Both the position numbers and the translations under genes were made by a program. Under the pieces are notes generated by a model that searched no databases, was not told the origin of the DNA, and saw only the letters and a program-made list of their open reading frames with translations. From Kiritimatiellia bacterium (GTDB taxonomy: Bacteria; Verrucomicrobiota; Kiritimatiellia; CAIVKH01), in assembly GCA_027493775.1 (NCBI GenBank), contig JAOSKE010000004.1, forward strand, positions 62,001 through 126,000: DNA of 64,000 bases, in the 5' to 3' direction. Below are positions 1-64,000 of the stretch, piece by piece (position 1 is the stretch's first letter; every line of letters begins with the position of its first letter).

Positions 1-47
1 GGAGGTTGCGCCCGGCGGCGGCCTAGCGTCATGATGCGGTACGATTT

Positions 48-995
48 ATGAAGAGTATTTTTTCACTACTGACAGACAGCGCTTCGACCTCGGCGTCGCA
101 GATGGATGCGATCTACCTCTTTCTTGTCCTGGTCAGCATTTTTGTCTGCATCGTCGTGTTCGGCATGTCTGCGGTGTTTGTAATCCGCTATCGCCGCCGG
201 CCCGGTCATTCCGCCGTCCAATCCCCTGAAGACAGCAAACTTGAGATGATCGTCGGCGGGCTGTTGCTCGTTCTCGTGATGGCGCTGTTCGGATGGGGTT
301 CGCGCGTTTATTTCCACAACTCGCGCCCGCCTGCCGACGCAATGGAAATCATGGTCACCGGCAAACAGTGGATGTGGAAAGTCCAACACCCCAGCGGCAA
401 GCGCGAGATCAACAACCTCACCGTTCCCATGGGTCAGCCCGTCAAATTGACGATGACCTCGGAAGATGTCATTCACAGCTTCTTTATTCCCGCCTTCCGC
501 ATCAAGCAGGACGTGTTGCCGGGCCGCTACACGCGCATGTGGTTTGAGGCAACGAAACCAGGGCGCTACCATCTGTTCTGCGCGGAGTTTTGCGGAACCG
601 AACACTCGCTGATGGGCGGCTGGGTTGATGTCGTCACTCCTGCGGAATACGAGGAGTGGGTCAAAGGCGACGGCGCTGTTGCCGCGAATGAAACTCCCGT
701 GCAGACCGGCGAACGTCTGTTCACTACACTGGGCTGCGCCACCTGCCACGGCGCAACCGGCAGCCGACTTGGTCCGGACCTTAATGATTTGGCCGGAAGC
801 ACGGTCAAGCTTTCCGATGGAACGGAACGAGTCGCCGATGACGACTACCTGCGCGAATCAATTTTGGACTCGCAGGCCAGCATCGTGGCGGGCTATCCAC
901 CGGTCATGCCGGTATTCCGCGGCATGATTAATGAAGACCAGCTCATGCAATTGATCGCGTACATCAAGAGCCTGGGCGGGGGAGCGTCGAATTGA
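48..995 (+). CDS. coxB: Cytochrome c oxidase subunit II with fused cytochrome c domain (caa3 type)
   Basis: This subunit takes electrons into the terminal oxidase through a binuclear CuA centre. The 315-residue protein has two membrane helices (about residues 21-48 and 67-88) and then a periplasmic cupredoxin domain. The CuA ligands are visible: H143 in VIHSFFIP, and C178, C182, H186 and M189 in the stretch FCAEFCGTEHSLMGG. A C-terminal cytochrome c domain carries the haem motif CATCH at residues 230-234 and a late PVMPVF that could supply the axial Met. That fusion defines the caa3 class. The gene ends 1 bp before the coxA start, so the two are co-translated. I see no obvious cleaved signal peptide. 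Confidence 0.96.
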   Translation: MKSIFSLLTDSASTSASQMDAIYLFLVLVSIFVCIVVFGMSAVFVIRYRRRPGHSAVQSPEDSKLEMIVGGLLLVLVMALFGWGSRVYFHNSRPPADAMEIMVTGKQWMWKVQHPSGKREINNLTVPMGQPVKLTMTSEDVIHSFFIPAFRIKQDVLPGRYTRMWFEATKPGRYHLFCAEFCGTEHSLMGGWVDVVTPAEYEEWVKGDGAVAANETPVQTGERLFTTLGCATCHGATGSRLGPDLNDLAGSTVKLSDGTERVADDDYLRESILDSQASIVAGYPPVMPVFRGMINEDQLMQLIAYIKSLGGGASN

Positions 996-996
996 C

Positions 997-2658
997 ATGA
1001 GCGAGCCGATGACCACTACGCCTTCCAACGATCCGCCGAAGAACTACCTGAATAACGGATCAACGATCCGCTCGTGGCTTCTGACGAAGGATCATAAACG
1101 CATCGGGTGCTTTACCTCATCTCGATTGCCACGTTCTTCCTGATCGGCGGTCTCGCCGCATTGGTTTTTCGCACCGAACTACTCACGCCCCAGGCTGATC
1201 TTGTTCAGTCGGACACCTACAACAAATTATTCACCGCGCACGGCATTTTGATGCTCTTCTTCTTCCTCGTCCCGGGCGTGCCCGCGATTATGGGGAACTT
1301 CCTAGTTCCGATTATGGTCGGCGCGAAGGACCTCGCCTTCCCGCGTCTGAACCTGATGAGCTGGTACGTGTTTATGATCGGCGGTTTATTCGCGCTCGGC
1401 GCGATCATCACCGGCGGCGTGGACACCGGATGGACCTTCTATACTCCGTACAGCAGCATGTACGCGAATTCCAAGGTGATCTTGGCTGTTGCCGGAGCAT
1501 TCATATCAGGGTTCTCGTCCATCATGACGGCGATTAATATCATTGTCACCGTCCACAAGATGCGAGCGCCCGGACTGACGTGGTTTCGGCTTCCGTTGTT
1601 TATCTGGGTCCATCTATGCGACCAGCCTTGTGGTTGTGCTCGGCACGCCGGTCGTTGCGATCACGTTGACCATGGTCTTTATCGAGCGCGCATTCGGAAT
1701 CGGAATCTTCGACCCCGCCCTCGGCGGCGATCCAATCTTGTTCCAGCACCTCTTCTGGTTCTATTCACACCCCGCCGTATACATCACCGTTCTTCCTGCA
1801 ATGGGCGTGATCAGTGAAGTCATTGCGTGTTTCTCCCGTCGCCGGGTGTATGGCTACACATTTGTCGCCCTTTCCTCACTCGCTATTGCGGTGATCGGGT
1901 TCTTCGTCTGGGGCCACCACATGTTTGTCAGCGGCCAGTCGGTTTATGCTGGCTTGATCTTTTCCTTCCTTTCCTTCTTCGTCGGCATTCCAACTGCGAT
2001 CAAAATTTTGAACTGGGTCATGACGATGTACAAGGGGTCCATCTCCCTTGATGCGCCTATGCTTTTTGCCCTTGGCTTCATCGGGCTGTTCACCATCGGC
2101 GGACTGACTGGCTTGTTTCTTGCGACGATGGCGACGGATGTTCACTTCCACGACACCTACTTCGTGGTTGCCCACTTCCACTACGTCATGGTGGGCGGGG
2201 GCGTCATGGGGTTCTTTGCGGCGCTACACTATTGGTGGCCGAAGATGTTCGGGCGCATGTATCCGGAGGGGATTGCGAAATTCGCCGCGATTGTGATCTT
2301 TATCGGCTTTCACCTGACCTTCCTGCCGCAGTTCCAACTGGGCTACCTCGGAATGCCTCGCCGCTATCACGTCTATTCGCCGGAATTCCAAGTGCTGCAC
2401 GTCATCTCGACCGGCGGCGCATTCACGATGGCGACCGGTTACTTTCTCGTTGCGGGCTATTTGATCTGGTCGCTTTTCAAGGGCAAAAAAGCGCCGATGA
2501 ACCCTTGGGATGCCCGAGGTCTGGAGTGGGAAACCGCATCACCGCCGCCGACAGAGAACTTCCTTGTCACGCCGGTTGTGACGCAGGAAGCCTATGCTTT
2601 TGATCTGCCATCCGAAACGTATGTGCCGGGGCAACCGCCGGAGGAACACCGTGTCTAG
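997..2658 (+). CDS. coxA: Cytochrome c oxidase subunit I, A2-type, with two compensating frameshifts
   Basis: Catalytic haem-copper subunit that reduces O2 and pumps protons. The ATG at 997 gives an N-terminus with [11 protein letters not shown] base is missing near 1105, and the frame continues as [14 protein letters not shown]. An extra G near 1608 (between FIW and SIYATS) restores the original frame. Haem and CuB ligands are all present: AHGILM, the [11 protein letters not shown] segment, HHMF, and [20 protein letters not shown] replaces the XGHPEV glutamate motif, which places it in the A2 subfamily with the caa3 oxidases of Thermus and Rhodothermus. Two single-base, mutually correcting indels in a fully conserved core suggest sequence error rather than a pseudogene. 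Confidence 0.9.
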
Positions 2659-3373
2659 CCAGAGTCACGCCGACGCGCACGTCGCGCACCATTTTGAAAG
2701 CGCCGAACAGCAGCGCCAGTCTGCACAGTTCGGAATGTGGGTCTTTCTTGTCAGCGAAATGATGTTTTTCGGCGGACTCTTCACCGCCTACATCATTTAT
2801 CGAATGCTGTATCCGGCCGCATGGGCCGTTGGAAGCAGCCTGCTCGACCTCCGATTGGGCGGCGTCAATACGCTGATCATTTTCGGTTCATCGTTCGCCC
2901 TGACCATGGCGATTCATTGCGCTCAGACCGACAAGCGAAAATCTTCTGCCACGTGGATCGTCCTTACGTTGGCGCTGGGCGTGATCTTCCTCGGCGTCAA
3001 GGGCTTGGAATATGCCGCCAAGTTTGAACACCACCTCGTTCCGGGCGCTGCGTTCCATTTTGACCCCGCGAGCCACCTTGCGCAGCTTCAGGCTTCGGGC
3101 GTTGCAGTCAGCGATCATTTGCGCACGGCGTTTGAGACCGCCACGCCACATCACGTGCAATTGTTCTTCTCCATGTATTTCGCGATGACCGGAGTGCACG
3201 CCGTCCACATGATCATCGGAATCGGCCTGCTTCTTTGGCTGTTGAAGGGAACTGCAAAGGGCCGCTATTCCTCCGCCTACTACAACCCCGTTGAGGTCTG
3301 CGGAATGTACTGGCACTTTGTTGACCTCATCTGGATATTCCTGTTCCCACTCCTTTATTTGGTTGGAAGATAA
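2651..3373 (+). CDS. coxC: Cytochrome c oxidase subunit III
   Basis: Integral membrane subunit III of the caa3 oxidase, about 240 residues. I chose the GTG at 2651, which overlaps the last 8 bases of coxA, because a GGAGG lies 6-10 bases upstream and the resulting N-terminus ([16 protein letters not shown]) is the usual soluble leader. The conserved [15 protein letters not shown] segment starts helix 1, and [20 protein letters not shown] is the typical central motif. The C-terminus [18 protein letters not shown] is canonical. It lies inside the cox operon, 2 bp before the subunit IV gene. Confidence 0.95.
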
Positions 3374-3375
3374 AG

Positions 3376-3711
3376 ATGAGCCCAAACCATATAGTTCCAG
3401 TTCGCGTCTATCTGACAGTTCTTGTCGCCCTGATTGTTCTTCTTGCGGCGAATGTTTATGTCGCCGCTGTTGATCTCGGCCAGTTTGCCCAGTACAGGGC
3501 CACGATGGTGTTCAGCATCGCCACGGTGCAGGCGCTTTTGCTCGTGCTCTACTTCATGCACGTCCGCTACAACGCCCGCGTGTTGTGGCTCTGCATCATG
3601 GGCGGCATTGCCTTCATCGCCTTGATGGTCAGCGTCACCGTTCTCGACTACCAAGCGCGCGAGTGGCTTCCCGATCCGGCGGGCTGGAACCAGCCGACGG
3701 ACGCGCGATAG
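3376..3711 (+). CDS. Cytochrome c oxidase subunit IV (bacterial COX4 family)
   Basis: Small 111-residue membrane protein with three predicted helices (about residues 9-30, 40-62 and 68-90). The motif LLLVLYFMHVRYNARVLWL in the second to third helix is typical of the bacterial subunit IV of caa3 and bo3 type oxidases. The ATG follows coxC by 2 bp. Its role in the family is structural and stabilising; no cofactor ligand is expected. It could be named coxD or ctaF by context. Confidence 0.88.
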   Translation: MSPNHIVPVRVYLTVLVALIVLLAANVYVAAVDLGQFAQYRATMVFSIATVQALLLVLYFMHVRYNARVLWLCIMGGIAFIALMVSVTVLDYQAREWLPDPAGWNQPTDAR

Positions 3712-3759
3712 ACGCCCCCTTGACCGAACACGCTCTGATGCGCACTATGGGCGCGTGGT

Positions 3760-4650
3760 ATGATTAACCAGGGTACATTCTTCGGCACGCTGCTCGACCT
3801 TTGGAAGCTCACCAAGCCGCGTGTCATTGGCATGGTGCTCGTCACGACGGTCACCGGCTTCATTGTCGCGGCGGGTGGCGAGCAATTCAGTCATCTCCTC
3901 CTCTTGGCTCTTGCCGTTTTGGGAACCGGTCTCGCGGGCGGCGGCTCGACGATGCTGAACAACTACCTCGAACGCGAAAGCGACGCGCTCATGCTGCGCA
4001 CGAAGGGCAGGGCGACGGCCTCCGGTCGCGTGGAGCCGAACCTTGTCCTCGCCGTTGGTGTGCTAATGGTCATTGCAGGCGTTGCGCTCCTCGCAGCGAC
4101 CGTCAATCTCCTCACCGCGTTTCTTGTCTTGCTGACCGCATTCATCTACGTGTTGGTGTACACCCCGCTGAAAAAAATTACATGGCTGAACACTTCAGTA
4201 GGCGCAGTCACCGGCGCACTGCCGATCATGGCCGGCTGGACGGCCTACGCAAACAACCTGAAGCCCGGCGCGTGGATTCTCTTCGGCATCCTCTACCTTT
4301 GGCAGCACCCCCACGTCTTTGCCGTCTATTGGATGTACCGCGAGGACTATGCTGCCGGTGGGTATAAAATGTTGCCGGTGATTGACCCCAGCGGACGCCG
4401 CTCGTTTCGACAGGCCATTTTGTTCTCGCTCGCCTTGATCCCCGTGTCCATCGCTTTGACCTTCTTCGGGCTGACTGGCGGGGTGTATCTGGTAGGCGCG
4501 GTATTCTTGGGCGCGGCTCTGCTTGCCACGAGCCTCACGCTGGCGCAGCGCCGCACCATGCGTGACGCAAAACGCGTTATGCTGATGTCGCTGATCTATT
4601 TGCCCAGCCTGCTGCTCTTGATCATCCTTGACGGCGGCCTCGTGCGCTAA
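3760..4650 (+). CDS. ctaB: Protohaem IX farnesyltransferase (haem O synthase)
   Basis: UbiA-family prenyltransferase that adds a farnesyl group to haem b to make haem O, the precursor of the haem A used by the oxidase encoded upstream. The 296-residue protein has 7-9 hydrophobic helices. The Asp-rich prenyl-diphosphate motif lies in NNYLERESDALMLRTKGR, and the second conserved block is YTPLKKITWLNTSVGA followed by LPIMAGW. The start at 3760 (ATGATTAACCAG) lies 48 bp after subunit IV in the same orientation. No haem A synthase (ctaA) is visible in the window. Confidence 0.93.
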   Translation: MINQGTFFGTLLDLWKLTKPRVIGMVLVTTVTGFIVAAGGEQFSHLLLLALAVLGTGLAGGGSTMLNNYLERESDALMLRTKGRATASGRVEPNLVLAVGVLMVIAGVALLAATVNLLTAFLVLLTAFIYVLVYTPLKKITWLNTSVGAVTGALPIMAGWTAYANNLKPGAWILFGILYLWQHPHVFAVYWMYREDYAAGGYKMLPVIDPSGRRSFRQAILFSLALIPVSIALTFFGLTGGVYLVGAVFLGAALLATSLTLAQRRTMRDAKRVMLMSLIYLPSLLLLIILDGGLVR

Positions 4651-4933
4651 CGCAAGGTAATCGCGACGCCATTCCCGCGAGAAGGCGCGTCCACTCGCTT
4701 CGTTAAGTGTCGGGGAGGGTGCGATAAAGAGTCACTGAGAGCGTTCGCGTTACTCTGCGTTTTTTTGCGGTTAAAAATGGAAATTCCAAGTCTCCTGCAG
4801 AGCAGCTCCGCCCTACATCGCCTTTGCCTCTCTTGCGACCTTCTGTTCAAACAGAATGCCTTGTGCTGTATGGAAAAGTTGCCCCGCGGCCAAAATTTGA
4901 CCGGTCACCCAATCCGCCGTATCGTCTTTCACG
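4651..4933. other. Intergenic stretch with a degenerate dispersed-repeat fragment
   Basis: There is no convincing gene here. Around 4740-4780 the run TCTGCGTTTTTTTGCGGTTA resembles the reverse complement of the 'TTAACCACGGAAATACGCGGA' repeats found near 35.5 and 45.9 kb, but it is degraded. The stretch separates the cox operon from the DUF2945 gene, so a cox terminator and a new promoter are expected. I cannot place either with confidence. Confidence 0.4.
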
Positions 4934-5158
4934 ATGACCAAAACTTTCAAAATTGGCGATCACGTGCGCTGGAATTCTGAGGCGGGGATGGTCAGCGGCA
5001 CGATTATCGGAATTCATACCAGCGATTTTCTCTACAAAGGGCACCCACGCCACGCTTCGCCTGAAGACCCGCAATACGATATAAAGAGCGACAAAACAGA
5101 TCATATCGCCGCGCATAAAGGGGCGGCATTGCATCTGATCCCGAAGCGGGGGCCGTGA
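4934..5158 (+). CDS. DUF2945 (HVA1/TUDOR-like) small protein
   Basis: A 74-residue soluble protein. The pattern FKIGDHVRWNSEAGMVSGTI, a central YKGHPRHASPEDPQYDIKS and the end DHIAAHKGAALHLI match the DUF2945 'hypervirulence-associated TUDOR' family found widely in bacteria and fungi. Its molecular function is not established. The last bases overlap the GTG start of the DUF488 gene by 4 bp, so the pair is probably co-translated. DUF2945 and DUF488 neighbours suggest a stress or housekeeping role, but this is a guess. Confidence 0.8.
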   Translation: MTKTFKIGDHVRWNSEAGMVSGTIIGIHTSDFLYKGHPRHASPEDPQYDIKSDKTDHIAAHKGAALHLIPKRGP

Positions 5159-5712
5159 AACTCCCATTTTATACCGTCGGCCATTCCACGCGAACGCTCG
5201 AACAATTTGCAGCGCTGTTGCGCGTGGCCGATGTGAAGCTTGTGGTGGACGTCCGTACCGTCCCGCGTTCGCGAACCAACCCGCAATACAATGAGGACAT
5301 CGCGTCGGAAGGGTTTGCTCCGTTCGGAATCGCCTACACGCGCATCGCCGAGCTGGGTGGACTGCGCGCAAAATCGAAAACGGTTGCGCCGGAGGTCAAT
5401 GGATTCTGGGAGAACCAGAGTTTTCACAATTACGCGGATTATACGACGACGGATGCGTTTCGGAGCGGATTGGAAAAATTAATTGCGCTGGGTCGAAAGC
5501 AACGCTGCGCGGTGATGTGTTCCGAGTCGGTGTGGTGGCGGTGCCATCGCCGGATCATCGCCGACCATCTGCTCGCGCGCGGCGAAGCCGTTTTCCATTT
5601 GATGGCGGAACACCGAGTCGAACCCGCAACCTTAACCCTAGGCGCGGTGATTCAGCCGGATGGCGGTGTGCGATATCCTATGCCGGATGAATCCACCACT
5701 GTCCATCGGTGA
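5155..5712 (+). CDS. DUF488 domain protein
   Basis: This 185-residue protein starts FYTVGHSTRTLEQFAALLR, the hallmark opening of DUF488, followed by LVVDVRTVPRSRTNPQYN and, near the C-terminus, VMCSESVWWRCHRRIIADHL with the conserved Cys and His residues. The family has no settled function; the conserved Cys/Arg/His cluster suggests an enzyme. The GTG start at 5155 overlaps the upstream DUF2945 gene by 4 bp. Its 3' end overlaps the convergent ABC ATPase gene by 35 bp. Confidence 0.88.
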   Translation: MKLPFYTVGHSTRTLEQFAALLRVADVKLVVDVRTVPRSRTNPQYNEDIASEGFAPFGIAYTRIAELGGLRAKSKTVAPEVNGFWENQSFHNYADYTTTDAFRSGLEKLIALGRKQRCAVMCSESVWWRCHRRIIADHLLARGEAVFHLMAEHRVEPATLTLGAVIQPDGGVRYPMPDESTTVHR

Positions 5713-6460
5713 CCGTGACCGCGAGCGGGTGGCCATAGACTTGGGAGAGGAGGTCGGCGCGGAGCACGTCCTCGCGCGTTCCTTCGGCCGCAAATTTTCC
5801 CTTCTCAATCAATGCAAGGCGGTCGCAGTTGGCGGCCGCGAGCGAAAGATCGTGCGTGGAAAGAATGACCACAAGCTGTTGCGTTCGGGCCAGATCGCCA
5901 ACGAGTCGCATCAGATTCCATGCGTGATGCAAATCCAGATGCGCAGTGGGTTCGTCCAGCAGCAGCACATCTGGCTCTTGCGCGAGCGCAAGGGCGAGCA
6001 AGGCGCGTTGGCGTTCGCCCGCGCTCAGGGCGTGAATGGATTCGTCGGCCTTCTCCTGCAGCCCGACCTTTTCCAGCGCGGTCTGAACGGCCGATTCATC
6101 TTCCGGTGAAAGCGGAGACCATCCGCTGATGTAGGGCATACGGCCCATTGCGACCACGTCAGTGACCGTGAAGGGCACGGGTATGGTCACGCCTTGCGGC
6201 ACAAAGGCGATTCGCTTTGCCCGCTCGCGCGGCGTAAACGTGTTGAGGGGCCGGTCGCCGAGCAGCGTCCAGCCCGACCAAGGTGGATGCGCGCCGCTCA
6301 AGAGACGCAAGAGCGTCGTTTTCCCCGCGCCGTTCGGCCCGATAAGCCCATAAACCTGCCCCGGTATCGCGGTGAGGGAAACGTCATATAGCACCTGTGC
6401 TTTTTTGCGATAGCCCGCGACGAGGTTGAGCGCCGACAGTGGTTGGCGTTCGGTGCTCAT
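5678..6460 (-). CDS. ABC transporter ATP-binding protein, iron-siderophore/cobalamin (FecE/BtuD) type
   Basis: Cytoplasmic ATPase of an importer. In the 260 residues I see Walker A (GPNGAGKTT, about residue 40), the signature LSAGERQR (about 147), Walker B LLLDEPTAHLD and the switch His in STHDLSLAA. The spacing and the VPQ Q-loop fit the FecE/BtuD/FhuC branch. The ATG overlaps the permease stop by 4 bp, so the two form one operon. No periplasmic binding protein or TonB receptor gene is adjacent, so the substrate (ferric siderophore, haem or B12) cannot be assigned. Confidence 0.9.
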   Translation of the reverse strand: MSTERQPLSALNLVAGYRKKAQVLYDVSLTAIPGQVYGLIGPNGAGKTTLLRLLSGAHPPWSGWTLLGDRPLNTFTPRERAKRIAFVPQGVTIPVPFTVTDVVAMGRMPYISGWSPLSPEDESAVQTALEKVGLQEKADESIHALSAGERQRALLALALAQEPDVLLLDEPTAHLDLHHAWNLMRLVGDLARTQQLVVILSTHDLSLAAANCDRLALIEKGKFAAEGTREDVLRADLLSQVYGHPLAVTVTDGQWWIHPA

Positions 6461-7439
6461 AGTCCATGGCTCCAGATATCGCGCCGTTTGCGTCGAAGGA
6501 GTGCCAAAAAGAAGGGCGCTCCGACAAGAGCCGTGAATATGCCGACCGGCACTTCCGTGGGATAAAATAATACGCGGCCAAGTCCATCCACGATGACGAG
6601 AAATGCCGAGCCAAGCGCGATGGACGCGGGGAGCAAACGGCGATGTTGCGGCCCGACCAGCCCGCGCGCGGCGTGCGGGATAATCAAACCGACAAAAGCG
6701 ATCAGGCCGCAGACGCTGACGCTTGCGGAGGCGAGCAGGGTTGCGAGCGCCAGAAGAAGCATCTTCCGTCGCTCCACATGCAATCCGAGGTGCGCCGCCA
6801 GATCATCGCCCATGGTCAAGGCATCCAGCGCCCGCGCCTGTGTTGCAATAGCGATGATTGCGCCCGCGCTCAGCGCGGCGACGATGAGCACAAGGGCCGT
6901 GTCGTACACTTGCAAATCGCCGAGAAACCACCATGACACTGCGTGCAGGCCTTCAGCGGTGGAGCGCGATACAAAAACATCAGGATGCTGCTGCAGAGCG
7001 CACCCCAGGCAACGCCCGCGAGAATTAAAGTGTGTGGAGCGGTGCGCGTATCCACGCGCGCAAGAAGATAGACGGAGAAAAGGCTGATGAGTCCTCCGGC
7101 AAATCCACCGAGCGGCATGATCAGCGCTCCCATCGCCATGCCACCCCATGCGAGCGCTGAAGCTGTGCCCACTCCTGCGCCTGCGGAAACACCGAGAATA
7201 TACGGTTCCGCCAGCGGGTTCCGCAGGATGGCTTGCAGCGTCGCTCCTGCCACCGCCAATGACGCGCCACATACTGTACCGAGCAACACCCGCCACGCGC
7301 GAAGGAGGAGAATACCGTGATACTCCGGCGTGAACAAACGCAGCGGATTCTGCCAGCCCGTGCCAAGGAAGAGGGCGGCGACCAGCAGGACGGGGCACGT
7401 CCAGAGGATCATCAGAAGAGTATGGTTCGTCCGCTTCAT
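6457..7439 (-). CDS. FecCD-family ABC transporter permease, one frameshift
   Basis: Membrane permease partner of the ATPase that follows it. The N-terminal part has the family blocks RAWRVLLGTVCGASLAVAGA and LQAILRNPLAEPYILGVSAG. The C-terminal part has GLIAFVGLIIPHAARGLVGP and EVPVGIFTALVGAPFFL. The two parts lie in different frames: one base is lost near 6960-6964, between FLYRA and STAEGLHAVSWWFLGDL. Joined, the protein is about 327 residues with some 9-10 helices, the normal family length. I chose the ATG at 7439 (MKRTNHTLL); an in-frame ATG at 7454 is possible. Confidence 0.85.
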
Positions 7440-7515
7440 GTGCGCCCGTATCATACAACTCTTTCGGGCGGATAAACGCGCTTTTTGCGCGATGATCCGC
7501 ACGATATTTTACGGC

Positions 7516-10500
7516 TTACAGCCCCGGAAGATTCAGGTTGATCGGGAGGTCCATCCGTGATTGCACGGCCGGAATCAAGGCCTTGAACTCGGAGGTTTCG
7601 CGCACGGAATTGAAACGCGGGTCTTTACGCGCCTTGTCGCGCATCGCGTCGCCGCCGCGCTGAATGGCCTGTCGCAATGATTGGAGCGACTCGTTCGTGC
7701 GCTGCATTTGCGCCTGGATGCCGGCGAGGTCGAACCAGACCGCCGGGTTGGAAGGCTCCTTCTGAACGTAGCGTTCCAGCGCGACAGCGAGCAGGTCGGC
7801 GCGTTGCGCTTCAGCGTACATTTGTGCAATCTGGAGGATGAGCGCCGGGGGGATATTCTCCTGCCGGATGATGTTCATTGTGAGGTTCTCGAACAACTGC
7901 ATGATGTTCATGCTGCGATAAATATTCGCAAGCTCCATTGCGACATTGATGTCCGCGCCTTGATTGAGCCTAGGTTCAAGTTCGCGGCGTCGCGCGTCGA
8001 GCTGTTCCAGTTGTTTGATCTGTCCGAGGAACTCCGCAACGCGATCATTGTCCGGATCCTCTTTGAGGAAGGCCTCAATGACGCGCCGGGCATCCGTGAA
8101 CCGGAATTGTTGCATCTGAATATCCGCAAGGCGGAAATTCGCCTCCGGGCTGAGCGGGTACAGGGCAATCGCCTGCTGGAAGGCGTATTCCGACTCATTG
8201 AACATTCGGCGGTAGGCGTAGAGCCCCGCGATGGCGCTGCGCAGTTTGGAGAACGTTTTGCGCGCGACGACATCGCGCAGGAATTTCGGGTTGTCGAGAA
8301 GACGCTTGGTGTACCAGTCCCAGAACTCGCGGTCGTTTTGCGCCATTTCCGACGTGATATTGGGCACGCGCTCGGTATTGATCTTCATGATCAAGCCGTG
8401 CGGGGTGAGGTAGGGGTACATCCACGGGATGACGTAACTCTCTTCGACATAGAAATCGTGCTTCCTCTTGTTCGCCTCGAAGATCATCTGGGCAAGGATG
8501 CCGTTGATCGCCATGACGCCCTGCACACCCTGCACGCTGACGCGGCCGCCTTCAAACGAGACGTCGGCCCCCGCCTGAATTCGACCCGAGCGCACATCTT
8601 CCACGTACTTCTGAAACGCAAAGTTGCTGTCCTGCTGCGAGGGAATCCAGATGCTGTCGCCGTACAAATCGCGCATTACGTTCATATACGTGTTGTCGGC
8701 GAGCGCGTTTTGGGTGATGAGATAAACATCCGAGCGATAGTGCGCGGAGTAAATCATATAGGTCGGCACGAAACGACCGGGGTCGGTGCCGCCAAAGAAA
8801 ATGGCATTCGTTGTCATCGGCGGCGGATAAGTGGGGTTGGGGAACGCGGGGCGGTCTTCTTCCGGAATTTCGGAGAGAATTGCGCGGGCGCCTTCCAACT
8901 CCCACGCGCCGAATTGCCAGCCGAAGTCGTGGCCGTTCTGCTCTGTGCCGCCGACGAGCTGGATGAATTTGTCGTCGTAGGCGTTTTTCAGGATGGGCGC
9001 GGCGGGGAGGGCGAGGGTCAAGGCGCTAAACGCGAACAGTACCGGAGCGTTGCCTTTCGCCCATTTGTTGATTTGAGCAATGGCAAAGATGATGCCGTAG
9101 CCAATCCAGAGCGCCCAGATTTCGTGGGACTGAATGTACTGCACGCGGCCGATGAAGAGCGTTTGCACATCCAGTTTCGGCCACTGGAAGATCAGGAAGA
9201 TCACGGTGAGCGAGTGGAAGGTCACAAAGGTGGTGATGATCCAGCGCATGCCCATGCCGAGCTTGTCGCTTTCGAACCAGTCCTGCATGCGAATCAAGAG
9301 AACGCAGGCGGGGATTCCGCAGATGGCGACAATCAGAGGCGCGGGGATGGGGAGCGCCAGCGTGAACAGCGCCACGCACAGGAGTGGGATGAAGAAGAGC
9401 GCAAGGAAGCCCAGCGCCCACAGTCCCAGCGCAGGGCCGGCGCGGCTGCCTTCTTGTTCGCCCTCTCTCTTTCGCCTGGCGAAGAAGAAAATCGGGATTG
9501 CGACCAGCGCAAGCAGCGCGAGAAGGGAAATTCCCCACGTGAACTGCGCGACTACGGAAACGTAGCCGACGGGGTCAATGATGGTGTCCTCCATCATCTT
9601 TCCAAAATAAAGCGGCTTGTTAAGCGCCTCGCGGAAATTTGCGGCGGGGTCAATTTTTTCGTACTGTCCGCGCGAGATCGCGTGAATGAATCCTTCGGGA
9701 GTGCGGGGATAACCCCAGTTCATCGGGGGGTTCTGCTCGGAGGCAAAAGGCAGATAGGCGTAGAAGGAGAGGCCGAGTCCCGCCGCGAGCACGAGAATCA
9801 GTACACGCTTCCACTCGGTCATCAGTTTTCGTTCAATGAAGAATACGCCAATCGGCGCGGCCAAAAAGATTAGGCCGACCACGATCAACATTTGTTTTTG
9901 TTGAATGGACTGCGCGGCGGTCACAGCGCCCATTTTGTAGGCGAGTACGAACAGGACGGCGGTGATCAGCCATAACGCCCCGGCGATGCAGTCGCGGAAC
10001 AGGGCCTTGTCACGAACGGCGATGGCGGTGAGCAATCCCGGCGCGAGAAAGAGCAGGGCTTGATGGTTGGTCAGCCCGAGGCCGAAAACGAATCCGGTGA
10101 GGTAGAGGCTCTTGTCCTCATTCGGGCGGCACATCCATCGGTAAATCAGGAGCATCGTCAGCGACATGAAGAACGCGTTGAGGCCGTACACCTCGACGAT
10201 GGTGGCCTGGGACCAAAGCACAGGGCTGAACGCGAACAGCAGCCCGCCGGAAATACCCGCCACACTCGTTATGATGTTTTCAGCACGGCTGGTGAGATAC
10301 TCCGTAGCTTTACCCATCCCGCGCAAAATATCTGCGCCCGACCGGCTGATAAGCTGGGCAAGCAATCCGGCGGCCAGTGCGCTGAAGAATCCGGAGCAGG
10401 GCCCAACAGACCATGCCGGATTGGGGTGGCCTTGGAAGCCGTTGCCATTAAACACATCGCCCAACGAACGCAAAACGAGCGTCAGATTGCCGTCCGGCTG

Positions 10501-10809
10501 ACCGTAGAAGCGAACCCAGTGAAAGATCCATTGGAAGAACCAGGTTACCAGCGTCCAGATCGGATAGCCCGGCGGGTGGGGAACGCCGAGGTAGTCGGAG
10601 CCGACTGCGAGTTCTCCCGAGTCCTCCAGTGTGACCGTCGGCGCGTTGGTGTAAAAATAAACGCCGAACGAAATGAGAAATGTGATCCAGAACGCCCACA
10701 AATCTGTTCGCCGGAAAAATGGCGCGGAACTGGAGCCGGTTGCATCGTCAAAGGACTGGCCAGCGTCGCGGGCAGCCTGTGTTATTTTATCATCAAGACT
10801 TTTGGCCAT
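7516..10809 (-). CDS. DUF2723 (GT117-type) membrane protein with C-terminal TPR region
   Basis: Large 1097-residue protein. After a soluble leader, the first helix leads to APTVTLEDSGELAVGSDYLG and HPPGYPIWTLVTWFF, the acidic motif of DUF2723 proteins, which are GT-C-fold membrane proteins (CAZy GT117 includes members linked to O-glycosylation in Bacteroidetes). About 12-14 helices fill residues 40-600. From about residue 850 a tetratricopeptide region follows (AFQQAIALYPLSPEANFRLA and similar units). It is transcribed alone, divergently from the DUF4139 gene across a 220-bp gap that must hold both promoters. A glycosyltransferase role is inferred from the family. Confidence 0.87.
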   Translation of the reverse strand: MAKSLDDKITQAARDAGQSFDDATGSSSAPFFRRTDLWAFWITFLISFGVYFYTNAPTVTLEDSGELAVGSDYLGVPHPPGYPIWTLVTWFFQWIFHWVRFYGQPDGNLTLVLRSLGDVFNGNGFQGHPNPAWSVGPCSGFFSALAAGLLAQLISRSGADILRGMGKATEYLTSRAENIITSVAGISGGLLFAFSPVLWSQATIVEVYGLNAFFMSLTMLLIYRWMCRPNEDKSLYLTGFVFGLGLTNHQALLFLAPGLLTAIAVRDKALFRDCIAGALWLITAVLFVLAYKMGAVTAAQSIQQKQMLIVVGLIFLAAPIGVFFIERKLMTEWKRVLILVLAAGLGLSFYAYLPFASEQNPPMNWGYPRTPEGFIHAISRGQYEKIDPAANFREALNKPLYFGKMMEDTIIDPVGYVSVVAQFTWGISLLALLALVAIPIFFFARRKREGEQEGSRAGPALGLWALGFLALFFIPLLCVALFTLALPIPAPLIVAICGIPACVLLIRMQDWFESDKLGMGMRWIITTFVTFHSLTVIFLIFQWPKLDVQTLFIGRVQYIQSHEIWALWIGYGIIFAIAQINKWAKGNAPVLFAFSALTLALPAAPILKNAYDDKFIQLVGGTEQNGHDFGWQFGAWELEGARAILSEIPEEDRPAFPNPTYPPPMTTNAIFFGGTDPGRFVPTYMIYSAHYRSDVYLITQNALADNTYMNVMRDLYGDSIWIPSQQDSNFAFQKYVEDVRSGRIQAGADVSFEGGRVSVQGVQGVMAINGILAQMIFEANKRKHDFYVEESYVIPWMYPYLTPHGLIMKINTERVPNITSEMAQNDREFWDWYTKRLLDNPKFLRDVVARKTFSKLRSAIAGLYAYRRMFNESEYAFQQAIALYPLSPEANFRLADIQMQQFRFTDARRVIEAFLKEDPDNDRVAEFLGQIKQLEQLDARRRELEPRLNQGADINVAMELANIYRSMNIMQLFENLTMNIIRQENIPPALILQIAQMYAEAQRADLLAVALERYVQKEPSNPAVWFDLAGIQAQMQRTNESLQSLRQAIQRGGDAMRDKARKDPRFNSVRETSEFKALIPAVQSRMDLPINLNLPGL

Positions 10810-11029
10810 AAGTAATTACGGGAGGGCTGCTGATTTGGATTTCTTCTGCGGTGAAAGGCGTGCAACGTAGGTTTTAATGCGCAAATCGTCAAGTTTGATA
10901 CGCCTCTCGACTGGTTCTGGTTTGGACAGCCGAGCACCCAGAATGTTGAGAAAAAACACATTGATCCGGGTGGCGATGTGCCTCGACCACCTGTCATGAT
11001 TTTGCCACACTTCGCTAAAAGGAGCAGCT

Positions 11030-12465
11030 ATGAAAAGGTCTTTTGCTTTGCTCGCGCTATTGCCAGGTCTGGCCTGGGCGGGCGGTCCGCAGGTGACCAT
11101 CTACAATGACGGTTTTGCCACGGTAAAAGAAAACCGGATATTGAACCTGGAAGCGGGAGTGCAAGAGGTGCGTTTGGACGATATGACGCGTCAACTTGAG
11201 CCGGATTCGGTGATGCTGCGCGAGCTGTCGGATCAGCCAGCGGGAATTCAAATTCTCGAACAGAGTTTCGTTAACGACCCACTGACCGAATCACTGATGT
11301 TGCATCAGATGGAAGGGAAGGTCGTCCGCTTTGATGAAGTCCGCAGTGATGGAAGTGTCCGCGAACACCATGCGAAAATAATCCGTAGCGGATTCATTCC
11401 GGGTGGTGGTTCGGAACAACCGATTGTTGAGGAAGAGGGAGAAGTTCGCTTTTCCTTGCCCGGTCGCCCGGTGTTTGAAGGGATTGACCCGAACGCTTTC
11501 CTAAAACCCGCTTTGGTCTGGCAGCTTTATTCCGAGCAGGTCGGCGAAAACCCAATTGAATTGTCCTATATCACCGAGGGGATGAGTTGGGAGGCAACGT
11601 ACAATTTGGTTGCGCCTGCGGAGGGGAGTGATGAGTTCGATTTTTCGGGTTGGATATCGCTCAGAAATGATACCGGGAAGACGTTTGAAGATGCGGACCT
11701 GAAGCTGATTGCCGGAGATGTTAAGAAGATGACTCGCCCCCTTCGGATGCCAAGAGAGTTTGAAGGCATGGGTGGCGTTCTGCCCGCTTCAAGCGCATTG
11801 CCTCAAGAGCGCACATTCGATGAATTTCACCTCTATACGCTTCCGCGCCCGGTACTTCTTCGTAACAATGAGCTGAAGCAGGTCGAGTTTGTTCGCGCGT
11901 CCGGTGTGAAGGGGAATCGCTATTACGTCTATAACCCGTCGGTTGGAGTGCCCTCGTCCAATAACCGAAACAGCCAGGGTGCAGACTACGGCATAACGAC
12001 GGATAAGCGGGTGGGGGGTGCGAGTTGAGATTTCGAATAGTGAAACCAACCAGCTCGGCGTACCCTTACCCAAGGGTCGCCTGCGGATGTATCGAACCGA
12101 CGATAGCGATGGCCGGCGCGAGTTCACGGGTGAAAACGAAATGGAACATCTCCCGAAAAACGAATTACTGAAGTTAGATATGGGGTACGCATTTGATCTG
12201 GTTGGTGAACGAGTGCAAAAAGATTTCTCCATTGATACGACGATCAAACAAATGAGCGAGTCGTTTGAGATCAAGCTGCGCAATCGCAAAGAGGCTCCCA
12301 TCGAAATTCGGGTAATCGAATCTCTTTATCGCACCATGAACTGGCGAATTGTGGCTAAAAATTTGCCATTCGAAAAAATTGATTCCCGGACCCATTGAGT
12401 TTCGCGTGCCGGTTCCTGCGGATGGCGAGACGGTCGTGACTTACACCGTTAAATACACGTGGTGA
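11030..12465 (+). CDS. DUF4139 domain exported protein, two frameshifts
   Basis: The signal peptide is MKRSFALLALLPGLAWA, followed by VTIYNDGFATVKENR, which is typical of the DUF4140/DUF4139 family of unknown function. The core motif SYITEGMSWEATYNLV is present. Two breaks occur: a G6 run near 12012-12017 should be one base shorter (then KRVGVRVEISNSETNQLG), and an A6 run near 12373-12378 (then LIPGPIEFRVPVPADGETVV). The real C-terminus TVKYTW ends at a TGA at 12463-12465, which is the canonical DUF4139 ending. Joined, it is about 478 residues. Probably periplasmic or surface exposed. Confidence 0.82.
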
Positions 12466-12541
12466 TTGCGACGACACGGGTCCATAAAAAATAATCGGAT
12501 TGCGTTGACTATGGACGTGTTGGAACGGATGTTCCACGGCT

Positions 12542-14110
12542 GTGTCTGGGTCTGGAAAATTTCAAACTGAAGAACAACGTCTTCGTTCGCGTCGCTGGGT
12601 ACTTGCGGCGCTGATGTGTACGATGATGCTCGCAGCGATGGATACGACCATCGTTTCGACGGCGATTCCACAAATTGTAGGCGATCTCGGCGGATTTCGC
12701 CTGTTTAGCTGGGTCTTCTCCATCTATCTCCTCGCGCAAACGGTGACGATCCCGGTGTACGGGAAGCTATCAGATTTATTTGGACGGAAGCCGATTCTTA
12801 TCAGCGGCACACTGATTTTTCTCGTCGGTTCCACGGCCTGCGCAGCGGCGTGGGATATGATGACGTTGATTATCTTTCGCGGCGTACAGGGGCTTGGCGC
12901 AGGCGCAATCATGGCGACCGTGGCGACGCTCGCGGGTGATTTGTATTCCGTCCGTGAACGCGCAGCGATTCAGGGGTGGTTATCGAGTGTTTGGGGCATC
13001 GCTGCGATTGCCGGGCCGTTGCTCGGCGGCGCGTTCGCGGAATATATTTCATGGCGCTGGATATTTTTAGTCAACGTGCCGATCGGCATCCTGGCCATCG
13101 TGCTCATCGCCATGTTTCTGTATGAGACCTTTGATCGCCGGTATTCGCGCGTGGACTATGCGGGATCGGTGTTGGTGTTACTTGCGATTGGCGCACTCAT
13201 TTTTGGCCTGTTGCAAGGGGGGCAGTCGTGGCCGTGGCTTTCCAAGCAAAGTCTAATCGTATTTGTCCTCACATTGGTCTTGATGGTGGCGGTGGTTTGG
13301 GTGGAGCGCCGCGCACCGGAACCGGTAATGCCCGGATGGCTGTGGCGACGCAAGGTCCTCGCTGGCTCGAATCTCGCGATGATTGGAATGGGGTTGGTGA
13401 TGATGGCGCCGAATGCGTATCTGCCGACGTTTTCACAATCCGTACAGGGTCTTGGCGCGATTGCGGCGGGAATGGTTCTTGCGAGCATGACCATCGGCTG
13501 GCCGACGTCTTCCGCGCTGTCGGGCAAGCTCTATATGCGGATCGGTTTTCGCGACAGTGCACTTGTCGGCGCGGCGCTGGTGTTCATTGCATCTTTCGGA
13601 TTTGTTCTGCTCCCTGCTCCACAGTCCGTGTGGGCCGTGGCGCTGGATCAGGTGATTCTCGGAGCAGGCTTCGGATTGCTTTCCACGCCCATACTGGTGG
13701 GTATTCAATCGGTTGTGGGGTGGGAGCAGCGCGGGGTTGTCACCGGCGCAAATATGTTTTCCCGCTACCTCGGCCAAAGTTTGGGCGCCGCAGTCTTCGG
13801 CGCAATTTTCAACGCCGCCGTTTCATCGCGGTTGGCGCATGCCCCCACAGAATTGCGCGCGCAACTGCCCGGCCATGTGGATGGCGTGATAGAGGTCCTG
13901 CAATCCGGCACAGCGTCGCAGACGGCGCAGAGCTATCTCCGCGACACCATCGGAATCGCAACACGCGACCTGTTTATTGGGATGGCCGTAATGGCTGTAT
14001 TAATTGTGGTCATTCTAACCATCGTCCCGCGCAAGTTCCCGGTGCTCGCGGAGAAGGAAATCGGCGCGAGGATGGAAGACTCTCCTGCGGTCTTTGAAGT
14101 CGGCGGGTGA
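12542..14110 (+). CDS. DHA2-family (EmrB/QacA) MFS drug efflux transporter
   Basis: Proton-driven efflux pump of 522 residues with about 14 helices. Family motifs: MDTTIVSTAIPQIVGDLGG in helix 1 (motif D1), GKLSDLFGRKP (motif A) and WGIAAIAGPLLGGAF (motif C). The GTG at 12542 starts about 30 residues before helix 1; no better start is seen. It lies 76 bp after the DUF4139 gene in the same direction. There is no adjacent membrane-fusion (EmrA-like) gene or TetR regulator, so the substrate is open. Confidence 0.93.
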   Translation: MSGSGKFQTEEQRLRSRRWVLAALMCTMMLAAMDTTIVSTAIPQIVGDLGGFRLFSWVFSIYLLAQTVTIPVYGKLSDLFGRKPILISGTLIFLVGSTACAAAWDMMTLIIFRGVQGLGAGAIMATVATLAGDLYSVRERAAIQGWLSSVWGIAAIAGPLLGGAFAEYISWRWIFLVNVPIGILAIVLIAMFLYETFDRRYSRVDYAGSVLVLLAIGALIFGLLQGGQSWPWLSKQSLIVFVLTLVLMVAVVWVERRAPEPVMPGWLWRRKVLAGSNLAMIGMGLVMMAPNAYLPTFSQSVQGLGAIAAGMVLASMTIGWPTSSALSGKLYMRIGFRDSALVGAALVFIASFGFVLLPAPQSVWAVALDQVILGAGFGLLSTPILVGIQSVVGWEQRGVVTGANMFSRYLGQSLGAAVFGAIFNAAVSSRLAHAPTELRAQLPGHVDGVIEVLQSGTASQTAQSYLRDTIGIATRDLFIGMAVMAVLIVVILTIVPRKFPVLAEKEIGARMEDSPAVFEVGG

Positions 14111-14169
14111 GGTATGAACCAAGCCCATCGCGTGAGCGGCTGTGCCCTTTTTTTCTGAGCGCCCGATAA

Positions 14170-15185
14170 TTATTGCGTGGAGGATGTTTTCGGGGCGAGC
14201 AGGTCGAGGGCGGTGGTGCGTAGTTCTGCGATGCGCTGACTGGTTTCTTCCAGCGTGGCGCGGGCTTGCTCCAAATCGGCCTTCAACTTTGGCAGTGTGT
14301 CGCTATGTGGCGTAGCTGTCGCGAGTGCGGCTTGCTCGTTGGCGGCGTTGAGTTGGGCTGAGAGCTGCACGGAGGTCGCGCGGCAGTCGGCAAGTTCTGA
14401 CTCAAGAGCTTCCTTGGCGCGGGCCAACTCTTCCATGTTTGCGTCTGTTGTGTCGTCGCCTTTTTTTCTTTGCGGCCTTGAGGTCTTTTTTTCAGACGGT
14501 CGCGCTCATCGCGGAGTTTGTCGTTCTCCTTTGCGTCCTTTTGTGCCTGTTTGAGTTGCGACTCAATGTCCCGATTTGTTTCGCGTTCCGCCGCGAGTTG
14601 CTCGGCAGCGGATTGATATTGCAGTTGTATTGCAACGAGCTGGTTGGAGAGTGTTGTCACTTGTTCCAGCAGGCTGCGGGCCTCCTCGCGAGCTGCGTTT
14701 AATTCCGGCGCTTCAAGCCGCGCTTTTGGGACCGCTTCCATATCCGCTTCAAGCGTTGTCTGCGTTTCCTGCGCCTTCTCGTTCTCGTTGCGCAGCATTT
14801 CGTTTTCGGCCTCAAGCTGTTCAATGCGCTGCTGCGCCTCGGCCAGCGCGATATCCGGCTTGGCTTCCTGCCGCGCAGCGTCGGTCGGGAGGTCGCCTTC
14901 CGTACGACCCTTTAGCGCTTCGATCTGAGAGCGGCAATAGGAGACGCGGTATTCGACAATTTCGGGATGCCAGTTCGGTTCTTTGCGGGCGATCGCATCG
15001 TACAAATCCAGTGCCTGGCGATAAAGCCGCTGTGCCTCCGCAATCGCGCCGTTGTCTCGGGCGAGATCCGCTTGAATGACAGCCTTGTAGGCATCGGCTT
15101 GATCGGCAGTTAGGTTTTGTTGCGCGTGAGCGGGCGAAAGGGCGAATCCGGCTAGGAGCGTCAGGATGGTCAGAAATCTCTTCAC
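14170..15185 (-). CDS. Exported coiled-coil protein, homopolymer frameshift
   Basis: The signal peptide MKRFLTILTLLAGFALSPAHA precedes a TPR-like stretch (AQRLYRQALDLYDAIARKEP, about residues 50-75). A long coiled coil follows, rich in Glu, Gln, Ala and Arg (residues about 110-330). The frame breaks between two A7 runs (T7 at 14461-14467 and 14494-14501 on the plus strand). If each is read as A6, the sequence runs LKKDLKAAKKKGDDTTDANM and joins the in-frame tail EELARAKEALESELADC to the stop at 14170. About 338 residues. Function unknown; a periplasmic scaffold or cell-envelope role is only a guess. Confidence 0.72.
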
Positions 15186-15213
15186 GTGGATCGAACCGCA
15201 ACCGGTGACAAAG

Positions 15214-15288
15214 TGGAGCGGGAGATGGGATTTGAACCCACGACATTCACCTTGGCAAGGTGACGCTCTACCACTGAGCTACTCCCGC
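15214..15288 (-). tRNA. tRNA-Gly (anticodon GCC)
   Basis: On the minus strand the acceptor arm GCGGGAG (15288-15282) pairs with CTCCCGC (15224-15218). The D arm is AGCTCAGTGGTAGAGC, the anticodon stem-loop CACCTTGCCAAGGTG with anticodon GCC, and the T loop GGGTTCAAATCCC. The discriminator is U and the CCA is genome-encoded (plus-strand TGG at 15214-15216). All four arms pair well. Confidence 0.97.
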
Positions 15289-15380
15289 GGAAAGAACTAA
15301 ACCTATAACGATATTCCAACCGCATCAAGTGATTTTTCTGCCGGATCGAATCAACGTTTTCGCGCGAGCCGCGCCTCGCT

Positions 15381-16343
15381 TTACTCGATCTCGGCGGATT
15401 CCGTTTCCTGCGACGCCTGGCGTTCTTTTGCAGGCTTCTTTCCCGCCATCGCGGGACGTTCGTCCTCGATGTGGGTGTTGTTCGCCGGTTTCACCTCGAT
15501 AGCAGGGACGTTCTCCATCGCGCGATTCAAAATTGTGGCGAGTCGGATGCCGCCTTTCATCAGTTGCAAATCCACGACTTTTTGCGAGGACTTGATGTAG
15601 TCTTTGCTGATTTCCAGCGGGGGTCCGTCTTTTTCGGGGAGGATGGAATAGACGCTTTCCATCGAGATATGAAAGCTCTCGTTTGCCCAATCTTCCGGTG
15701 TCCCTCGTGCCCAGAACCGTGCGCGACGATTTGAAATTCTATCGTTCAACTTGTCTGCATATTCCAGTGCGCCAAGCGGACTCATTGAGTCGTTGAGCAG
15801 GCGGGAGTCCCAGACTCCGTGCAGCGAGGTTGGCTTCGGTAGTCCGGGATAGATAACGGGGCGCAGGTTTCCCCCGTAGTCCTCGTCATAATCGGAGCAG
15901 TGCAACGGCTGATGCAGGTCGCCTGCAAAGTGGACGAGAAAACGCAGGGCGATGTTCCGATCTTCGATTGATTTTGTCGGATCGGCGATCAGCTTCTCCA
16001 TCACCGAGATTTGATGGACGATGCACTGGCCGTCCACACAATCGCGCTCGGCGTCATAGCCGGTTGAACCGTGCGGGATATCCACGAAGTGCCACGGGCC
16101 GGTTTCCGGCATATCGCGGCGGACATAGTCCGGCCAGTTGCAGATCATGTTGTCGGAAATCTGGTTGCTGCTGTAGAGCAGCGCGGCCAGGGCCTGGTGG
16201 GTGTGGTCGGTAAGCCGCAGCTCCGCGATGTGCGCGACAATGCGATGACCCGCGCCGCCCCACGCATTCGCGCGCTGCGCGTTGGTGACAAACAATGTAA
16301 AAGCTGCAACAGCGAGCAGGAGCGTCTGACTTTTCTTTATCAT
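15381..16343 (-). CDS. S1/P1-family nuclease, exported
   Basis: Secreted or periplasmic trinuclear-zinc nuclease acting on single-stranded nucleic acids or 3'-nucleotides. The signal peptide ends ...QRANA, leaving W28 as the mature N-terminus, and its backbone and H33 (WGGAGH) are zinc ligands as in P1 nuclease. Other ligand blocks: NWPDYVR, PWHFVDIP, FLVHFAGDLHQPLHC, GGN and LHGVWD. The 320-residue length is normal for the family, though the last 40 residues are a low-complexity Lys/Glu/Ala tail. It is transcribed alone, between the tRNA and pheA. Confidence 0.93.
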   Translation of the reverse strand: MIKKSQTLLLAVAAFTLFVTNAQRANAWGGAGHRIVAHIAELRLTDHTHQALAALLYSSNQISDNMICNWPDYVRRDMPETGPWHFVDIPHGSTGYDAERDCVDGQCIVHQISVMEKLIADPTKSIEDRNIALRFLVHFAGDLHQPLHCSDYDEDYGGNLRPVIYPGLPKPTSLHGVWDSRLLNDSMSPLGALEYADKLNDRISNRRARFWARGTPEDWANESFHISMESVYSILPEKDGPPLEISKDYIKSSQKVVDLQLMKGGIRLATILNRAMENVPAIEVKPANNTHIEDERPAMAGKKPAKERQASQETESAEIE

Positions 16344-16389
16344 TTTATGGGCGTCCTTATTTTGTTTTCATCCGGCAGGTGTTGATCCG

Positions 16390-17215
16390 TCATGATACAT
16401 ACATTTTACGCGCGGGATAGATTCCCAATTGCGCCAGATGCGATGCCGCACGTTTTGCGTTACATAGCGCCGCGCGGATTGCCGGATTTGCGGGTGTGCC
16501 GTCCAGGTCCACCACGAAGAGATACGACTTCGGTTGTCCGATAATAGGACGCGAGAGCAGGCGTGTCAGATCCACGTTGCTTTCCTTGAAGGTCGCTAGA
16601 AAATCGAAAAGCGAGCCGGGCCGGTTTTCCAGCATGACGAGCAAACTGGTTTTTGTGCTGCGCGGCGCGGGGTTGGCCTTGGGGCCGATTACCAAGAACT
16701 CGGTGATGTTCGGCGCACTTGTCTCAATCGGAAATTGTAGGACATCCAACCCATACCGGTGCGCGGCATCGCGGGTGCCGAGCGCGGCGAAGGCCGGATT
16801 CTCCGCCGCCTGCGCTGCGGCTTTGGCCGTGCTCGCGGTCTTATGCTTTTTCACGCCGGGCAAATTTTTGCGAATCCACGCCTGGCAGTGGTGGAGCGGA
16901 GCGAAGTGGGAATACAGCTCGCGGATTTGTGCGCCGCGATGCCCGAGCAGCGCGAGCTTCACGTTGAGCGAGAGTCCTTCGCGGATCACAAGGCGGCCCG
17001 CATTTTCAACAAGGCCGTCAATGGTTTCATAGATCGTGCCGCCGGATGAGTTTTCAACCGGCACAATGCCGAGCCGCTCGCGCCCGCCTTTCACATATTC
17101 CGAACACGTCGTGGATTTCCGGGCAGGCGACAAGCTTTGCGCTCGCACCGAACCGTTTCTTCGCAACGAGGTGCGAGAATGTCCCTTCCGGACCTAGATA
17201 AGCGATGGATTGCAT
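16390..17215 (-). CDS. pheA: Prephenate dehydratase (divergent), one frameshift
   Basis: Predicted to convert prephenate to phenylpyruvate in phenylalanine synthesis. From the ATG at 17215 the protein begins MQSIAYLGPEGTFSH. An extra G near 17098 breaks the frame between EIHDVF and EYVKGGRERLGIVPVENSS. Joined it is about 275 residues: a dehydratase domain, then an ACT regulatory domain (SLLVMLENRPGSLFDFLATF). It has no chorismate mutase domain. The usual TRF motif is TEF here (NITEFLVI), and the SHPQAL motif is SHFAPL. The catalytic Thr remains, but activity is uncertain. A distinct but related function is possible. Confidence 0.8.
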
Positions 17216-17290
17216 AAAATGTGAATAATGGGGGCAATAGTGCGCACGAGCAAGCGCTGGGCGATTTTTCTTTCGCCGCACGTGTTGCGA

Positions 17291-17626
17291 CTAATTTCCA
17301 TCCTGAGCTGGAACCGCCGCCTCCCGACGGATGCCGAGACCCCGCAACAAGAAGCGGCCCATCTTCTTTTCCTTCTCCCAGAAAAAACGAAATTGGCCCA
17401 AAAGCGTTCCATACACAAGGAGAGACACCTGGTAGGTCGGGAAGACCACACAGAGCCACGCGACAAACTTCAGCCAGAACGGGGTTTGGTCATTGAACTG
17501 CAAAAGGTGAAACACCCATCTGCGCGCGGGTAGAATGGACATCCCGGCCAGCGAGAAGACGAGAAATACGACAGCCGTCTGTCCGGTGGAGTCCAATCCC
17601 CACTTCTGTTGAAGTCTCTGAAGCAT
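17291..17626 (-). CDS. Small two- or three-helix membrane protein, DUF6787-like
   Basis: From the ATG at 17626 it starts MLQRLQQKWGLDSTGQTAVV, a soluble leader followed by hydrophobic segments at about 16-36 and 53-75, then a basic tail FWEKEKKMGRFLLR. This layout matches the DUF6787 family, of unknown function. An in-frame upstream ATG at 17668 would overlap the neighbouring gene, so I prefer 17626. It lies 7 bp after the preceding membrane-protein gene and probably rides on the tail of the ATP synthase transcript. Confidence 0.68.
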   Translation of the reverse strand: MLQRLQQKWGLDSTGQTAVVFLVFSLAGMSILPARRWVFHLLQFNDQTPFWLKFVAWLCVVFPTYQVSLLVYGTLLGQFRFFWEKEKKMGRFLLRGLGIRREAAVPAQDGN

Positions 17627-17633
17627 CTGAAAA

Positions 17634-18011
17634 TCAGAGGGAGAGCGTAAACGCTGAAAAAGAAGCAATCAATAGCAACAGTATGCACCACCAGCGGATG
17701 ACGTCGCCACGCGCCGGGTTCTTCCGCGCAGCCGCCAACAGGCCGCCGACGATGATGAGGATGATGAATTTCATCGCGATAATGCCGTTGAAGTGTCCCC
17801 GCATTTCATAGCCGCGTGCGCGGAGATAGAGCCAGATTCCACTGGCGAGCCCGATGGTGATCAGGATGTTCCAGAAGCGCGTCGAGCCGCGAAGATCCGC
17901 CGCATCCATGCGGGTGGGTGTGGAAAGACCGAATTGGTACACGAGAAGGCCGCCCAACAGCCCGATCATGCTGAGAATGTGGACCCAGCGCAGAATAATG
18001 TAGGAATCCAT
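17634..18011 (-). CDS. Small integral membrane protein, four helices
   Basis: A 125-residue protein with four predicted helices (about residues 6-26, 45-63, 75-95 and 104-124). It begins MDSYIILRWVHILSMIGLLG; the conserved-looking RWVHI in helix 1 recalls CopD/DUF2269-type membrane proteins, but I cannot assign a family firmly. It follows atpC by 21 bp on the same strand and precedes the DUF6787-like gene by 7 bp, so both are likely transcribed with the ATP synthase. Confidence 0.7.
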   Translation of the reverse strand: MDSYIILRWVHILSMIGLLGGLLVYQFGLSTPTRMDAADLRGSTRFWNILITIGLASGIWLYLRARGYEMRGHFNGIIAMKFIILIIVGGLLAAARKNPARGDVIRWWCILLLLIASFSAFTLSL

Positions 18012-18032
18012 CTTCGTCCCTCCGCGTTTATG

Positions 18033-18346
18033 CTATTTGGCGGTTGGCGTGGGCGCGGCTGCTTTCATCAATTCCTTCGCCTCATCGGCGCTTCCAACAG
18101 GACGCACTTCATCCACGAGCAGGAGTGTTTCGTCCCGCGCCACTTCCAACACACCGCTGCCAGTATAGAAAAACCGGGTCTCGCCGTCGAGTTTTACTGT
18201 CGTCACTCCCGGCTCCACTGCGGCAATCATCGGCGCGTGGCGCGCGAGAATGCCGAGGCCGCCCGAGAGTCCGGGGGCGGAGACGTATTCCGCCTCGCCT
18301 TCGTAGGCCTTGCCGCCGGGGCTTAAGATGGAAAACTGGAACTTCA

Positions 18347-18347
<1 letters not shown>
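18033..18347 (-). CDS. atpC: ATP synthase epsilon subunit, short form
   Basis: The 104-residue protein is the F1 central-stalk epsilon subunit: MKFQFSILSPGGKAYEGEA, then GGLGILARHAPMIAAVEPG and the YTGSGVLEV strand of the beta-sandwich. The family usually has 130-140 residues; this copy stops after the N-terminal domain and a short helix (SADEAKELMKAA), so the inhibitory two-helix C-terminal domain is missing. Its start overlaps the atpD stop by 1 base (TAATG). It is the last atp gene of the operon. Confidence 0.93.
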
Positions 18348-20709
<2,362 letters not shown>

Positions 20710-20730
20710 AATTACAGTTGGTGCAAGACG

Positions 20731-22248
20731 TTAGCTCTTTGCGTATGAGCGCTTGAAGTCGGTCAACGCGTCGGTCAGCGCTTTCTTCACTTCATCTGTC
20801 ATCGCTTTCTTTTCGTTGAACAGACGCACGAACTCCGCATACGCCCCGTCCAGCGCCTGGTGCAGCTTGCGTTCGAAATCCTTCACCTTTTCAACCGGGA
20901 TATCAGTGAGGAAGTCATTGGTGCCGGCGAAAATAATCGCGACCTGCTTGGCGACAGGAAGCGGCTCGTTCACGCCCTGCTTCATAATTTCCATCAGGCG
21001 CTGCCCGCGATCAAGCTGCTTGCGCGTAGCCGGGTCGAGGTCGGAGGCAAAGAGCGAGAACGCGGCCAGTTCGCGGTATTGCGCCAGCTCCAGGCGCAAT
21101 GAGCCGGCGACCTGTTTCATGCCCTTCACCTGCGCGTCGCCACCGACGCGCGAGACGGAGAGACCGGCGTTCATCGCGGGACGCTGCCCGGCGTTGAAGA
21201 GATCGGACTCCAAAAATATCTGACCGTCGGTAATCGAGATCACGTTGGTCGGAATATAAGCGGATACGTCGTTTGCCTGAGTTTCAATAATCGGCAGCGC
21301 GGTCAGAGAGCCGCCGCCTTTTTCGTCACTCATCTTTGCCGCGCGTTCGAGCAGGCGGCTGTGGAGATAAAAAATGTCGCCGGGATAGGCTTCGCGTCCT
21401 GGAGGACGACGCAAGAGAAGTGAGAGTTGACGATAGGCCTGTGCCTGCTTGGTCAGGTCGTCGTAGATAATCAGCGCGTGTTTGCCATTGTCGCGTAGAT
21501 ATTCCGCCATGGCGCAGCCGGAGTAGGGGGCAAGAAACTGCATCGGTGCGGAATCCGACGCGGTTGCTGCGATGATCGTCGTGTATTCCATCGCGCCGTA
21601 CTGTTTCAGTTTTTCCGCCACCTGCACGACCGTGGAACGCTTCTGGCCGATGGCGACGTAGAAGCAGTGCACGTTCTCGCCGCGCTGATTGATGATGGTG
21701 TCAATTGCGATGCTGGTCTTTCCCGTTTTGCGGTCGCCAATGATTAGCTCCCGCTGGCCGCGTCCGATCGGAGTCAGTGCGTCAATGACCTTTAGCCCGG
21801 TCTGCATCGGCTCTTTCACGTCCTGGCGCTCAATGATGCCCGGCGCTTTCAATTCAATCGGACGCATTTCCGCTGCAATGATCGGCGGCCCGCCGTCAAT
21901 GGGACTGCCGAGCGCATCTACTACACGACCCGCAAGGGCCTCGCCGACGGGGACGGATGCGATGTTGCCCGTGCGCTTAACTTCGTCACCTTCTTTTACG
22001 GATTCGACATCGCCAAAAATACAAACACCGACGTTGTCGGTTTCGAGGTTGAGTGTCATCCCGCGAACACCGCTCGAAAATTCGACCAGTTCGTTCGCCA
22101 TCACATTGGTCAGTCCGTGGATACGCGCGATGCCGTCGCCGACGCTGATGACCGTGCCGGTTTCGTAGGTGTCGGCTTTGATCTCAAATTCAGCGAGCTG
22201 CTTTTTTAGGATTGCGGTTACTTCTTCGGGTTTAATCTGTAGCGTCAT
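20731..22248 (-). CDS. atpA: ATP synthase alpha subunit
   Basis: Regulatory nucleotide-binding F1 subunit, 505 residues, which is standard. Walker A is GDRKTGKTS, followed by [18 protein letters not shown]. The catalytic-site Arg sits in [26 protein letters not shown]-type context (here [15 protein letters not shown], then [15 protein letters not shown]). The start lies 8 bp after atpH. Confidence 0.98.
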
Positions 22249-22256
22249 AGTTCCCT

Positions 22257-22796
22257 CTACGCCGTGGTCATGGAGCGCTGAAGCCGATCAAGCTGATGGT
22301 TCACGCTGTAATCATAAATGGTGTCTTGCACGCGCACTTGGAATCCGCCCAACAGGGACGGGTCCACATGCACCGTCGCGCGCAGTTTCTTTTCAAGTTG
22401 CTGCTCGAAGCGCACGACGATGGCGTTCAATTGATCGTCTGACAGCTTGTGCGCAGACACGATCTCAACGGGGACGATGCCCTGTGCTTCCCAGCAGAGC
22501 TCGTTGAACGCGTGAATCACATCGCCGAGAATCATCCCTCGTCCTTTACTCGCAAGGAAGAGGAGAAAACGCATGGTCAACGGGTTTGTGCGGTCGCCGA
22601 AGACGGCCTTCCAGAGCTGTGCGCGTTTGTCCGGTGTCAGCACATAAGGGCTGATAATGCTGTAGAACGTCTCCCGATCTTTTCGCAGTTCCGACAACCC
22701 GGCAAAATCGGTTTGTACTGCCTCGAGTTGGCCCTGTTCGCGGGCCAGCTCAAAAATGGCCCGGGCGTAGCGAATGGCAACGGGAGATCGCTTCAT
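22257..22796 (-). CDS. atpH: ATP synthase delta subunit
   Basis: Peripheral-stalk connector, 179 residues. The N-terminal helical domain starts [20 protein letters not shown], and the C-terminal signature [24 protein letters not shown] matches the delta/OSCP family motif (GG.....D...D.S....L). It overlaps neither neighbour: 2 bp after atpF and 8 bp before atpA. Confidence 0.95.
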
Positions 22797-22798
22797 CG

Positions 22799-23356
22799 TT
22801 AGACCTTCTCCAGGATACGCTTGACGATATCGCGGCTGCGCGGTTCGTCAATCTGGTCCGCCAAAATCTTTCGTGAAAGACTGATGGCGAGGTCTGCGCT
22901 CTCGCGGCGGAGGTCGGCGAGTGCGGCGGCATGTGCTGTTGTAATCTCGCGCTCCGCGTTGGCGAGCATGATGCCCGCCTCATCGCGCGCCTTGGCCTCG
23001 ATGATCTGAGCGGATTCGATGGCAGCCTTGCGCGCCTGTTCGACAATTTCGCGGGCCTTTGCGTCCGCTTCGTCAATCAGTTTCTGGCGCTGCTGCTCAA
23101 TTTCCGCATACGCCTCGCGCGTTTTTTCCGCTTCATCGAGTGCGGCGCTGATTTGCTTCTCGCGGTTATCGAGTGCGCTCAGCACCGGCTTCCACGCGAT
23201 TTTATAGAGCACGAATGCAAGAATGCCGAACGTCAACCACGTGAGCCCCATCATCGGGGCGCTCACCTTGAGGAAGCCCGCCTGGGCCTCCTCGTTTTCG
23301 TACGGCGTCGGCTGCTCGATCGTACCGATCGCTTGTTCTTGGCTGGTTTCCGCCAT
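22799..23356 (-). CDS. atpF: ATP synthase b subunit
   Basis: Peripheral-stalk b subunit, 185 residues. An N-terminal soluble leader of about 30 residues precedes one membrane helix (MMGLTWLTFGILAFVLYKIA), then WKPVLSALDNREKQISAALD and a long charged helix. The leader is longer than in E. coli but is common in this part of the bacterial tree. It lies 14 bp after atpE. Confidence 0.95.
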   Translation of the reverse strand: MAETSQEQAIGTIEQPTPYENEEAQAGFLKVSAPMMGLTWLTFGILAFVLYKIAWKPVLSALDNREKQISAALDEAEKTREAYAEIEQQRQKLIDEADAKAREIVEQARKAAIESAQIIEAKARDEAGIMLANAEREITTAHAAALADLRRESADLAISLSRKILADQIDEPRSRDIVKRILEKV

Positions 23357-23370
23357 GGGAAGGGTACTGG

Positions 23371-23583
23371 TTACTTCAGCACTTCGAGCAGGCAGACGAC
23401 GGCGGCGAACAACGCAACGCCTTCGATCAGTGCGGCGGTGATAATCATCGCGCCCTGAATTTTCGCTGCCGCTTCCGGCTGGCGCGCGATGCCCTCAACG
23501 GACGCAGCCGCGAGTTTGCCGATTCCCAGAGCCGCGCCAATGGCTACCAAGCCAGCGCCAATTGCTGCAACTGTTCCTGTCAT
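23371..23583 (-). CDS. atpE: ATP synthase c subunit (proteolipid)
   Basis: Two-helix, 70-residue rotor-ring subunit. The polar loop is ARQPEAAAKIQ, and the ion-carrying carboxylate is E54 in TAALIEGVALF. The Gln in helix 1 and the Ser after the Glu that mark Na+-coupled rings are absent, so proton coupling is inferred. It lies 45 bp after atpB, a typical gap containing its own ribosome site (AGGAGAC). Confidence 0.96.
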   Translation of the reverse strand: MTGTVAAIGAGLVAIGAALGIGKLAAASVEGIARQPEAAAKIQGAMIITAALIEGVALFAAVVCLLEVLK

Positions 23584-23628
23584 TTCCTGTCTCCTTCTAG
23601 GTTCTTCTATCTTTGATGTGTCGCCACG

Positions 23629-24411
23629 TTAATGTTCAGGATGGTGAATCTGCGCAATAAACATGGCGGAAAGCAACGTGAAAATATACGCCTGCAGCGG
23701 CGCGATCAGCACCTCCAGCAGGTCAATGCCGATGGCCAACACCACAGAGGGGAGTGCGATGCCTCCGAAAATGACGACCAGCCCGAGCAAAACGAAAATT
23801 ACAATATGACCCGCGAGCATATTTGCAAATAGACGGATCGTGAGCGCGAAGGTCTTGATGAACATCCCCATGAACTCTATCGGGGCGAGAATGATCAGCA
23901 CCGGAATCGGAATACCCGCCGGAACAAAGGCCTTTGCAAAACCAATCAGCCCATTCTTGTAAATTGCGCCACCGATCATCACGCCCAACGTCACGAGCGC
24001 CAGCGCGGTTGTGACGCCGAGGTTTCCCGTCGCCGTCGCAAAGAGCGGCACAATGCCCATCAGGTTCAGCGTCAGCACAAAGAAGAACAAACTGCAAAAG
24101 AGAGGGGCCATGCGGCGGCCGTCTTCTTCGCCCAGGTTTGCGATAGAGATGTTGTCGCGCACAAACTTTACAATCGCCTCCAACGCTCCCGCGAGTCCGC
24201 GAGGCACCCGATCATTGCGGCGAAACGCGAGTCCGAACAAGGCGATGAGGATCAGCGCTGCGACAATCAGCATCAATCCGTGAAGCGTCAGCCATCCGGG
24301 CAGGTGTACGTCAAAAAACGGAAGCGCCCAATGGTCGGAATTGGAAACGTGCGAGAACACGTAGTCCTTCACGGCTTGAGTGCGTTCCGCGGTTGTCGAG
24401 GCTGCGGCCAT
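23629..24411 (-). CDS. atpB: ATP synthase a subunit
   Basis: Stator half-channel subunit, about 260 residues from the ATG at 24411 (MAAASTTAERTQAVKDYVFS). The essential Arg lies in FIKTFALTIRLFANMLAGH, and ANLGEEDGRRMAPLFCSLFF is the family's central block. A longer upstream frame lacks family similarity, so I prefer 24411, which lies 2 bp after the preceding gene's stop. Confidence 0.95.
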   Translation of the reverse strand: MAAASTTAERTQAVKDYVFSHVSNSDHWALPFFDVHLPGWLTLHGLMLIVAALILIALFGLAFRRNDRVPRGLAGALEAIVKFVRDNISIANLGEEDGRRMAPLFCSLFFFVLTLNLMGIVPLFATATGNLGVTTALALVTLGVMIGGAIYKNGLIGFAKAFVPAGIPIPVLIILAPIEFMGMFIKTFALTIRLFANMLAGHIVIFVLLGLVVIFGGIALPSVVLAIGIDLLEVLIAPLQAYIFTLLSAMFIAQIHHPEH

Positions 24412-24413
24412 GC

Positions 24414-24800
24414 TCAGGCGGCTCCTTGGCGAAGAATGCGCGACTCTCTCGCGACGATCACAATCTCCGCGAGCATCATCAACAGGCACATTGAAAGCAA
24501 ACTAACCGCAGCAGCGGACGCAGGAAGGCCCAGTCGAATCGCGAGGGCCAGCGCGAAGAGAAGAAACACGAGGCGAAAGACGCCGCTGCCGACACTCAGA
24601 AGCAGCGAGCCATCGGGTCGCGCCATTGCGCGTTGATAGAGAGCGATACCGACCAAGCTTTGGAAGAGACCGAGTGCAACACCAAAGAGCCATGCGTTAA
24701 CAGAAGGAGTGTCGGAGAGGAATTTCGACGCCGCCGCTGCAAGCAGGGCGCCCAGCCCTGCGGCGCTAACGATGATTAGTATTGTCTTCTTGCTTCGCAT
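24414..24800 (-). CDS. atpI: AtpI-type ATP synthase accessory membrane protein
   Basis: Small protein with four hydrophobic segments and the start MRSKKTILIIVSAAGLGA. The central GLFQSLVGIALYQRAMAR is reminiscent of the AtpI/AtpR accessory proteins encoded between atpZ and atpB. Members help assemble the c ring or move Mg2+/Ca2+; neither is shown here. The symbol rests mainly on position. The start overlaps the end of atpZ by 35 bp, and an alternative start lies at 24821. Confidence 0.72.
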   Translation of the reverse strand: MRSKKTILIIVSAAGLGALLAAAASKFLSDTPSVNAWLFGVALGLFQSLVGIALYQRAMARPDGSLLLSVGSGVFRLVFLLFALALAIRLGLPASAAAVSLLSMCLLMMLAEIVIVARESRILRQGAA

Positions 24801-25038
24801 TCTTCTGTTTCGACACCGCATCGCGGTCTAATGAGCCGCGCACAACCTTCCAACACTCGTACATGCTGTAAAACAGCCCCAAGCCAATGCCCAGCAGCGT
24901 GAACAGCACGCCGCCGCCTCGTTTGCGGTCCAACCAAATTCCACCGCCAACAAAGAACGCCATGCCTACCGCCAATTGAAGCCCCAGCCCAGCCGCCGGC
25001 CCAGTTCCGGGAGGCAATATCTGGAGGCTCTTTGGCAT
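24766..25038 (-). CDS. atpZ: AtpZ/AtpI-family F0F1 ATPase subunit
   Basis: First gene of the atp operon, 90 residues with two helices. AGLGLQLAVGMAFFVGGGIW and LDRKRGGGVLFTLLGIGLGL match the AtpZ family (PF09527), two-helix proteins associated with c-ring assembly or Mg2+/Ca2+ transport. The 128-bp gap to the sigma-factor gene upstream should contain the operon promoter; I could not single out a convincing -35/-10 pair. Confidence 0.85.
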   Translation of the reverse strand: MPKSLQILPPGTGPAAGLGLQLAVGMAFFVGGGIWLDRKRGGGVLFTLLGIGLGLFYSMYECWKVVRGSLDRDAVSKQKNAKQEDNTNHR

Positions 25039-25166
25039 GACAATTCACTCCGCCCGAAAGAACGACGCGAAGGGTTCAAACTGATACGAATAAGAGTAAA
25101 AAAGTCCAGCAAAATTGCTCCATTGCGCCCTTTTTTTACAAACGTCGGAAGCGCCAAAATCAACCG

Positions 25167-25736
25167 TCAAAAATTCCGAGCATCCTTACGGCAATCGGCA
25201 AGCGCGACGCGGAGCGATTGTTTTGCGCGATAGAGGTGGGATTCGGCGGCGCGAGTGGTGCAGTGGAGGACATCGGCGATTTCGCGGGTGGACAGGTTGT
25301 GGTATTCAGCAAGGGTGATGGCGACGCGTTGAGGCTCGGGCAAATCAGAGAGCGCGGCGGCGATTCGGACAGCCAGTTCGCGGAGACGTAGGACCTCGGC
25401 TGCGTCGGGAGTGGGGCTGACCGGCTCTGCGGATACAGCTTCGAGCGGGTATTCGCGTCGTTTGCGCAGCAAATCAATCGCCGCGTTGCGCGCGAGTTGG
25501 AAGAGCCACGTAGAGAATTTGGCCTGTCCGCGAAATTTGAATGACGCGCGTTTCAACCACCCCCGCGCCAGCGCCTCCTGCGTGGCATCCTGCGCCAGCG
25601 CCGCGTCATTCAACAGCCGGAACGTAAATTGATAGAGGGGGAGCTGATAGCGCTCGATGATTTCCGTATATGCCGCCCGGTCACCCCGCTGTGCGCGTTC
25701 AACCAACACCCTGTCCAAATCACCATTTTCCTCCAT
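25167..25736 (-). CDS. ECF-type RNA polymerase sigma factor
   Basis: Sigma-70 family, extracytoplasmic-function class, about 189 residues from the ATG at 25736 (MEENGDLDRVLVERAQRGD). Region 2 reads LPLYQFTFRLLNDAALAQDA then TWLFQLARNAAIDLLRKRR; region 4 reads LPEPQRVAITLAEYHNLSTR then EIADVLHCTTRAAESHLYRA, a helix-turn-helix. It lacks region 3, as expected for ECF. No anti-sigma gene is adjacent; the gene downstream is atpZ. An IS1380 element sits about 155 bp upstream and reads toward it. Confidence 0.92.
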   Translation of the reverse strand: MEENGDLDRVLVERAQRGDRAAYTEIIERYQLPLYQFTFRLLNDAALAQDATQEALARGWLKRASFKFRGQAKFSTWLFQLARNAAIDLLRKRREYPLEAVSAEPVSPTPDAAEVLRLRELAVRIAAALSDLPEPQRVAITLAEYHNLSTREIADVLHCTTRAAESHLYRAKQSLRVALADCRKDARNF

Positions 25737-26101
25737 CCCCGTAGCATAGCGCAATATTCGAGGAATGAAATTCCGGAATCCGCCGTTTTATCCGCGTGCG
25801 AAGTGATCGCGTTAAGGTGTCCGTTGGAATGGAGCGAGTGCAATGTGAAGGTTAATGCCGAGCTACTTGAGAGAGGAGGCGTTTGGATCCCTAGCCCGGA
25901 TTATTCATGAGCCCCGTGGGACACGCATAAATTCCGAGATCGCGAGGGTGAATTTCGTGGATTTGATGAGTTCTCGGTGTTGAAGCTCTGCAGAGCGCTG
26001 TCGGAGATGGCTTCTCTCGCGATTTTTTCGCTCATTGGCATAGCGGGGCCATCCGGGGATGAGCCGGGGAGCAGGGCTGGATTTACAGAGCGTCGTTGCG
26101 G

Positions 26102-27464
26102 CTAAATCGGAACCGCACCAAGTCCCAGGGCGCAGCGCCGAAAGCGATGTTTCCAAGGATAATCCTCGGCCAGCTCAATCACGATTCGCCGGGCCGTCTC
26201 CTTGACCCGAACCGCAACCTTCAGCAAACAAGTGCGCAGCGTATCCATTTGCGAACGAAGCTCGCCGCCCTTCCACGAGGAGGCCAAGCCCTGAACAAGC
26301 GTCAGCGCAACCAACGAAAGAATCGCTCGAAACTGGTTGGCGCTGGCCCGAGAGCAAGAAAAAGCGACCCAAGGCCGCATCGTGCTTAAGTTCCTTGATA
26401 CTATTCTCCATGTCCGAATGTCCGTAGTACCGTCCAAAACCGTGCTTCGGACTGCTCGTACCCGTCGTGACCAGATAGCGAACATTGTCCCGTGGCGCCT
26501 TCTCAAGAGCATGAACCACCTCAACTTTACAGAGTACCCGCCGTGGGCGGCTCCACCTCTTCGCGCGATATAAAGTGTCGAGGTAGAAGGTGACCGTCTC
26601 CTGGTCGCGTGTCGCCAGCTCGCGCACCACCTCCAGCGCTTCTTTCATTTCACGCGCCAACACGCCATTGGAGGCGACTCCTATATCGTAGCCGATACGC
26701 TGCTGGTCAAGCCAGTCGAGCAAGTCGGATCGAGCAAACGCGCTGTCCGCGCGCAGCCAGAGATGGCTTTTGCGCCAGAGCGTCTTCAGGCGAGGGATCA
26801 AGCGGCGAAGAACGGGCAAAACACCCTGCATGGCGTCCGCATTGCCTGGGCGCAAGAGCAGTACGAGCGGATATTTGCGAGGATCAGCGTCGAATGAAAT
26901 GGTGAAGACCAAGGGCAGATAGCACCACGTATCATAGTATCCATTGAAGAGGGTCAGTTGCTGTGCGCCGTAGGTGGGAGTGCAGGTGGGATCTACATCC
27001 ATCCATATTCGCCGCGGAGCGCGGTGACGCTTTTGCAGCAACGCGAGCAAGGCATCAATGAACGCAGAACTCATCCGATATAAATCGGAGGCGCTGGCGG
27101 TATTTTCAAAGCGCGAGAGCGTGGGTTGACTGGCGAGAGCCGAATCGTCAAGGGAGCGTCCGCAGGCGAGCTTGAACATCGGGTCATTGGCCAGGGCGGC
27201 GGCTTGGTTGGTATCTGCATAGCCTGCGGCCAGAGCAAAGATGCGTTGCTGGAGTTGGCTGAGCAGCGAGTGCTCGACCTTTGCAGCGTCTCGGCGATCC
27301 AGGATGGCATCGGCCAAACGCGGACAAAGATTCATCTTCCGGTCACGCGCCTTGAGGAGCAAAAGGCCGCCATCACTGGAGAGGCGCTGGTCGGAGAATT
27401 TGACGTGAAGAGGCTTGTGAAAAAGTTCTGGAAAAAGAAAACAGTCTGTGCAAGTATCAGGCAT
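26102..27464 (-). CDS. IS1380-family transposase, one frameshift
   Basis: DDE transposase of about 453 residues when joined. The N-terminal SSDGGLLLLKARDRK, then IWMDVDPTCTPTYGAQQLTL, HLWLRADSAFARSDLLDWL and GHSDMENSIKELKHDAALGR are family signatures holding the acidic triad. A T5 run (26351-26355 region) reads one base too long. With T4 the protein continues SCSRASANQFRAILSLVALT and ends at 26102. If the extra T is real, the transposase is inactive; if it is error, the element may be active. Confidence 0.88.
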
Positions 27465-27530
27465 TGGAAAACCTTGTGTTATGGTTTTTGTAACAATCTA
27501 AACAATAGCACGTTACAAAGGTTTTCCAAT
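27462..27530 (-). promoter_or_regulatory. Imperfect palindrome over the transposase start
   Basis: Two 19-bp arms, ATTGGAAAACCTTGTGTTA (27463-27481) and the complement of GTTACAAAGGTTTTCCAAT (27512-27530), share their outer 13 bases exactly. The inner arm overlaps the transposase start codon. The position suggests an operator or an mRNA hairpin limiting transposase expression; this is inference. Confidence 0.5.
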
Positions 27531-27649
27531 ATTATTTTAACGGTATTTCATGTTTTTTCGTGAATAATCCGGGCTAGAGGCCTGCGATGCCTTTTATTGT
27601 GCTGAACACTCTCGCGTTGCGGCGGGAGTGGGGCTAGATTCAGCGGTTT

Positions 27650-28777
27650 ATGAGTAGAGGAATTCCATTGATGGAGACCAATTCGCCTTGGCGGGGGGTG
27701 ATTGACCTCGCGCGGCGGGCGTATCCGGGGTTTGTGTTTGGCGGCGCTGTGGATGCGGCGATTCTGCCGGTGTTTCATTTCCACGGAGTGACAAAGGAGT
27801 ATCTCGAACCGCACTTTGCCTACTTGCGCGAGAATGGTTACCGCACGGTCTCGGCGGACGAGGTCGCACACTTTGTACGTACGGGGAAGCAGCCGGGCGA
27901 AAAGGCGGTGGCGCTGAATTTCGATGATGCGTGGGCGAGTTCGTGGACGGTGGCGACTCCGCTTCTGCGCCAATACGGATTGTTGGCTACGGTCTTCGTC
28001 GTGCCGGGGCGGGTGCCGAAGGATGATATTTTGCGACCATCCATCACCGATGCGGATGGCGCATCGCGCGACGTGGATCGCTCGGCGGTTCCCTTCGCGA
28101 CCTGGCCTGAATTGCGAGCGATGCAGGGGACGGGGGTGTGGGATATTCAGGCGCACACGTTTGCGCACGCAATGGTTTTCAGCGATGACGCGCGCCTGGG
28201 ATTCGTCACGCCGGACTACAAACCGCACATTCACAATGCGCCGAATGTCGGAAAGCCAACTGAGCCGCATTTCTTATCCGCCTCCGATTTGGGCGCGCCG
28301 CTGTACGGGGCGCGATCGAGAATGTCGGACGTGTTGCGCTACGATGATCCCGATATGCGGAAGCGGTGCCTCGACGCGGTGCAGGCGGGCGGCGGCGCGG
28401 CCTTTTTGAGGATCCGCGCTGGCAGCCGAAATTGAAGAAAATCGCCGGGAAAATGAACGGAAAATTTGAGAGCACCGCCGCGCGCGCGGCGGCGATTCGC
28501 GAAGATTTAATCGCCGCGCGCGAGACGCTTCATGCCAAGCTGCGAACGAACACGGTGAAGCATATCTGTTTTCCGTGGGCGATTGCGGGAAATGTTGCGG
28601 AAGAGATCGCGAGCGAGGTCGGGTACGAGTCGGCATACGCGGATACGCTGGGCGGGCTGCATGCGGCGGTGCGCGGTGGCAATCCGTACCGGATCATGCG
28701 ATTGAAACATCAGTTTATATTTTCACTGCCCGGTCGCGGCGCGCAGATCGTGGTGGAATATATTTGGAAAACGTTGA
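27650..28777 (+). CDS. Polysaccharide deacetylase family protein, frameshifted
   Basis: NodB-type domain: an early VFHFHGVTKEYLEPHFAYLR, the metal-binding motif VALNFDDAWAS (about residue 85), then DIQAHTFAHAM, and a late KHICFPWAIAG. A T5 run near 28402-28406 seems one T short; with T6 the frame passes from GGGAAF into EDPRWQPKLKKIAGKM. After VVEYIWK the frame runs into panC, so a second small error near the A4 at 28768 is likely, giving the TGA at 28775-28777, 7 bp before panC. An in-frame ATG at 27671 with GAGG ten bases upstream is an alternative start. Probably acts on envelope glycans. Confidence 0.7.
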
Positions 28778-28784
28778 GGTCGCC

Positions 28785-29636
28785 ATGGAGATTATTCGAG
28801 ATCCAATCGAGATGCAGGAATGGGGAATTGCGTATCGGCAGAACGAGGAAAGCATCGGACTTGTGCCGACGATGGGGTATTTGCATGCTGGACATTTGTC
28901 GTTGATAAGAATGGCGCGCGACCGCGCGGACAAGGTCGTCGTGAGTATCTTCGTGAACCCGACTCAGTTTGGTCCGAACGAGGATTTTTCCAGCTACCCG
29001 CGCGACTGGGCGCACGATGAGCGCCTCTGCATCGGGGCAGGGGTGGATATTCTTTTTGCGCCGGATGTGGCCTCAATGTACGCGAAGGATGCGACGGTGC
29101 AGGTGCTGGAAAACAGTATGTCAAAAGGGCTGTGCGGCAAATCGCGACCAGGCCATTTCGATGGCGTTTGCACGGTTGTGACGAAGCTGTTCAACCTCAC
29201 GCAGCCTTCCTTCGCGGTATTCGGCGAAAAGGATGGGCAGCAGTTGCGAATCATCCGCCGCTTGGTTCGCGATTTGAATATCCCGGTAAAAATTTTATCC
29301 GGCCCGATCATCCGCGAAGCCGACGGCCTCGCAATGAGCTCGCGCAACGCACGTTTGACGCCCGATGAGCGACGCCAAGCCGTTTGCTTACGCCGCAGTC
29401 TGGACGCAGTCGAAGAGTCATTCGCCAAAGGGGAGCGCAGCGTAAATGCATTGACTGCAGCAGCCCGCGAAGTAATCGCACGCGCCCCGCTTGCAGCACT
29501 GGACTACGTCGAAATTGTGGACGACGAAACGTTGGCAGCGGTCGCCGAAATAGAGCGACCTGCCCTTTGCGCGTTGGCCGTCAATTTTCCGTCCGCGCGC
29601 TTGATTGACAACGTCGTGCTGCGTCCGCGAGATTAA
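28785..29636 (+). CDS. panC: Pantothenate synthetase
   Basis: ATP-dependent ligase joining pantoate and beta-alanine in coenzyme A synthesis, 283 residues. The ATG at 28785 follows GAGG at about 6 bp. The HIGH-type motif is in VPTMGYLHAGHLSLI, followed by VVVSIFVNPTQFGPNEDF; later FGEKDGQQLRIIRRLV and the KMSKS-like MSSRNARLTPDERRQA are canonical. panB and panD are not in the window. Confidence 0.96.
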   Translation: MEIIRDPIEMQEWGIAYRQNEESIGLVPTMGYLHAGHLSLIRMARDRADKVVVSIFVNPTQFGPNEDFSSYPRDWAHDERLCIGAGVDILFAPDVASMYAKDATVQVLENSMSKGLCGKSRPGHFDGVCTVVTKLFNLTQPSFAVFGEKDGQQLRIIRRLVRDLNIPVKILSGPIIREADGLAMSSRNARLTPDERRQAVCLRRSLDAVEESFAKGERSVNALTAAAREVIARAPLAALDYVEIVDDETLAAVAEIERPALCALAVNFPSARLIDNVVLRPRD

Positions 29637-29640
29637 AAAC

Positions 29641-29687
29641 TTCCAAGCCTTGGAAGTCGCGCACGAAGGGGTTTCCAAGCGTTGGAA
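29641..29687. repeat. Paired TTCCAA-N3-TTGGAA palindromes, copy 1
   Basis: Two 15-bp palindromes, TTCCAAGCCTTGGAA (29641-29655) and TTCCAAGCGTTGGAA (29673-29687), start exactly 32 bp apart just after panC. A second pair with the same spacing lies at 35400-35446. Each could form a short hairpin or bind a dimeric protein. Confidence 0.8.
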
Positions 29688-29715
29688 ATTTTAGATGCGC
29701 ATCTGTGCGCGGCCC

Positions 29716-29745
29716 GCCGGGTGAGAACAAATCTTCCTACCCGGC
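29716..29745. terminator. Possible bidirectional hairpin between convergent genes
   Basis: GCCGGGT (29716-29722) pairs with ACCCGGC (29739-29745) across a 16-base loop. It sits between panC and the convergent secreted-protein gene, where a terminator is expected, but no T run follows on either strand. Low confidence. Confidence 0.35.
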
Positions 29746-29762
29746 GTGGTCGGCCGCGGGAT

Positions 29763-30413
29763 TTACTCGCCGAAGTTAAGGAACTCGTAGTCGCCGGAGC
29801 TTTCCGTGGCTCCGCCGGAATCGGTGTTTGCGGGAGCTGACGAGACTACTTCAAGGGAGGCATCGTCTATTTGGAGCGAGCCTGCGCTGCTCACGCCGGA
29901 TGCGAGGAAAACGGCGCGAACCCATTCGGTGCCTTCGGGCGCGGTGGCGGTGAGGGAGATTTCTTTCCAGTCCTCGCCGACGCCCTCAATTTTTTGCACG
30001 CTGGAGCCGAGCATTTGCGAGCGATCCCAGTTCCAGAATTCGAGCTTCATTTCCTGTGTTTGCGGATTCCACATGGAGTCGGCCCAGAACCAGGCAGAGA
30101 GGCGATACGTTCGGCCTGGTTGCCCTTCGACCTCCTGCCATACGCCGCCGTTGTCGCCCATATCCACCCACAGTCCGCGAATGGCCATGATGAAGGAGCC
30201 GTCTTTTGCGCGCCAGTTTTCGCGGCCCGCGTTGCCCCATGCATCGCCGTGGTCGTCGGGATCGTTCATCTTCCAATTTTGTGCGAAGGCGTAAGAGGCC
30301 GAACTTTCGGCCTCGAAGCTGCCGTTCGAAAGAAGGTTCGCCGCCTGAGCGGAGGCGGCAAATGCGACAGCGCCGACGGCGGTTAGTATGCTCTTGCGAA
30401 GAGGTAAGGTCAT
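29763..30413 (-). CDS. Secreted carbohydrate-binding-like (CBM4/9 fold) protein
   Basis: A 216-residue protein. The signal peptide ends SAQA before ANLLSNGSFEAESSASY, the usual N-terminal strand of CBM_4_9/galactose-binding jelly-roll domains. The rest matches that fold: WQEVEGQPGRTYRLSAWFWA, ending SLQIDDASLEV. After about residue 190 there is a short Ser/Gly-rich tail. No catalytic domain is attached, so it may be a lectin or an accessory surface protein. Divergent from yhcH. Confidence 0.75.
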   Translation of the reverse strand: MTLPLRKSILTAVGAVAFAASAQAANLLSNGSFEAESSASYAFAQNWKMNDPDDHGDAWGNAGRENWRAKDGSFIMAIRGLWVDMGDNGGVWQEVEGQPGRTYRLSAWFWADSMWNPQTQEMKLEFWNWDRSQMLGSSVQKIEGVGEDWKEISLTATAPEGTEWVRAVFLASGVSSAGSLQIDDASLEVVSSAPANTDSGGATESSGDYEFLNFGE

Positions 30414-30510
30414 AACGCAAACTCCTGATAAAGTGAGTGCAGATTAACAGATTGCGGATTGGATTCAAGAATTTGCGCGCAGTCCGAGTTGCGTTTTTAA
30501 AGGCTTACCT

Positions 30511-30956
30511 ATGATTGTGGCCAAGTTGGAAGATTGCGGACGGTTTCTACATTTGCACCCCGGCTTCGCGGCCGCGTTCCGATTCCTGCAGGAAGAGGAG
30601 TTGGCTGCGCTCCCGGCAGGGCGGCGCGAGTTGGTTGCGGATAAGCTGTATGTAAATGTGGATCATGTTGACGGGCGGCGGCGCGAGGGAGCCGTGCTCG
30701 AAATTCATAAAAAGTTTATTGATATTCAGTACACGGTCTCCGGCGCGGAGGTGATGGGCTGGCGCGATTTTGCATCATGCGCGAATTGGCGCGAGCCGTT
30801 TGACGAGACGCGGGACATTGGTTTTCTGAACGACCAACCGTTCTCGTGGTTTTCCGTGCCGCCCGGCTACTTCGCCATCTTCTTCCCGGAGGATGCCCAC
30901 GCGCCGCTTGCAGGGAGGGGGCGTTGCGCAAAGTGATTATGAAAGTCGCGGTGTAG
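30511..30956 (+). CDS. YhcH/YjgK/YiaL (DUF386) family protein, frameshift near the end
   Basis: Cupin-like protein of about 148 residues. Family motifs: LEIHKKFIDIQYTVSGAEVM and, near the end, FAIFFPEDAHAP. A GGGAGGGGG tract at 30912-30920 breaks the frame; correcting it gives ALRKVIMKVAV and a TAG at 30954-30956, which matches the conserved C-terminal strand of the family. Members such as YhcH act in sugar (sialic acid or anomer) metabolism, and the metal-binding residues are present. No sugar catabolic genes are adjacent. Confidence 0.82.
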
Positions 30957-30980
30957 GCCCTCGTTGCACGTTGGCCTAGG

Positions 30981-31757
30981 CTAGAGCGTATAGACTTCGA
31001 AGAGGCGCTTTTCGGTCGTGCCTTCTTCCATTTCCGCAACGACCTCGACGAGTTGCGCGATGGTCGAGTTCTTCAGCTTGTGCTTGAGTAGATTGTCGAG
31101 CTGGAAGATGCCGGCGGAATTGGAGAGCGTGACCGCGATACGAACTGGGCGGTGTTCGCCCTTCTCGATTTTTACGTCTTTCACGCCGAGCGCAGAAATG
31201 GAGTGAATGTTGATTTGTCCGGCTTGGAACGGAATGCGCGAGCGGCCCTGCGTCATATCCGTCGTGTCGGCGACTTTGAGCGCTCCGGCTTCAATGGTGA
31301 GGCAGCGCTGGTCGGCATCGTGCGCGATGATCGCGTGCAGCACGTCTTGTGTGACGATTGTGAGTTCCGGCTCCTGATAAATGTTTGCCAGAAGCTGGCG
31401 GCATTTCGGGTAGGCGATCCACAGGCTGTATTTTTCGTGATCGTCGCGGTGTACGCTGATTCCAACATCGTGCAGCGCAGCGGCGAGAACGACGACGACC
31501 TCCGCGTCATCGTTGGTCATTTTATGATTTTCGACAATGCTTGGTGCGACACCACCTGCGATGAGAAGCCGCAAAATTTTCAGTGCGGCGTTGGCAACGA
31601 TGCGAATATGAACCTCGCCGTGGTCGCTGATTCCCGCGCGATCAACCGCGTTGATGTTCGCGCTTTTCCAGAGCTGATTGATTTCAGGGTCGGCCTGAAT
31701 ATTTTCGATGAGAGTTTTGAGTTTTGCGTTCTCGTGGACAGGTACTTTGAAGCTCAT
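30981..31757 (-). CDS. HD-domain phosphohydrolase
   Basis: A 258-residue soluble protein. HD-superfamily metal motifs are visible: SDHGEVHIRIVANAALKIL, then AAALHDVGISVHRDDHEKYS with the HD pair, then HAIIAHDADQRCLTIEAGAL and KVADTTDMTQGRSRIPF. The closing third is a beta-rich domain that I do not recognise. Substrate unknown; HD proteins often cleave nucleotides or phosphoesters. It lies downstream of the zinc-ribbon and methyltransferase genes on the same strand, separated by 65 bp, and could belong to that operon. Confidence 0.82.
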   Translation of the reverse strand: MSFKVPVHENAKLKTLIENIQADPEINQLWKSANINAVDRAGISDHGEVHIRIVANAALKILRLLIAGGVAPSIVENHKMTNDDAEVVVVLAAALHDVGISVHRDDHEKYSLWIAYPKCRQLLANIYQEPELTIVTQDVLHAIIAHDADQRCLTIEAGALKVADTTDMTQGRSRIPFQAGQINIHSISALGVKDVKIEKGEHRPVRIAVTLSNSAGIFQLDNLLKHKLKNSTIAQLVEVVAEMEEGTTEKRLFEVYTL

Positions 31758-31822
31758 GGGGGTATGCTAGTGCGACTCGCGTTTTGCGACAATGCAGAAA
31801 TATCCGTCTTTGGAGTCTTGTT

Positions 31823-32068
31823 TTAGGCGCGAAGTCGGCGTCGCGACGGCGTTTTCTGTGTCGCTGCAGCCTTGTTTAGCGTCATTTGGGTCGCGAGCGA
31901 TGGTGCGCGGGCCTCGCGTTGACCGAGGGAAGTTGCGCATTGCTGACAGCGGATGTCGTAGATTTCCGCGTTGGGCAGAACGAGGAGGAGCCGTTCATAC
32001 ACCGGCTGGGAGCAGCGGCATTTTGGGCAGTACAGCTCTGAAGCGGAAAATTTTTCAAACTGATTCAT
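31823..32068 (-). CDS. Small zinc-ribbon-like protein
   Basis: From the ATG at 32068 the 81-residue protein begins MNQFEKFSASELYCPKCRCS and continues to DIRCQQCATSLGQ. Two CxxC pairs about 28 residues apart form a likely zinc ribbon. The C-terminal half is basic and low in complexity. It overlaps the 3' end of the methyltransferase gene by 14 bp, so the two are translationally coupled. I do not recognise a family; a role as nucleic-acid-binding partner of the methyltransferase is inference. Confidence 0.65.
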   Translation of the reverse strand: MNQFEKFSASELYCPKCRCSQPVYERLLLVLPNAEIYDIRCQQCATSLGQREARAPSLATQMTLNKAAATQKTPSRRRLRA

Positions 32069-33083
32069 CGTCAATCGCTCGCTCCAATATCGCACGCGCG
32101 GTGCGGTAGTCCAGTCTGCGGCGTCGCTTTCCCGCCTTGGTATTTCCTTTGAATGGTGAAAGCGCGAGGTCGGCGGTTTTCTTGCGGTGCGTGGCCAAGA
32201 GGCGGTTCGCGTTTGCGATGACTGCGTCGGTCCGTGAATCGGGCACGTCCTGAAGTTCAATAAAAGTGATGAGGCGGGAGCTGATCTTAATTTTTTCGGA
32301 CGGATAGTCGGATTCTTCCCGCCTCATAAATGCGATGGGTTTATCGCCGCCGGGCAAGTCCACCGCCCGCAGCGCGATGCGCCCGGATTGCGCATTGAAA
32401 ATGATTCGCTTGTCTTTGCGCGAACATAGCCGCGCCCGCTCCAACGCTGCGAGTGAGAGGATCGGGCGCTCGCCGACGTAGAGCATTGGGCCGTTTTGTG
32501 GTGGGGCGATTTGCCGGTCAATGCAAACGACGCAGACGGGGCAGTCGGTGTCGTCGAATGGGTTTTGCTCCAGTACGGTGATGCTCGTGAAGTGCGTTTT
32601 GGGGTAGGCGCTGTTGATGATGGTTTCCGGTACGATTGCGACGGTGTAGGGACAGGCGGCCTGGCAACGGTCGAGGGCGAGTTGGTAGAGGTCGCGACGC
32701 TGTTTGTAGTGTCGCGCGACGTTGGCGTGAACCCCTTTGCGCCGGGCGCTGTGCTCGGCGAGGTAGGGGGGATTCGTGACGATTAGCGCGTCGTCGAGTT
32801 TGGGAATATGGTCAAGGCTGTCGTTGTGTGCCCAGCCTGTGCGCGGGTCAATATCCAGTCCCTTGATTTTCCCGCCGACAGCCGTGCGCGCGGCGCGGAG
32901 CAAGTCGCCGTGCCCGGCGAAGGGATCGAAGAGGATAGCGGGTTGGCGGGAGCGGATGAACTCAAGGACGACGGGAGTTAGCCACGCTTCACCGCGGGTC
33001 TGAAACTGACCGAGCGAAGTTTTGACAACGTCTATTTCTTTGAAGCGTCCCTTCTCGCGGGAGATGAGCATCCGAGCGCACAT
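32055..33083 (-). CDS. DNA adenine-N6 methyltransferase-like protein
   Basis: A 342-residue protein. Motif I is FDPFAGHGDLLRAA (AdoMet binding) and the catalytic motif IV is IVTNPPYLAEHSARRKG, which indicates an amino-methyltransferase acting on adenine (cytosine N4 is not excluded). The upstream KTSLGQFQTRGEAWLTPVV looks like motif X. The second half should hold target recognition. No restriction endonuclease is recognisable next to it, so it is either an orphan enzyme or part of an unrecognised module with the coupled zinc-ribbon gene. An ATG at 33071 is an alternative start. Confidence 0.82.
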   Translation of the reverse strand: MCARMLISREKGRFKEIDVVKTSLGQFQTRGEAWLTPVVLEFIRSRQPAILFDPFAGHGDLLRAARTAVGGKIKGLDIDPRTGWAHNDSLDHIPKLDDALIVTNPPYLAEHSARRKGVHANVARHYKQRRDLYQLALDRCQAACPYTVAIVPETIINSAYPKTHFTSITVLEQNPFDDTDCPVCVVCIDRQIAPPQNGPMLYVGERPILSLAALERARLCSRKDKRIIFNAQSGRIALRAVDLPGGDKPIAFMRREESDYPSEKIKISSRLITFIELQDVPDSRTDAVIANANRLLATHRKKTADLALSPFKGNTKAGKRRRRLDYRTARAILERAIDDESV

Positions 33084-33154
33084 AGTGAAACCTATGCGCG
33101 ACGATACGGCAGAACGTGGATTACGACAAGGTGCGCGAATTTTCGGGCCGCGCG

Positions 33155-33942
33155 TTATTGGCCCTGACGTGACTCACTGCCTCCGTGCTGTCCCTGCCAG
33201 CCCTGCGCACCGCCTCCGCGGGGGCCTCGCCCGCCACCGCGCATCGAGTGCCACACGTCGGTATCCACAAATGACCAGAGATTGAAACCGTCGCCACTCG
33301 TGTTTGTGCGCCAGTCTGTGGGCATGTTTCGGTCGAGTTCGTCGTAGGTCAGGGAAAGAGCTGTTCCGAATTCTTTCATCATTCGAGCGCGCGCTTCGGA
33401 GCGGGAGATTTTTCCGGACTCGGCAGCCTCGCGCCAGACTTGAGCCTGCTCATTCAGGCGCATGTTCATGGCCGCGACCAGAACGTCGAAACGCACAGCC
33501 TGCGCATCCGATAGTTTTGCGTGTTCGACAAAGTTAGAGCGAATCGTTGCCTTGCGGATTTCCCCTTCGATACGTCGCCGTTCAGCCCACGCTTCGCGGT
33601 TCGCCTCCCACTGCTCGCGGTTGGTCACCGAAGTTCGATCCCACGTCTGGCGTCGTTCTTCCCTGTTCAGCCGCTCGTTTGCAGGGACTTCCCGAGGTGG
33701 GGCCGGGGGTGTTTCGGTCGGCTCGTCCCATGAAAGCGTGTCCTGCCACACTTCGGCATCCGGTTCGGATGTGCGTGTAGAAGCAGGTTGTTTTAGCGAA
33801 GCGTGTTGGACTTCTGGGAGGGGGCTGCGACTGCCGGAACAGATTCCGGTGTAGGCGTCATCACTCGCTGAGTGAACATCCCACTGACAAGCCCCGCGCC
33901 AAAGACAAGGACTCCGACACCGATAGAATATTTTGAGATCAT
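33155..33942 (-). CDS. Membrane-anchored Arg/Glu-rich protein, one frameshift
   Basis: The ATG at 33942 gives MISKYSIGVGVLVFGAGLVS, a single N-terminal helix. The frame is broken at a C5 run (G5, about 33831-33835); joining there gives PAVAAP-LPEVQHASLKQPAS and a Pro-rich linker. A charged helical domain follows (NREQWEANREAWAERRRIEG, then KLSDAQAVRFDVLVAAMNMR), and the end is a Gly/Gln-rich tail. About 262 residues. I do not recognise it; the helical part resembles periplasmic stress or metal sensors of the Spy/CnrR kind only in general composition. Confidence 0.6.
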
Positions 33943-34136
33943 TTTTGAAAAACGGATCGCTGGTTGAGTTTATTGCACCGCGAGAAGGTTAATTTTTTGG
34001 CTGGGAGTGAACAATGCTAAATGTGCAGAGCGTGTGGTGCGGCGAAGTGAGGGATGATCTGCTGGCGCTGAACTTATGGCGGGTCGTTCCTTTGCGCACA
34101 TTGTCCGAGATCAATTGCCCTTCTCACTAGGGGCGA

Positions 34137-34973
34137 CTACAGGCCAACTCGTGAAAGGGGCCAATAGATTCGGGTGACGCGACCGACGATTTGGGACTCG
34201 GAAATCGGGCCGTAATAGCGGCTGTCGAGACTGCTTTCGGTGTTGTCGCCTAGTACCAGATACTGATTTTCACCGAGAACGATCTTGTCTTCGGGCTGTG
34301 ACAAAACGCTGGGGAGACGTGGCATTGTGTGTGCGAGGACAAATCCATTCGCATGTTCGGAAAGGGTGGTGAAGATAGCTGGTTCCTTGATGATCTCGCC
34401 GTTCACCACTAGGTGAGGAGATTGAATCCGAATCGATTCTCTTGGAAGCCCGGCGATACGTTTTATGTAAAAGACGCCGGATTTAAGGGCGGGATAATTC
34501 AATCCATCGGTAGATAACAGGACCATGTCACCACGTTTGGGCTTTGAGAAGCGGTACGTCACTCGTTCCGCCATTACACGATCACCGGGTATGAGGGTCG
34601 GCAACATGGATTCTGTTGAGATTAGATACGGGCGCACGATGAGGTCGCTGATGTATTGCCATCCGATGTTTGAAATAATAACGAGAACGATGACGCCAAT
34701 CCAACCGGAGAGTCGGAAGCGTGGGAGCGGGCGATAGGACTGCTTGAGCATAAGAACCCAAAGAGCAACGGAGGCAAGTAGTAGCGCACTGGCGGCGATA
34801 AAACTGCCGGTGCCTGGAAGCGCGAGAATTAGAAGTCCGCTGGTCCCGGTTAGTGAAATTCCAAAGTACCACTTAAGCGCGGCCCGTGTATCGCCCGCAA
34901 TAAAGTGTGCAGACCCACTCAGCAATAAGCCGAAGATCGCACCCACCCACTTCGGATAGCGCCGCTCATCCAT
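34137..34973 (-). CDS. lepB: Signal peptidase I with extra N-terminal membrane domain
   Basis: S26 leader peptidase that removes signal peptides. The catalytic Ser is in STESMLPTLIPGDRV and the general-base Lys in FYIKRIAGLPRESIRI; the late box is YLVLGDNTESSLDSRYYGPI. The ATG at 34973 (MDERRYPKWVGAIFGLLLSG) gives 278 residues. The first 110 residues form about four helices before the usual anchor, an addition not present in the E. coli type. Transcribed alone; upstream is repeat-rich DNA. Confidence 0.92.
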   Translation of the reverse strand: MDERRYPKWVGAIFGLLLSGSAHFIAGDTRAALKWYFGISLTGTSGLLILALPGTGSFIAASALLLASVALWVLMLKQSYRPLPRFRLSGWIGVIVLVIISNIGWQYISDLIVRPYLISTESMLPTLIPGDRVMAERVTYRFSKPKRGDMVLLSTDGLNYPALKSGVFYIKRIAGLPRESIRIQSPHLVVNGEIIKEPAIFTTLSEHANGFVLAHTMPRLPSVLSQPEDKIVLGENQYLVLGDNTESSLDSRYYGPISESQIVGRVTRIYWPLSRVGL

Positions 34974-35300
34974 GTGGGCTATTCTGGCTGTTTCGGGGCG
35001 ATTTATCCAGCGCAAATTTCTTGGGATACAGGAATCCTGTTGTTCCCGATTGAGTTGTGGAGGGTAGGGCGCGACTGCTAGGTGCGCCGCAGGGGTTGTG
35101 GGGTTCACAACCCAAAGGTTGACAGTAACCCGATTCGGAACAGCTCGACAAATCGTGAACAACAATCCGCCCTCAACGCGTCCGCCTTCGCCGGAGGCTA
35201 TGGCGTGACGGAGGCGGCTACAGAGATCGCAGCGAACTGTAAGCGCTTAGTTTGATGAATTTTAACCACGAATGGACTCGAATTGTAATTTCTGAAGGCA

Positions 35301-35373
35301 GGGCGCGCCGCAGGAGTTGTAGGCCTCACACCTGCCACCTACAGGAAGGTTGCGCACGGGCCCAAAATTTCGC
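35301..35373 (+). repeat. 73-bp dispersed repeat, copy 1
   Basis: This 73-bp block (GGGCGCGCCGCAGGAGTTGT ... AAAATTTCGC) is identical by eye to 46064-46136. It can fold through TGTAGG and CCTACA. The copy at 46 kb ends exactly where an IS3 element begins. Confidence 0.85.
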
Positions 35374-35399
35374 CCCAAATCAATCCCGATTAACCGCAT

Positions 35400-35446
35400 T
35401 TCCAACCCTTGGAACTCGCTTTGTGACACATTTCCAACCGTTGGAA
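35400..35446. repeat. Paired TTCCAA-N3-TTGGAA palindromes, copy 2
   Basis: TTCCAACCCTTGGAA (35400-35414) and TTCCAACCGTTGGAA (35432-35446) start exactly 32 bp apart, as in the pair after panC (29641-29687), although the 17-bp spacers differ in sequence. Confidence 0.8.
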
Positions 35447-35810
35447 GTGGTTTGGTATTAACGACAAAAACCACAAAAGACACAAAACGCATGGCGTATG
35501 ACGTGGAAGATTTTTAACCACGGAAATGCGCGGAATTTCGCGGAAAGGGATTGGGATAGAGGGAACGGGATGTTTGTCCTGTAGCCGCGGGCGCTGACCG
35601 CGGGGGGGGATTTAAGACCGCCCTCAACGCGGGCGGCTACAGAGGGGCGAGATTAAGCCTTTCAACCACGGAAAGGCGCGGAAGGACGCAGAAGGCAAAC
35701 CGTCGTGTGGTTCCCGATTTCGCTGTCACTGGTAGGGCGCGACTGCCAGGCGCGCCGCAGGGGGTGAGAGGTTCACATCCGAAGGAAATAATCCAAGTTG
35801 AGGGACCGGG

Positions 35811-36759
35811 CTAACTGGGCCAGAGGTGGGTGAGGTAGGCGGCGTAGAGGAGGAGGAGGAGTGCGCCAGCCCAGCGGGAGAGGGTGTGGCGGGGGAGCAT
35901 GAGGGGGAGGAGGAGAATGGCGAAGCCGCTCATCACTGTGAAGTCGGCGGTGGTGACGCCGCCAGTGGAGAGGGGATGGATAAGTCCGGCCGTGCCGAGG
36001 ATGGCGAGTAAATTAAAAATGTTAGAGCCGATGATGTTCCCTACCGCGATGTCGTGTTTCTTGCGAAGTGAGGCGACTACGGAGGTGACGAGCTCGGGAA
36101 GACTGGTGCCGGCGGCGACGATGGTTAGTCCGATGACGGCTTCGCTTACGCCGAGTTTGCGGGCGACTTGAAGGGAGCCTTCGACAAATAAATGGGCGCC
36201 ATAGACGAGGAAGGCCAAGCCAACGGCAATGAACAGAACATCCCAAACAACGAAGCGCAGTTTTAGTGGTTCGGCCCGGTTTTGAGCTTTTTCCGTGGAG
36301 ATAGATTTTGGCCTGCGAGCGATGATCACGCTCAGTGTGACGTAGGCGATGATGCCGAGGAGGAGTAGGACGGCTTCGGGGCGGGAGAGGGTGCGATTGA
36401 GGAGGAGTACGCTGCAAAGGAGTGTGACGCCGATCATAATCGGCGTGTCCAAGCGCAGGAGTTGTCGGTTGACGGCAAGGGGTCGGATCAGCGCGGTTAT
36501 GCCGAGAATGGCGGCGATGTTGAAGATGTTTGATCCGACGACGTTGCCGACTGCGATTCCGTTTTGTCCGACGAGCGAGGCTTTGATGCTGACGACAAGC
36601 TCAGGGGCGCTGGTGCCGAATGCTACGACGGTGAAGCCCGACGACAAGCGGGGTGATGCCAAGTCGCAGGGCGAGGCGGGAGCTGCCATGCACAAGCGCT
36701 TCCGCGCCGAAGTAGAGCAAGAGGAGGCCGCCGAGCAAGAATAGGGTGATCGCAAGCAT
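35811..36759 (-). CDS. Na+/Ca2+ exchanger family (CaCA) antiporter, one frameshift
   Basis: Integral membrane cation exchanger of about 315 residues with 10 helices. The two alpha repeats are clear: TVVAFGTSAPELVVSIKASL then GNVVGSNIFNIAAILG, and GLTIVAAGTSLPELVTSVVA then GNIIGSNIFNLLAILG. The ATG at 36759 gives MLAITLFLLGGLLLLYFGAE. One base too many near 36634-36640 (within GVTPLVVG/GFTVVAFG-type sequence) breaks the frame. Resembles E. coli YrbG. Acts in the inner membrane, most likely extruding Ca2+. Confidence 0.88.
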
Positions 36760-36843
36760 GGGAAAATTCAGAACTTGCGGCGACGATAGCGAAACGCGTC
36801 ACCCGTGCAAGGGTAACTGGAATTCCCTTTTTGCCGCTGCCTT

Positions 36844-39615
36844 TTAGCGTGCGCCGAAGCTATATCTGACGGGCTGGCCTTTTTTCGGCTGCGCAACGCG
36901 GATGCGGCAGTCAACGATGCAGGCGCCTTTGCCGGGTTCCAGCGCGAATACGGGGTTCATATCCAGCTCTTTGATCCAGGGGATTTCCTCGACCATATAG
37001 GAGGTGCGCAGGAGGAGTTCCTGTAGCGCCGCGATGTCGGCGGGGGGGTGGCCCCGGTAGCCGTGGAGCAGTTTCTGACCCTTGATAGACTGAATCATTT
37101 GGTTCGCGTCTTGCACGCTGAGCGGGGTGATTCGGAAGTTCACGTCTTTGAGAATTTCGACATAGATGCCGCCGAGCCCAAACGCGATGAGCGGGCCGAA
37201 GAGCGGGTCTTCTGTTACGCCGACCATGACCTCGACTCCGCCGGAGAGCATGGGCTGCACGAGCACGCCGTTCATTGCGTCGGGCTGGCCCGTGGCGTCC
37301 ACGCGCGACTTGATTGCGTCGAAGGCCTTGCGTACGGCGTCTTCGGTCTTGAGGTTCAGCAAGACTCCACCGACTTCCGTTTTATGGACGAGTTTGATGG
37401 AGTCGAGTTTGACGGCGACGGGGTAGCCGATTTCTTTTGCAAATGCGACTGCTTCATCGGCCGTTTTTGCGACGCCGCCAGCAGGAAGTGGTAGCTTGAA
37501 CGCTTTGAGGACTTCGCGCACTTCTTCCGTGAGCAGCCAGCCGCCTTCGCGCTCGGCGAGTACTTTTTGACAAATTGCGCGCGCGGTTGCGACATCTGCA
37601 TCGTCGAAATCAGGAATGACGGAGGGCGGCGCTTCACGCCATTCGGCGTAGCGCACGATTTTGCTGAGTACGCGCGCGGCGGATTCGGGGAAGAGGTAGC
37701 GCGGTAGCGTTTCCGTGCCAACTTTCATCGGAACGTTGGCGTGGTCTTCGGTCATCATCACTGCGATGATGGGTTTGTCCGTCGCACCCGCCGCGCGTCC
37801 AGCGGCGACGCCTTCTGCGACGGCTTCCATAATGGCTTTGTTGTCTGCGGTGCCGACGGGGATGTAGATGACGATGACGGCATCAATTGTTTCGTCCTGC
37901 ATCACCAATTCGACTGTGCGCTTGAAGTGCTCGGGCGGTGCGGAGGCGATCATATCCACGGGATTTCCTAGCGCGGCGGCGGCAGGGAGGAAGGTGGCGA
38001 GTTCGTTGCGGGTGCTGTCAGAAATGACAGGGACATCCAGCCCCTCTGCTTCACACGCATCCGTACAGAGAATGCCCGGTCCGCCGGCATTGGTAACGAT
38101 GCCGATCCGCCTTCCACGTGGGAGAGGTTGGTGGGCGAGGGTGGCGGCGAGGTCGAACATTTCTTCGAGCGTCTCCGCGCGAATAACGCCGGTTTGTTGG
38201 AAGAGCGCTTCAGTCGCGACATCGCTTGCAGCGAGCGCGGCGGTGTGCGAACCGGCGGCGCGGGTGCCGGCGCTGGTGCGGCCGCTCTTTACTGCGATGA
38301 TTGGTTTTGCGCGCGCGACACGTCGCGCGATGCGGGCAAAGCGGCGCGGGTTTCCAAAGGATTCCAGATAGAGGAGGATCACATTGGTCTGCGGGTCTGC
38401 TTCCCAGTATTGGAGAAGGTCGTTGCCGGTGACGTCGGCCTTGTTGCCGACACTTACGAAGCAGGAGAGGCCGAGGTTGAGCTTGGTTGCGAGTTCAAGA
38501 ATTGCGATGCCGAGCGCACCACTCTGCGAGGACATCGCGATGGTGCCGTGGTTGGGATAGGTCGGGGAGAAAGATGCGCCGAGGCGCACTTCCGGGTCGG
38601 TGTTGATGATGCCGAGGCAGTTCGGGCCGACCATTCGCATTCCGTAGCCGCGGACTTTTTCGACGAGTTCGGTCTGTAGCTGTTTGCCCTCGTCATTGGT
38701 TTCAGCGAAGCCGGCTGAAATGACGACGATGGCCTTCACTCCGCGCGCGGCGCAATCGTCCACGACGGTTAGCACAAATTGTTTGGGGACGACAATGATT
38801 GCGAGGTCCACCGCTTCCGGCAGATCGCGCACGGATTTGTGTGCGCGGATGGAGCAGATCACGCCGCCCTTCGGGTTGACGGGATATACCGGCCCGTTGA
38901 ACTGCTGGCCGACAAGCTGCTGCATGATTCGATAGCCGATGCTGCCCGGTGTGCGCGATGCACCGACGACGGCGACGGAAGTGGGTTTGAAGAAGGGGCG
39001 GATGGAGGCCGTGGTGAAAATCCTGTCGCGCATTTCTGACCGCGCGACGCTTTCCTCGCGGGGTGTGACGGCGATGTCCACTTGTACGATGTCGTCCTTG
39101 ACCATCTCCTTCATTTCAAAGCCAGAGTTGCGGAAGGTTTCGAGCATGGCCTGATTGCGCGGATTGGTGATGGCGAGGAAGTGGATGAAGCCGTTTCCGA
39201 CCGCAATGACGGCAAGTCGTTCGAGGAGCAGCGCGCCGATGCCCTTGCCCTGAAATGCGTCGTGTACTGCGACGGCAAACTCTGCTGTGTCTTCGTTGTG
39301 CGCGATGTAGGAGCCGGTTCCGATGATTCGCTCTGCGCCATCGGCGATGCGGCTGACGAGCATGGTCACTTGTTTGTTCGGGTCGGAGGAGTCGCAGAGG
39401 GAGGCGACCATATCCATCCCCGGCTTGCTTTCGGAGAAGAAACGTTGGCGTCGGGATTCTGGGGAGAGTTGTTGGAAAAATGCGGCGAGTGCGTCAGCGT
39501 CGCCCGGCTGGCTGATGCGTATGATTGCGGTGGTGCCGTCGCGGAGGATCATCCGGCCTTGTGTTGCGGAGTCCTGATAGAGCGCGGGGAGGAAGAGAGG
39601 CTTGAATGTTTTCAT
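36844..39615 (-). CDS. GNAT acetyltransferase fused to ADP-forming acyl-CoA synthetase
   Basis: A 923-residue three-part protein. Residues about 20-180 are a GNAT domain (FQGKGIGALLLERLAVIA). About 200-480 are CoA-binding and ligase-CoA domains (SVAVVGASRTPGSIGYRIMQ, MSSQSGALGIAI), with the phospho-His site AAGSHTAALAAS. About 690-900 are an ATP-grasp domain (GYPVAVKLDSIKLVHKTEVG). The family covers ADP-forming acetate-CoA ligase and Pat/PatZ protein acetyltransferases; in E. coli PatZ the GNAT domain is C-terminal, here it is N-terminal. Either CoA-ester metabolism or protein acylation is possible. Divergent from nrfH. Confidence 0.9.
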   Translation of the reverse strand: MKTFKPLFLPALYQDSATQGRMILRDGTTAIIRISQPGDADALAAFFQQLSPESRRQRFFSESKPGMDMVASLCDSSDPNKQVTMLVSRIADGAERIIGTGSYIAHNEDTAEFAVAVHDAFQGKGIGALLLERLAVIAVGNGFIHFLAITNPRNQAMLETFRNSGFEMKEMVKDDIVQVDIAVTPREESVARSEMRDRIFTTASIRPFFKPTSVAVVGASRTPGSIGYRIMQQLVGQQFNGPVYPVNPKGGVICSIRAHKSVRDLPEAVDLAIIVVPKQFVLTVVDDCAARGVKAIVVISAGFAETNDEGKQLQTELVEKVRGYGMRMVGPNCLGIINTDPEVRLGASFSPTYPNHGTIAMSSQSGALGIAILELATKLNLGLSCFVSVGNKADVTGNDLLQYWEADPQTNVILLYLESFGNPRRFARIARRVARAKPIIAVKSGRTSAGTRAAGSHTAALAASDVATEALFQQTGVIRAETLEEMFDLAATLAHQPLPRGRRIGIVTNAGGPGILCTDACEAEGLDVPVISDSTRNELATFLPAAAALGNPVDMIASAPPEHFKRTVELVMQDETIDAVIVIYIPVGTADNKAIMEAVAEGVAAGRAAGATDKPIIAVMMTEDHANVPMKVGTETLPRYLFPESAARVLSKIVRYAEWREAPPSVIPDFDDADVATARAICQKVLAEREGGWLLTEEVREVLKAFKLPLPAGGVAKTADEAVAFAKEIGYPVAVKLDSIKLVHKTEVGGVLLNLKTEDAVRKAFDAIKSRVDATGQPDAMNGVLVQPMLSGGVEVMVGVTEDPLFGPLIAFGLGGIYVEILKDVNFRITPLSVQDANQMIQSIKGQKLLHGYRGHPPADIAALQELLLRTSYMVEEIPWIKELDMNPVFALEPGKGACIVDCRIRVAQPKKGQPVRYSFGAR

Positions 39616-39767
39616 AATATGTTCCTATGGGAACGACGGGTATTCGTCTGCACTCTACATTGTCCATTAATTACAACAACGCAATAGGAATAGCGTCGTT
39701 TTATTGAATATCAGTGTTTCCCCGATGGCGCGGAGTTGTGGCGTGTTGATAGTGTACGCATCACGAT

Positions 39768-40250
39768 ATGAAACGCGCGCGATCATCACATCGGTTTCGA
39801 GCGGGGGTTTGGTTTGTCTGCGCCATGCTGGGGTTTGGGTTCGGGGCGGGTGGCTATATTTTTGTCTATGCCCGTGGCGCGTCGTATTTGTCGGATGATC
39901 CCGCCGCGTGCGCGAATTGCCACATCATGAACGAGCAGTACGACGGGTGGCTCAAGGCGGGGCATCACACGGTTGCGACGTGCAACGATTGTCACACGCC
40001 AGCGGCGCTGATCCCGAAGTATTTGACGAAGATGGAGAATGGGTACCATCACTCCAAGGCGTTCACGCTACAAAACTTTCCAGAGCCGATTCGGATTCGC
40101 GAAAAGAACGCGAAGATCCTTCAGGAAAGCTGTCTGCGCTGTCATGCGGAGATGGTTTCTGAGCTGGTGGAGCATCGCGTGGATCGGGGGAGTCGTGCGC
40201 CCGATTGCGTTCGCTGCCATACGGATGTCGGACACGGGCCTGTGATATGA
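39768..40250 (+). CDS. nrfH: Cytochrome c nitrite reductase small subunit (tetrahaem quinol oxidase)
   Basis: NapC/NirT-type membrane tetrahaem protein that passes electrons from menaquinol to NrfA. One N-terminal helix ([20 protein letters not shown]) anchors it. Four haem motifs follow in 160 residues: CANCH, CNDCH, CLRCH and [15 protein letters not shown] carries the family's ligand Met and quinol-site residues. Located 25 bp before nrfA. Its maturation needs the cytochrome c system encoded at 56-59 kb. Confidence 0.94.
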
Positions 40251-40275
40251 GGACGGATCATTTAGGAGACGCGCC

Positions 40276-41748
40276 ATGAACGAGAATATGAAACGCCGCA
40301 GCGGAGGGGTCATCACCTACACGCTTTTCATCATTGTGATTGCCGCATTCACCACCGCGCTCTTTGCGTTTATGTCGAATATCGCGGAGCGCAAAGTCGA
40401 GGGCCGCCACCGCTACACGCGCGTGGTTGAGGTGGATGAGGACACGACCGATCCGGCGGTTTGGGGTCGGAACTGGCCGAATCAATATGATTCGTATCTG
40501 AAGACAGCGCTGCCGACGAAGACGAAGTTTGGTGGGCACGGTGGAAGTGAATCATTGCCGGAGGAGAAGATTGAACGCGAACCGTGGTTGAAGCGGATGT
40601 TTTTGGGCTATGCGTTTTCGATTGATTATCGCGACCGGCGCGGCCACGCCTATATGCTGGAGGATCAAGAGATGACCGAGCGCTTGACCAAGCCGCAGTC
40701 CGGTTCGTGTCTGCACTGCCACGGCTCGCTGATGCCACTCTATCGCGAGTTGGGCGACGGCGATGCGATGAAGGGCTTCGCCGAGTCGTATAAGTTTTCC
40801 TATAAGGAACTGAATGCGAAATTACATGATATGGGGCACGGGCATCCGGTTTCCTGCGTGGACTGTCATGACCCAGATACGATGCAGGTGCGCGTCACGC
40901 GACCCGGCTTCATAAACGGGATTCAGGCTTTTGCTTCATCCGATGCGCCCGCCGACCAGTTTGCCTCGATTGCAATTTGGCGCGAGGGCAATCGTGAGAA
41001 ACCGTATGATCCGAATAAGGAGGCGACACGACAGGAGATGCGTTCGTTTGTCTGCGGTCAGTGTCACGTGGAGTATTACTGCGCCACGCAGATGCCCTTG
41101 GAGTTTCCGTGGAGCAAGGGATTGAAGGCGGAAGACCTTGAGGCGCATTGGAACGGACGCAGCTTCGCGAACGGTTCGCGGTTTTTTGATTACGTCCACG
41201 CCGAGACGGGCGCGGAAATTTTGAAGACGCAGCACCCCGAATTTGAGTTGTGGAGTCAGAGCGTCCACGCGCGGAGCGGCGTCTCCTGCGCCGATTGCCA
41301 CATGCCCTACATTCGTGAGGGCGCGACGAAGATATCCGATCACTGGGTGCGCAGCCCGTTGCTCAACGTCAATCGCGCGTGCCAGACCTGCCATCGCGTG
41401 CCGGAACAGGAACTGTTGACGCGGGTGGATCTGATTCAGGAACGCAACTACGACTTGATGAAGCGTTCTGCTGCGGCGCTGATGGATATGATAGATGCGA
41501 TTCAAGAGGCGATTGCTGCCGGGGCGACCGATGAACAACTCAAGGCCCCCCGTGAATTGCACCGTGCAGCGCAGTGGCGTCTTGATTTTATTGCGGCCGA
41601 AAACTCGATGGGCTTCCACGCCCCGCAAGAAGCGGCGCGCATCCTCGGGGAGGCCATTGATTACGCCCGCCAAGGCGAACTCGCCGCGCGAGCCATTCAG
41701 CCCCCGCCCGCGTCCGCCGCTGCGCCAGCGGCGAAGAGCGATGGTTGA
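40276..41748 (+). CDS. nrfA: Ammonia-forming cytochrome c nitrite reductase, all-CXXCH variant
   Basis: Pentahaem enzyme reducing nitrite to ammonium with six electrons, 490 residues. Haem motifs in order: CLHCH (about 144), CVDCH (194), CGQCH in [11 protein letters not shown] (260, with the active-site Tyr), CADCH in [10 protein letters not shown] (340) and CQTCH (374). Most NrfA proteins use CXXCK for the catalytic first haem; here it is CXXCH, as in the Campylobacter type. The N-terminus ([20 protein letters not shown]) is an uncleaved-looking helix, so the enzyme is probably membrane-tethered beside NrfH. Confidence 0.94.
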
Positions 41749-41829
41749 CGGACCGACAGTACCGGGATAGGCTGCCCGTGAACGATAGGGGCAGAAATGG
41801 GTCCTGCCTTTAGACAGGGGAGGTGGCTG

Positions 41830-44800
41830 ATGTCGAGCTCTCGCTTTTTTATGGTTGCCCTCGTAATCGCTGCGGCCAGCGCTTATGGCGAGTCGGCACA
41901 ATTCCGATTATTTGACCGCGTAGCGGAAAGCGCTGCACTCGAATATCGCGAATCTTCACAGCCCTCGGTGAAGCAGATTCCGTTAGAGCAGCGATCGGTC
42001 GGCGTCTGGGATGCCACACTGGACTTGGTGCCGGGCGAGTACGAATACCGGTTTGTTGTGGATGATCAATATCGGTTTAGTGATATCGCGCGAACAAATG
42101 TTGTTCGCAAGGACGATGGTTCGATCTGGTCTCAATTCCAACTGAAGGCAGGCGAACGATTTTTCAATGTCGCACGACCGATCACACCACCAGAGACGCG
42201 AGAGAAATACACCGTTCGGATCGCTTATCGAGATACCAGCGCCTCGGTGGTAAAGCTCGCTGGCGAGTTTAACGGATGGTCCCAAGAGTCTATGCAGCGG
42301 GTTCGCGATGGCGAATGGGAGCGCGTGCTTCGGCTGCGCGAGGGCGACTATGCGTATAAGTTTGTGGTGGATGGGAAGTGGCTTTTAGACCCGGAAAACG
42401 GCGAGAGAAAATCGGTCAATGGGGTGGAAAACTCGAAGCTGTTGGTGAATGCATCTACGGCAATCACCGAATCGGACGTCACGCGAACCCTCGAACCCAC
42501 TGGCGACGAAGTAGTGAGCGTATTTCGGCTCTATGCCCCGCAGGCGGATGAGGTGTATCTGGTCGGGGCGTTCAATAATTGGAATGGATCGCGCGATCCG
42601 ATGATACGCCGTGGCGAGATGTGGGAGACCGCATTGCCGCTGAAGGAAGGGGAGTATCAGTTCAAGTTCAAGTCGCACGATAACTGGTGGACCGATCCGA
42701 ACCATCCACCGACCGAAAAGTCGGATGGGAACTCGGTCATCGTCATTCGCCGCGCCACGGAGGAACCGTCCGACCCCCGTGCAGCTCTCGGCGTACTACG
42801 AATGTAGCGCGGATCCTCTTGGAGGCGAATACGGATTTGCATGCGTTTCAGCAGGAGCTACCGCGGCAGTATATCCGTACCTTGGCACAGGACGGGTTGG
42901 GGTTGAAGCTCGCCGATGCGACCTTGCTTCGCCCCGACTTGGTCCCCGAATCCACCCCTGCGACGTGGACTTGGCGTGTGGAGGATATCGGCGGGCGGCC
43001 GACGATGAAATTGGGGGTGGGGGAGAATACCTATGCCATGCCGTTGGAGCATCCTCTACTAGAGCCGCCGGGTGAGTGGTTGGCCACGCTGCGAACATTT
43101 GCGTCAACTGCAATTGCGGAAAATCCATTTGAATGGAACGGCCCGACTTCGCCCCCGCCGGATTCGGCGTGGGCACAGGCGTTGGAGTGTTACAACAGTG
43201 GCGAGGCGATGGGTGGCGTGTTTGCGGTGAATGCGATGACTGCCTTTGGCCGTGAGGCCGGGTGGTCGCGCGAGTTGTGTCGCGATCTTGCCGTCGCGTA
43301 CGCGGAGCTGGGAAATCAAAATCGTTTTCCGAGTGTGACGGGCTGGTCGCCCTACGTGTTCTCCGCGCGGGCGGTTGTGTATGCGGACCTTGCGCGTGGA
43401 GATGCGGAAAAAGATGAGACGATGGCGTATGTGCTGAGTCGGATCGGACGCCTTGCAGACGGTCAAAAAATGCTGCCGGATAACCCCGAATCGTTTTACG
43501 GAAAAATCGCAGCATTTATGACGCGGGGCGATATTGCGGGGTTTATGGAGTGGGTCGGATCGCCCGATCAGTACGGTTATGAAGCGCGTGAGGATGCGCC
43601 GAGTTATCCATCGCAGATTGCCGATTGGCCTGACGAGCAAAAGGCGATTGCGCTGCGCTCGTTGGCGGACCTGTTGTTTTATGACGACCAAGAGACGCTT
43701 TCAGGCATCTATTTGCAGGCGTCGTTGAGTTTGCGTGCCGATGATTTTGGAGATCGGATCAAAGCGCTTGCGCGTGGCGGTGTGAGTGCGGGCCATCGCT
43801 ATGCCTCTCAAGTGCTGGAGATCGCGGGTTGCACGAATTTATGGAATGCGGTCTTGCGTGGAGAGGCGTCTGAGTTCTGCGATGGTGACGCAAGTCGCCT
43901 TGCGCCTGGAACGCCTAATATAGATGCAATTTCTATGCTGTATAAACAAAAGCGGCGCGAGCTACTTGATAGCACGTCTGCGCCCATCCCCGAGGCGGCC
44001 CGCTTGATTTTATTGAGTGACCAACTGAACGCCGCTTGGTGGTATAATGCCAACTTCTTAGCTGGCCTGGCCTCTGACAGTGCGGTCCGCGATCTCAATA
44101 AGTTGATGTCATCGTGGCAACTGCTTCAACCGGAGATGACTGCCTTCACTCGTTTTCGCATGCGGTACGTATTGAAGGATACGGGATACAGCGCCATCCG
44201 TGATCCGTTTGAGCGGAGCAAGTTGGGTCCGGATACGTTTCAATACATTAGCCTTGTGCGTGGTTCGTTCTATACCTGGTTGATGCCGAAGGCGCAGAGT
44301 TTTTATCCGCAGATCGTCTATGTGCAAAGTGATTTGCTGTTCGATCATCGCGAGTCGTGGTCGGTATATGTGGAACAGAATATGGACCGCTTCCGCGCGA
44401 ACTCACGACGGCTGGCGCCGATGATTGCCGAAGGATATCCGCCGCCGGGGCCACTGCCGCGTCCGGATGATCCGAACTTTGAACCGAAGGAGATCCTGGA
44501 GAAATCGTACGCACTGAACCGACGCTTGGGCGATGAGTGGAAAAATAGCGACGATCCGGAGGGGGCCGATATTGCGATTGAGTTCTACAAGCGAAGCATG
44601 CAGATCACCCCTTACGAAGCGGGTATTTATAGAACCATGACAGGGTTGTTGATGCAGCAGCAACGGTACGCTGAAGTGTTGGCGCTGGTGGATCGTTTCC
44701 CCGAAACCACCGAAGGGCTTCAACGGGTGGCGATGCAGCGGCAGGGGGCGTTCGCTGCGTTTGCGCTCGGAGATAAGAAAAAAATGCTGAGCCTTGCCGA

Positions 44801-45548
44801 GTCTGCCGCGCAATCATGGCAGGCTGGCGCAATGGTCTCGTATGCGTTTTTTCTGGATATGTTGGGTCGGAAAGAAGAATCGCGCGCGTGGTATCAGAGA
44901 CGTGACGTACGCTATAACGCCAACGACATAACGTATTATTGGTTCCGCGACGAGAAGCTGAAAGAAAAGGCGTTAGCACGCGGCGTGGAACAGACCCAGT
45001 GGCTTGAGCAATTTGAAGACTTGGATAAGGCGAACAAGGAAGGGCGTTTTAGTTTCAATGAGTTTAAGGGGCATCCCTACACCTACATACTGGCTGATCG
45101 CTGGGATCGCGCCCTGTGGTTGTTGAAACCGTTGAGTGAAGCGGTGCAAAATGACTATATCTGGTTCACGCTGATGATCGTTGCGCAACACGAGAGTGAC
45201 GTTGAAGCGCGGAACCTTGCACAGCATGTATTGGCAGATCACGTGTGGAACTCATGGGGCGAGATGGCGCGTTTCCGGCGCAACGAACGAGGCTGGCAGG
45301 ATGTTGTCATTTCCGCGCGCAACGAATTCAATCAACCACCTATGAACTATTTCGCGTCCATTCTAGCCGAGCAACGCGGCGATAAAGACCTGGCCCTACA
45401 GCTTTTGAAACAGATCCTTGATGATCCGTATAATGACATGGGTACCTGGTTCACACTTGCTTGGCAGTCTCTGGAACGCTTGGGCGAGAATCCCCGTGTC
45501 TTTGTCGCCCGTTCTTTGGCAAAAGCCACGCCGGAAGTCGAAGAATAA
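41830..45548 (+). CDS. Large secreted protein: three CBM48/AMPK-CBM-like domains plus helical repeats, frameshift joined
   Basis: The ATG at 41830 follows GGGGAGG and gives a signal peptide (SSSRFFMVALVIAAASAYGE). Three glycogen-binding-like beta domains follow: about residues 30-85 (LVPGEYEYRFVVDD), 118-180 (VKLAGEFNGWSQES) and 220-290 (VYLVGAFNNWNGSRDPMIRR). The frame ends at a TAG near 42806, but the other frame is open upstream of it and runs to 45548. A C5 tract (GACCCCC, about 42774-42779) is the likely slip. The second part, about 910 residues, is alpha-helical with TPR-like units (IYRTMTGLLMQQQRYAEVLA) and unrecognised. If not one gene, the second part lacks a good start. Confidence 0.62.
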
Positions 45549-46136
45549 TTGCGCCATAGCGGGAGACGCAAACGCTTGCGTCACTTCTCAAACTCCCGTC
45601 CGGGGAAACTCAAACGATACGTTCGACGGCGGGGATGCGTTCGACAACTTCGTAGAGCCAGCTCCTGTTCATCGTCGCCTCGAAGGCGAGCGCACCGAAG
45701 GTCGGTGAAAAGATTGTTAACCACGGAAATACGCGGAAAGGAATGGGGGAAGGAACCACGGATGGACACGGATGGACACGGATTGGGTATGGAGAGGGAA
45801 CCACAAAAGGCACAAAAGTCGGAACGTAGGGCGTGAAAATTTTCACGCCAGAAAAGGGCGGGATGAATTTGAACCACGAATGGACACGAATGGACTCGAA
45901 TTGTAATTTCTGAAGGTAGGGCAGGGCCGAGCGCACGGAACGTCGGTGAAAAGATTTTTAACCACGGAAATACGCGGAAGAACGCGGAAGGCAAACTTTC
46001 GTGTGGTGCACGGTATTGCTGTATTGGGTAGGGCGTGACCGCCCTCCAGAGGCGGGCAAGGCCGGGCGCGCCGCAGGAGTTGTAGGCCTCACACCTGCCA
46101 CCTACAGGAAGGTTGCGCACGGGCCCAAAATTTCGC
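45549..46136. repeat. Gene-free mosaic of dispersed intergenic repeats
   Basis: No gene is supported. Modules in order: GAGCGCACCGAAGGTCGGTG with AAAAGATTGTTAACC (45697-45722), AACCACGGAAATACGCGGAA (45719), GAACCACGAATGGACACGAA (45875), a second GAGCGCAC..GGTGAAAAGATT (45930), a second AACCACGGAAATACGCGGAA (45960), GGTAGGGCGTGACCGCC (46028), and the 73-bp block at 46064. Module order partly matches 35.5-35.8 kb (AAGGCAAAC, CGTGTGG, then TGGTAGGGCG). It ends exactly at the left end of an IS3 element. Confidence 0.75.
46064..46136 (+). repeat. 73-bp dispersed repeat, copy 2
   Basis: Identical by eye over 73 bp to 35301-35373. The match stops at base 46136, directly abutting the TGAG end of the IS3 copy at 46137, so the insertion probably cut a longer repeat. 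Confidence 0.85.
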
Positions 46137-46169
46137 TGAGCTTCCCCCGATTTGTGAACAGTGTCGGGT

Positions 46170-47229
46170 CTAACGGTTGGTGGGGTACTCCTCTTTGTTG
46201 TTGTTTTCAATGTCAGTTTGCTGGATGGATTGGGTGTCCACGGAAACGCAAGCGGGCTCTGCTGGAGAGCAACTCGCCGAGGGATACGTGGATATTGCGA
46301 CCACAGGTCGGGGCCGGGGAGTCATCTCCCCGGCCTTTTCCTTGCCGACCTGGGGAGCAAGCGATGCCTCTGAAAACTCCGCCGAAGGCGTCTTGGGCAA
46401 CGACTGCCTTTCGAAGGCCGCTGGACTCATTCCCAGCGCGGTGTGGATGCGGCGCCGATTGTAGTACGTTTCGATATAGTCAAATACGCGATAGCGAACC
46501 GCGGCCAGATCGGGCATTTCCCACCGGTTGAGTTCTTCGCGTTTGATCACACCGAAAAAGCTCTCCATGGCGGCATTGTCGTAGCAGTTTCCCCTGGCGC
46601 TCATGCTGCGAATGAATCCGAAGGCCTCCGTCCGTTGAATAAATGCCTCGCTGGCATATTGGCTACCCCGATCGGAGTGGACCACCACGCCGGTCGGCCA
46701 GCCTTGGCGTTGGGCGGCCATCTGCAAGGCATCGGTGACCAGGCTGCTTTCCAGATGATCGCCGAGTTGCCAACCGACGATTATGTGCAGATACAGATCG
46801 AGTACGGCGGCCAAATAGACCCAGCCCTGCCCACTGTGGACATAGGTGATATCCATGGCCCACGCCTGATTGGCATGGGTTATTTCCATGCTTTTGAGCA
46901 GGTTGGGCGCAATCGGGCCACCATGCGAACTCTCGGTGGTTCGCGGCGCCTTGCGGTGCGGAGTGATCGCGTACAGACCGGCTTCACGCATCAGGCGCGC
47001 CACACGATTTTCACCGCAGATCATGCCTTCGGCTCGAAGCTGGATGCAAATACGTGGACTTCCGTATCGCTGTTGATGCTCCTGATATACCCGGTCAATG
47101 GCCTGCGTCAGCACGGCGTTTTCCTGGGCACGAGGACCGGGCTCCGGCGGATCGGTAAACGCTCGTGCGCGACACGCTCAGGACTTCGGCCAACCGTTGC
47201 ACCGGAAACTCGTCGGCCAGTTGATTCAT
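46170..47229 (-). CDS. IS3-family transposase OrfB, copy 1, frameshifted
   Basis: rve-type DDE integrase. From the ATG at 47229 it starts MNQLADEFPVQRLAEVLSVS. An extra G near 47150 (GCCGGAGC where copy 2 has GCCGAGC) breaks the frame after SVYRS; the rest is intact. Catalytic blocks: AWAMDITYVHSGQGWVYLAA (D), VVVHSDRGSQYAS (D) and NAAMESFFGVIKREELNRWE (E). The C-terminus extends about 50 residues past the usual AFE motif, into a Pro/Ser-rich tail. Confidence 0.88.
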
Positions 47230-47573
47230 CGCCGACCTCCTTTGGGCATCTGTTGGCTGAAAATATTCAAAGCCTTTTTTAAAATGTCGCGTTGCTCCCG
47301 CAGATCTTCCGCCTCCAGACGGGCGGCCTCTAAGGCCGCCACCAACTCGCTCGGCTTCATCTGATCAGTTCCGGTCATTGCCTGATCGGCCCGTTCCAAC
47401 TGCTCCCGCTTCCAGCGGGCCAGTAGATTGCCTCTGATACCCAGTTCGCGAGACACCTCGGCGCATGGCTTGTTGGTCCGGATGACTCGATTAACAGCAT
47501 CGCGTTTGAATGCATCATCAAAATGACGCCTCGTTTTCGCTTGGTTGGTCGTTGTGGTCATAACTTTTTTCAC
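47226..47573 (-). CDS. IS3-family transposase OrfA, copy 1
   Basis: A 115-residue helix-turn-helix protein: RRHFDDAFKRDAVNRVIRTN, then CAEVSRELGIRGNLLARWKR, followed by a leucine-zipper-like coiled coil (LVAALEAARLEAEDLREQRD) and ILKKALNIFSQQ, the standard IS3 OrfA ending. The stop overlaps the OrfB start at ATGA, which allows coupling or frameshift fusion. The protein sequence equals that of copy 2. Confidence 0.93.
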   Translation of the reverse strand: MKKVMTTTTNQAKTRRHFDDAFKRDAVNRVIRTNKPCAEVSRELGIRGNLLARWKREQLERADQAMTGTDQMKPSELVAALEAARLEAEDLREQRDILKKALNIFSQQMPKGGRR

Positions 47574-47634
47574 TATCAGCTAAGACCCAACGCTGTCTAC
47601 TTTTTCGGGGGAGGCTCAGCTTGGAGTTCGCCTA

Positions 47635-47826
47635 TTGCGGTTTATGTACAGCGTCGTGGGCGGTTCAGGAACAGCAAGGCGGATCACTATGCGTACGCCT
47701 ACGGTTGGCCGACCGCCTGAAGTCCGCGGCGGCGAAAACAACGTACTCGAAACCTACACCCACGGCCCCGATCTGAGCGGCACGCTCGGCGGGGCAGGCG
47801 GAATCGGCAGTATACTGTCAGTTGCC
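47635..47826 (+). pseudogene. Rhs/YD-repeat protein remnant
   Basis: About 60 residues ending GENNVLETYTHGPDLSGTLG then GAGGIGSILSV match the conserved core of RHS repeat-associated proteins (usually ...TWGLDLSGSLQGAGGIGGLL). The fragment is cut on the left by IS3 copy 1 and on the right by the MITE-like element at 47827, so both ends of the gene are lost. Rhs proteins are large surface or toxin-delivery proteins; this is only decay debris of one. Confidence 0.7.
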
Positions 47827-47991
47827 GGTTCTGCTGAAAAACCCCTGCTCAAAAATATTTGGAAAATCCTTCCGAAAAACGACCTCGCCAAATGCCCCAC
47901 AAGCCACGATCTCTGCCTGCCCCTTGTGTTTTGACCCCCTTTTTCAAGGCAAGTTTTTGCATTAGGGGGTTTTTCGGCAGAACCAAATGTC
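47827..47991 (+). repeat. MITE-like element, copy A
   Basis: A non-coding element with terminal inverted repeats GGTTCTGCTGAAAAA (47827) and the complement of GGTTCTGCCGAAAAA (ending 47984), then AAATGTC before a TA at 47992-47993. The 158-bp core is about 90 percent identical by eye, in opposite orientation, to 53020-53177. The left flank has lost the GACATT extension seen in copy B. Its right TA is also the target of the IS630 element. Confidence 0.82.
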
Positions 47992-48473
47992 TAGAGCCTT
48001 TCTCAAAAGTTTTGTCCTGAAAAAAGGGTGATAAAAAACTTTTAATTTTTGGGAGATGCTGTATGAAGCTGGGAAATGCCGGTCTCGAAGACATTGCCAA
48101 ATCCCGAAAACTGCAAGCCCGAGGAGCTGCGGCTGGCAATAACGACCGCCCCAACCATGCGTAGCCGGGACCGCCTGTACGCTATAAATGCGCTGATGCT
48201 GGAGATGGACTTCTCCCAAGTCGCCAAGCTTTTTGCGGTAAGCGAGCGCACCCTCACTCGCTGGGTACACGCATGGAATCAAGCCGGCATTGACGGGCTG
48301 ATTGAACATGCTCGGTCGGGTCGGCCGCGCAAGATTCCCCAGGACCGCGTATCGCAGATTGTGAACCTAGTTGAGCAACCCGGACTGGCAGATCAACACC
48401 ACTGGACCGGGGTCAAGCTGCATGGCTATGAGCCTCCCCCGAAAAAGTAGACAGCGTTGGGTCTTAGCTGATA

Positions 48474-48821
48474 GTGAAAAAAGTTATGACCACAACGACC
48501 AACCAAGCGAAAACGAGGCGTCATTTTGATGATGCATTCAAACGCGATGCTGTTAATCGAGTCATCCGGACCAACAAGCCATGCGCCGAGGTGTCTCGCG
48601 AACTGGGTATCAGAGGCAATTTACTGGCCCGTTGGAAGCGGGAGCAGTTGGAACGGGCCGATCAGGCAATGACCGGAACTGATCAGATGAAGCCGAGCGA
48701 GTTGGTGGCGGCCTTAGAGGCCGCCCGTCTGGAGGCGGAAGATCTGCGAGAGCAACGCGACATTTTAAAAAAGGCTTTGAATATTTTCAGCCAACAGATG
48801 CCCAAAGGAGGTCGGCGATGA
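48474..48821 (+). CDS. IS3-family transposase OrfA, copy 2
   Basis: Same 115-residue product as copy 1: helix-turn-helix (CAEVSRELGIRGNLLARWKR), then a leucine-rich coiled coil and NIFSQQMPKGGRR. Its TGA overlaps the OrfB ATG. Apparently intact. Confidence 0.93.
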   Translation: MKKVMTTTTNQAKTRRHFDDAFKRDAVNRVIRTNKPCAEVSRELGIRGNLLARWKREQLERADQAMTGTDQMKPSELVAALEAARLEAEDLREQRDILKKALNIFSQQMPKGGRR

Positions 48822-49876
48822 ATCAACTGGCCGACGAGTTTCCGGTGCAACGGTTGGCCGAAGTCCTGAGCGTGTCGCGCACGAGCGTTTACCGATCCGC
48901 CGAGCCCGGTCCTCGTGCCCAAGAAAACGCCGTGCTGACGCAGGCCATTGACCGGGTGTACCAGGAGCATCAACAGCGATACGGAAGTCCACGCATTTGC
49001 ATCCAGCTTCGTGCCGAAGGCATGAGTTGCGGTGAAAATCGTGTGGCACGCCTGATGCGTGAAGCCGGTCTGTACGCGATCACCCCGCACCGCAAGGCGC
49101 CGCGAACCACCGAGAGTTCGCATGGTGGCCCGATTGCGCCCAACCTGCTCAAAAGCATGGAAATAACCCATGCCAATCAGGCGTGGGCCATGGATATCAC
49201 CTATGTCCACTGCGGGCAGGGCTGGGTCTATTTGGCCGCCGCACTCGATCTGTATCTGCACAAAATCGTCGGTTGGCAACTCGGCGATCATCTGGAAAGC
49301 AGCTTAGTTACCGATGCCTTGCAGATGGCCGCCCAACGCCAAGGCTGGCCGACCGGCGTGGTGGTCCACTCCGATCGGGGTAGCCAATATGCCAGCGCGG
49401 CATTTATTCAACGGACGGAGGCCTTCGGATTCATTCGCAGCATGAGCGCCGGGGAAACTGCTACGACAATGCCACCATGGAGAGCTTTTTCGGGGTGATC
49501 AAACGCGAAGAACTCAACCGGTGGGAAATGCCCGATCTGGCCGCGGTTCGCTATCGCGTATTTGACTATATCGAAACGTACTACAATCGGCGCCGCATCC
49601 ACACCGCGCTGGGAATGAGTCCAGCGGCCTTCTGAAAGGCAGTCGTTGCCCAAGACGCCTTCGGCGGAGTTTTCAGAGGCATCGCTTGCTCCCCAGGTCG
49701 GCAAGGAAAAGGCCGGGGAGATGACTCCCCGGCCCCGACCTGTGGTCGCAATATCCACGTATCCCTCGGCGAGTTGCTCTCCAGCAGAGCCCGCTTGCGT
49801 TTCCGTGGACACCCAATCCATCCAGCAAACTGACATTGAAAACAACAACAAAAAGGAGTACCCCACCAACCGTTAG
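48818..49876 (+). CDS. IS3-family transposase OrfB, copy 2, two indels
   Basis: From the ATG at 48818 the first 200 residues are intact, including AWAMDITYVHCGQGWVYLAA and VVVHSDRGSQYAS. One base is missing near 49451 (GCCGGGG where copy 1 has GCCAGGGG), shifting the frame before the catalytic Glu block. A T is gained near 49633 (CTTCTGAAAG against CTTCGAAAG), which restores it. These sites differ from the break in copy 1, so each copy is complete where the other is broken. Confidence 0.86.
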
Positions 49877-50643
49877 ACCCGACACTGTTCACAAATCGGG
49901 GGAAGCTCACTATTTGCGGGATGAACTCAAGCTGCCCGTTGCCTATTCAACGGTTATGCGCTTTTTGCACGATCAAGGCTTTCGGCTGAAGGTGCCGCAA
50001 CCGTGGCCGGATCGGCAGGACGAAGAGTCCCGAAAGTCATTCTGCCTTGAACTTCAAGCGCTTATGAAGAACCCCGATGTAGAGCTTTGGTTTGGCGACG
50101 AAACGGGGATTGAGGGCGATCCTCGTCCTCGCCGCCGTTGGATCAAGGTGGGCAAAACGGGCCGGGTCACCAAAAACGGCGACCATCTGCGAATGAACGT
50201 GACCGGGATGGTATGTCCGAGAACGGGCGAAGCGTTCCTCTGTGAATTCTCGCATTCGGACACCGATACCTTTCAGGCGTTCCTGGATGAGGCTAACCGG
50301 CTGCCGCCTCCTTCGCGTCCACGCCAACTTCTCATACTGGACAACGCCTCATGGCACAAGGCGGCCCGGCTTCAGTGGGGTCGCTTCGAGCCGTTGTATC
50401 TGCCCCCGTATTCACCGGACCTCAACCCGATTGAGCGGCTGTGGCTTTTGATCAAAGCGGAGTGGTTTACCGACTTCGTGGCCAAAGACGCCGATGCGCT
50501 CATTGACCGTATTGACAAGGCTCTTTGCTGGGCCATCAACAGAGCGCCTGACAACATTCGCACCTGTTCAATCAAGTCAGAACTTTAGAGAACCACTATA
50601 GACTCGACCCGAATAGACCCCCAATAGACCCGAAGAATAACTC

Positions 50644-52256
50644 ATGAAAGAGTCGAACACGCATCCCCAAGCCGCTGTCGGGATCGCCGCGCTTTTGACC
50701 GCGCTATGTCTTGTTTCATTTGCGTCGCCTTCTCCCCGCTCCGAAGAACCCACCGCCATTGATGCCGAGCAATCGGACGCTATCCCGTGAATGTCGGCGG
50801 CTTCGTCATTCAGGTTGCCGATACGGGTTATACTAATGCTTATGTGTTCCCGCCTAATACCTGGATTGATCCGGGCCGGTTCCTGCTGCTGGGCGGATCG
50901 CTGGTGACGAATCGCGATTTGGAAGTGGATTTCACCATGCCCAACCGGTTCGCCAATGACGCAACAGCGGCGGTGCGGCTCGCAGCGGAAGTGGGCACGA
51001 ATCCCAACACTTGGGCGACGGATGGCGATATATTTCCTTGGCCGCCGCTATCTGGCGCGGTGTCCGACTGGTGGGGTAGCGACTCGTATGAAATCGCCAA
51101 CGGCTGGAATCCCTTGGTATTCGACGAAAACGCCAACGGGATACCCGATAGTTGGGAGATGGCATTTCCAAGCACCAATCTGTATGCGGATGCGGATGGG
51201 GACGGCATCTCAAATGATGATGAATTGGCACAAAACAGCGATCCCAACGATATAAACTCCACCACGGCCCAGCCCTATGTTATCAGGTATGAATCCTCGA
51301 TGCCGGGTTGGGAAAAGGATGGAATGACGGATATTGGCTTGGAGGGATGGGTCAAAACCTATTTCGAGGGATTAAAGGCGGATATGGATTTGTGTGTTTG
51401 GGTTAAAGAGGGTCGCACGCAAGAGGAATTTCGGGTGGTGTGGCGGGGCGCAACTGAAAAAGGGATCCACTGGCTCAGTGAGCAGGAGGTTGTGACCAGC
51501 GCCAGCGCAGGAGCCGATACGCGCCCCTACTTATTCGTGCAGGATCTCGGCATGCACCCGGACTATACGAACACCTTGGGCGGCGAGTATAAGATGGCTG
51601 TCCTTAAAGCGGAGTTCCCTATCGAGGTTACGGCCTTCATTCCACACGATCATATTTCAGACCCATTCCACAGCATTATGGGTATTGTGTTTGGGGGCGA
51701 TGATAGGGGTTTCGATAAGAACGCAACCAGCTACCGAATGCGGCAAAAGGTTGCTGTTGTCACTATTGAAGAATGTGATGCCGACGGCCTCAAAGAAGGT
51801 AGCATCGCCAACCTCGTCGGAACCACTCGGTCATATGATGAGGCAACATCGGTGGACTCCGGCACCGGTAAGCTCACCGCTGCGGCTAAAGCTGACACGG
51901 TCACGGGAGCACCCTTGATGATCGACTATGGTACGGCGTCCACGAGCGGAATGAATATCACGGTCAATCGTCTCACGAATCGCAAAGTGGAAGCCGTGAT
52001 CGTTGGCTCGGCGGCAAATCCGCTTGTTCCTTTTGCTCCCGCGATTGATTACGACTTCACCGTAACAATCGACAGTACTGACCCGCTCAACTCGACATAT
52101 CAGATAACGGGGTCGCATGACGGCTTTCCGGCTTACGAGGTTTATATCAGCAACCAGCGCATTCATGAGCATGATCCAATTGCGACAGGAGAAGGCCCCC
52201 TCTCGCTCGGTCCGCCGAAGGAGCACAACGTTAATCACTCGGGAGACATACAATGA
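50644..52256 (+). CDS. Secreted lamin-tail/TSP3-type protein, N-terminal frame break
   Basis: A signal-peptide piece (ATG at 50644; GIAALLTALCLVSFASPSPR) ends at a TGA at 50788. The body is in another frame from 50787. It opens with a lamin-tail-like segment (NTWIDPGRFLLLGGSLV), then calcium-binding repeats DENANGIPDSW and DADGDGISNDDELAQNSDP, then a C-terminal domain with FGGDDRGFDKNATSYRMRQK and SHDGFPAYEVYI that recalls DUF3238 (weak). About 530 residues if joined; a short deletion at the junction is possible. It overlaps the HEAT-protein gene by 4 bp (ATGA). Probably exported to the cell surface. Confidence 0.65.
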
Positions 52257-52975
52257 CAACGACACATCTATTTCGTGCTGTACTGCAAGGCGCCGTAATG
52301 CTGTTTGTTCCGGCGGCATTGGCTGTAACCAATGATGTACTTGATGCGCCTTCAGTTCAGATGAAATTTGACAGTACTAGTCCCGAGATCAGGCGAGAGG
52401 CTGTAGAGAGCATTCTCGCTGGAAAGGCAGAGGAAAAATATGCGTTAGTTAATGCGGATGTGATCGAGCTTCTGTCGCGTGCCGTTGCTGATCCGGATGC
52501 GGCAGTACGATCCTCCGCTATGCAAGCGGTATACGGGATCGCCTATTACTCCGTATTGTTGAATGAGGGTGGGACCAACACGCCAGAGTACAAATGGGCT
52601 CAACAGGTTTCCGGCGGCACAGCCCTGATCGATTTCGCCAAGTACGTGCACATGAGGAGTGCGCTTCTGTCTGCGTTGAATGATCAAGACTCAGAAATCA
52701 GACGTCTCACAGTTGCGATACTGACAACAGCGTTTCCGCGTGGCCCGGATATCGAACATGCATTGGTGGCGCGGTTTGAGCACGAGTCCGCCGATGGGGT
52801 TCGACACGCGATTATTCGTGCATTGGGCAGTTGCGGCTATTCATCCGCGCATACTCTGTCGGTCCTGAGTAATGCCCGAGTTGCTGTGACGAACGATACC
52901 GAGCGCACGATGCTTGATGACGTGATTAAAGAGCTTTCCTCTAAAGGACGCGATCTGCTTCTGTCGCCACAATAG
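52253..52975 (+). CDS. Exported HEAT-repeat protein
   Basis: A 240-residue protein. The signal peptide (FRAVLQGAVMLFVPAALA) precedes helical pairs of HEAT type: LLSRAVADPDAAVRSSAMQA, LLSALNDQDSEIRRLTVAIL and FEHESADGVRHAIIRALGSC. HEAT repeats bind proteins. Translationally coupled to the lamin-tail gene upstream, so the two probably act together at the envelope. I do not recognise a named family. Confidence 0.78.
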   Translation: MTTTHLFRAVLQGAVMLFVPAALAVTNDVLDAPSVQMKFDSTSPEIRREAVESILAGKAEEKYALVNADVIELLSRAVADPDAAVRSSAMQAVYGIAYYSVLLNEGGTNTPEYKWAQQVSGGTALIDFAKYVHMRSALLSALNDQDSEIRRLTVAILTTAFPRGPDIEHALVARFEHESADGVRHAIIRALGSCGYSSAHTLSVLSNARVAVTNDTERTMLDDVIKELSSKGRDLLLSPQ

Positions 52976-53012
52976 GCTGTGCTGCTTACCTCAGCAGTTG
53001 TGGTCACGTCTA

Positions 53013-53184
53013 GACATTCGGTTCTGCTGAAAACCCCCTATTGCAAAAACTTGCCTTGGAAAAGGGGGTCAAAAACACAACGGGCAGGCAGAGATCGTGG
53101 CTTGTAGGACATTTGGCGAGGTCGTTTTCCGGAAAGATTTTCCAAATATTTTTTAGCAGAAGTTTTTCAGCAGAACCAAATGTC
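53013..53184 (-). repeat. MITE-like element, copy B
   Basis: A 172-bp non-coding element flanked by TA (53011-53012 and 53185-53186). The terminal inverted repeats are GACATTCGGTTCTGCTGAAA and the complement of GACATTTGGTTCTGCTGAAA, about 22 bp with one mismatch. The 158-bp core (53020-53177) matches copy A in inverse orientation. TA duplication and the absence of coding capacity suggest a miniature element moved by an IS630/Tc1-type transposase. Confidence 0.85.
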
Positions 53185-53242
53185 TAGACTCGACCCCAAG
53201 ATACATGAAATATCTAGACTCAACCCCAAGATACAGAACATC
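53183..53242 (+). repeat. Two tandem 30-bp repeats
   Basis: Units starting at 53183 and 53213 both open TCTAGACTCRACCCCAAGAT (R is G then A) and diverge slightly at the end. A related TAGACTCGACCC stands at 50600, next to the right end of the IS630 element. Two units only; not a CRISPR. Confidence 0.7.
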
Positions 53243-53244
53243 TA

Positions 53245-53406
53245 ATGGCCATCGCACTAAAAACAGGTCGAGGGAAGGATTTCGCTCGACTAATCGACTT
53301 TGTAAAAGCTGCCTGTGCGGATAAGGTTAAACTACATGAGATTCTGCAACGACATAGTCTAGGAGCAGCTTGGAATCAATTCGAGCGAAACTATCTGAAT
53401 CCGTGA
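53245..53406 (+). pseudogene. C-terminal remnant of a nucleotidyltransferase-like protein
   Basis: A 53-residue open frame, MAIALKTGRGKDFARLIDFV to FERNYLNP, resembles the C-terminal end of nucleotidyltransferases of the AbiEii/MNT kind (K-T-G-R-x-K-D...H-x-L...W...F..R). The catalytic N-terminal domain is absent; the MITE and tandem repeats lie directly upstream. The stop overlaps the next start (TGATG). Family assignment is from memory of the pattern and moderate at best. Confidence 0.45.
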
Positions 53407-53606
53407 TGAGCCCGCTACTACAGCGAATATTGGAAAGCAAAGAGGCGCATCGAAAGCGACTGCGGGCCCTGTCGTATCCCGAGAAAGTCCGTATCGTGAA
53501 ACAAATGCGGGACGCCATGTTGATGATTCAAATCAAGGCCCGTTGGATACAACCCTCCGAGACCCCACCACACACAAAATCCTCTACCGATCAGACAACG
53601 TTTTGA
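53406..53606 (+). CDS. Small partner protein of the truncated nucleotidyltransferase
   Basis: A 66-residue protein: LLQRILESKEAHRKRLRALS then YPEKVRIVKQMRDAML, a charged helical protein. Its ATG overlaps the upstream stop by one base, which indicates co-translation in the ancestral pair. Such small helical partners are often encoded next to nucleotidyltransferase genes in toxin-antitoxin-like modules; function here is unknown and the module is broken. The tail after residue 50 may be foreign. Confidence 0.5.
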   Translation: MSPLLQRILESKEAHRKRLRALSYPEKVRIVKQMRDAMLMIQIKARWIQPSETPPHTKSSTDQTTF

Positions 53607-53697
53607 GGCCGCTCAAGCATCGCGTCAGTTGCTGGAGGATGTCGATGAACAGGATTTGACGTACACAACTTGCTCTATCGAATGTGATGAGTAGAAA

Positions 53698-53808
53698 GCT
53701 CGTGAATTGCATCGTGCAGCGGAGCGGCGAAACGATTTCAGCGCTGTCGAAAACTCAATGAATTTCCACGCTCCACAGGAAGCCGCGCGCATCCGTGGGG
53801 AAGTCGGG
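53698..53808 (+). pseudogene. Remnant of an nrfA 3' region
   Basis: The frame reads [14 protein letters not shown], then [19 protein letters not shown]. The NrfA at 40276-41748 has [14 protein letters not shown], then [19 protein letters not shown] at residues about 425-462. About 37 codons align without gaps, then similarity stops. No haem motifs remain. This is a fragment of a duplicated or former second nrfA, left 12 kb from the intact gene. Confidence 0.75.
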
Positions 53809-53883
53809 ACTAGCTACAGGTGTTCCTTCTTGCCTCTTGTACGACCGATATGGCTACGAAATAATGGGATTGGCTAGGGGGAT

Positions 53884-54580
53884 TTATTTTCTTCCCGTAT
53901 TCAATCCCTTCGGATCCGGAAAGTCGAAGTGGTCCGGCATCCTGTCAATGTCGCCCACGCCCATAATCGGCGAGTACATAAGGCTGGTTCGATCGGAGGA
54001 GGAGGGAATGTGAAAATAGTGTTCGGCGATCATACGCCGCAATATTTTGAGGATTCGTTCGCCGTAAACGAGCGCCGCCTTTTTCTCGATTGAGGCCCTC
54101 CGGAATGTAGCGGTCTGTGGCGAGAACAATGTGACGACCTGAAACGGAAGCGAGGGAGTAGTTCCAGTTATATCCTTCTGCGTACATATCATCCGCCAGT
54201 AGCCCGATGTAGAGCGTGTCGCCGGGATGCGGAGCGTATTCTCTCAAGCTCGCGAGAAGCCGTTCATTTGAGTACTGGTCGCGTTTTTTGTCGTGGCTTT
54301 TCGGCGGGATATTGAGGTTGCCGGTTGGTACGACTCGAAGTTTGGTTTCTGTGGAAAGAATTGTCGCGAGTTGCGCTGCGGAGCCTTGCGGGAAGTGTTC
54401 GAACGGAACGAGAACCACCTGTGCCCGTTGCGGGTTCCCCGTATCATCCACGATGAGGTAAGGCATTTTCGGCGGCAGTCCACCGTGCCGCAATTTGTTG
54501 TACGCAATATCTGCCGCATATTTCCCAATGATCCCGATAACGATTCCGAGAATGAGTGAGAGGATGGGGTTTTTGAACAT
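53884..54580 (-). CDS. Membrane-anchored archaemetzincin-like protein lacking HExxH, one frameshift
   Basis: The N-terminal helix FKNPILSLILGIVIGIIGKY is followed by a soluble domain. The blocks DTLYIGLLADDMYAEGYNWN and YSLASVSGRHIVLATDRYIP recall peptidase family M54 (archaemetzincins). A break near 54085-54095 must be bridged to reach IEKKAALVYGERILKILRRM and then SSSDRTSLMYSPIMGVGDID. At the place where M54 enzymes have HExxHxxGxxH there is only EHYFHIP, so zinc catalysis is doubtful. About 231 residues. Family assignment is tentative. Confidence 0.5.
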
Positions 54581-54682
54581 TTGCGTCCTCAGGGCTTGTT
54601 TCTATTTTGTTGCGTATTCTAGGGACGGCGTCTAGTGGATTGTGATCGAAAATATCCCAAGCTCTGAGAGGGGGGGCTCGCT

Positions 54683-55075
54683 TTATTCCCTGACCGCCGC
54701 AACGATCAGGCCGATCCAGCCGAGGATGAGGAAGGCGCCGCCGAGCGGGGTGAGGAGGGGAAACCAGTTGGGGAGGTGTAGGGCGAGAAGAGGGCGGAGG
54801 ATGAGTAAATAGATGGAGCCGCTAAAGCAAAGGACACCGATGCTCCAGAGCGCTGCGGTGATGGCGGGGAATATATTCTTTCGTTGTGTGGCGAGCCAGG
54901 CGATAGCGAGGAGGGCGATGGCGTGGTGCATCTGATAGCGGACGCCGGTCTCAAATGAGGCGAGGCCCTGAGGGGTGAGGCGTGGGCGGAGTCCGTGTGT
55001 GCCGTAGGCGCCGAGGAGCACTGCGGCGCATCCCAGAACGGCCGCGCAAATTAAAATAACGCGACTGGTTTTCAT
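54683..55075 (-). CDS. DUF423 family membrane protein
   Basis: A 130-residue protein with four helices. LGAYGTHGLRPRLTPQGLAS then FETGVRYQMHHAIALL is the DUF423 signature (G(A)HGL....F..gv.Y...H), and it ends PLGGAFLILGWIGLIVAAV as in E. coli YgdD. Function unknown. The ATG overlaps the stop of the epimerase gene by 4 bases (ATGA). Confidence 0.92.
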   Translation of the reverse strand: MKTSRVILICAAVLGCAAVLLGAYGTHGLRPRLTPQGLASFETGVRYQMHHAIALLAIAWLATQRKNIFPAITAALWSIGVLCFSGSIYLLILRPLLALHLPNWFPLLTPLGGAFLILGWIGLIVAAVRE

Positions 55076-55975
55076 TGTTTCGATGGTAGGCAGTGTGCAA
55101 GAGATGAAGCAAGCTCGGGATAGGCGAATTCAAATCCCGCTTTGAGAAGTTTTGCCGGCTCCACGCGCTGGCTGGCGAGCAGGGTGTTTTTGGCCATTCC
55201 GCCGGGCAGGAGGTGGAGTAGAAAACCCGGGACGGGGAAAATTGCGGGACGATGTAAAATCGTCGCGAGCGATTTTGTGAATTCGCGGTTGGTCACCGGG
55301 TTGGGGGCGACGAGGTTGACCGGGCCTCGAAGTGTTTCATTTTCGAGCACAAATTGGATGGCGGCAATGTGGTCGTCGAGGTCAATCCAGCTCATATACT
55401 GCCGACCGTTCCCGAGGCGGCCGCCGAGTCCCAACCGAAATGCAGGAAGCATCGCCTTCAATGTTCCGCCAGCGGAGGTGAGCACGAGGCCGGTGCGGAT
55501 GTTGACTACGCGGACGCCCGCGTTCGATGCGATTTCAGTGGTTCGTTCCCATTCCTGACAGAGCAATGGCAGGAAACCGGCGCCTGCTGCTGATTGTTCG
55601 GTCAGCCACTGATCGCCACGGTTCCCGTAGTAACCGATCGCGGAGGCGGAGACAATGACTTTGGGGCGATAGCTGAGTCCCGTTAGCGCCTCCATCAAAA
55701 ATTCTGTCGCAAGAACGCGGCTGCGTTGGATGCGGTTCTTTTTGGCCTCGCTCCACAGACCGATGATGGGTTCGCCCGCGAGGTGGACGGCAGCGTCGAA
55801 TTTTTCAAGGGCCGCGCGCTCTACGCGTCCGATGGACGGGGTCCCACGTCAGGTCGCCGCGCGAACGGTCCGGGTTGCGACGGACAAGGCGAATGACGTA
55901 ATGACCTGCTGCGGTAAGTCGGCTCACGAGCGCGTACCCGATGAGTCCGTTGGAGCCTGTAACAAGAATCTTCAT
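55072..55975 (-). CDS. TIGR01777-type NAD-dependent epimerase (YfcH-like), one frameshift
   Basis: SDR-extended protein of about 300 residues. The N-terminus MKILVTGSNGLIGYALVSRL is the dinucleotide-binding motif; then LTWDP, VHLAGEPIIGLWSEAKKNRI, SASAIGYYGNRGD and TGLVLTSAGGTLKAMLPAFR are typical. One base too many at the GGGG tract near 55838 breaks the frame after DLTWDP. A C-terminal DUF1731-like part follows (LHLLPGGMAKNTLLASQRVE). Role in the family is not well defined; cell-division inhibitor SulA-like naming is historical. Confidence 0.85.
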
Positions 55976-56052
55976 GGCGGGGGAATGTAGTCGCGCGCAC
56001 GGATGCTGTCCAACTATCAGCGCGGGCAATCTCCTCGTGTGTGCCGGCGCGA

Positions 56053-57945
56053 TTAGTCGTGCAAGGTCATATTCGCCGCAGTCTGGCGCGCGTAAATGAT
56101 CGGCACGGTGATGCCCACGAAAAGCAGCTCGATTGCGACGGCAATCCACATTCCAACGGCGACGCCGGTGGTGAAGCCGTAGGAGTGCAGTCCGACGCCG
56201 AGCAGGTTGACGCCGATCCACGCGAAGAGCACGACGATGACGCCGAGTACGCTGCCTGCGGCTACGCCGAGGGATTGAATCATTCCAGCCCAACGCGCGT
56301 GGAAGAGAATGGCGCACCAGAGAACAATCAGAAGCGCGCCGTTTTCCTTCGGATCCCAACCCCAGAATCGGCCCCACGATTGATCGGCCCAAACGCCGCC
56401 GAGCATGGTGCCGACGAAGGAGAAGAGCAGTCCGAATGCGAGAAGCCCGTAAATCGCGAGCGATGTTCCGCGCAGTCGCGGGTGTTCCGCAGGAAGGCTG
56501 AGCGCCTGGAGCAGATAGACGTGTCCGACCACACCCGCTGCGATGCAGCCCGCGTAGCCGATTGTGATGGCGACGACGTGGCTGGAGAGCCAGAAATTCG
56601 AGTCCAAGACGGCGATGACGACGCCCATCGTGTCGGCCTGCATAATGAAGCGGTTGGAGATCATCAGAATGACGAGGCCCGAGGCGGCGGAGAGAAATGC
56701 GCCGAGTCCGTTCTTATGATACCACTCCACGGCGAGACCGAGGACGACGCAAATCCACGAGACGAAGACGAAGGTTGCGTAGAGATTCGTCATCGGCGGG
56801 CGGCCCATAATTTGCATTCGCCAAATGAGTCCGAGCGAGTGGGGGATGAGCGCGATCAAGACGAGAATGACCGTAGCGAGTCGGAGCGAACGGCCACCGC
56901 GCATGACGGCGAGGAGGCTGAGCAAAAAGGCGATTCCATAAACGACCTGCGCACGATAGAACGGATCGAGGCGGTTGTAGCGAAGCTCCAGTCCGGTGTG
57001 CGTCAGTTCGCGTGTTTGTTCGGCACGACTGGTGACAGAGCGCACGAAATCATGCGCTGCCAGTTTGAAGTCCACGTTGCGCCCGTCCACCCAGGCGCGG
57101 GCCATATCCTGAAGACGTGTAACTTCGCGTGTGGAATCTTCGTCTAGATAGCCGAGTGAGAGTTTGTCCCACGGGCTGACCCACTCCTCATCGCCATGCG
57201 CACGGACAGGCAGCATTGGAACTGGCACACCTTGGTAGTAGCGGCTCCAATTGAAGAGGGTGGAGGAGAGCGCGAACAAACTGGATTCTTCGTCCGTCCA
57301 CGACTCCGGTGGTTTTTCCGAAATTTGCTGAATTTCCGGAGCAAACTGATGGGCGCGTTGGTAAATATCGAAGAAGCTGAAGCTTTCCTGTCCTTCAGGA
57401 AGATTCATCTTTGCGCGCAGTGCGGCATTCGTAATGGTGAAATCCGGGTGTGGCAGTGCGAATCGGAAACTTGCGCCGAGCGAGGCGAAGGTGGTGATGT
57501 TGTAGTAGAGGCGGATGAATTCCTTTTCGACCGCGGAACGATCTCCGTCCTCGTGTTCGTTTGCCGCCGTTGCCAGTTCGCGCAGCTTATCAAGGCCGGG
57601 TCGCAGATCATCGTAGGAGAAGCGTCGGCCTTCCAAGTCGCCAAGCCCCATCGCTTCGAGTACTTCCGGGTTATTGACGAGGAATACGGCGTCGGTCTGG
57701 CAGCTCTGTGGATCGAAAAGCATTTTGGCGAGCCATTCGATCGCGGGTTTTTTCTCGAACGTGCTCTTTCCTGAGAACTGCAACACCCGCAAACGTGCGA
57801 AGGAGTCCATCGGCATGACGCGTCCGCCGTCTTGCACGGGGATTAACGAGAACGCTTCGTAGTCGGTAATTTCGGCCCGTGCAGGGGTGGAGCGGATGAG
57901 TGTTCCAAAAAGAACAAGTAGAATGAGTAGGGCGAGGCGCTTCAT
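56053..57945 (-). CDS. ccsA: Cytochrome c biogenesis protein CcsA (System II) with N-terminal periplasmic extension
   Basis: Haem handling and ligation component of cytochrome c maturation. From the ATG at 57945 (MKRLALLILLVLFGTLIRST) the first 330 residues are an exported soluble region of unrecognised fold, then about 8 helices. The WWD haem motif reads SWGRFWGWDPKENGALLIVL, with flanking His in SSHVVAIT and LHSYGFT. The start overlaps the resB stop by 4 bp. With ResB it should form the CcsBA synthase needed for CoxB, NrfH and NrfA. Confidence 0.92.
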   Translation of the reverse strand: MKRLALLILLVLFGTLIRSTPARAEITDYEAFSLIPVQDGGRVMPMDSFARLRVLQFSGKSTFEKKPAIEWLAKMLFDPQSCQTDAVFLVNNPEVLEAMGLGDLEGRRFSYDDLRPGLDKLRELATAANEHEDGDRSAVEKEFIRLYYNITTFASLGASFRFALPHPDFTITNAALRAKMNLPEGQESFSFFDIYQRAHQFAPEIQQISEKPPESWTDEESSLFALSSTLFNWSRYYQGVPVPMLPVRAHGDEEWVSPWDKLSLGYLDEDSTREVTRLQDMARAWVDGRNVDFKLAAHDFVRSVTSRAEQTRELTHTGLELRYNRLDPFYRAQVVYGIAFLLSLLAVMRGGRSLRLATVILVLIALIPHSLGLIWRMQIMGRPPMTNLYATFVFVSWICVVLGLAVEWYHKNGLGAFLSAASGLVILMISNRFIMQADTMGVVIAVLDSNFWLSSHVVAITIGYAGCIAAGVVGHVYLLQALSLPAEHPRLRGTSLAIYGLLAFGLLFSFVGTMLGGVWADQSWGRFWGWDPKENGALLIVLWCAILFHARWAGMIQSLGVAAGSVLGVIVVLFAWIGVNLLGVGLHSYGFTTGVAVGMWIAVAIELLFVGITVPIIYARQTAANMTLHD

Positions 57946-59092
57946 GCTATTCCTCCGGCAGAGCGTCGTGCGCGGCGGATCAGCATGACGATGAAGTGCC
58001 ATGCGAGTCCGAATCCGACGAGGGCGCTGGAAATGTAGGGAATCACTCGTCCGTAATTGTGCATTACGGCGAAGGTGGACCATTCGCCGCCGTCCGGTTC
58101 TTCCATATATGAAGCTTGGTAGAGGGTGAAGCCGCGGTCGCGCAGGGGCTTGTTCATGGAGATCAGCATTTCGCGTTCTACGCCGTCGGTGTTGACGATG
58201 ACGAGGCTGGAGAATGCGCGGGCGATTCCAGTGCCGGGGTGCATCGCTTTCTTGAAGTCCAGCAGTTTGACCGTGAATGGAAGCGGGTCGCGTGCGCGGC
58301 GAAGCGCAATATGAAAGTCTTTGCCGTTGTGGCTGAATTCGGCGGGAACCTCGTCCTCCGAAAAAAGAATTGCACGGACGGGTTCTCCTTCATCGGTGAC
58401 GATGTCGAGCGTCGCGCCCGCGATGTTTTCGCCCGGCTCCTTTGCAAGTTTGGCGCTGCGAAGAGTTGAAATGCCCAGTTTGCTGAGCGCCGCGTTCGTT
58501 GTCGGCGCAGTGGACTGGAAAGCGCGCGCGCATTGCGATAGTATTCAATCACTTTCAGCGTCAGCCCTGCGTCATCGAATCGCAGCGTGTCGCCCGGCTT
58601 CAGGTGGTTCGAGTCGTACGCCATCACGTCGCGTGTGTTGCCATCCTGCGACCAGACGGCAACTTCCCAATTGCCGTAAGAGGCTGACGCGCTGCCCGTT
58701 TCGCCTTCGGCGAGTGTTAATTGTGTCTCGCGCGCAAACAAATGGGTGATCGCGCCGCCCATCAGGAGAACGAGCAGGCCTAGGTGGATCACCAGGAGAC
58801 CGAACGGGATGCGGCGGCGCATTCCGAGTCGGATGAGATAGGCGATCAGATTAATGGCGAGTACCGCGAGTATAAGTTGTGTGCCGGGGAAGGGGACGAA
58901 TCCTGCGGCGAGGAAGAACCATGAATCAAAGAATTTTTCCTTCGCGAGATAGAGCCCGTTTTCGACCTGATAGAGCGTTCCCCAGAACGTGAGGATCATC
59001 AGCAGCGCGAGGCAGTAGGTCGTGACTTTGGCTGAACCGAGCAGGTCCAAAAATGAGGCGCAGCGGGAGGGTTTGGTTTGTTCTTCGCTCAT
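57942..59092 (-). CDS. resB: ResB-like cytochrome c biogenesis protein, one frameshift
   Basis: Partner of CcsA. Helices in the first 120 residues include KVTTYCLALLMILTFWGTLY (ResB start) and RRRIPFGLLVIHLGLLVLLM. A periplasmic domain follows, and a last helix VIPYISSALVGFGLAWHFIV. A slip in the GCGCGCGCGC run at 58521-58531 breaks the frame; corrected sequence continues AFQSTAPTTNAALSKLGIST. It overlaps the lipoprotein gene by 4 bp upstream and ccsA by 4 bp downstream, so translation of all three is coupled. About 383 residues. Confidence 0.87.
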
Positions 59093-59733
59093 GGACGCAA
59101 CGAACGGCAAAGCGCCGTGAACGCCTCCTTTTGCTCCGCGAGCAGGGCGCGGGAGCCGGTGAGTTTTACAAAAAGTGTTTGCTCATCTAGCGGCAGGATT
59201 GCTGCGAGCATGGAGGGTTCCGCGTCAGGCGCGACGGAAGCGAAATCGTACACGAGGCAGGGGAAGTCGCCTTCGGTTTTGAACGCCGTCGGCGCGCGCG
59301 CGAATTTCGCCAGATCGCCTGCGGATACGCGCAGGTTGATTTGGCCCGCCCAGCGCTGAAGATTTTCCTCAATGCCGCCAACCGTTCCGGGGAACGCGGT
59401 CAGTGTGCATTCGGCCTTTTCTGATCCGACGAGGAACGTTGCGATTCGCATGGGGTTGCCGCGCTGCTCGACCCAGCCTTCCGGCGCCGTCCAGTGAACC
59501 GCAACGGCAGCGGCGGAAACTGCCGGCGCGCCTGGAGCGTTCATGTCCGAGCCGCCCATCTGCGCCTGCGCGCGCTCCATGGAGGTGGCTTCCGAGGTTT
59601 GTTCTGCGTGGGTGTGCGGGGTGGTCGCGATCTCGCGATAGCGTCGCATTTGAGGCGCAGATGATTGAGGTCCACACGCCGACAAGCTCAATGCACAAAG
59701 GACACAACAAGTGGGGGCAATCCAAAACTTCAT
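59089..59733 (-). CDS. Predicted lipoprotein
   Basis: From the ATG at 59733 the start MKFWIAPTCCVLCALSLSAC gives a lipobox LSAC with lipidated Cys at 20. The body (about 215 residues) has a domain VHWTAPEGWVEQRGNPMRIA then LTAFPGTVGGIEENLQRWAG and ends TLFVKLTGSRALLAEQKEAF. This pattern is common in proteins encoded before resB/ccsA in PVC genomes, as far as I recall. Function unknown. Its stop overlaps the resB start (ATGA), which suggests a role in cytochrome c maturation. Confidence 0.72.
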   Translation of the reverse strand: MKFWIAPTCCVLCALSLSACGPQSSAPQMRRYREIATTPHTHAEQTSEATSMERAQAQMGGSDMNAPGAPAVSAAAVAVHWTAPEGWVEQRGNPMRIATFLVGSEKAECTLTAFPGTVGGIEENLQRWAGQINLRVSAGDLAKFARAPTAFKTEGDFPCLVYDFASVAPDAEPSMLAAILPLDEQTLFVKLTGSRALLAEQKEAFTALCRSLRP

Positions 59734-59797
59734 GGGAGGGACAAACGTATATGCGAGCAGCGACAAGTCAAGGGAATGTGCATAAAAAGCAACCTCG

Positions 59798-61281
59798 TCA
59801 GCGGGTTGACTGCGGTTGCAAGTCGGGCGAGCGGTCGGATGGGATTCGATAGGTTTGTAAAATTTCGTCGCGACTCCCAATTGCGTTTTTACGATCGAGA
59901 ACAACTTCTTCGCCCGCCTCATTTGAAAAAGTGACAAACTCGTCGCCGTCGGGATTTTCCACCGCTGCGATCAGCTCTTTCATCGTATAGACGCGCTTGT
60001 CGTCAACACGGGTCACCACCCAGTTGTTGATCTGGTCGTAGCCCTGATTGATATCCGCCGCGAGCACCTTGAGCGCGACGATGACCTGCTCTCCGTCCAC
60101 TTCGGGGAAGTTGTCGCTTAGGATTGCAGTAAGGTTGTTGGGCGCAGTGTTGTACCAGTTTGCCCCCACGCCTGGAGCAGGTTTCGTGTGAGCGGAGAGA
60201 ACACGATCCCGCCGACGATGTAGTAGCTGGGCAGGATATCGTACTGTTCGTTCGGCACGAGCTGATCGTCGTTGAGCGGTCGGGTCAATTTTATGGAGAG
60301 CGGGCGGCGCTTGTGATCGCGCCAAACCTCCAGAGAGAGAGAGTCGCCGATAGTCTTTTTCTGGATATAGTAGGAGAGACTTGTTCGTTCTCTTGGACGA
60401 AATTCGACAGTGCCGTTGTCCGCGATAGGCGCTCCTTCAATAGCCAGGATTACGTCGTTGGTTTTTAGCGTGCCGTCACCGGGGGAGCCGGGCTTAATGC
60501 GATACACGCGCATGCCGGTCATATCCGGCGTCATCCCCGCGCTGCGCTTGAGGTCGCGGTTTTCCATGCTTTGCAACACGACGCCGAGGCTCGGGAATCC
60601 ATCGTAGCGCCCGTCTTCGAGGTCTGCGAAGAACTGTTCGACGATTGGGGCAGGGACCATGTATCCGATGTTGTCCGCCTGTCGGATACCCTGCATTACC
60701 ACGCCGACAATTTTTCCGTCGCGAATCACGGGACCACCACTGTTGCCGGGGTTTATTGCCGCATCAATTTGCCCGGCGAGGAAATTGAATGAGCTGTGCG
60801 CATAGTTTTGGTGTTCAATCCTCGAAATCACGCCGCGTGTCACGCTCAGCGTGTCGCCGCCCATTGGAAAGCCGTACACAAACACTTCATCCTGCGCGTA
60901 GGGCAGATCACCCAGCTCCAGACCTTCCGTACCGTCCCAGAACGCGGGGTCTTCAACGGCCAATAGCGCGAGGTCCACCTCGTGGGCCACTGCAACGACC
61001 CGCGCGGGGAAGCGTCGCGCTTCGCCGGAGCGACGGACTTGGATGAATGTCTCGTTCCCGACGACGTGCGCGTTGGTCAGGATTTTCTTTCCCTTAAGTA
61101 TGGCACCCGAGCCGGTGCCGCCCGTCGTGCCGCGCATTCCCCACGGATTCCAATAGTCGGGGACGTTTGCGACCGTGTAAATCTTGACGATTTCGTCTTT
61201 AATGTCTTCTCTGGCAAACGCGGAAACGGTGATGAACAGGCTTGCAAGGGCGCACGCGAGAATTTGGCTACCGCGTTGCAT
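59798..61281 (-). CDS. HtrA/Deg-type periplasmic serine protease with PDZ domains, one frameshift
   Basis: Signal peptide MQRGSQILACALASLFITVS. Chymotrypsin-fold triad: His in KKILTNAHVVGNETFIQ, Asp in HEVDLALLAVEDP, Ser in INPGNSGGPVIRDGK. A PDZ domain follows (GMRVYRIKPGSPGDGTLKTN then DVILAIEGAPI) and a second partial one. A G5 run near 60165 should be G6; then the sequence continues ANWYNTAPNNLTAILSDNFP to the stop at 59798. The ATG at 61281 has AGGAG at 8 bp. About 494 residues. Role: envelope protein quality control. Confidence 0.88.
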
Positions 61282-61412
61282 TGATAAGCTCCTCATAATA
61301 ACGCATTCCTCCTTTGTCCCCGGAATCTCCGCCCGTGTTCAAAATATACTTTTTTTACGCGCGTTGGAAACGCATGATGCCCGTTTTTCCAGCCGGAAGG
61401 TTGAATGATTCG

Positions 61413-62420
61413 ATGAACAGTGGAGAAATACAAGAATTACAGACAGCGGCCATCGCGGAGATCGCCGCCTCGGGTGATCTGTCCGCGCTCGATGCCGCGC
61501 GCGTGAAGTATCTCGGTCGCAACGGGCGTGTGCAGGACATCCTGCTCGCGCTCCGCGAGGCGCCGGTGGATCAAAAGCGCGAGCTGGGTCGCCTCGCAAA
61601 CGAATTTAAGAACTCTGTGCAGGCCGCAGTGGACGAACGCCGTGAGGCCTTGCAATCCGCAGCGAGTGTTGCCGCGTTCGATGTCACGCTGCCCGGCCGC
61701 TGGCCGCACCGGGGAACGCGCCATCCCGTCACACAGATCATTGATCGCGCGGTGGAAATTTTTGGACAACTCGGCTTCACCGTTGCCGATGGCCCGGATA
61801 TTGAAACGCCGTTCCATAATTTTGATGCGCTGAACACGCCTGCGAATCACCCCTCTCGTGATCCGAAAGACACGTTTTATCTAGGTGATGGAACGCTGCT
61901 GCGCACCCACACGTCGCCCGTGCAAATTCGGGTGATGCAAAGTCGCCAGCCGCCCGTGCGCATCATTGCGCCGGGACGTTGCTATCGGCCCGATACGACG
62001 GATGCGACGCACAGCGCAAATTTTCATCAAGTCGAGGGCTTGTACGTCGATCGCAAGGTCTCCCTTGCCGACCTCAAGGGAGATTTGACCTATTTTGCGC
62101 GGCAAATGATGGGGCCGAATGTAAAAATCCGTTTTCGCCCGCACTTCTTTCCCTTTACGGAACCGAGTGTTGAGTACGATTTTTCCTGTCACGTCTGTGG
62201 CGGCAAAGGCTGTCGCGTCTGCAAGCAGAGCGGATGGATCGAAATTTCCGGCGCGGGTATTGTGGACCCGAATGTGTTTAAGGCAGTCGGTTATGATTCG
62301 ACCCAATACACCGGGTATGCATTCGGCATGGGCGTTGAACGCATTGCGATGATTTTGCTCGGCATCCCGGATATTCGGATGTTGTACGATAACGATGTGA
62401 GGGTTTTGAGACAGTTCTAA
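61413..62420 (+). CDS. pheS: Phenylalanyl-tRNA synthetase alpha subunit
   Basis: Class II synthetase catalytic subunit, 335 residues from the ATG at 61413 (MNSGEIQELQTAAIAEIAAS). Motif 2: IIAPGRCYRPDTTDATHSAN then FHQVEGLYVD. Motif 3: YTGYAFGMGVERIAMILLGI. The RPHFFPFTEPSVEYDF block is canonical, and a CHVCGGKGCRVC zinc-like knuckle follows, as in several bacterial PheS. An N-terminal coiled coil binds tRNA. Together with pheT it makes the alpha2beta2 enzyme. Confidence 0.96.
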   Translation: MNSGEIQELQTAAIAEIAASGDLSALDAARVKYLGRNGRVQDILLALREAPVDQKRELGRLANEFKNSVQAAVDERREALQSAASVAAFDVTLPGRWPHRGTRHPVTQIIDRAVEIFGQLGFTVADGPDIETPFHNFDALNTPANHPSRDPKDTFYLGDGTLLRTHTSPVQIRVMQSRQPPVRIIAPGRCYRPDTTDATHSANFHQVEGLYVDRKVSLADLKGDLTYFARQMMGPNVKIRFRPHFFPFTEPSVEYDFSCHVCGGKGCRVCKQSGWIEISGAGIVDPNVFKAVGYDSTQYTGYAFGMGVERIAMILLGIPDIRMLYDNDVRVLRQF

Positions 62421-62473
62421 AATGAGGCGCGGTGGCGTGGTTGTCCGCCGGTCTTCAATGGAAGTTTTCGGTT

Positions 62474-64000
62474 ATGCGTATTCCTCTTTCATGGCTAAAC
62501 GATTATATCGCGCTCGACGAGAGCCCGCGCGAGATTGCGGATCGTCTCACGTTCTCCGGAACTGAAGTCGAGGCGATAGAGACCGTCGGTTCGACGTTCC
62601 GAACATTTTGTCGTCGCTGAAGTGCGGTCGGTTGAAAAACATCCGAACGCAGACAAACTTTCCGTGTGCCGCGTGTTCGATGGCGAAACTGAGTTACAGG
62701 TCGTGTGCGGCGCACCGAACGTACGAGCGGGTGGACGCTACCCCCTCGCGCGGGTGGGGGCGACACTTCCGGATGGATCACTCACGATCAAAAAATCGAA
62801 ACTTCGCGGTGTCGAGTCGTTTGGCATGTTGTGTGCGGCGGATGAACTTGGACTTTCCGGCGATCATTCCGGTTTGATGGAATTGTCTGAAACATGGGCT
62901 GCCGGAACGCCACTCGCGGAGGTCATCGGCCCGCCCGATACCGTGTTTGAGTTGGAGATCACGCCGAATCGTCCCGACTGCCTTTCATTAATTGGCATCG
63001 CTCGCGAGCTTGCAGCGGTGTATCGCAAACCGTTGCAGAAACCGGCGATCACGGGGGTTTCCGAAGCGCTTTCGACTGACTTGTCTCTTGTTAAAATTGA
63101 AGACGCGGACGCTTGCGCCCGTTATACGGCGCGATTGCTGGAGTATGTCACCGTCGGCCCGTCGCCCGATTGGATGCAGCGTCGCTTGGAACGCGCTGGG
63201 ATTCGCGCGATCAACAACGTCGTAGATATTACAAACTATGTGATGCTTGAAACGGGGCAACCGCTTCACGCGTTTGACCGCGACCTGCTCGCTGAGGGGC
63301 GGGTTGTGGTGCGCCGCGCAAAAAAAGGGGAGCGGATGCAGACCCTCGACGAATCCGAGCACGAGCTGGATCCGACGATGTTGGTCATCGCCGATGCTGT
63401 TCGCCCTGTTGCCGTCGCTGGTGTTATGGGGGGAGCCGGAAGTGAGATTCGGAATGAGACGAAAAACGTGCTGCTCGAAAGCGCATGGTTCGATCCTGCG
63501 CTTGTTCGCACGACTTCGCGCAAGCTCGGACTTTCTACCGAGTCTTCCTATCGCTTTGAACGCGGCGCGGACATTGAGGGCGTTGAATGGGCGAGCCGTC
63601 GCGCAGCACAATTATTGATCGAGTTCGCCGGCGCAAAGCTTGTCGGTGACGTGGTTGACTCGCGTCCCGAGGCCGCGCCGTTGCGAAAAATTGAGGGGCC
63701 GTATCAAAAGATTCGCGACATCATGGGAATTGACGTTGCGGATGAAACGATCCGCGAGATTTTTACCCATCTCGGACTTGGTGTGCTGGACGCGCCTTCG
63801 GGACACTACGCACTGGAGATTCCCAGCTTTCGCGCTGACCTTGAGCGCGATGTGGACCTCGTTGAAGAAGTCGCGCGTATCCACGGACTCGATAAAATTC
63901 CAGCGCCGTCCCCGCGCGCGGTCGTAGATCCGCGCGCGGCAGAAAATGGAACGCCTCGCGCCAAGGCAAAACTGCGCAGCGTGCTTGCGGGACTGGGCCT
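62474..64000 (+). CDS. pheT: Phenylalanyl-tRNA synthetase beta subunit, 3' end outside the window, one frameshift
   Basis: The ATG at 62474 gives MRIPLSWLNDYIALDESPRE. A break near 62600 (CGTTCCGAAC) must be bridged: F-EHFVVAEVRSVEKHPNAD then restores the tRNA-binding (EMAP) domain. After that the frame is open to the last base (64000), through VFELEITPNRPDCLSLIGIA, GIRAINNVVDITNYVMLETG (B3/B4 editing region), STESSYRFERGADI and VDLVEEVARIHGLDKIP. About 508 residues are visible of an expected 790-800. An essential gene, so the frameshift is probably sequence error. Confidence 0.93.

Follow-up and report, generated by a model that had tools for sequence, protein, structure and literature searches.

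The window, that is the whole 64-kb stretch of DNA analysed, contains four exact TTCCAAN3TTGGAA palindromes, at positions 29641, 29673, 35400 and 35432, and these are, as the original prediction had noted, the only exact sites in it, falling into two pairs. Under a first-order Markov model of the window, only 0.005 exact sites and approximately 4e-10 exact pairs at 32 bp would be expected by chance. Pair 1 lies in a gap between convergent genes; the gap that holds pair 2 is long and is bounded by genes for a signal peptidase and a sodium/calcium exchanger. The features of the two loci are listed below.

28764..29636, + strand: panC (pantoate-beta-alanine ligase; Pfam PF02569), upstream of pair 1 and outside the element
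29636..29640, no strand: outer A-tract frame of pair 1 (AAAAC)
29641..29655, no strand: first palindrome of pair 1, TTCCAAGCCTTGGAA, exact match, 5 bp past the panC stop codon (TAA, 29634-29636)
29656..29672, no strand: variable 17-bp spacer of pair 1, GTCGCGCACGAAGGGGT
29673..29687, no strand: second palindrome of pair 1, TTCCAAGCGTTGGAA, exact match
29688..29692, no strand: outer T-tract frame of pair 1 (ATTTT)
35400..35414, no strand: first palindrome of pair 2, TTCCAACCCTTGGAA, exact match
35415..35431, no strand: variable 17-bp spacer of pair 2, CTCGCTTTGTGACACAT
35432..35446, no strand: second palindrome of pair 2, TTCCAACCGTTGGAA, exact match
35811..36689, - strand: sodium/calcium exchanger gene (Pfam PF01699), its 3' end towards pair 2, outside the element

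An Rfam search of the window returned a tRNA alone, and the element had no Rfam match.

The same arrangement recurs throughout the window's own genome (G000; 3.2 Mb, 5 contigs), in which we counted 186 exact TTCCAAN3TTGGAA sites against 0 for a reversed-pattern control, along with 87 pairs spaced at 32 bp in which both palindromes are exact, a figure that rises to 103 if up to two mismatches are allowed (control 0). Pairing is obligatory. In the approximately 500 kb of G000 that was read, all 105 exact sites had a partner with at most one mismatch 31–33 bp away (an exact one in 102 cases) and lone sites were practically absent, while in an untargeted sample of G004, a genome of the same family, a partner with up to two mismatches was found for 112 of 113 sites, in most cases exact or differing at one position. 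The distance between partners is likewise fixed: nearest-neighbour spacings in the G000 stretches were 32 bp, seldom 31 or 33 bp, with no others up to 300 bp, and those in the G004 sample were 32 bp (n = 43), 33 bp (n = 6), 64 bp (n = 2) and 256 bp (n = 1). Overall, spacings were confined to 30–33 bp plus multiples near 63–64 and 95–96 bp. Three helical turns correspond to 31.5 bp, and all of these distances lie near a multiple of 10.5 bp, as would be required for neighbouring palindromes to present the same face of the helix. The genome-wide peak at 32 bp that had been proposed is present and extremely sharp, and the copies are not mostly single or randomly spaced.

In G000 the unit can be written as AAAAn-TTCCAAnnnTTGGAA-GTC-n11-GAC-TTCCAAnnnTTGGAA-nTTTT, and beyond these 57 bp the information content is that of the background. 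The outer AAAA carries approximately 4 bits in this genome and the AAAA...TTTT frame surrounds many of its pairs; it is missing from pair 2 of the window. The spacers had originally been described as sharing no clear sequence, which holds in that they are mostly unrelated between elements, but not for their ends, as in G000 they usually start with GTC and finish with GAC. The centre base of the palindrome is nearly always G or C and the centre triplet varies by genome (mostly GGG/CCC and GGC/GCC in G000, TSA in G004). The two centres of a pair share the same orientation in G000 (38 vs 11) and in its congener G002 (20 vs 2), with no such bias in G004. Most elements consist of two palindromes and some of three to six, the longer arrays advancing in steps of 31–33 bp. 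A variant core, TTCCAT-N3-ATGGAA, was found in G003 with spacings of 16 and 32 bp, showing that the geometry is not absolute. The flanking tracts also depend on the genome: in G000 the pair is followed by TTTT, in G013 and G040 every palindrome by AAAA. This leaves the palindromes and their distance as the common core.

The elements are intergenic: using gene calls from a simple custom hexamer model, 43 of 48 G000 elements were placed outside genes, even though coding sequence makes up 83% of the DNA. In G004, 9, 10 and 36 elements fell in convergent, divergent and tandem gaps, against 8.9, 10.1 and 35.9 expected from the base pairs in those gaps, and G000 showed a slight excess in convergent gaps (17 vs 9.9 expected). 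Positions along the 1.4-Mb contig C1 were Poisson-like, with a CV of 0.91 against 0.96 expected. Among 490 clustered neighbour proteins, no recurrent regulator or candidate binder could be found, nor did the neighbours, judged by eye from their sequences, share any functional theme, being unrelated housekeeping genes. Placement this neutral, beside themeless neighbours, is evidence against a classical regulon and, when genomes are compared, also against termination; the elements are unconnected with promoters or terminators.

Orthologous gaps of G000 and G002 were identified via reciprocal best hits (median identity of approximately 70%). A pair was present in the same gap of G002 for four of the seven G000 elements with orthologous flanks, and conversely in G000 for all four G002 elements. 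In the four shared gaps the palindromes were identical at 95 of 96 positions, the spacers at only 3–10 of 17. Similarly, a MAG whose flanking proteins are 62–65% identical to those of G000 (L101, L221) has the element in the same gap, there as a four-site array. The palindromes and their spacing persist while the spacer diverges, and neutral sequence of equal age would not keep 24 positions; this is direct evidence, from a small sample of 7 and 4 gaps, of purifying selection on the palindromes and their fixed distance and not on the sequence of the spacer. The proposal that the arrangement reflects selection rather than chance is therefore upheld, the spacers being nearly randomised where palindromes and spacing are kept. 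The panC-gap pair of the window is missing in G002, where this gap measures 17 bp, from which it follows that elements are also gained and lost. No exact pair was found in G002:C1:15000-54999.

Occurrence extends across the class. A loose scan of 97 Kiritimatiellia genomes, for TTCCA-N5-TGGAA twice at 30–33 bp, found pairs in 45 of them, at 1 to 1,349 per genome, with every control at zero. All eight searched members of the window's GTDB family carry pairs, and several other Kiritimatiellia families gave none in the same scan. Among 289 genomes sampled across the phylum, the exact pair was present in 24, all of them Kiritimatiellia, and in none of approximately 190 genomes from the other classes of the phylum. 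The matches listed, where named, were all MAGs labelled Kiritimatiellia, Kiritimatiellales, Pontiellaceae, Lentisphaerae, Verrucomicrobia, PVC group or uncultured bacterium. No open-licence paper linking Kiritimatiellia with palindromic or extragenic repeats was found; the element is real, widespread and selected, and is undescribed in that literature.

Of the three options raised at the outset (a bound protein assembly of two dimers on one face, a recombination site or a structured RNA), the first and the last can be compared through the pattern of substitutions. The CC/GG core is spared, receiving 15 of 146 mismatches, and partner sites with a single mismatch were one-sided in 84 of 84 cases. 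Among sites with two mismatches 4 of 19 were symmetric, against 0.6 expected, a result that a hairpin would give likewise. Bases flanking the palindromes paired no better than shuffled ones in four genomes and showed no covariation, which speaks against extended hairpins, and RNA folds beat shuffles (z −1.6 to −4.2) as they would for any palindrome. The lack of flank covariation, together with the spacing of 30–33 bp, fits a protein site on double-stranded DNA better than a hairpin; the protein assembly, with a putative binder, is thus the favoured option and structured RNA is disfavoured.

We therefore propose that the element may be a double-stranded DNA site of 15-bp palindromes, two in most cases and three to six in some, with centres three helical turns apart, where two protein dimers would bind cooperatively as neighbours on the same face of the helix. 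The binder would be a DNA-binding protein specific to the lineage, with a global or architectural function, marking or bridging intergenic DNA with no defined gene set, and is favoured over a classical regulon. Dispersal could proceed via copying or de novo gain, with copies coming and going on the time scale of genera. That the element is a paired protein site with a putative binder appears likely. The best explanation as a whole, a cooperative paired-dimer site with a putative architectural or global binder, is reasonably probable, and the architectural role taken alone is possible but doubtful. Within the window's family pair numbers range from 4 to 1,349 (more than 300-fold), a poor fit to an essential architectural role. 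More tentatively still, the sites may represent a hitherto undescribed chromosome-architecture or boundary system of many Kiritimatiellia, in which a lineage-specific paired-dimer protein would act on hundreds of intergenic tandem palindromes, and the core that it recognises would drift along with it between genera.

Alternatively, the pair could be a REPIN-like miniature mobile element, recognised and copied in trans by a transposase, of which only intact copies move, hence the conserved palindromes. Published REPINs are over-represented extragenic doublets with a random distribution (PMC3116915). The element also occurs mainly as doublets in extragenic space; these doublets are obligatory, number in the hundreds and are Poisson-like along the chromosome, and copy number swings widely between relatives. 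Some further observations would fit copying: a few G000 spacers, most being unrelated, are common to several copies, one four-copy family, embedded in a longer dispersed repeat (at least 200 bp), shares approximately 200 bp of flank, and tandem amplification has occurred in G021 and G044. Against this, perfect palindromes stand beside saturated spacers in orthologous copies, a state that immobile neutral copies would not maintain, and the spacing is fixed within 1–2 bp, while most REP dimer spacers measure 20–100 bp (PMC3733652). The tagged imperfect palindrome of REP-RAYT systems was not observed; each palindrome is symmetric and the flank profiles have A/T tracts or GTC/GAC instead of a GTAG/CGTC tag. 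The RAYT-type Y1 transposase (PF01797) was absent from the carriers G021, G034, G039 and G050, whose assemblies are 87–96% complete, making four artefactual absences unlikely. Over 58 genomes, the presence of RAYT showed no association with that of the element (Fisher p 0.52), which speaks against this transposase as the mover. Overall, we regard a REPIN-like origin as unlikely.

A less plausible reading, which we consider improbable, is that of operator pairs for a conventional cooperative transcription factor, such as an enhancer-binding protein of the NtrC type that acts at a distance. At the glnA enhancer, cooperatively bound NtrC dimers occupy a pair of palindromes whose centres are separated by 32 bp (three helical turns), which is the geometry observed here. 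NtrC enhancers occur, however, once or a few times per genome and next to sigma-54 promoters. By comparison, one genome in our set has 1,349 pairs, and the nearby −24/−12 promoters expected of a sigma-54 enhancer were not found, sigma-54-like promoters near elements numbering 1, 0 and 0 against 0.6, 0.4 and 1.5 expected. Moreover, convergent gaps, which are promoterless, hold elements at or above expectation and the neighbouring genes lack a functional theme.

A bidirectional intrinsic transcription terminator, in which two hairpins at gene ends would each carry an outward T-tract, is very improbable. It would account for the AAAA...TTTT frame in G000 and for the enrichment of convergent gaps there (17 vs 9.9 expected), and the RNA folds exceed shuffles with two sites fitting the terminator pattern. 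Yet a hairpin followed by a T-tract at gene 3' ends is suggested in G000 only; A, and not T, comes after each palindrome in G013 and G040, divergent gaps of G004 are occupied at expectation (10 vs 10.1), the stems are not extended by covariation, and neither a second hairpin nor a fixed 32-bp pairing is necessary for termination. Least credible of all is a site for site-specific recombination or for replication and segregation (dif-, matS- or parS-like), which would suit a palindromic, class-restricted sequence kept in place but is usually present in few copies or restricted to one chromosomal region, whereas the element has tens to more than 1,000 copies per genome, Poisson-spaced on the 1.4-Mb contig and neither clustered nor regular, contradicting any regularly spaced or regionally confined chromosome site.

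If the paired-dimer reading holds, up to 1,349 conserved pairs per genome would point to a DNA-binding protein present in abundance and to a cellular process undescribed in the class. The core's change from one genus to the next would offer a natural experiment in protein–DNA co-evolution, and the fixed geometry is open to direct biochemical testing. The case also cautions that dispersed palindromic doublets are not always RAYT-driven REPINs.

The element belongs to no known family among those tested, and its likeness to each of them is partial. The sites matS, NBS and parS, recognised by MatP, Noc and ParB, respectively, act singly, number several tens at most and are often regional. They resemble the element in being short palindromes spread genome-wide and served by dedicated DNA-binding proteins (here putative) with no regulon, but the element is obligatorily paired and uniformly distributed. 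With the glnA enhancer of NtrC it shares the geometry of the pair, in this case in hundreds of copies without sigma-54 promoters. As in CRISPR arrays, palindromic repeats alternate at regular spacing with unrelated spacers; here, however, the repeats are of 15 bp, usually two per unit at hundreds of dispersed loci, and the spacers are partly patterned (GTC...GAC). Unique spacers of the CRISPR kind can be discounted, as several recur as copies. Lastly, the REP, REPIN and BIME families (Pseudomonas fluorescens, E. coli and the GTAG repeats of Opitutus terrae) are likewise short palindromes in hundreds of copies, mostly extragenic doublets with near-random distribution (PMC3116915, PMC3733652), and have unequal copy number between relatives. 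Unlike these, the element described here has no link to RAYT and is composed of perfect, symmetric and untagged palindromes, set 30–33 bp apart around non-conserved spacers and retained at orthologous places after those spacers have diverged.

A copy of the element of paired TTCCAAN3TTGGAA palindromes was found inside coding sequence in a phosphopantetheinyl-transferase-like gene common to two MAGs (L163:2824 and L059:1461, as stretch and position within it), with a protein identity of 68% between them. The sole viral match in the collection was an exact pair at L165:7669-7715 on the phage-like IMG/VR contig UViG_3300035670_001097, where it falls within a long open frame of ~7.6 kb; the chance expectation was far below one.

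Four copies of the element (L227:2862, L229:4556, L232:4653 and L235:4407) were enclosed by a larger dispersed repeat of at least ~200 bp. The copy in L235 shows left-flank similarity only up to the first palindrome, possibly a recombination joint. At four other places in the window's own genome (L171:4351, L220:4689, L233:4344 and L234:4146), the element is immediately adjoined by a second palindrome, AATTCGGAC-N-TCCGAATT. The gap around the window's second pair was crowded, over 35065-35760, with further dispersed short repeats, and a transposase gene was also identified in the window:

35065 and 35733, short repeat, e.g. TAGGGCGCGACTGC.AGG.GCGCCGCAG
35261 and 35513, short repeat, e.g. TTTAACCACGRA
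26175-27464, minus strand, IS-type DDE transposase, profile match to PF13701 (DDE_Tnp_1_4)

As the PF13701 match stops early, at residue 365 of 429, with 345 of the 435 profile positions covered, the end of this transposase may be frameshifted or diverged.

Palindrome pairs at a distance of 61 bp were very frequent in the congener G002 (n = 119; stretches L269-L288 and L329-L348) and are probably a CRISPR array.
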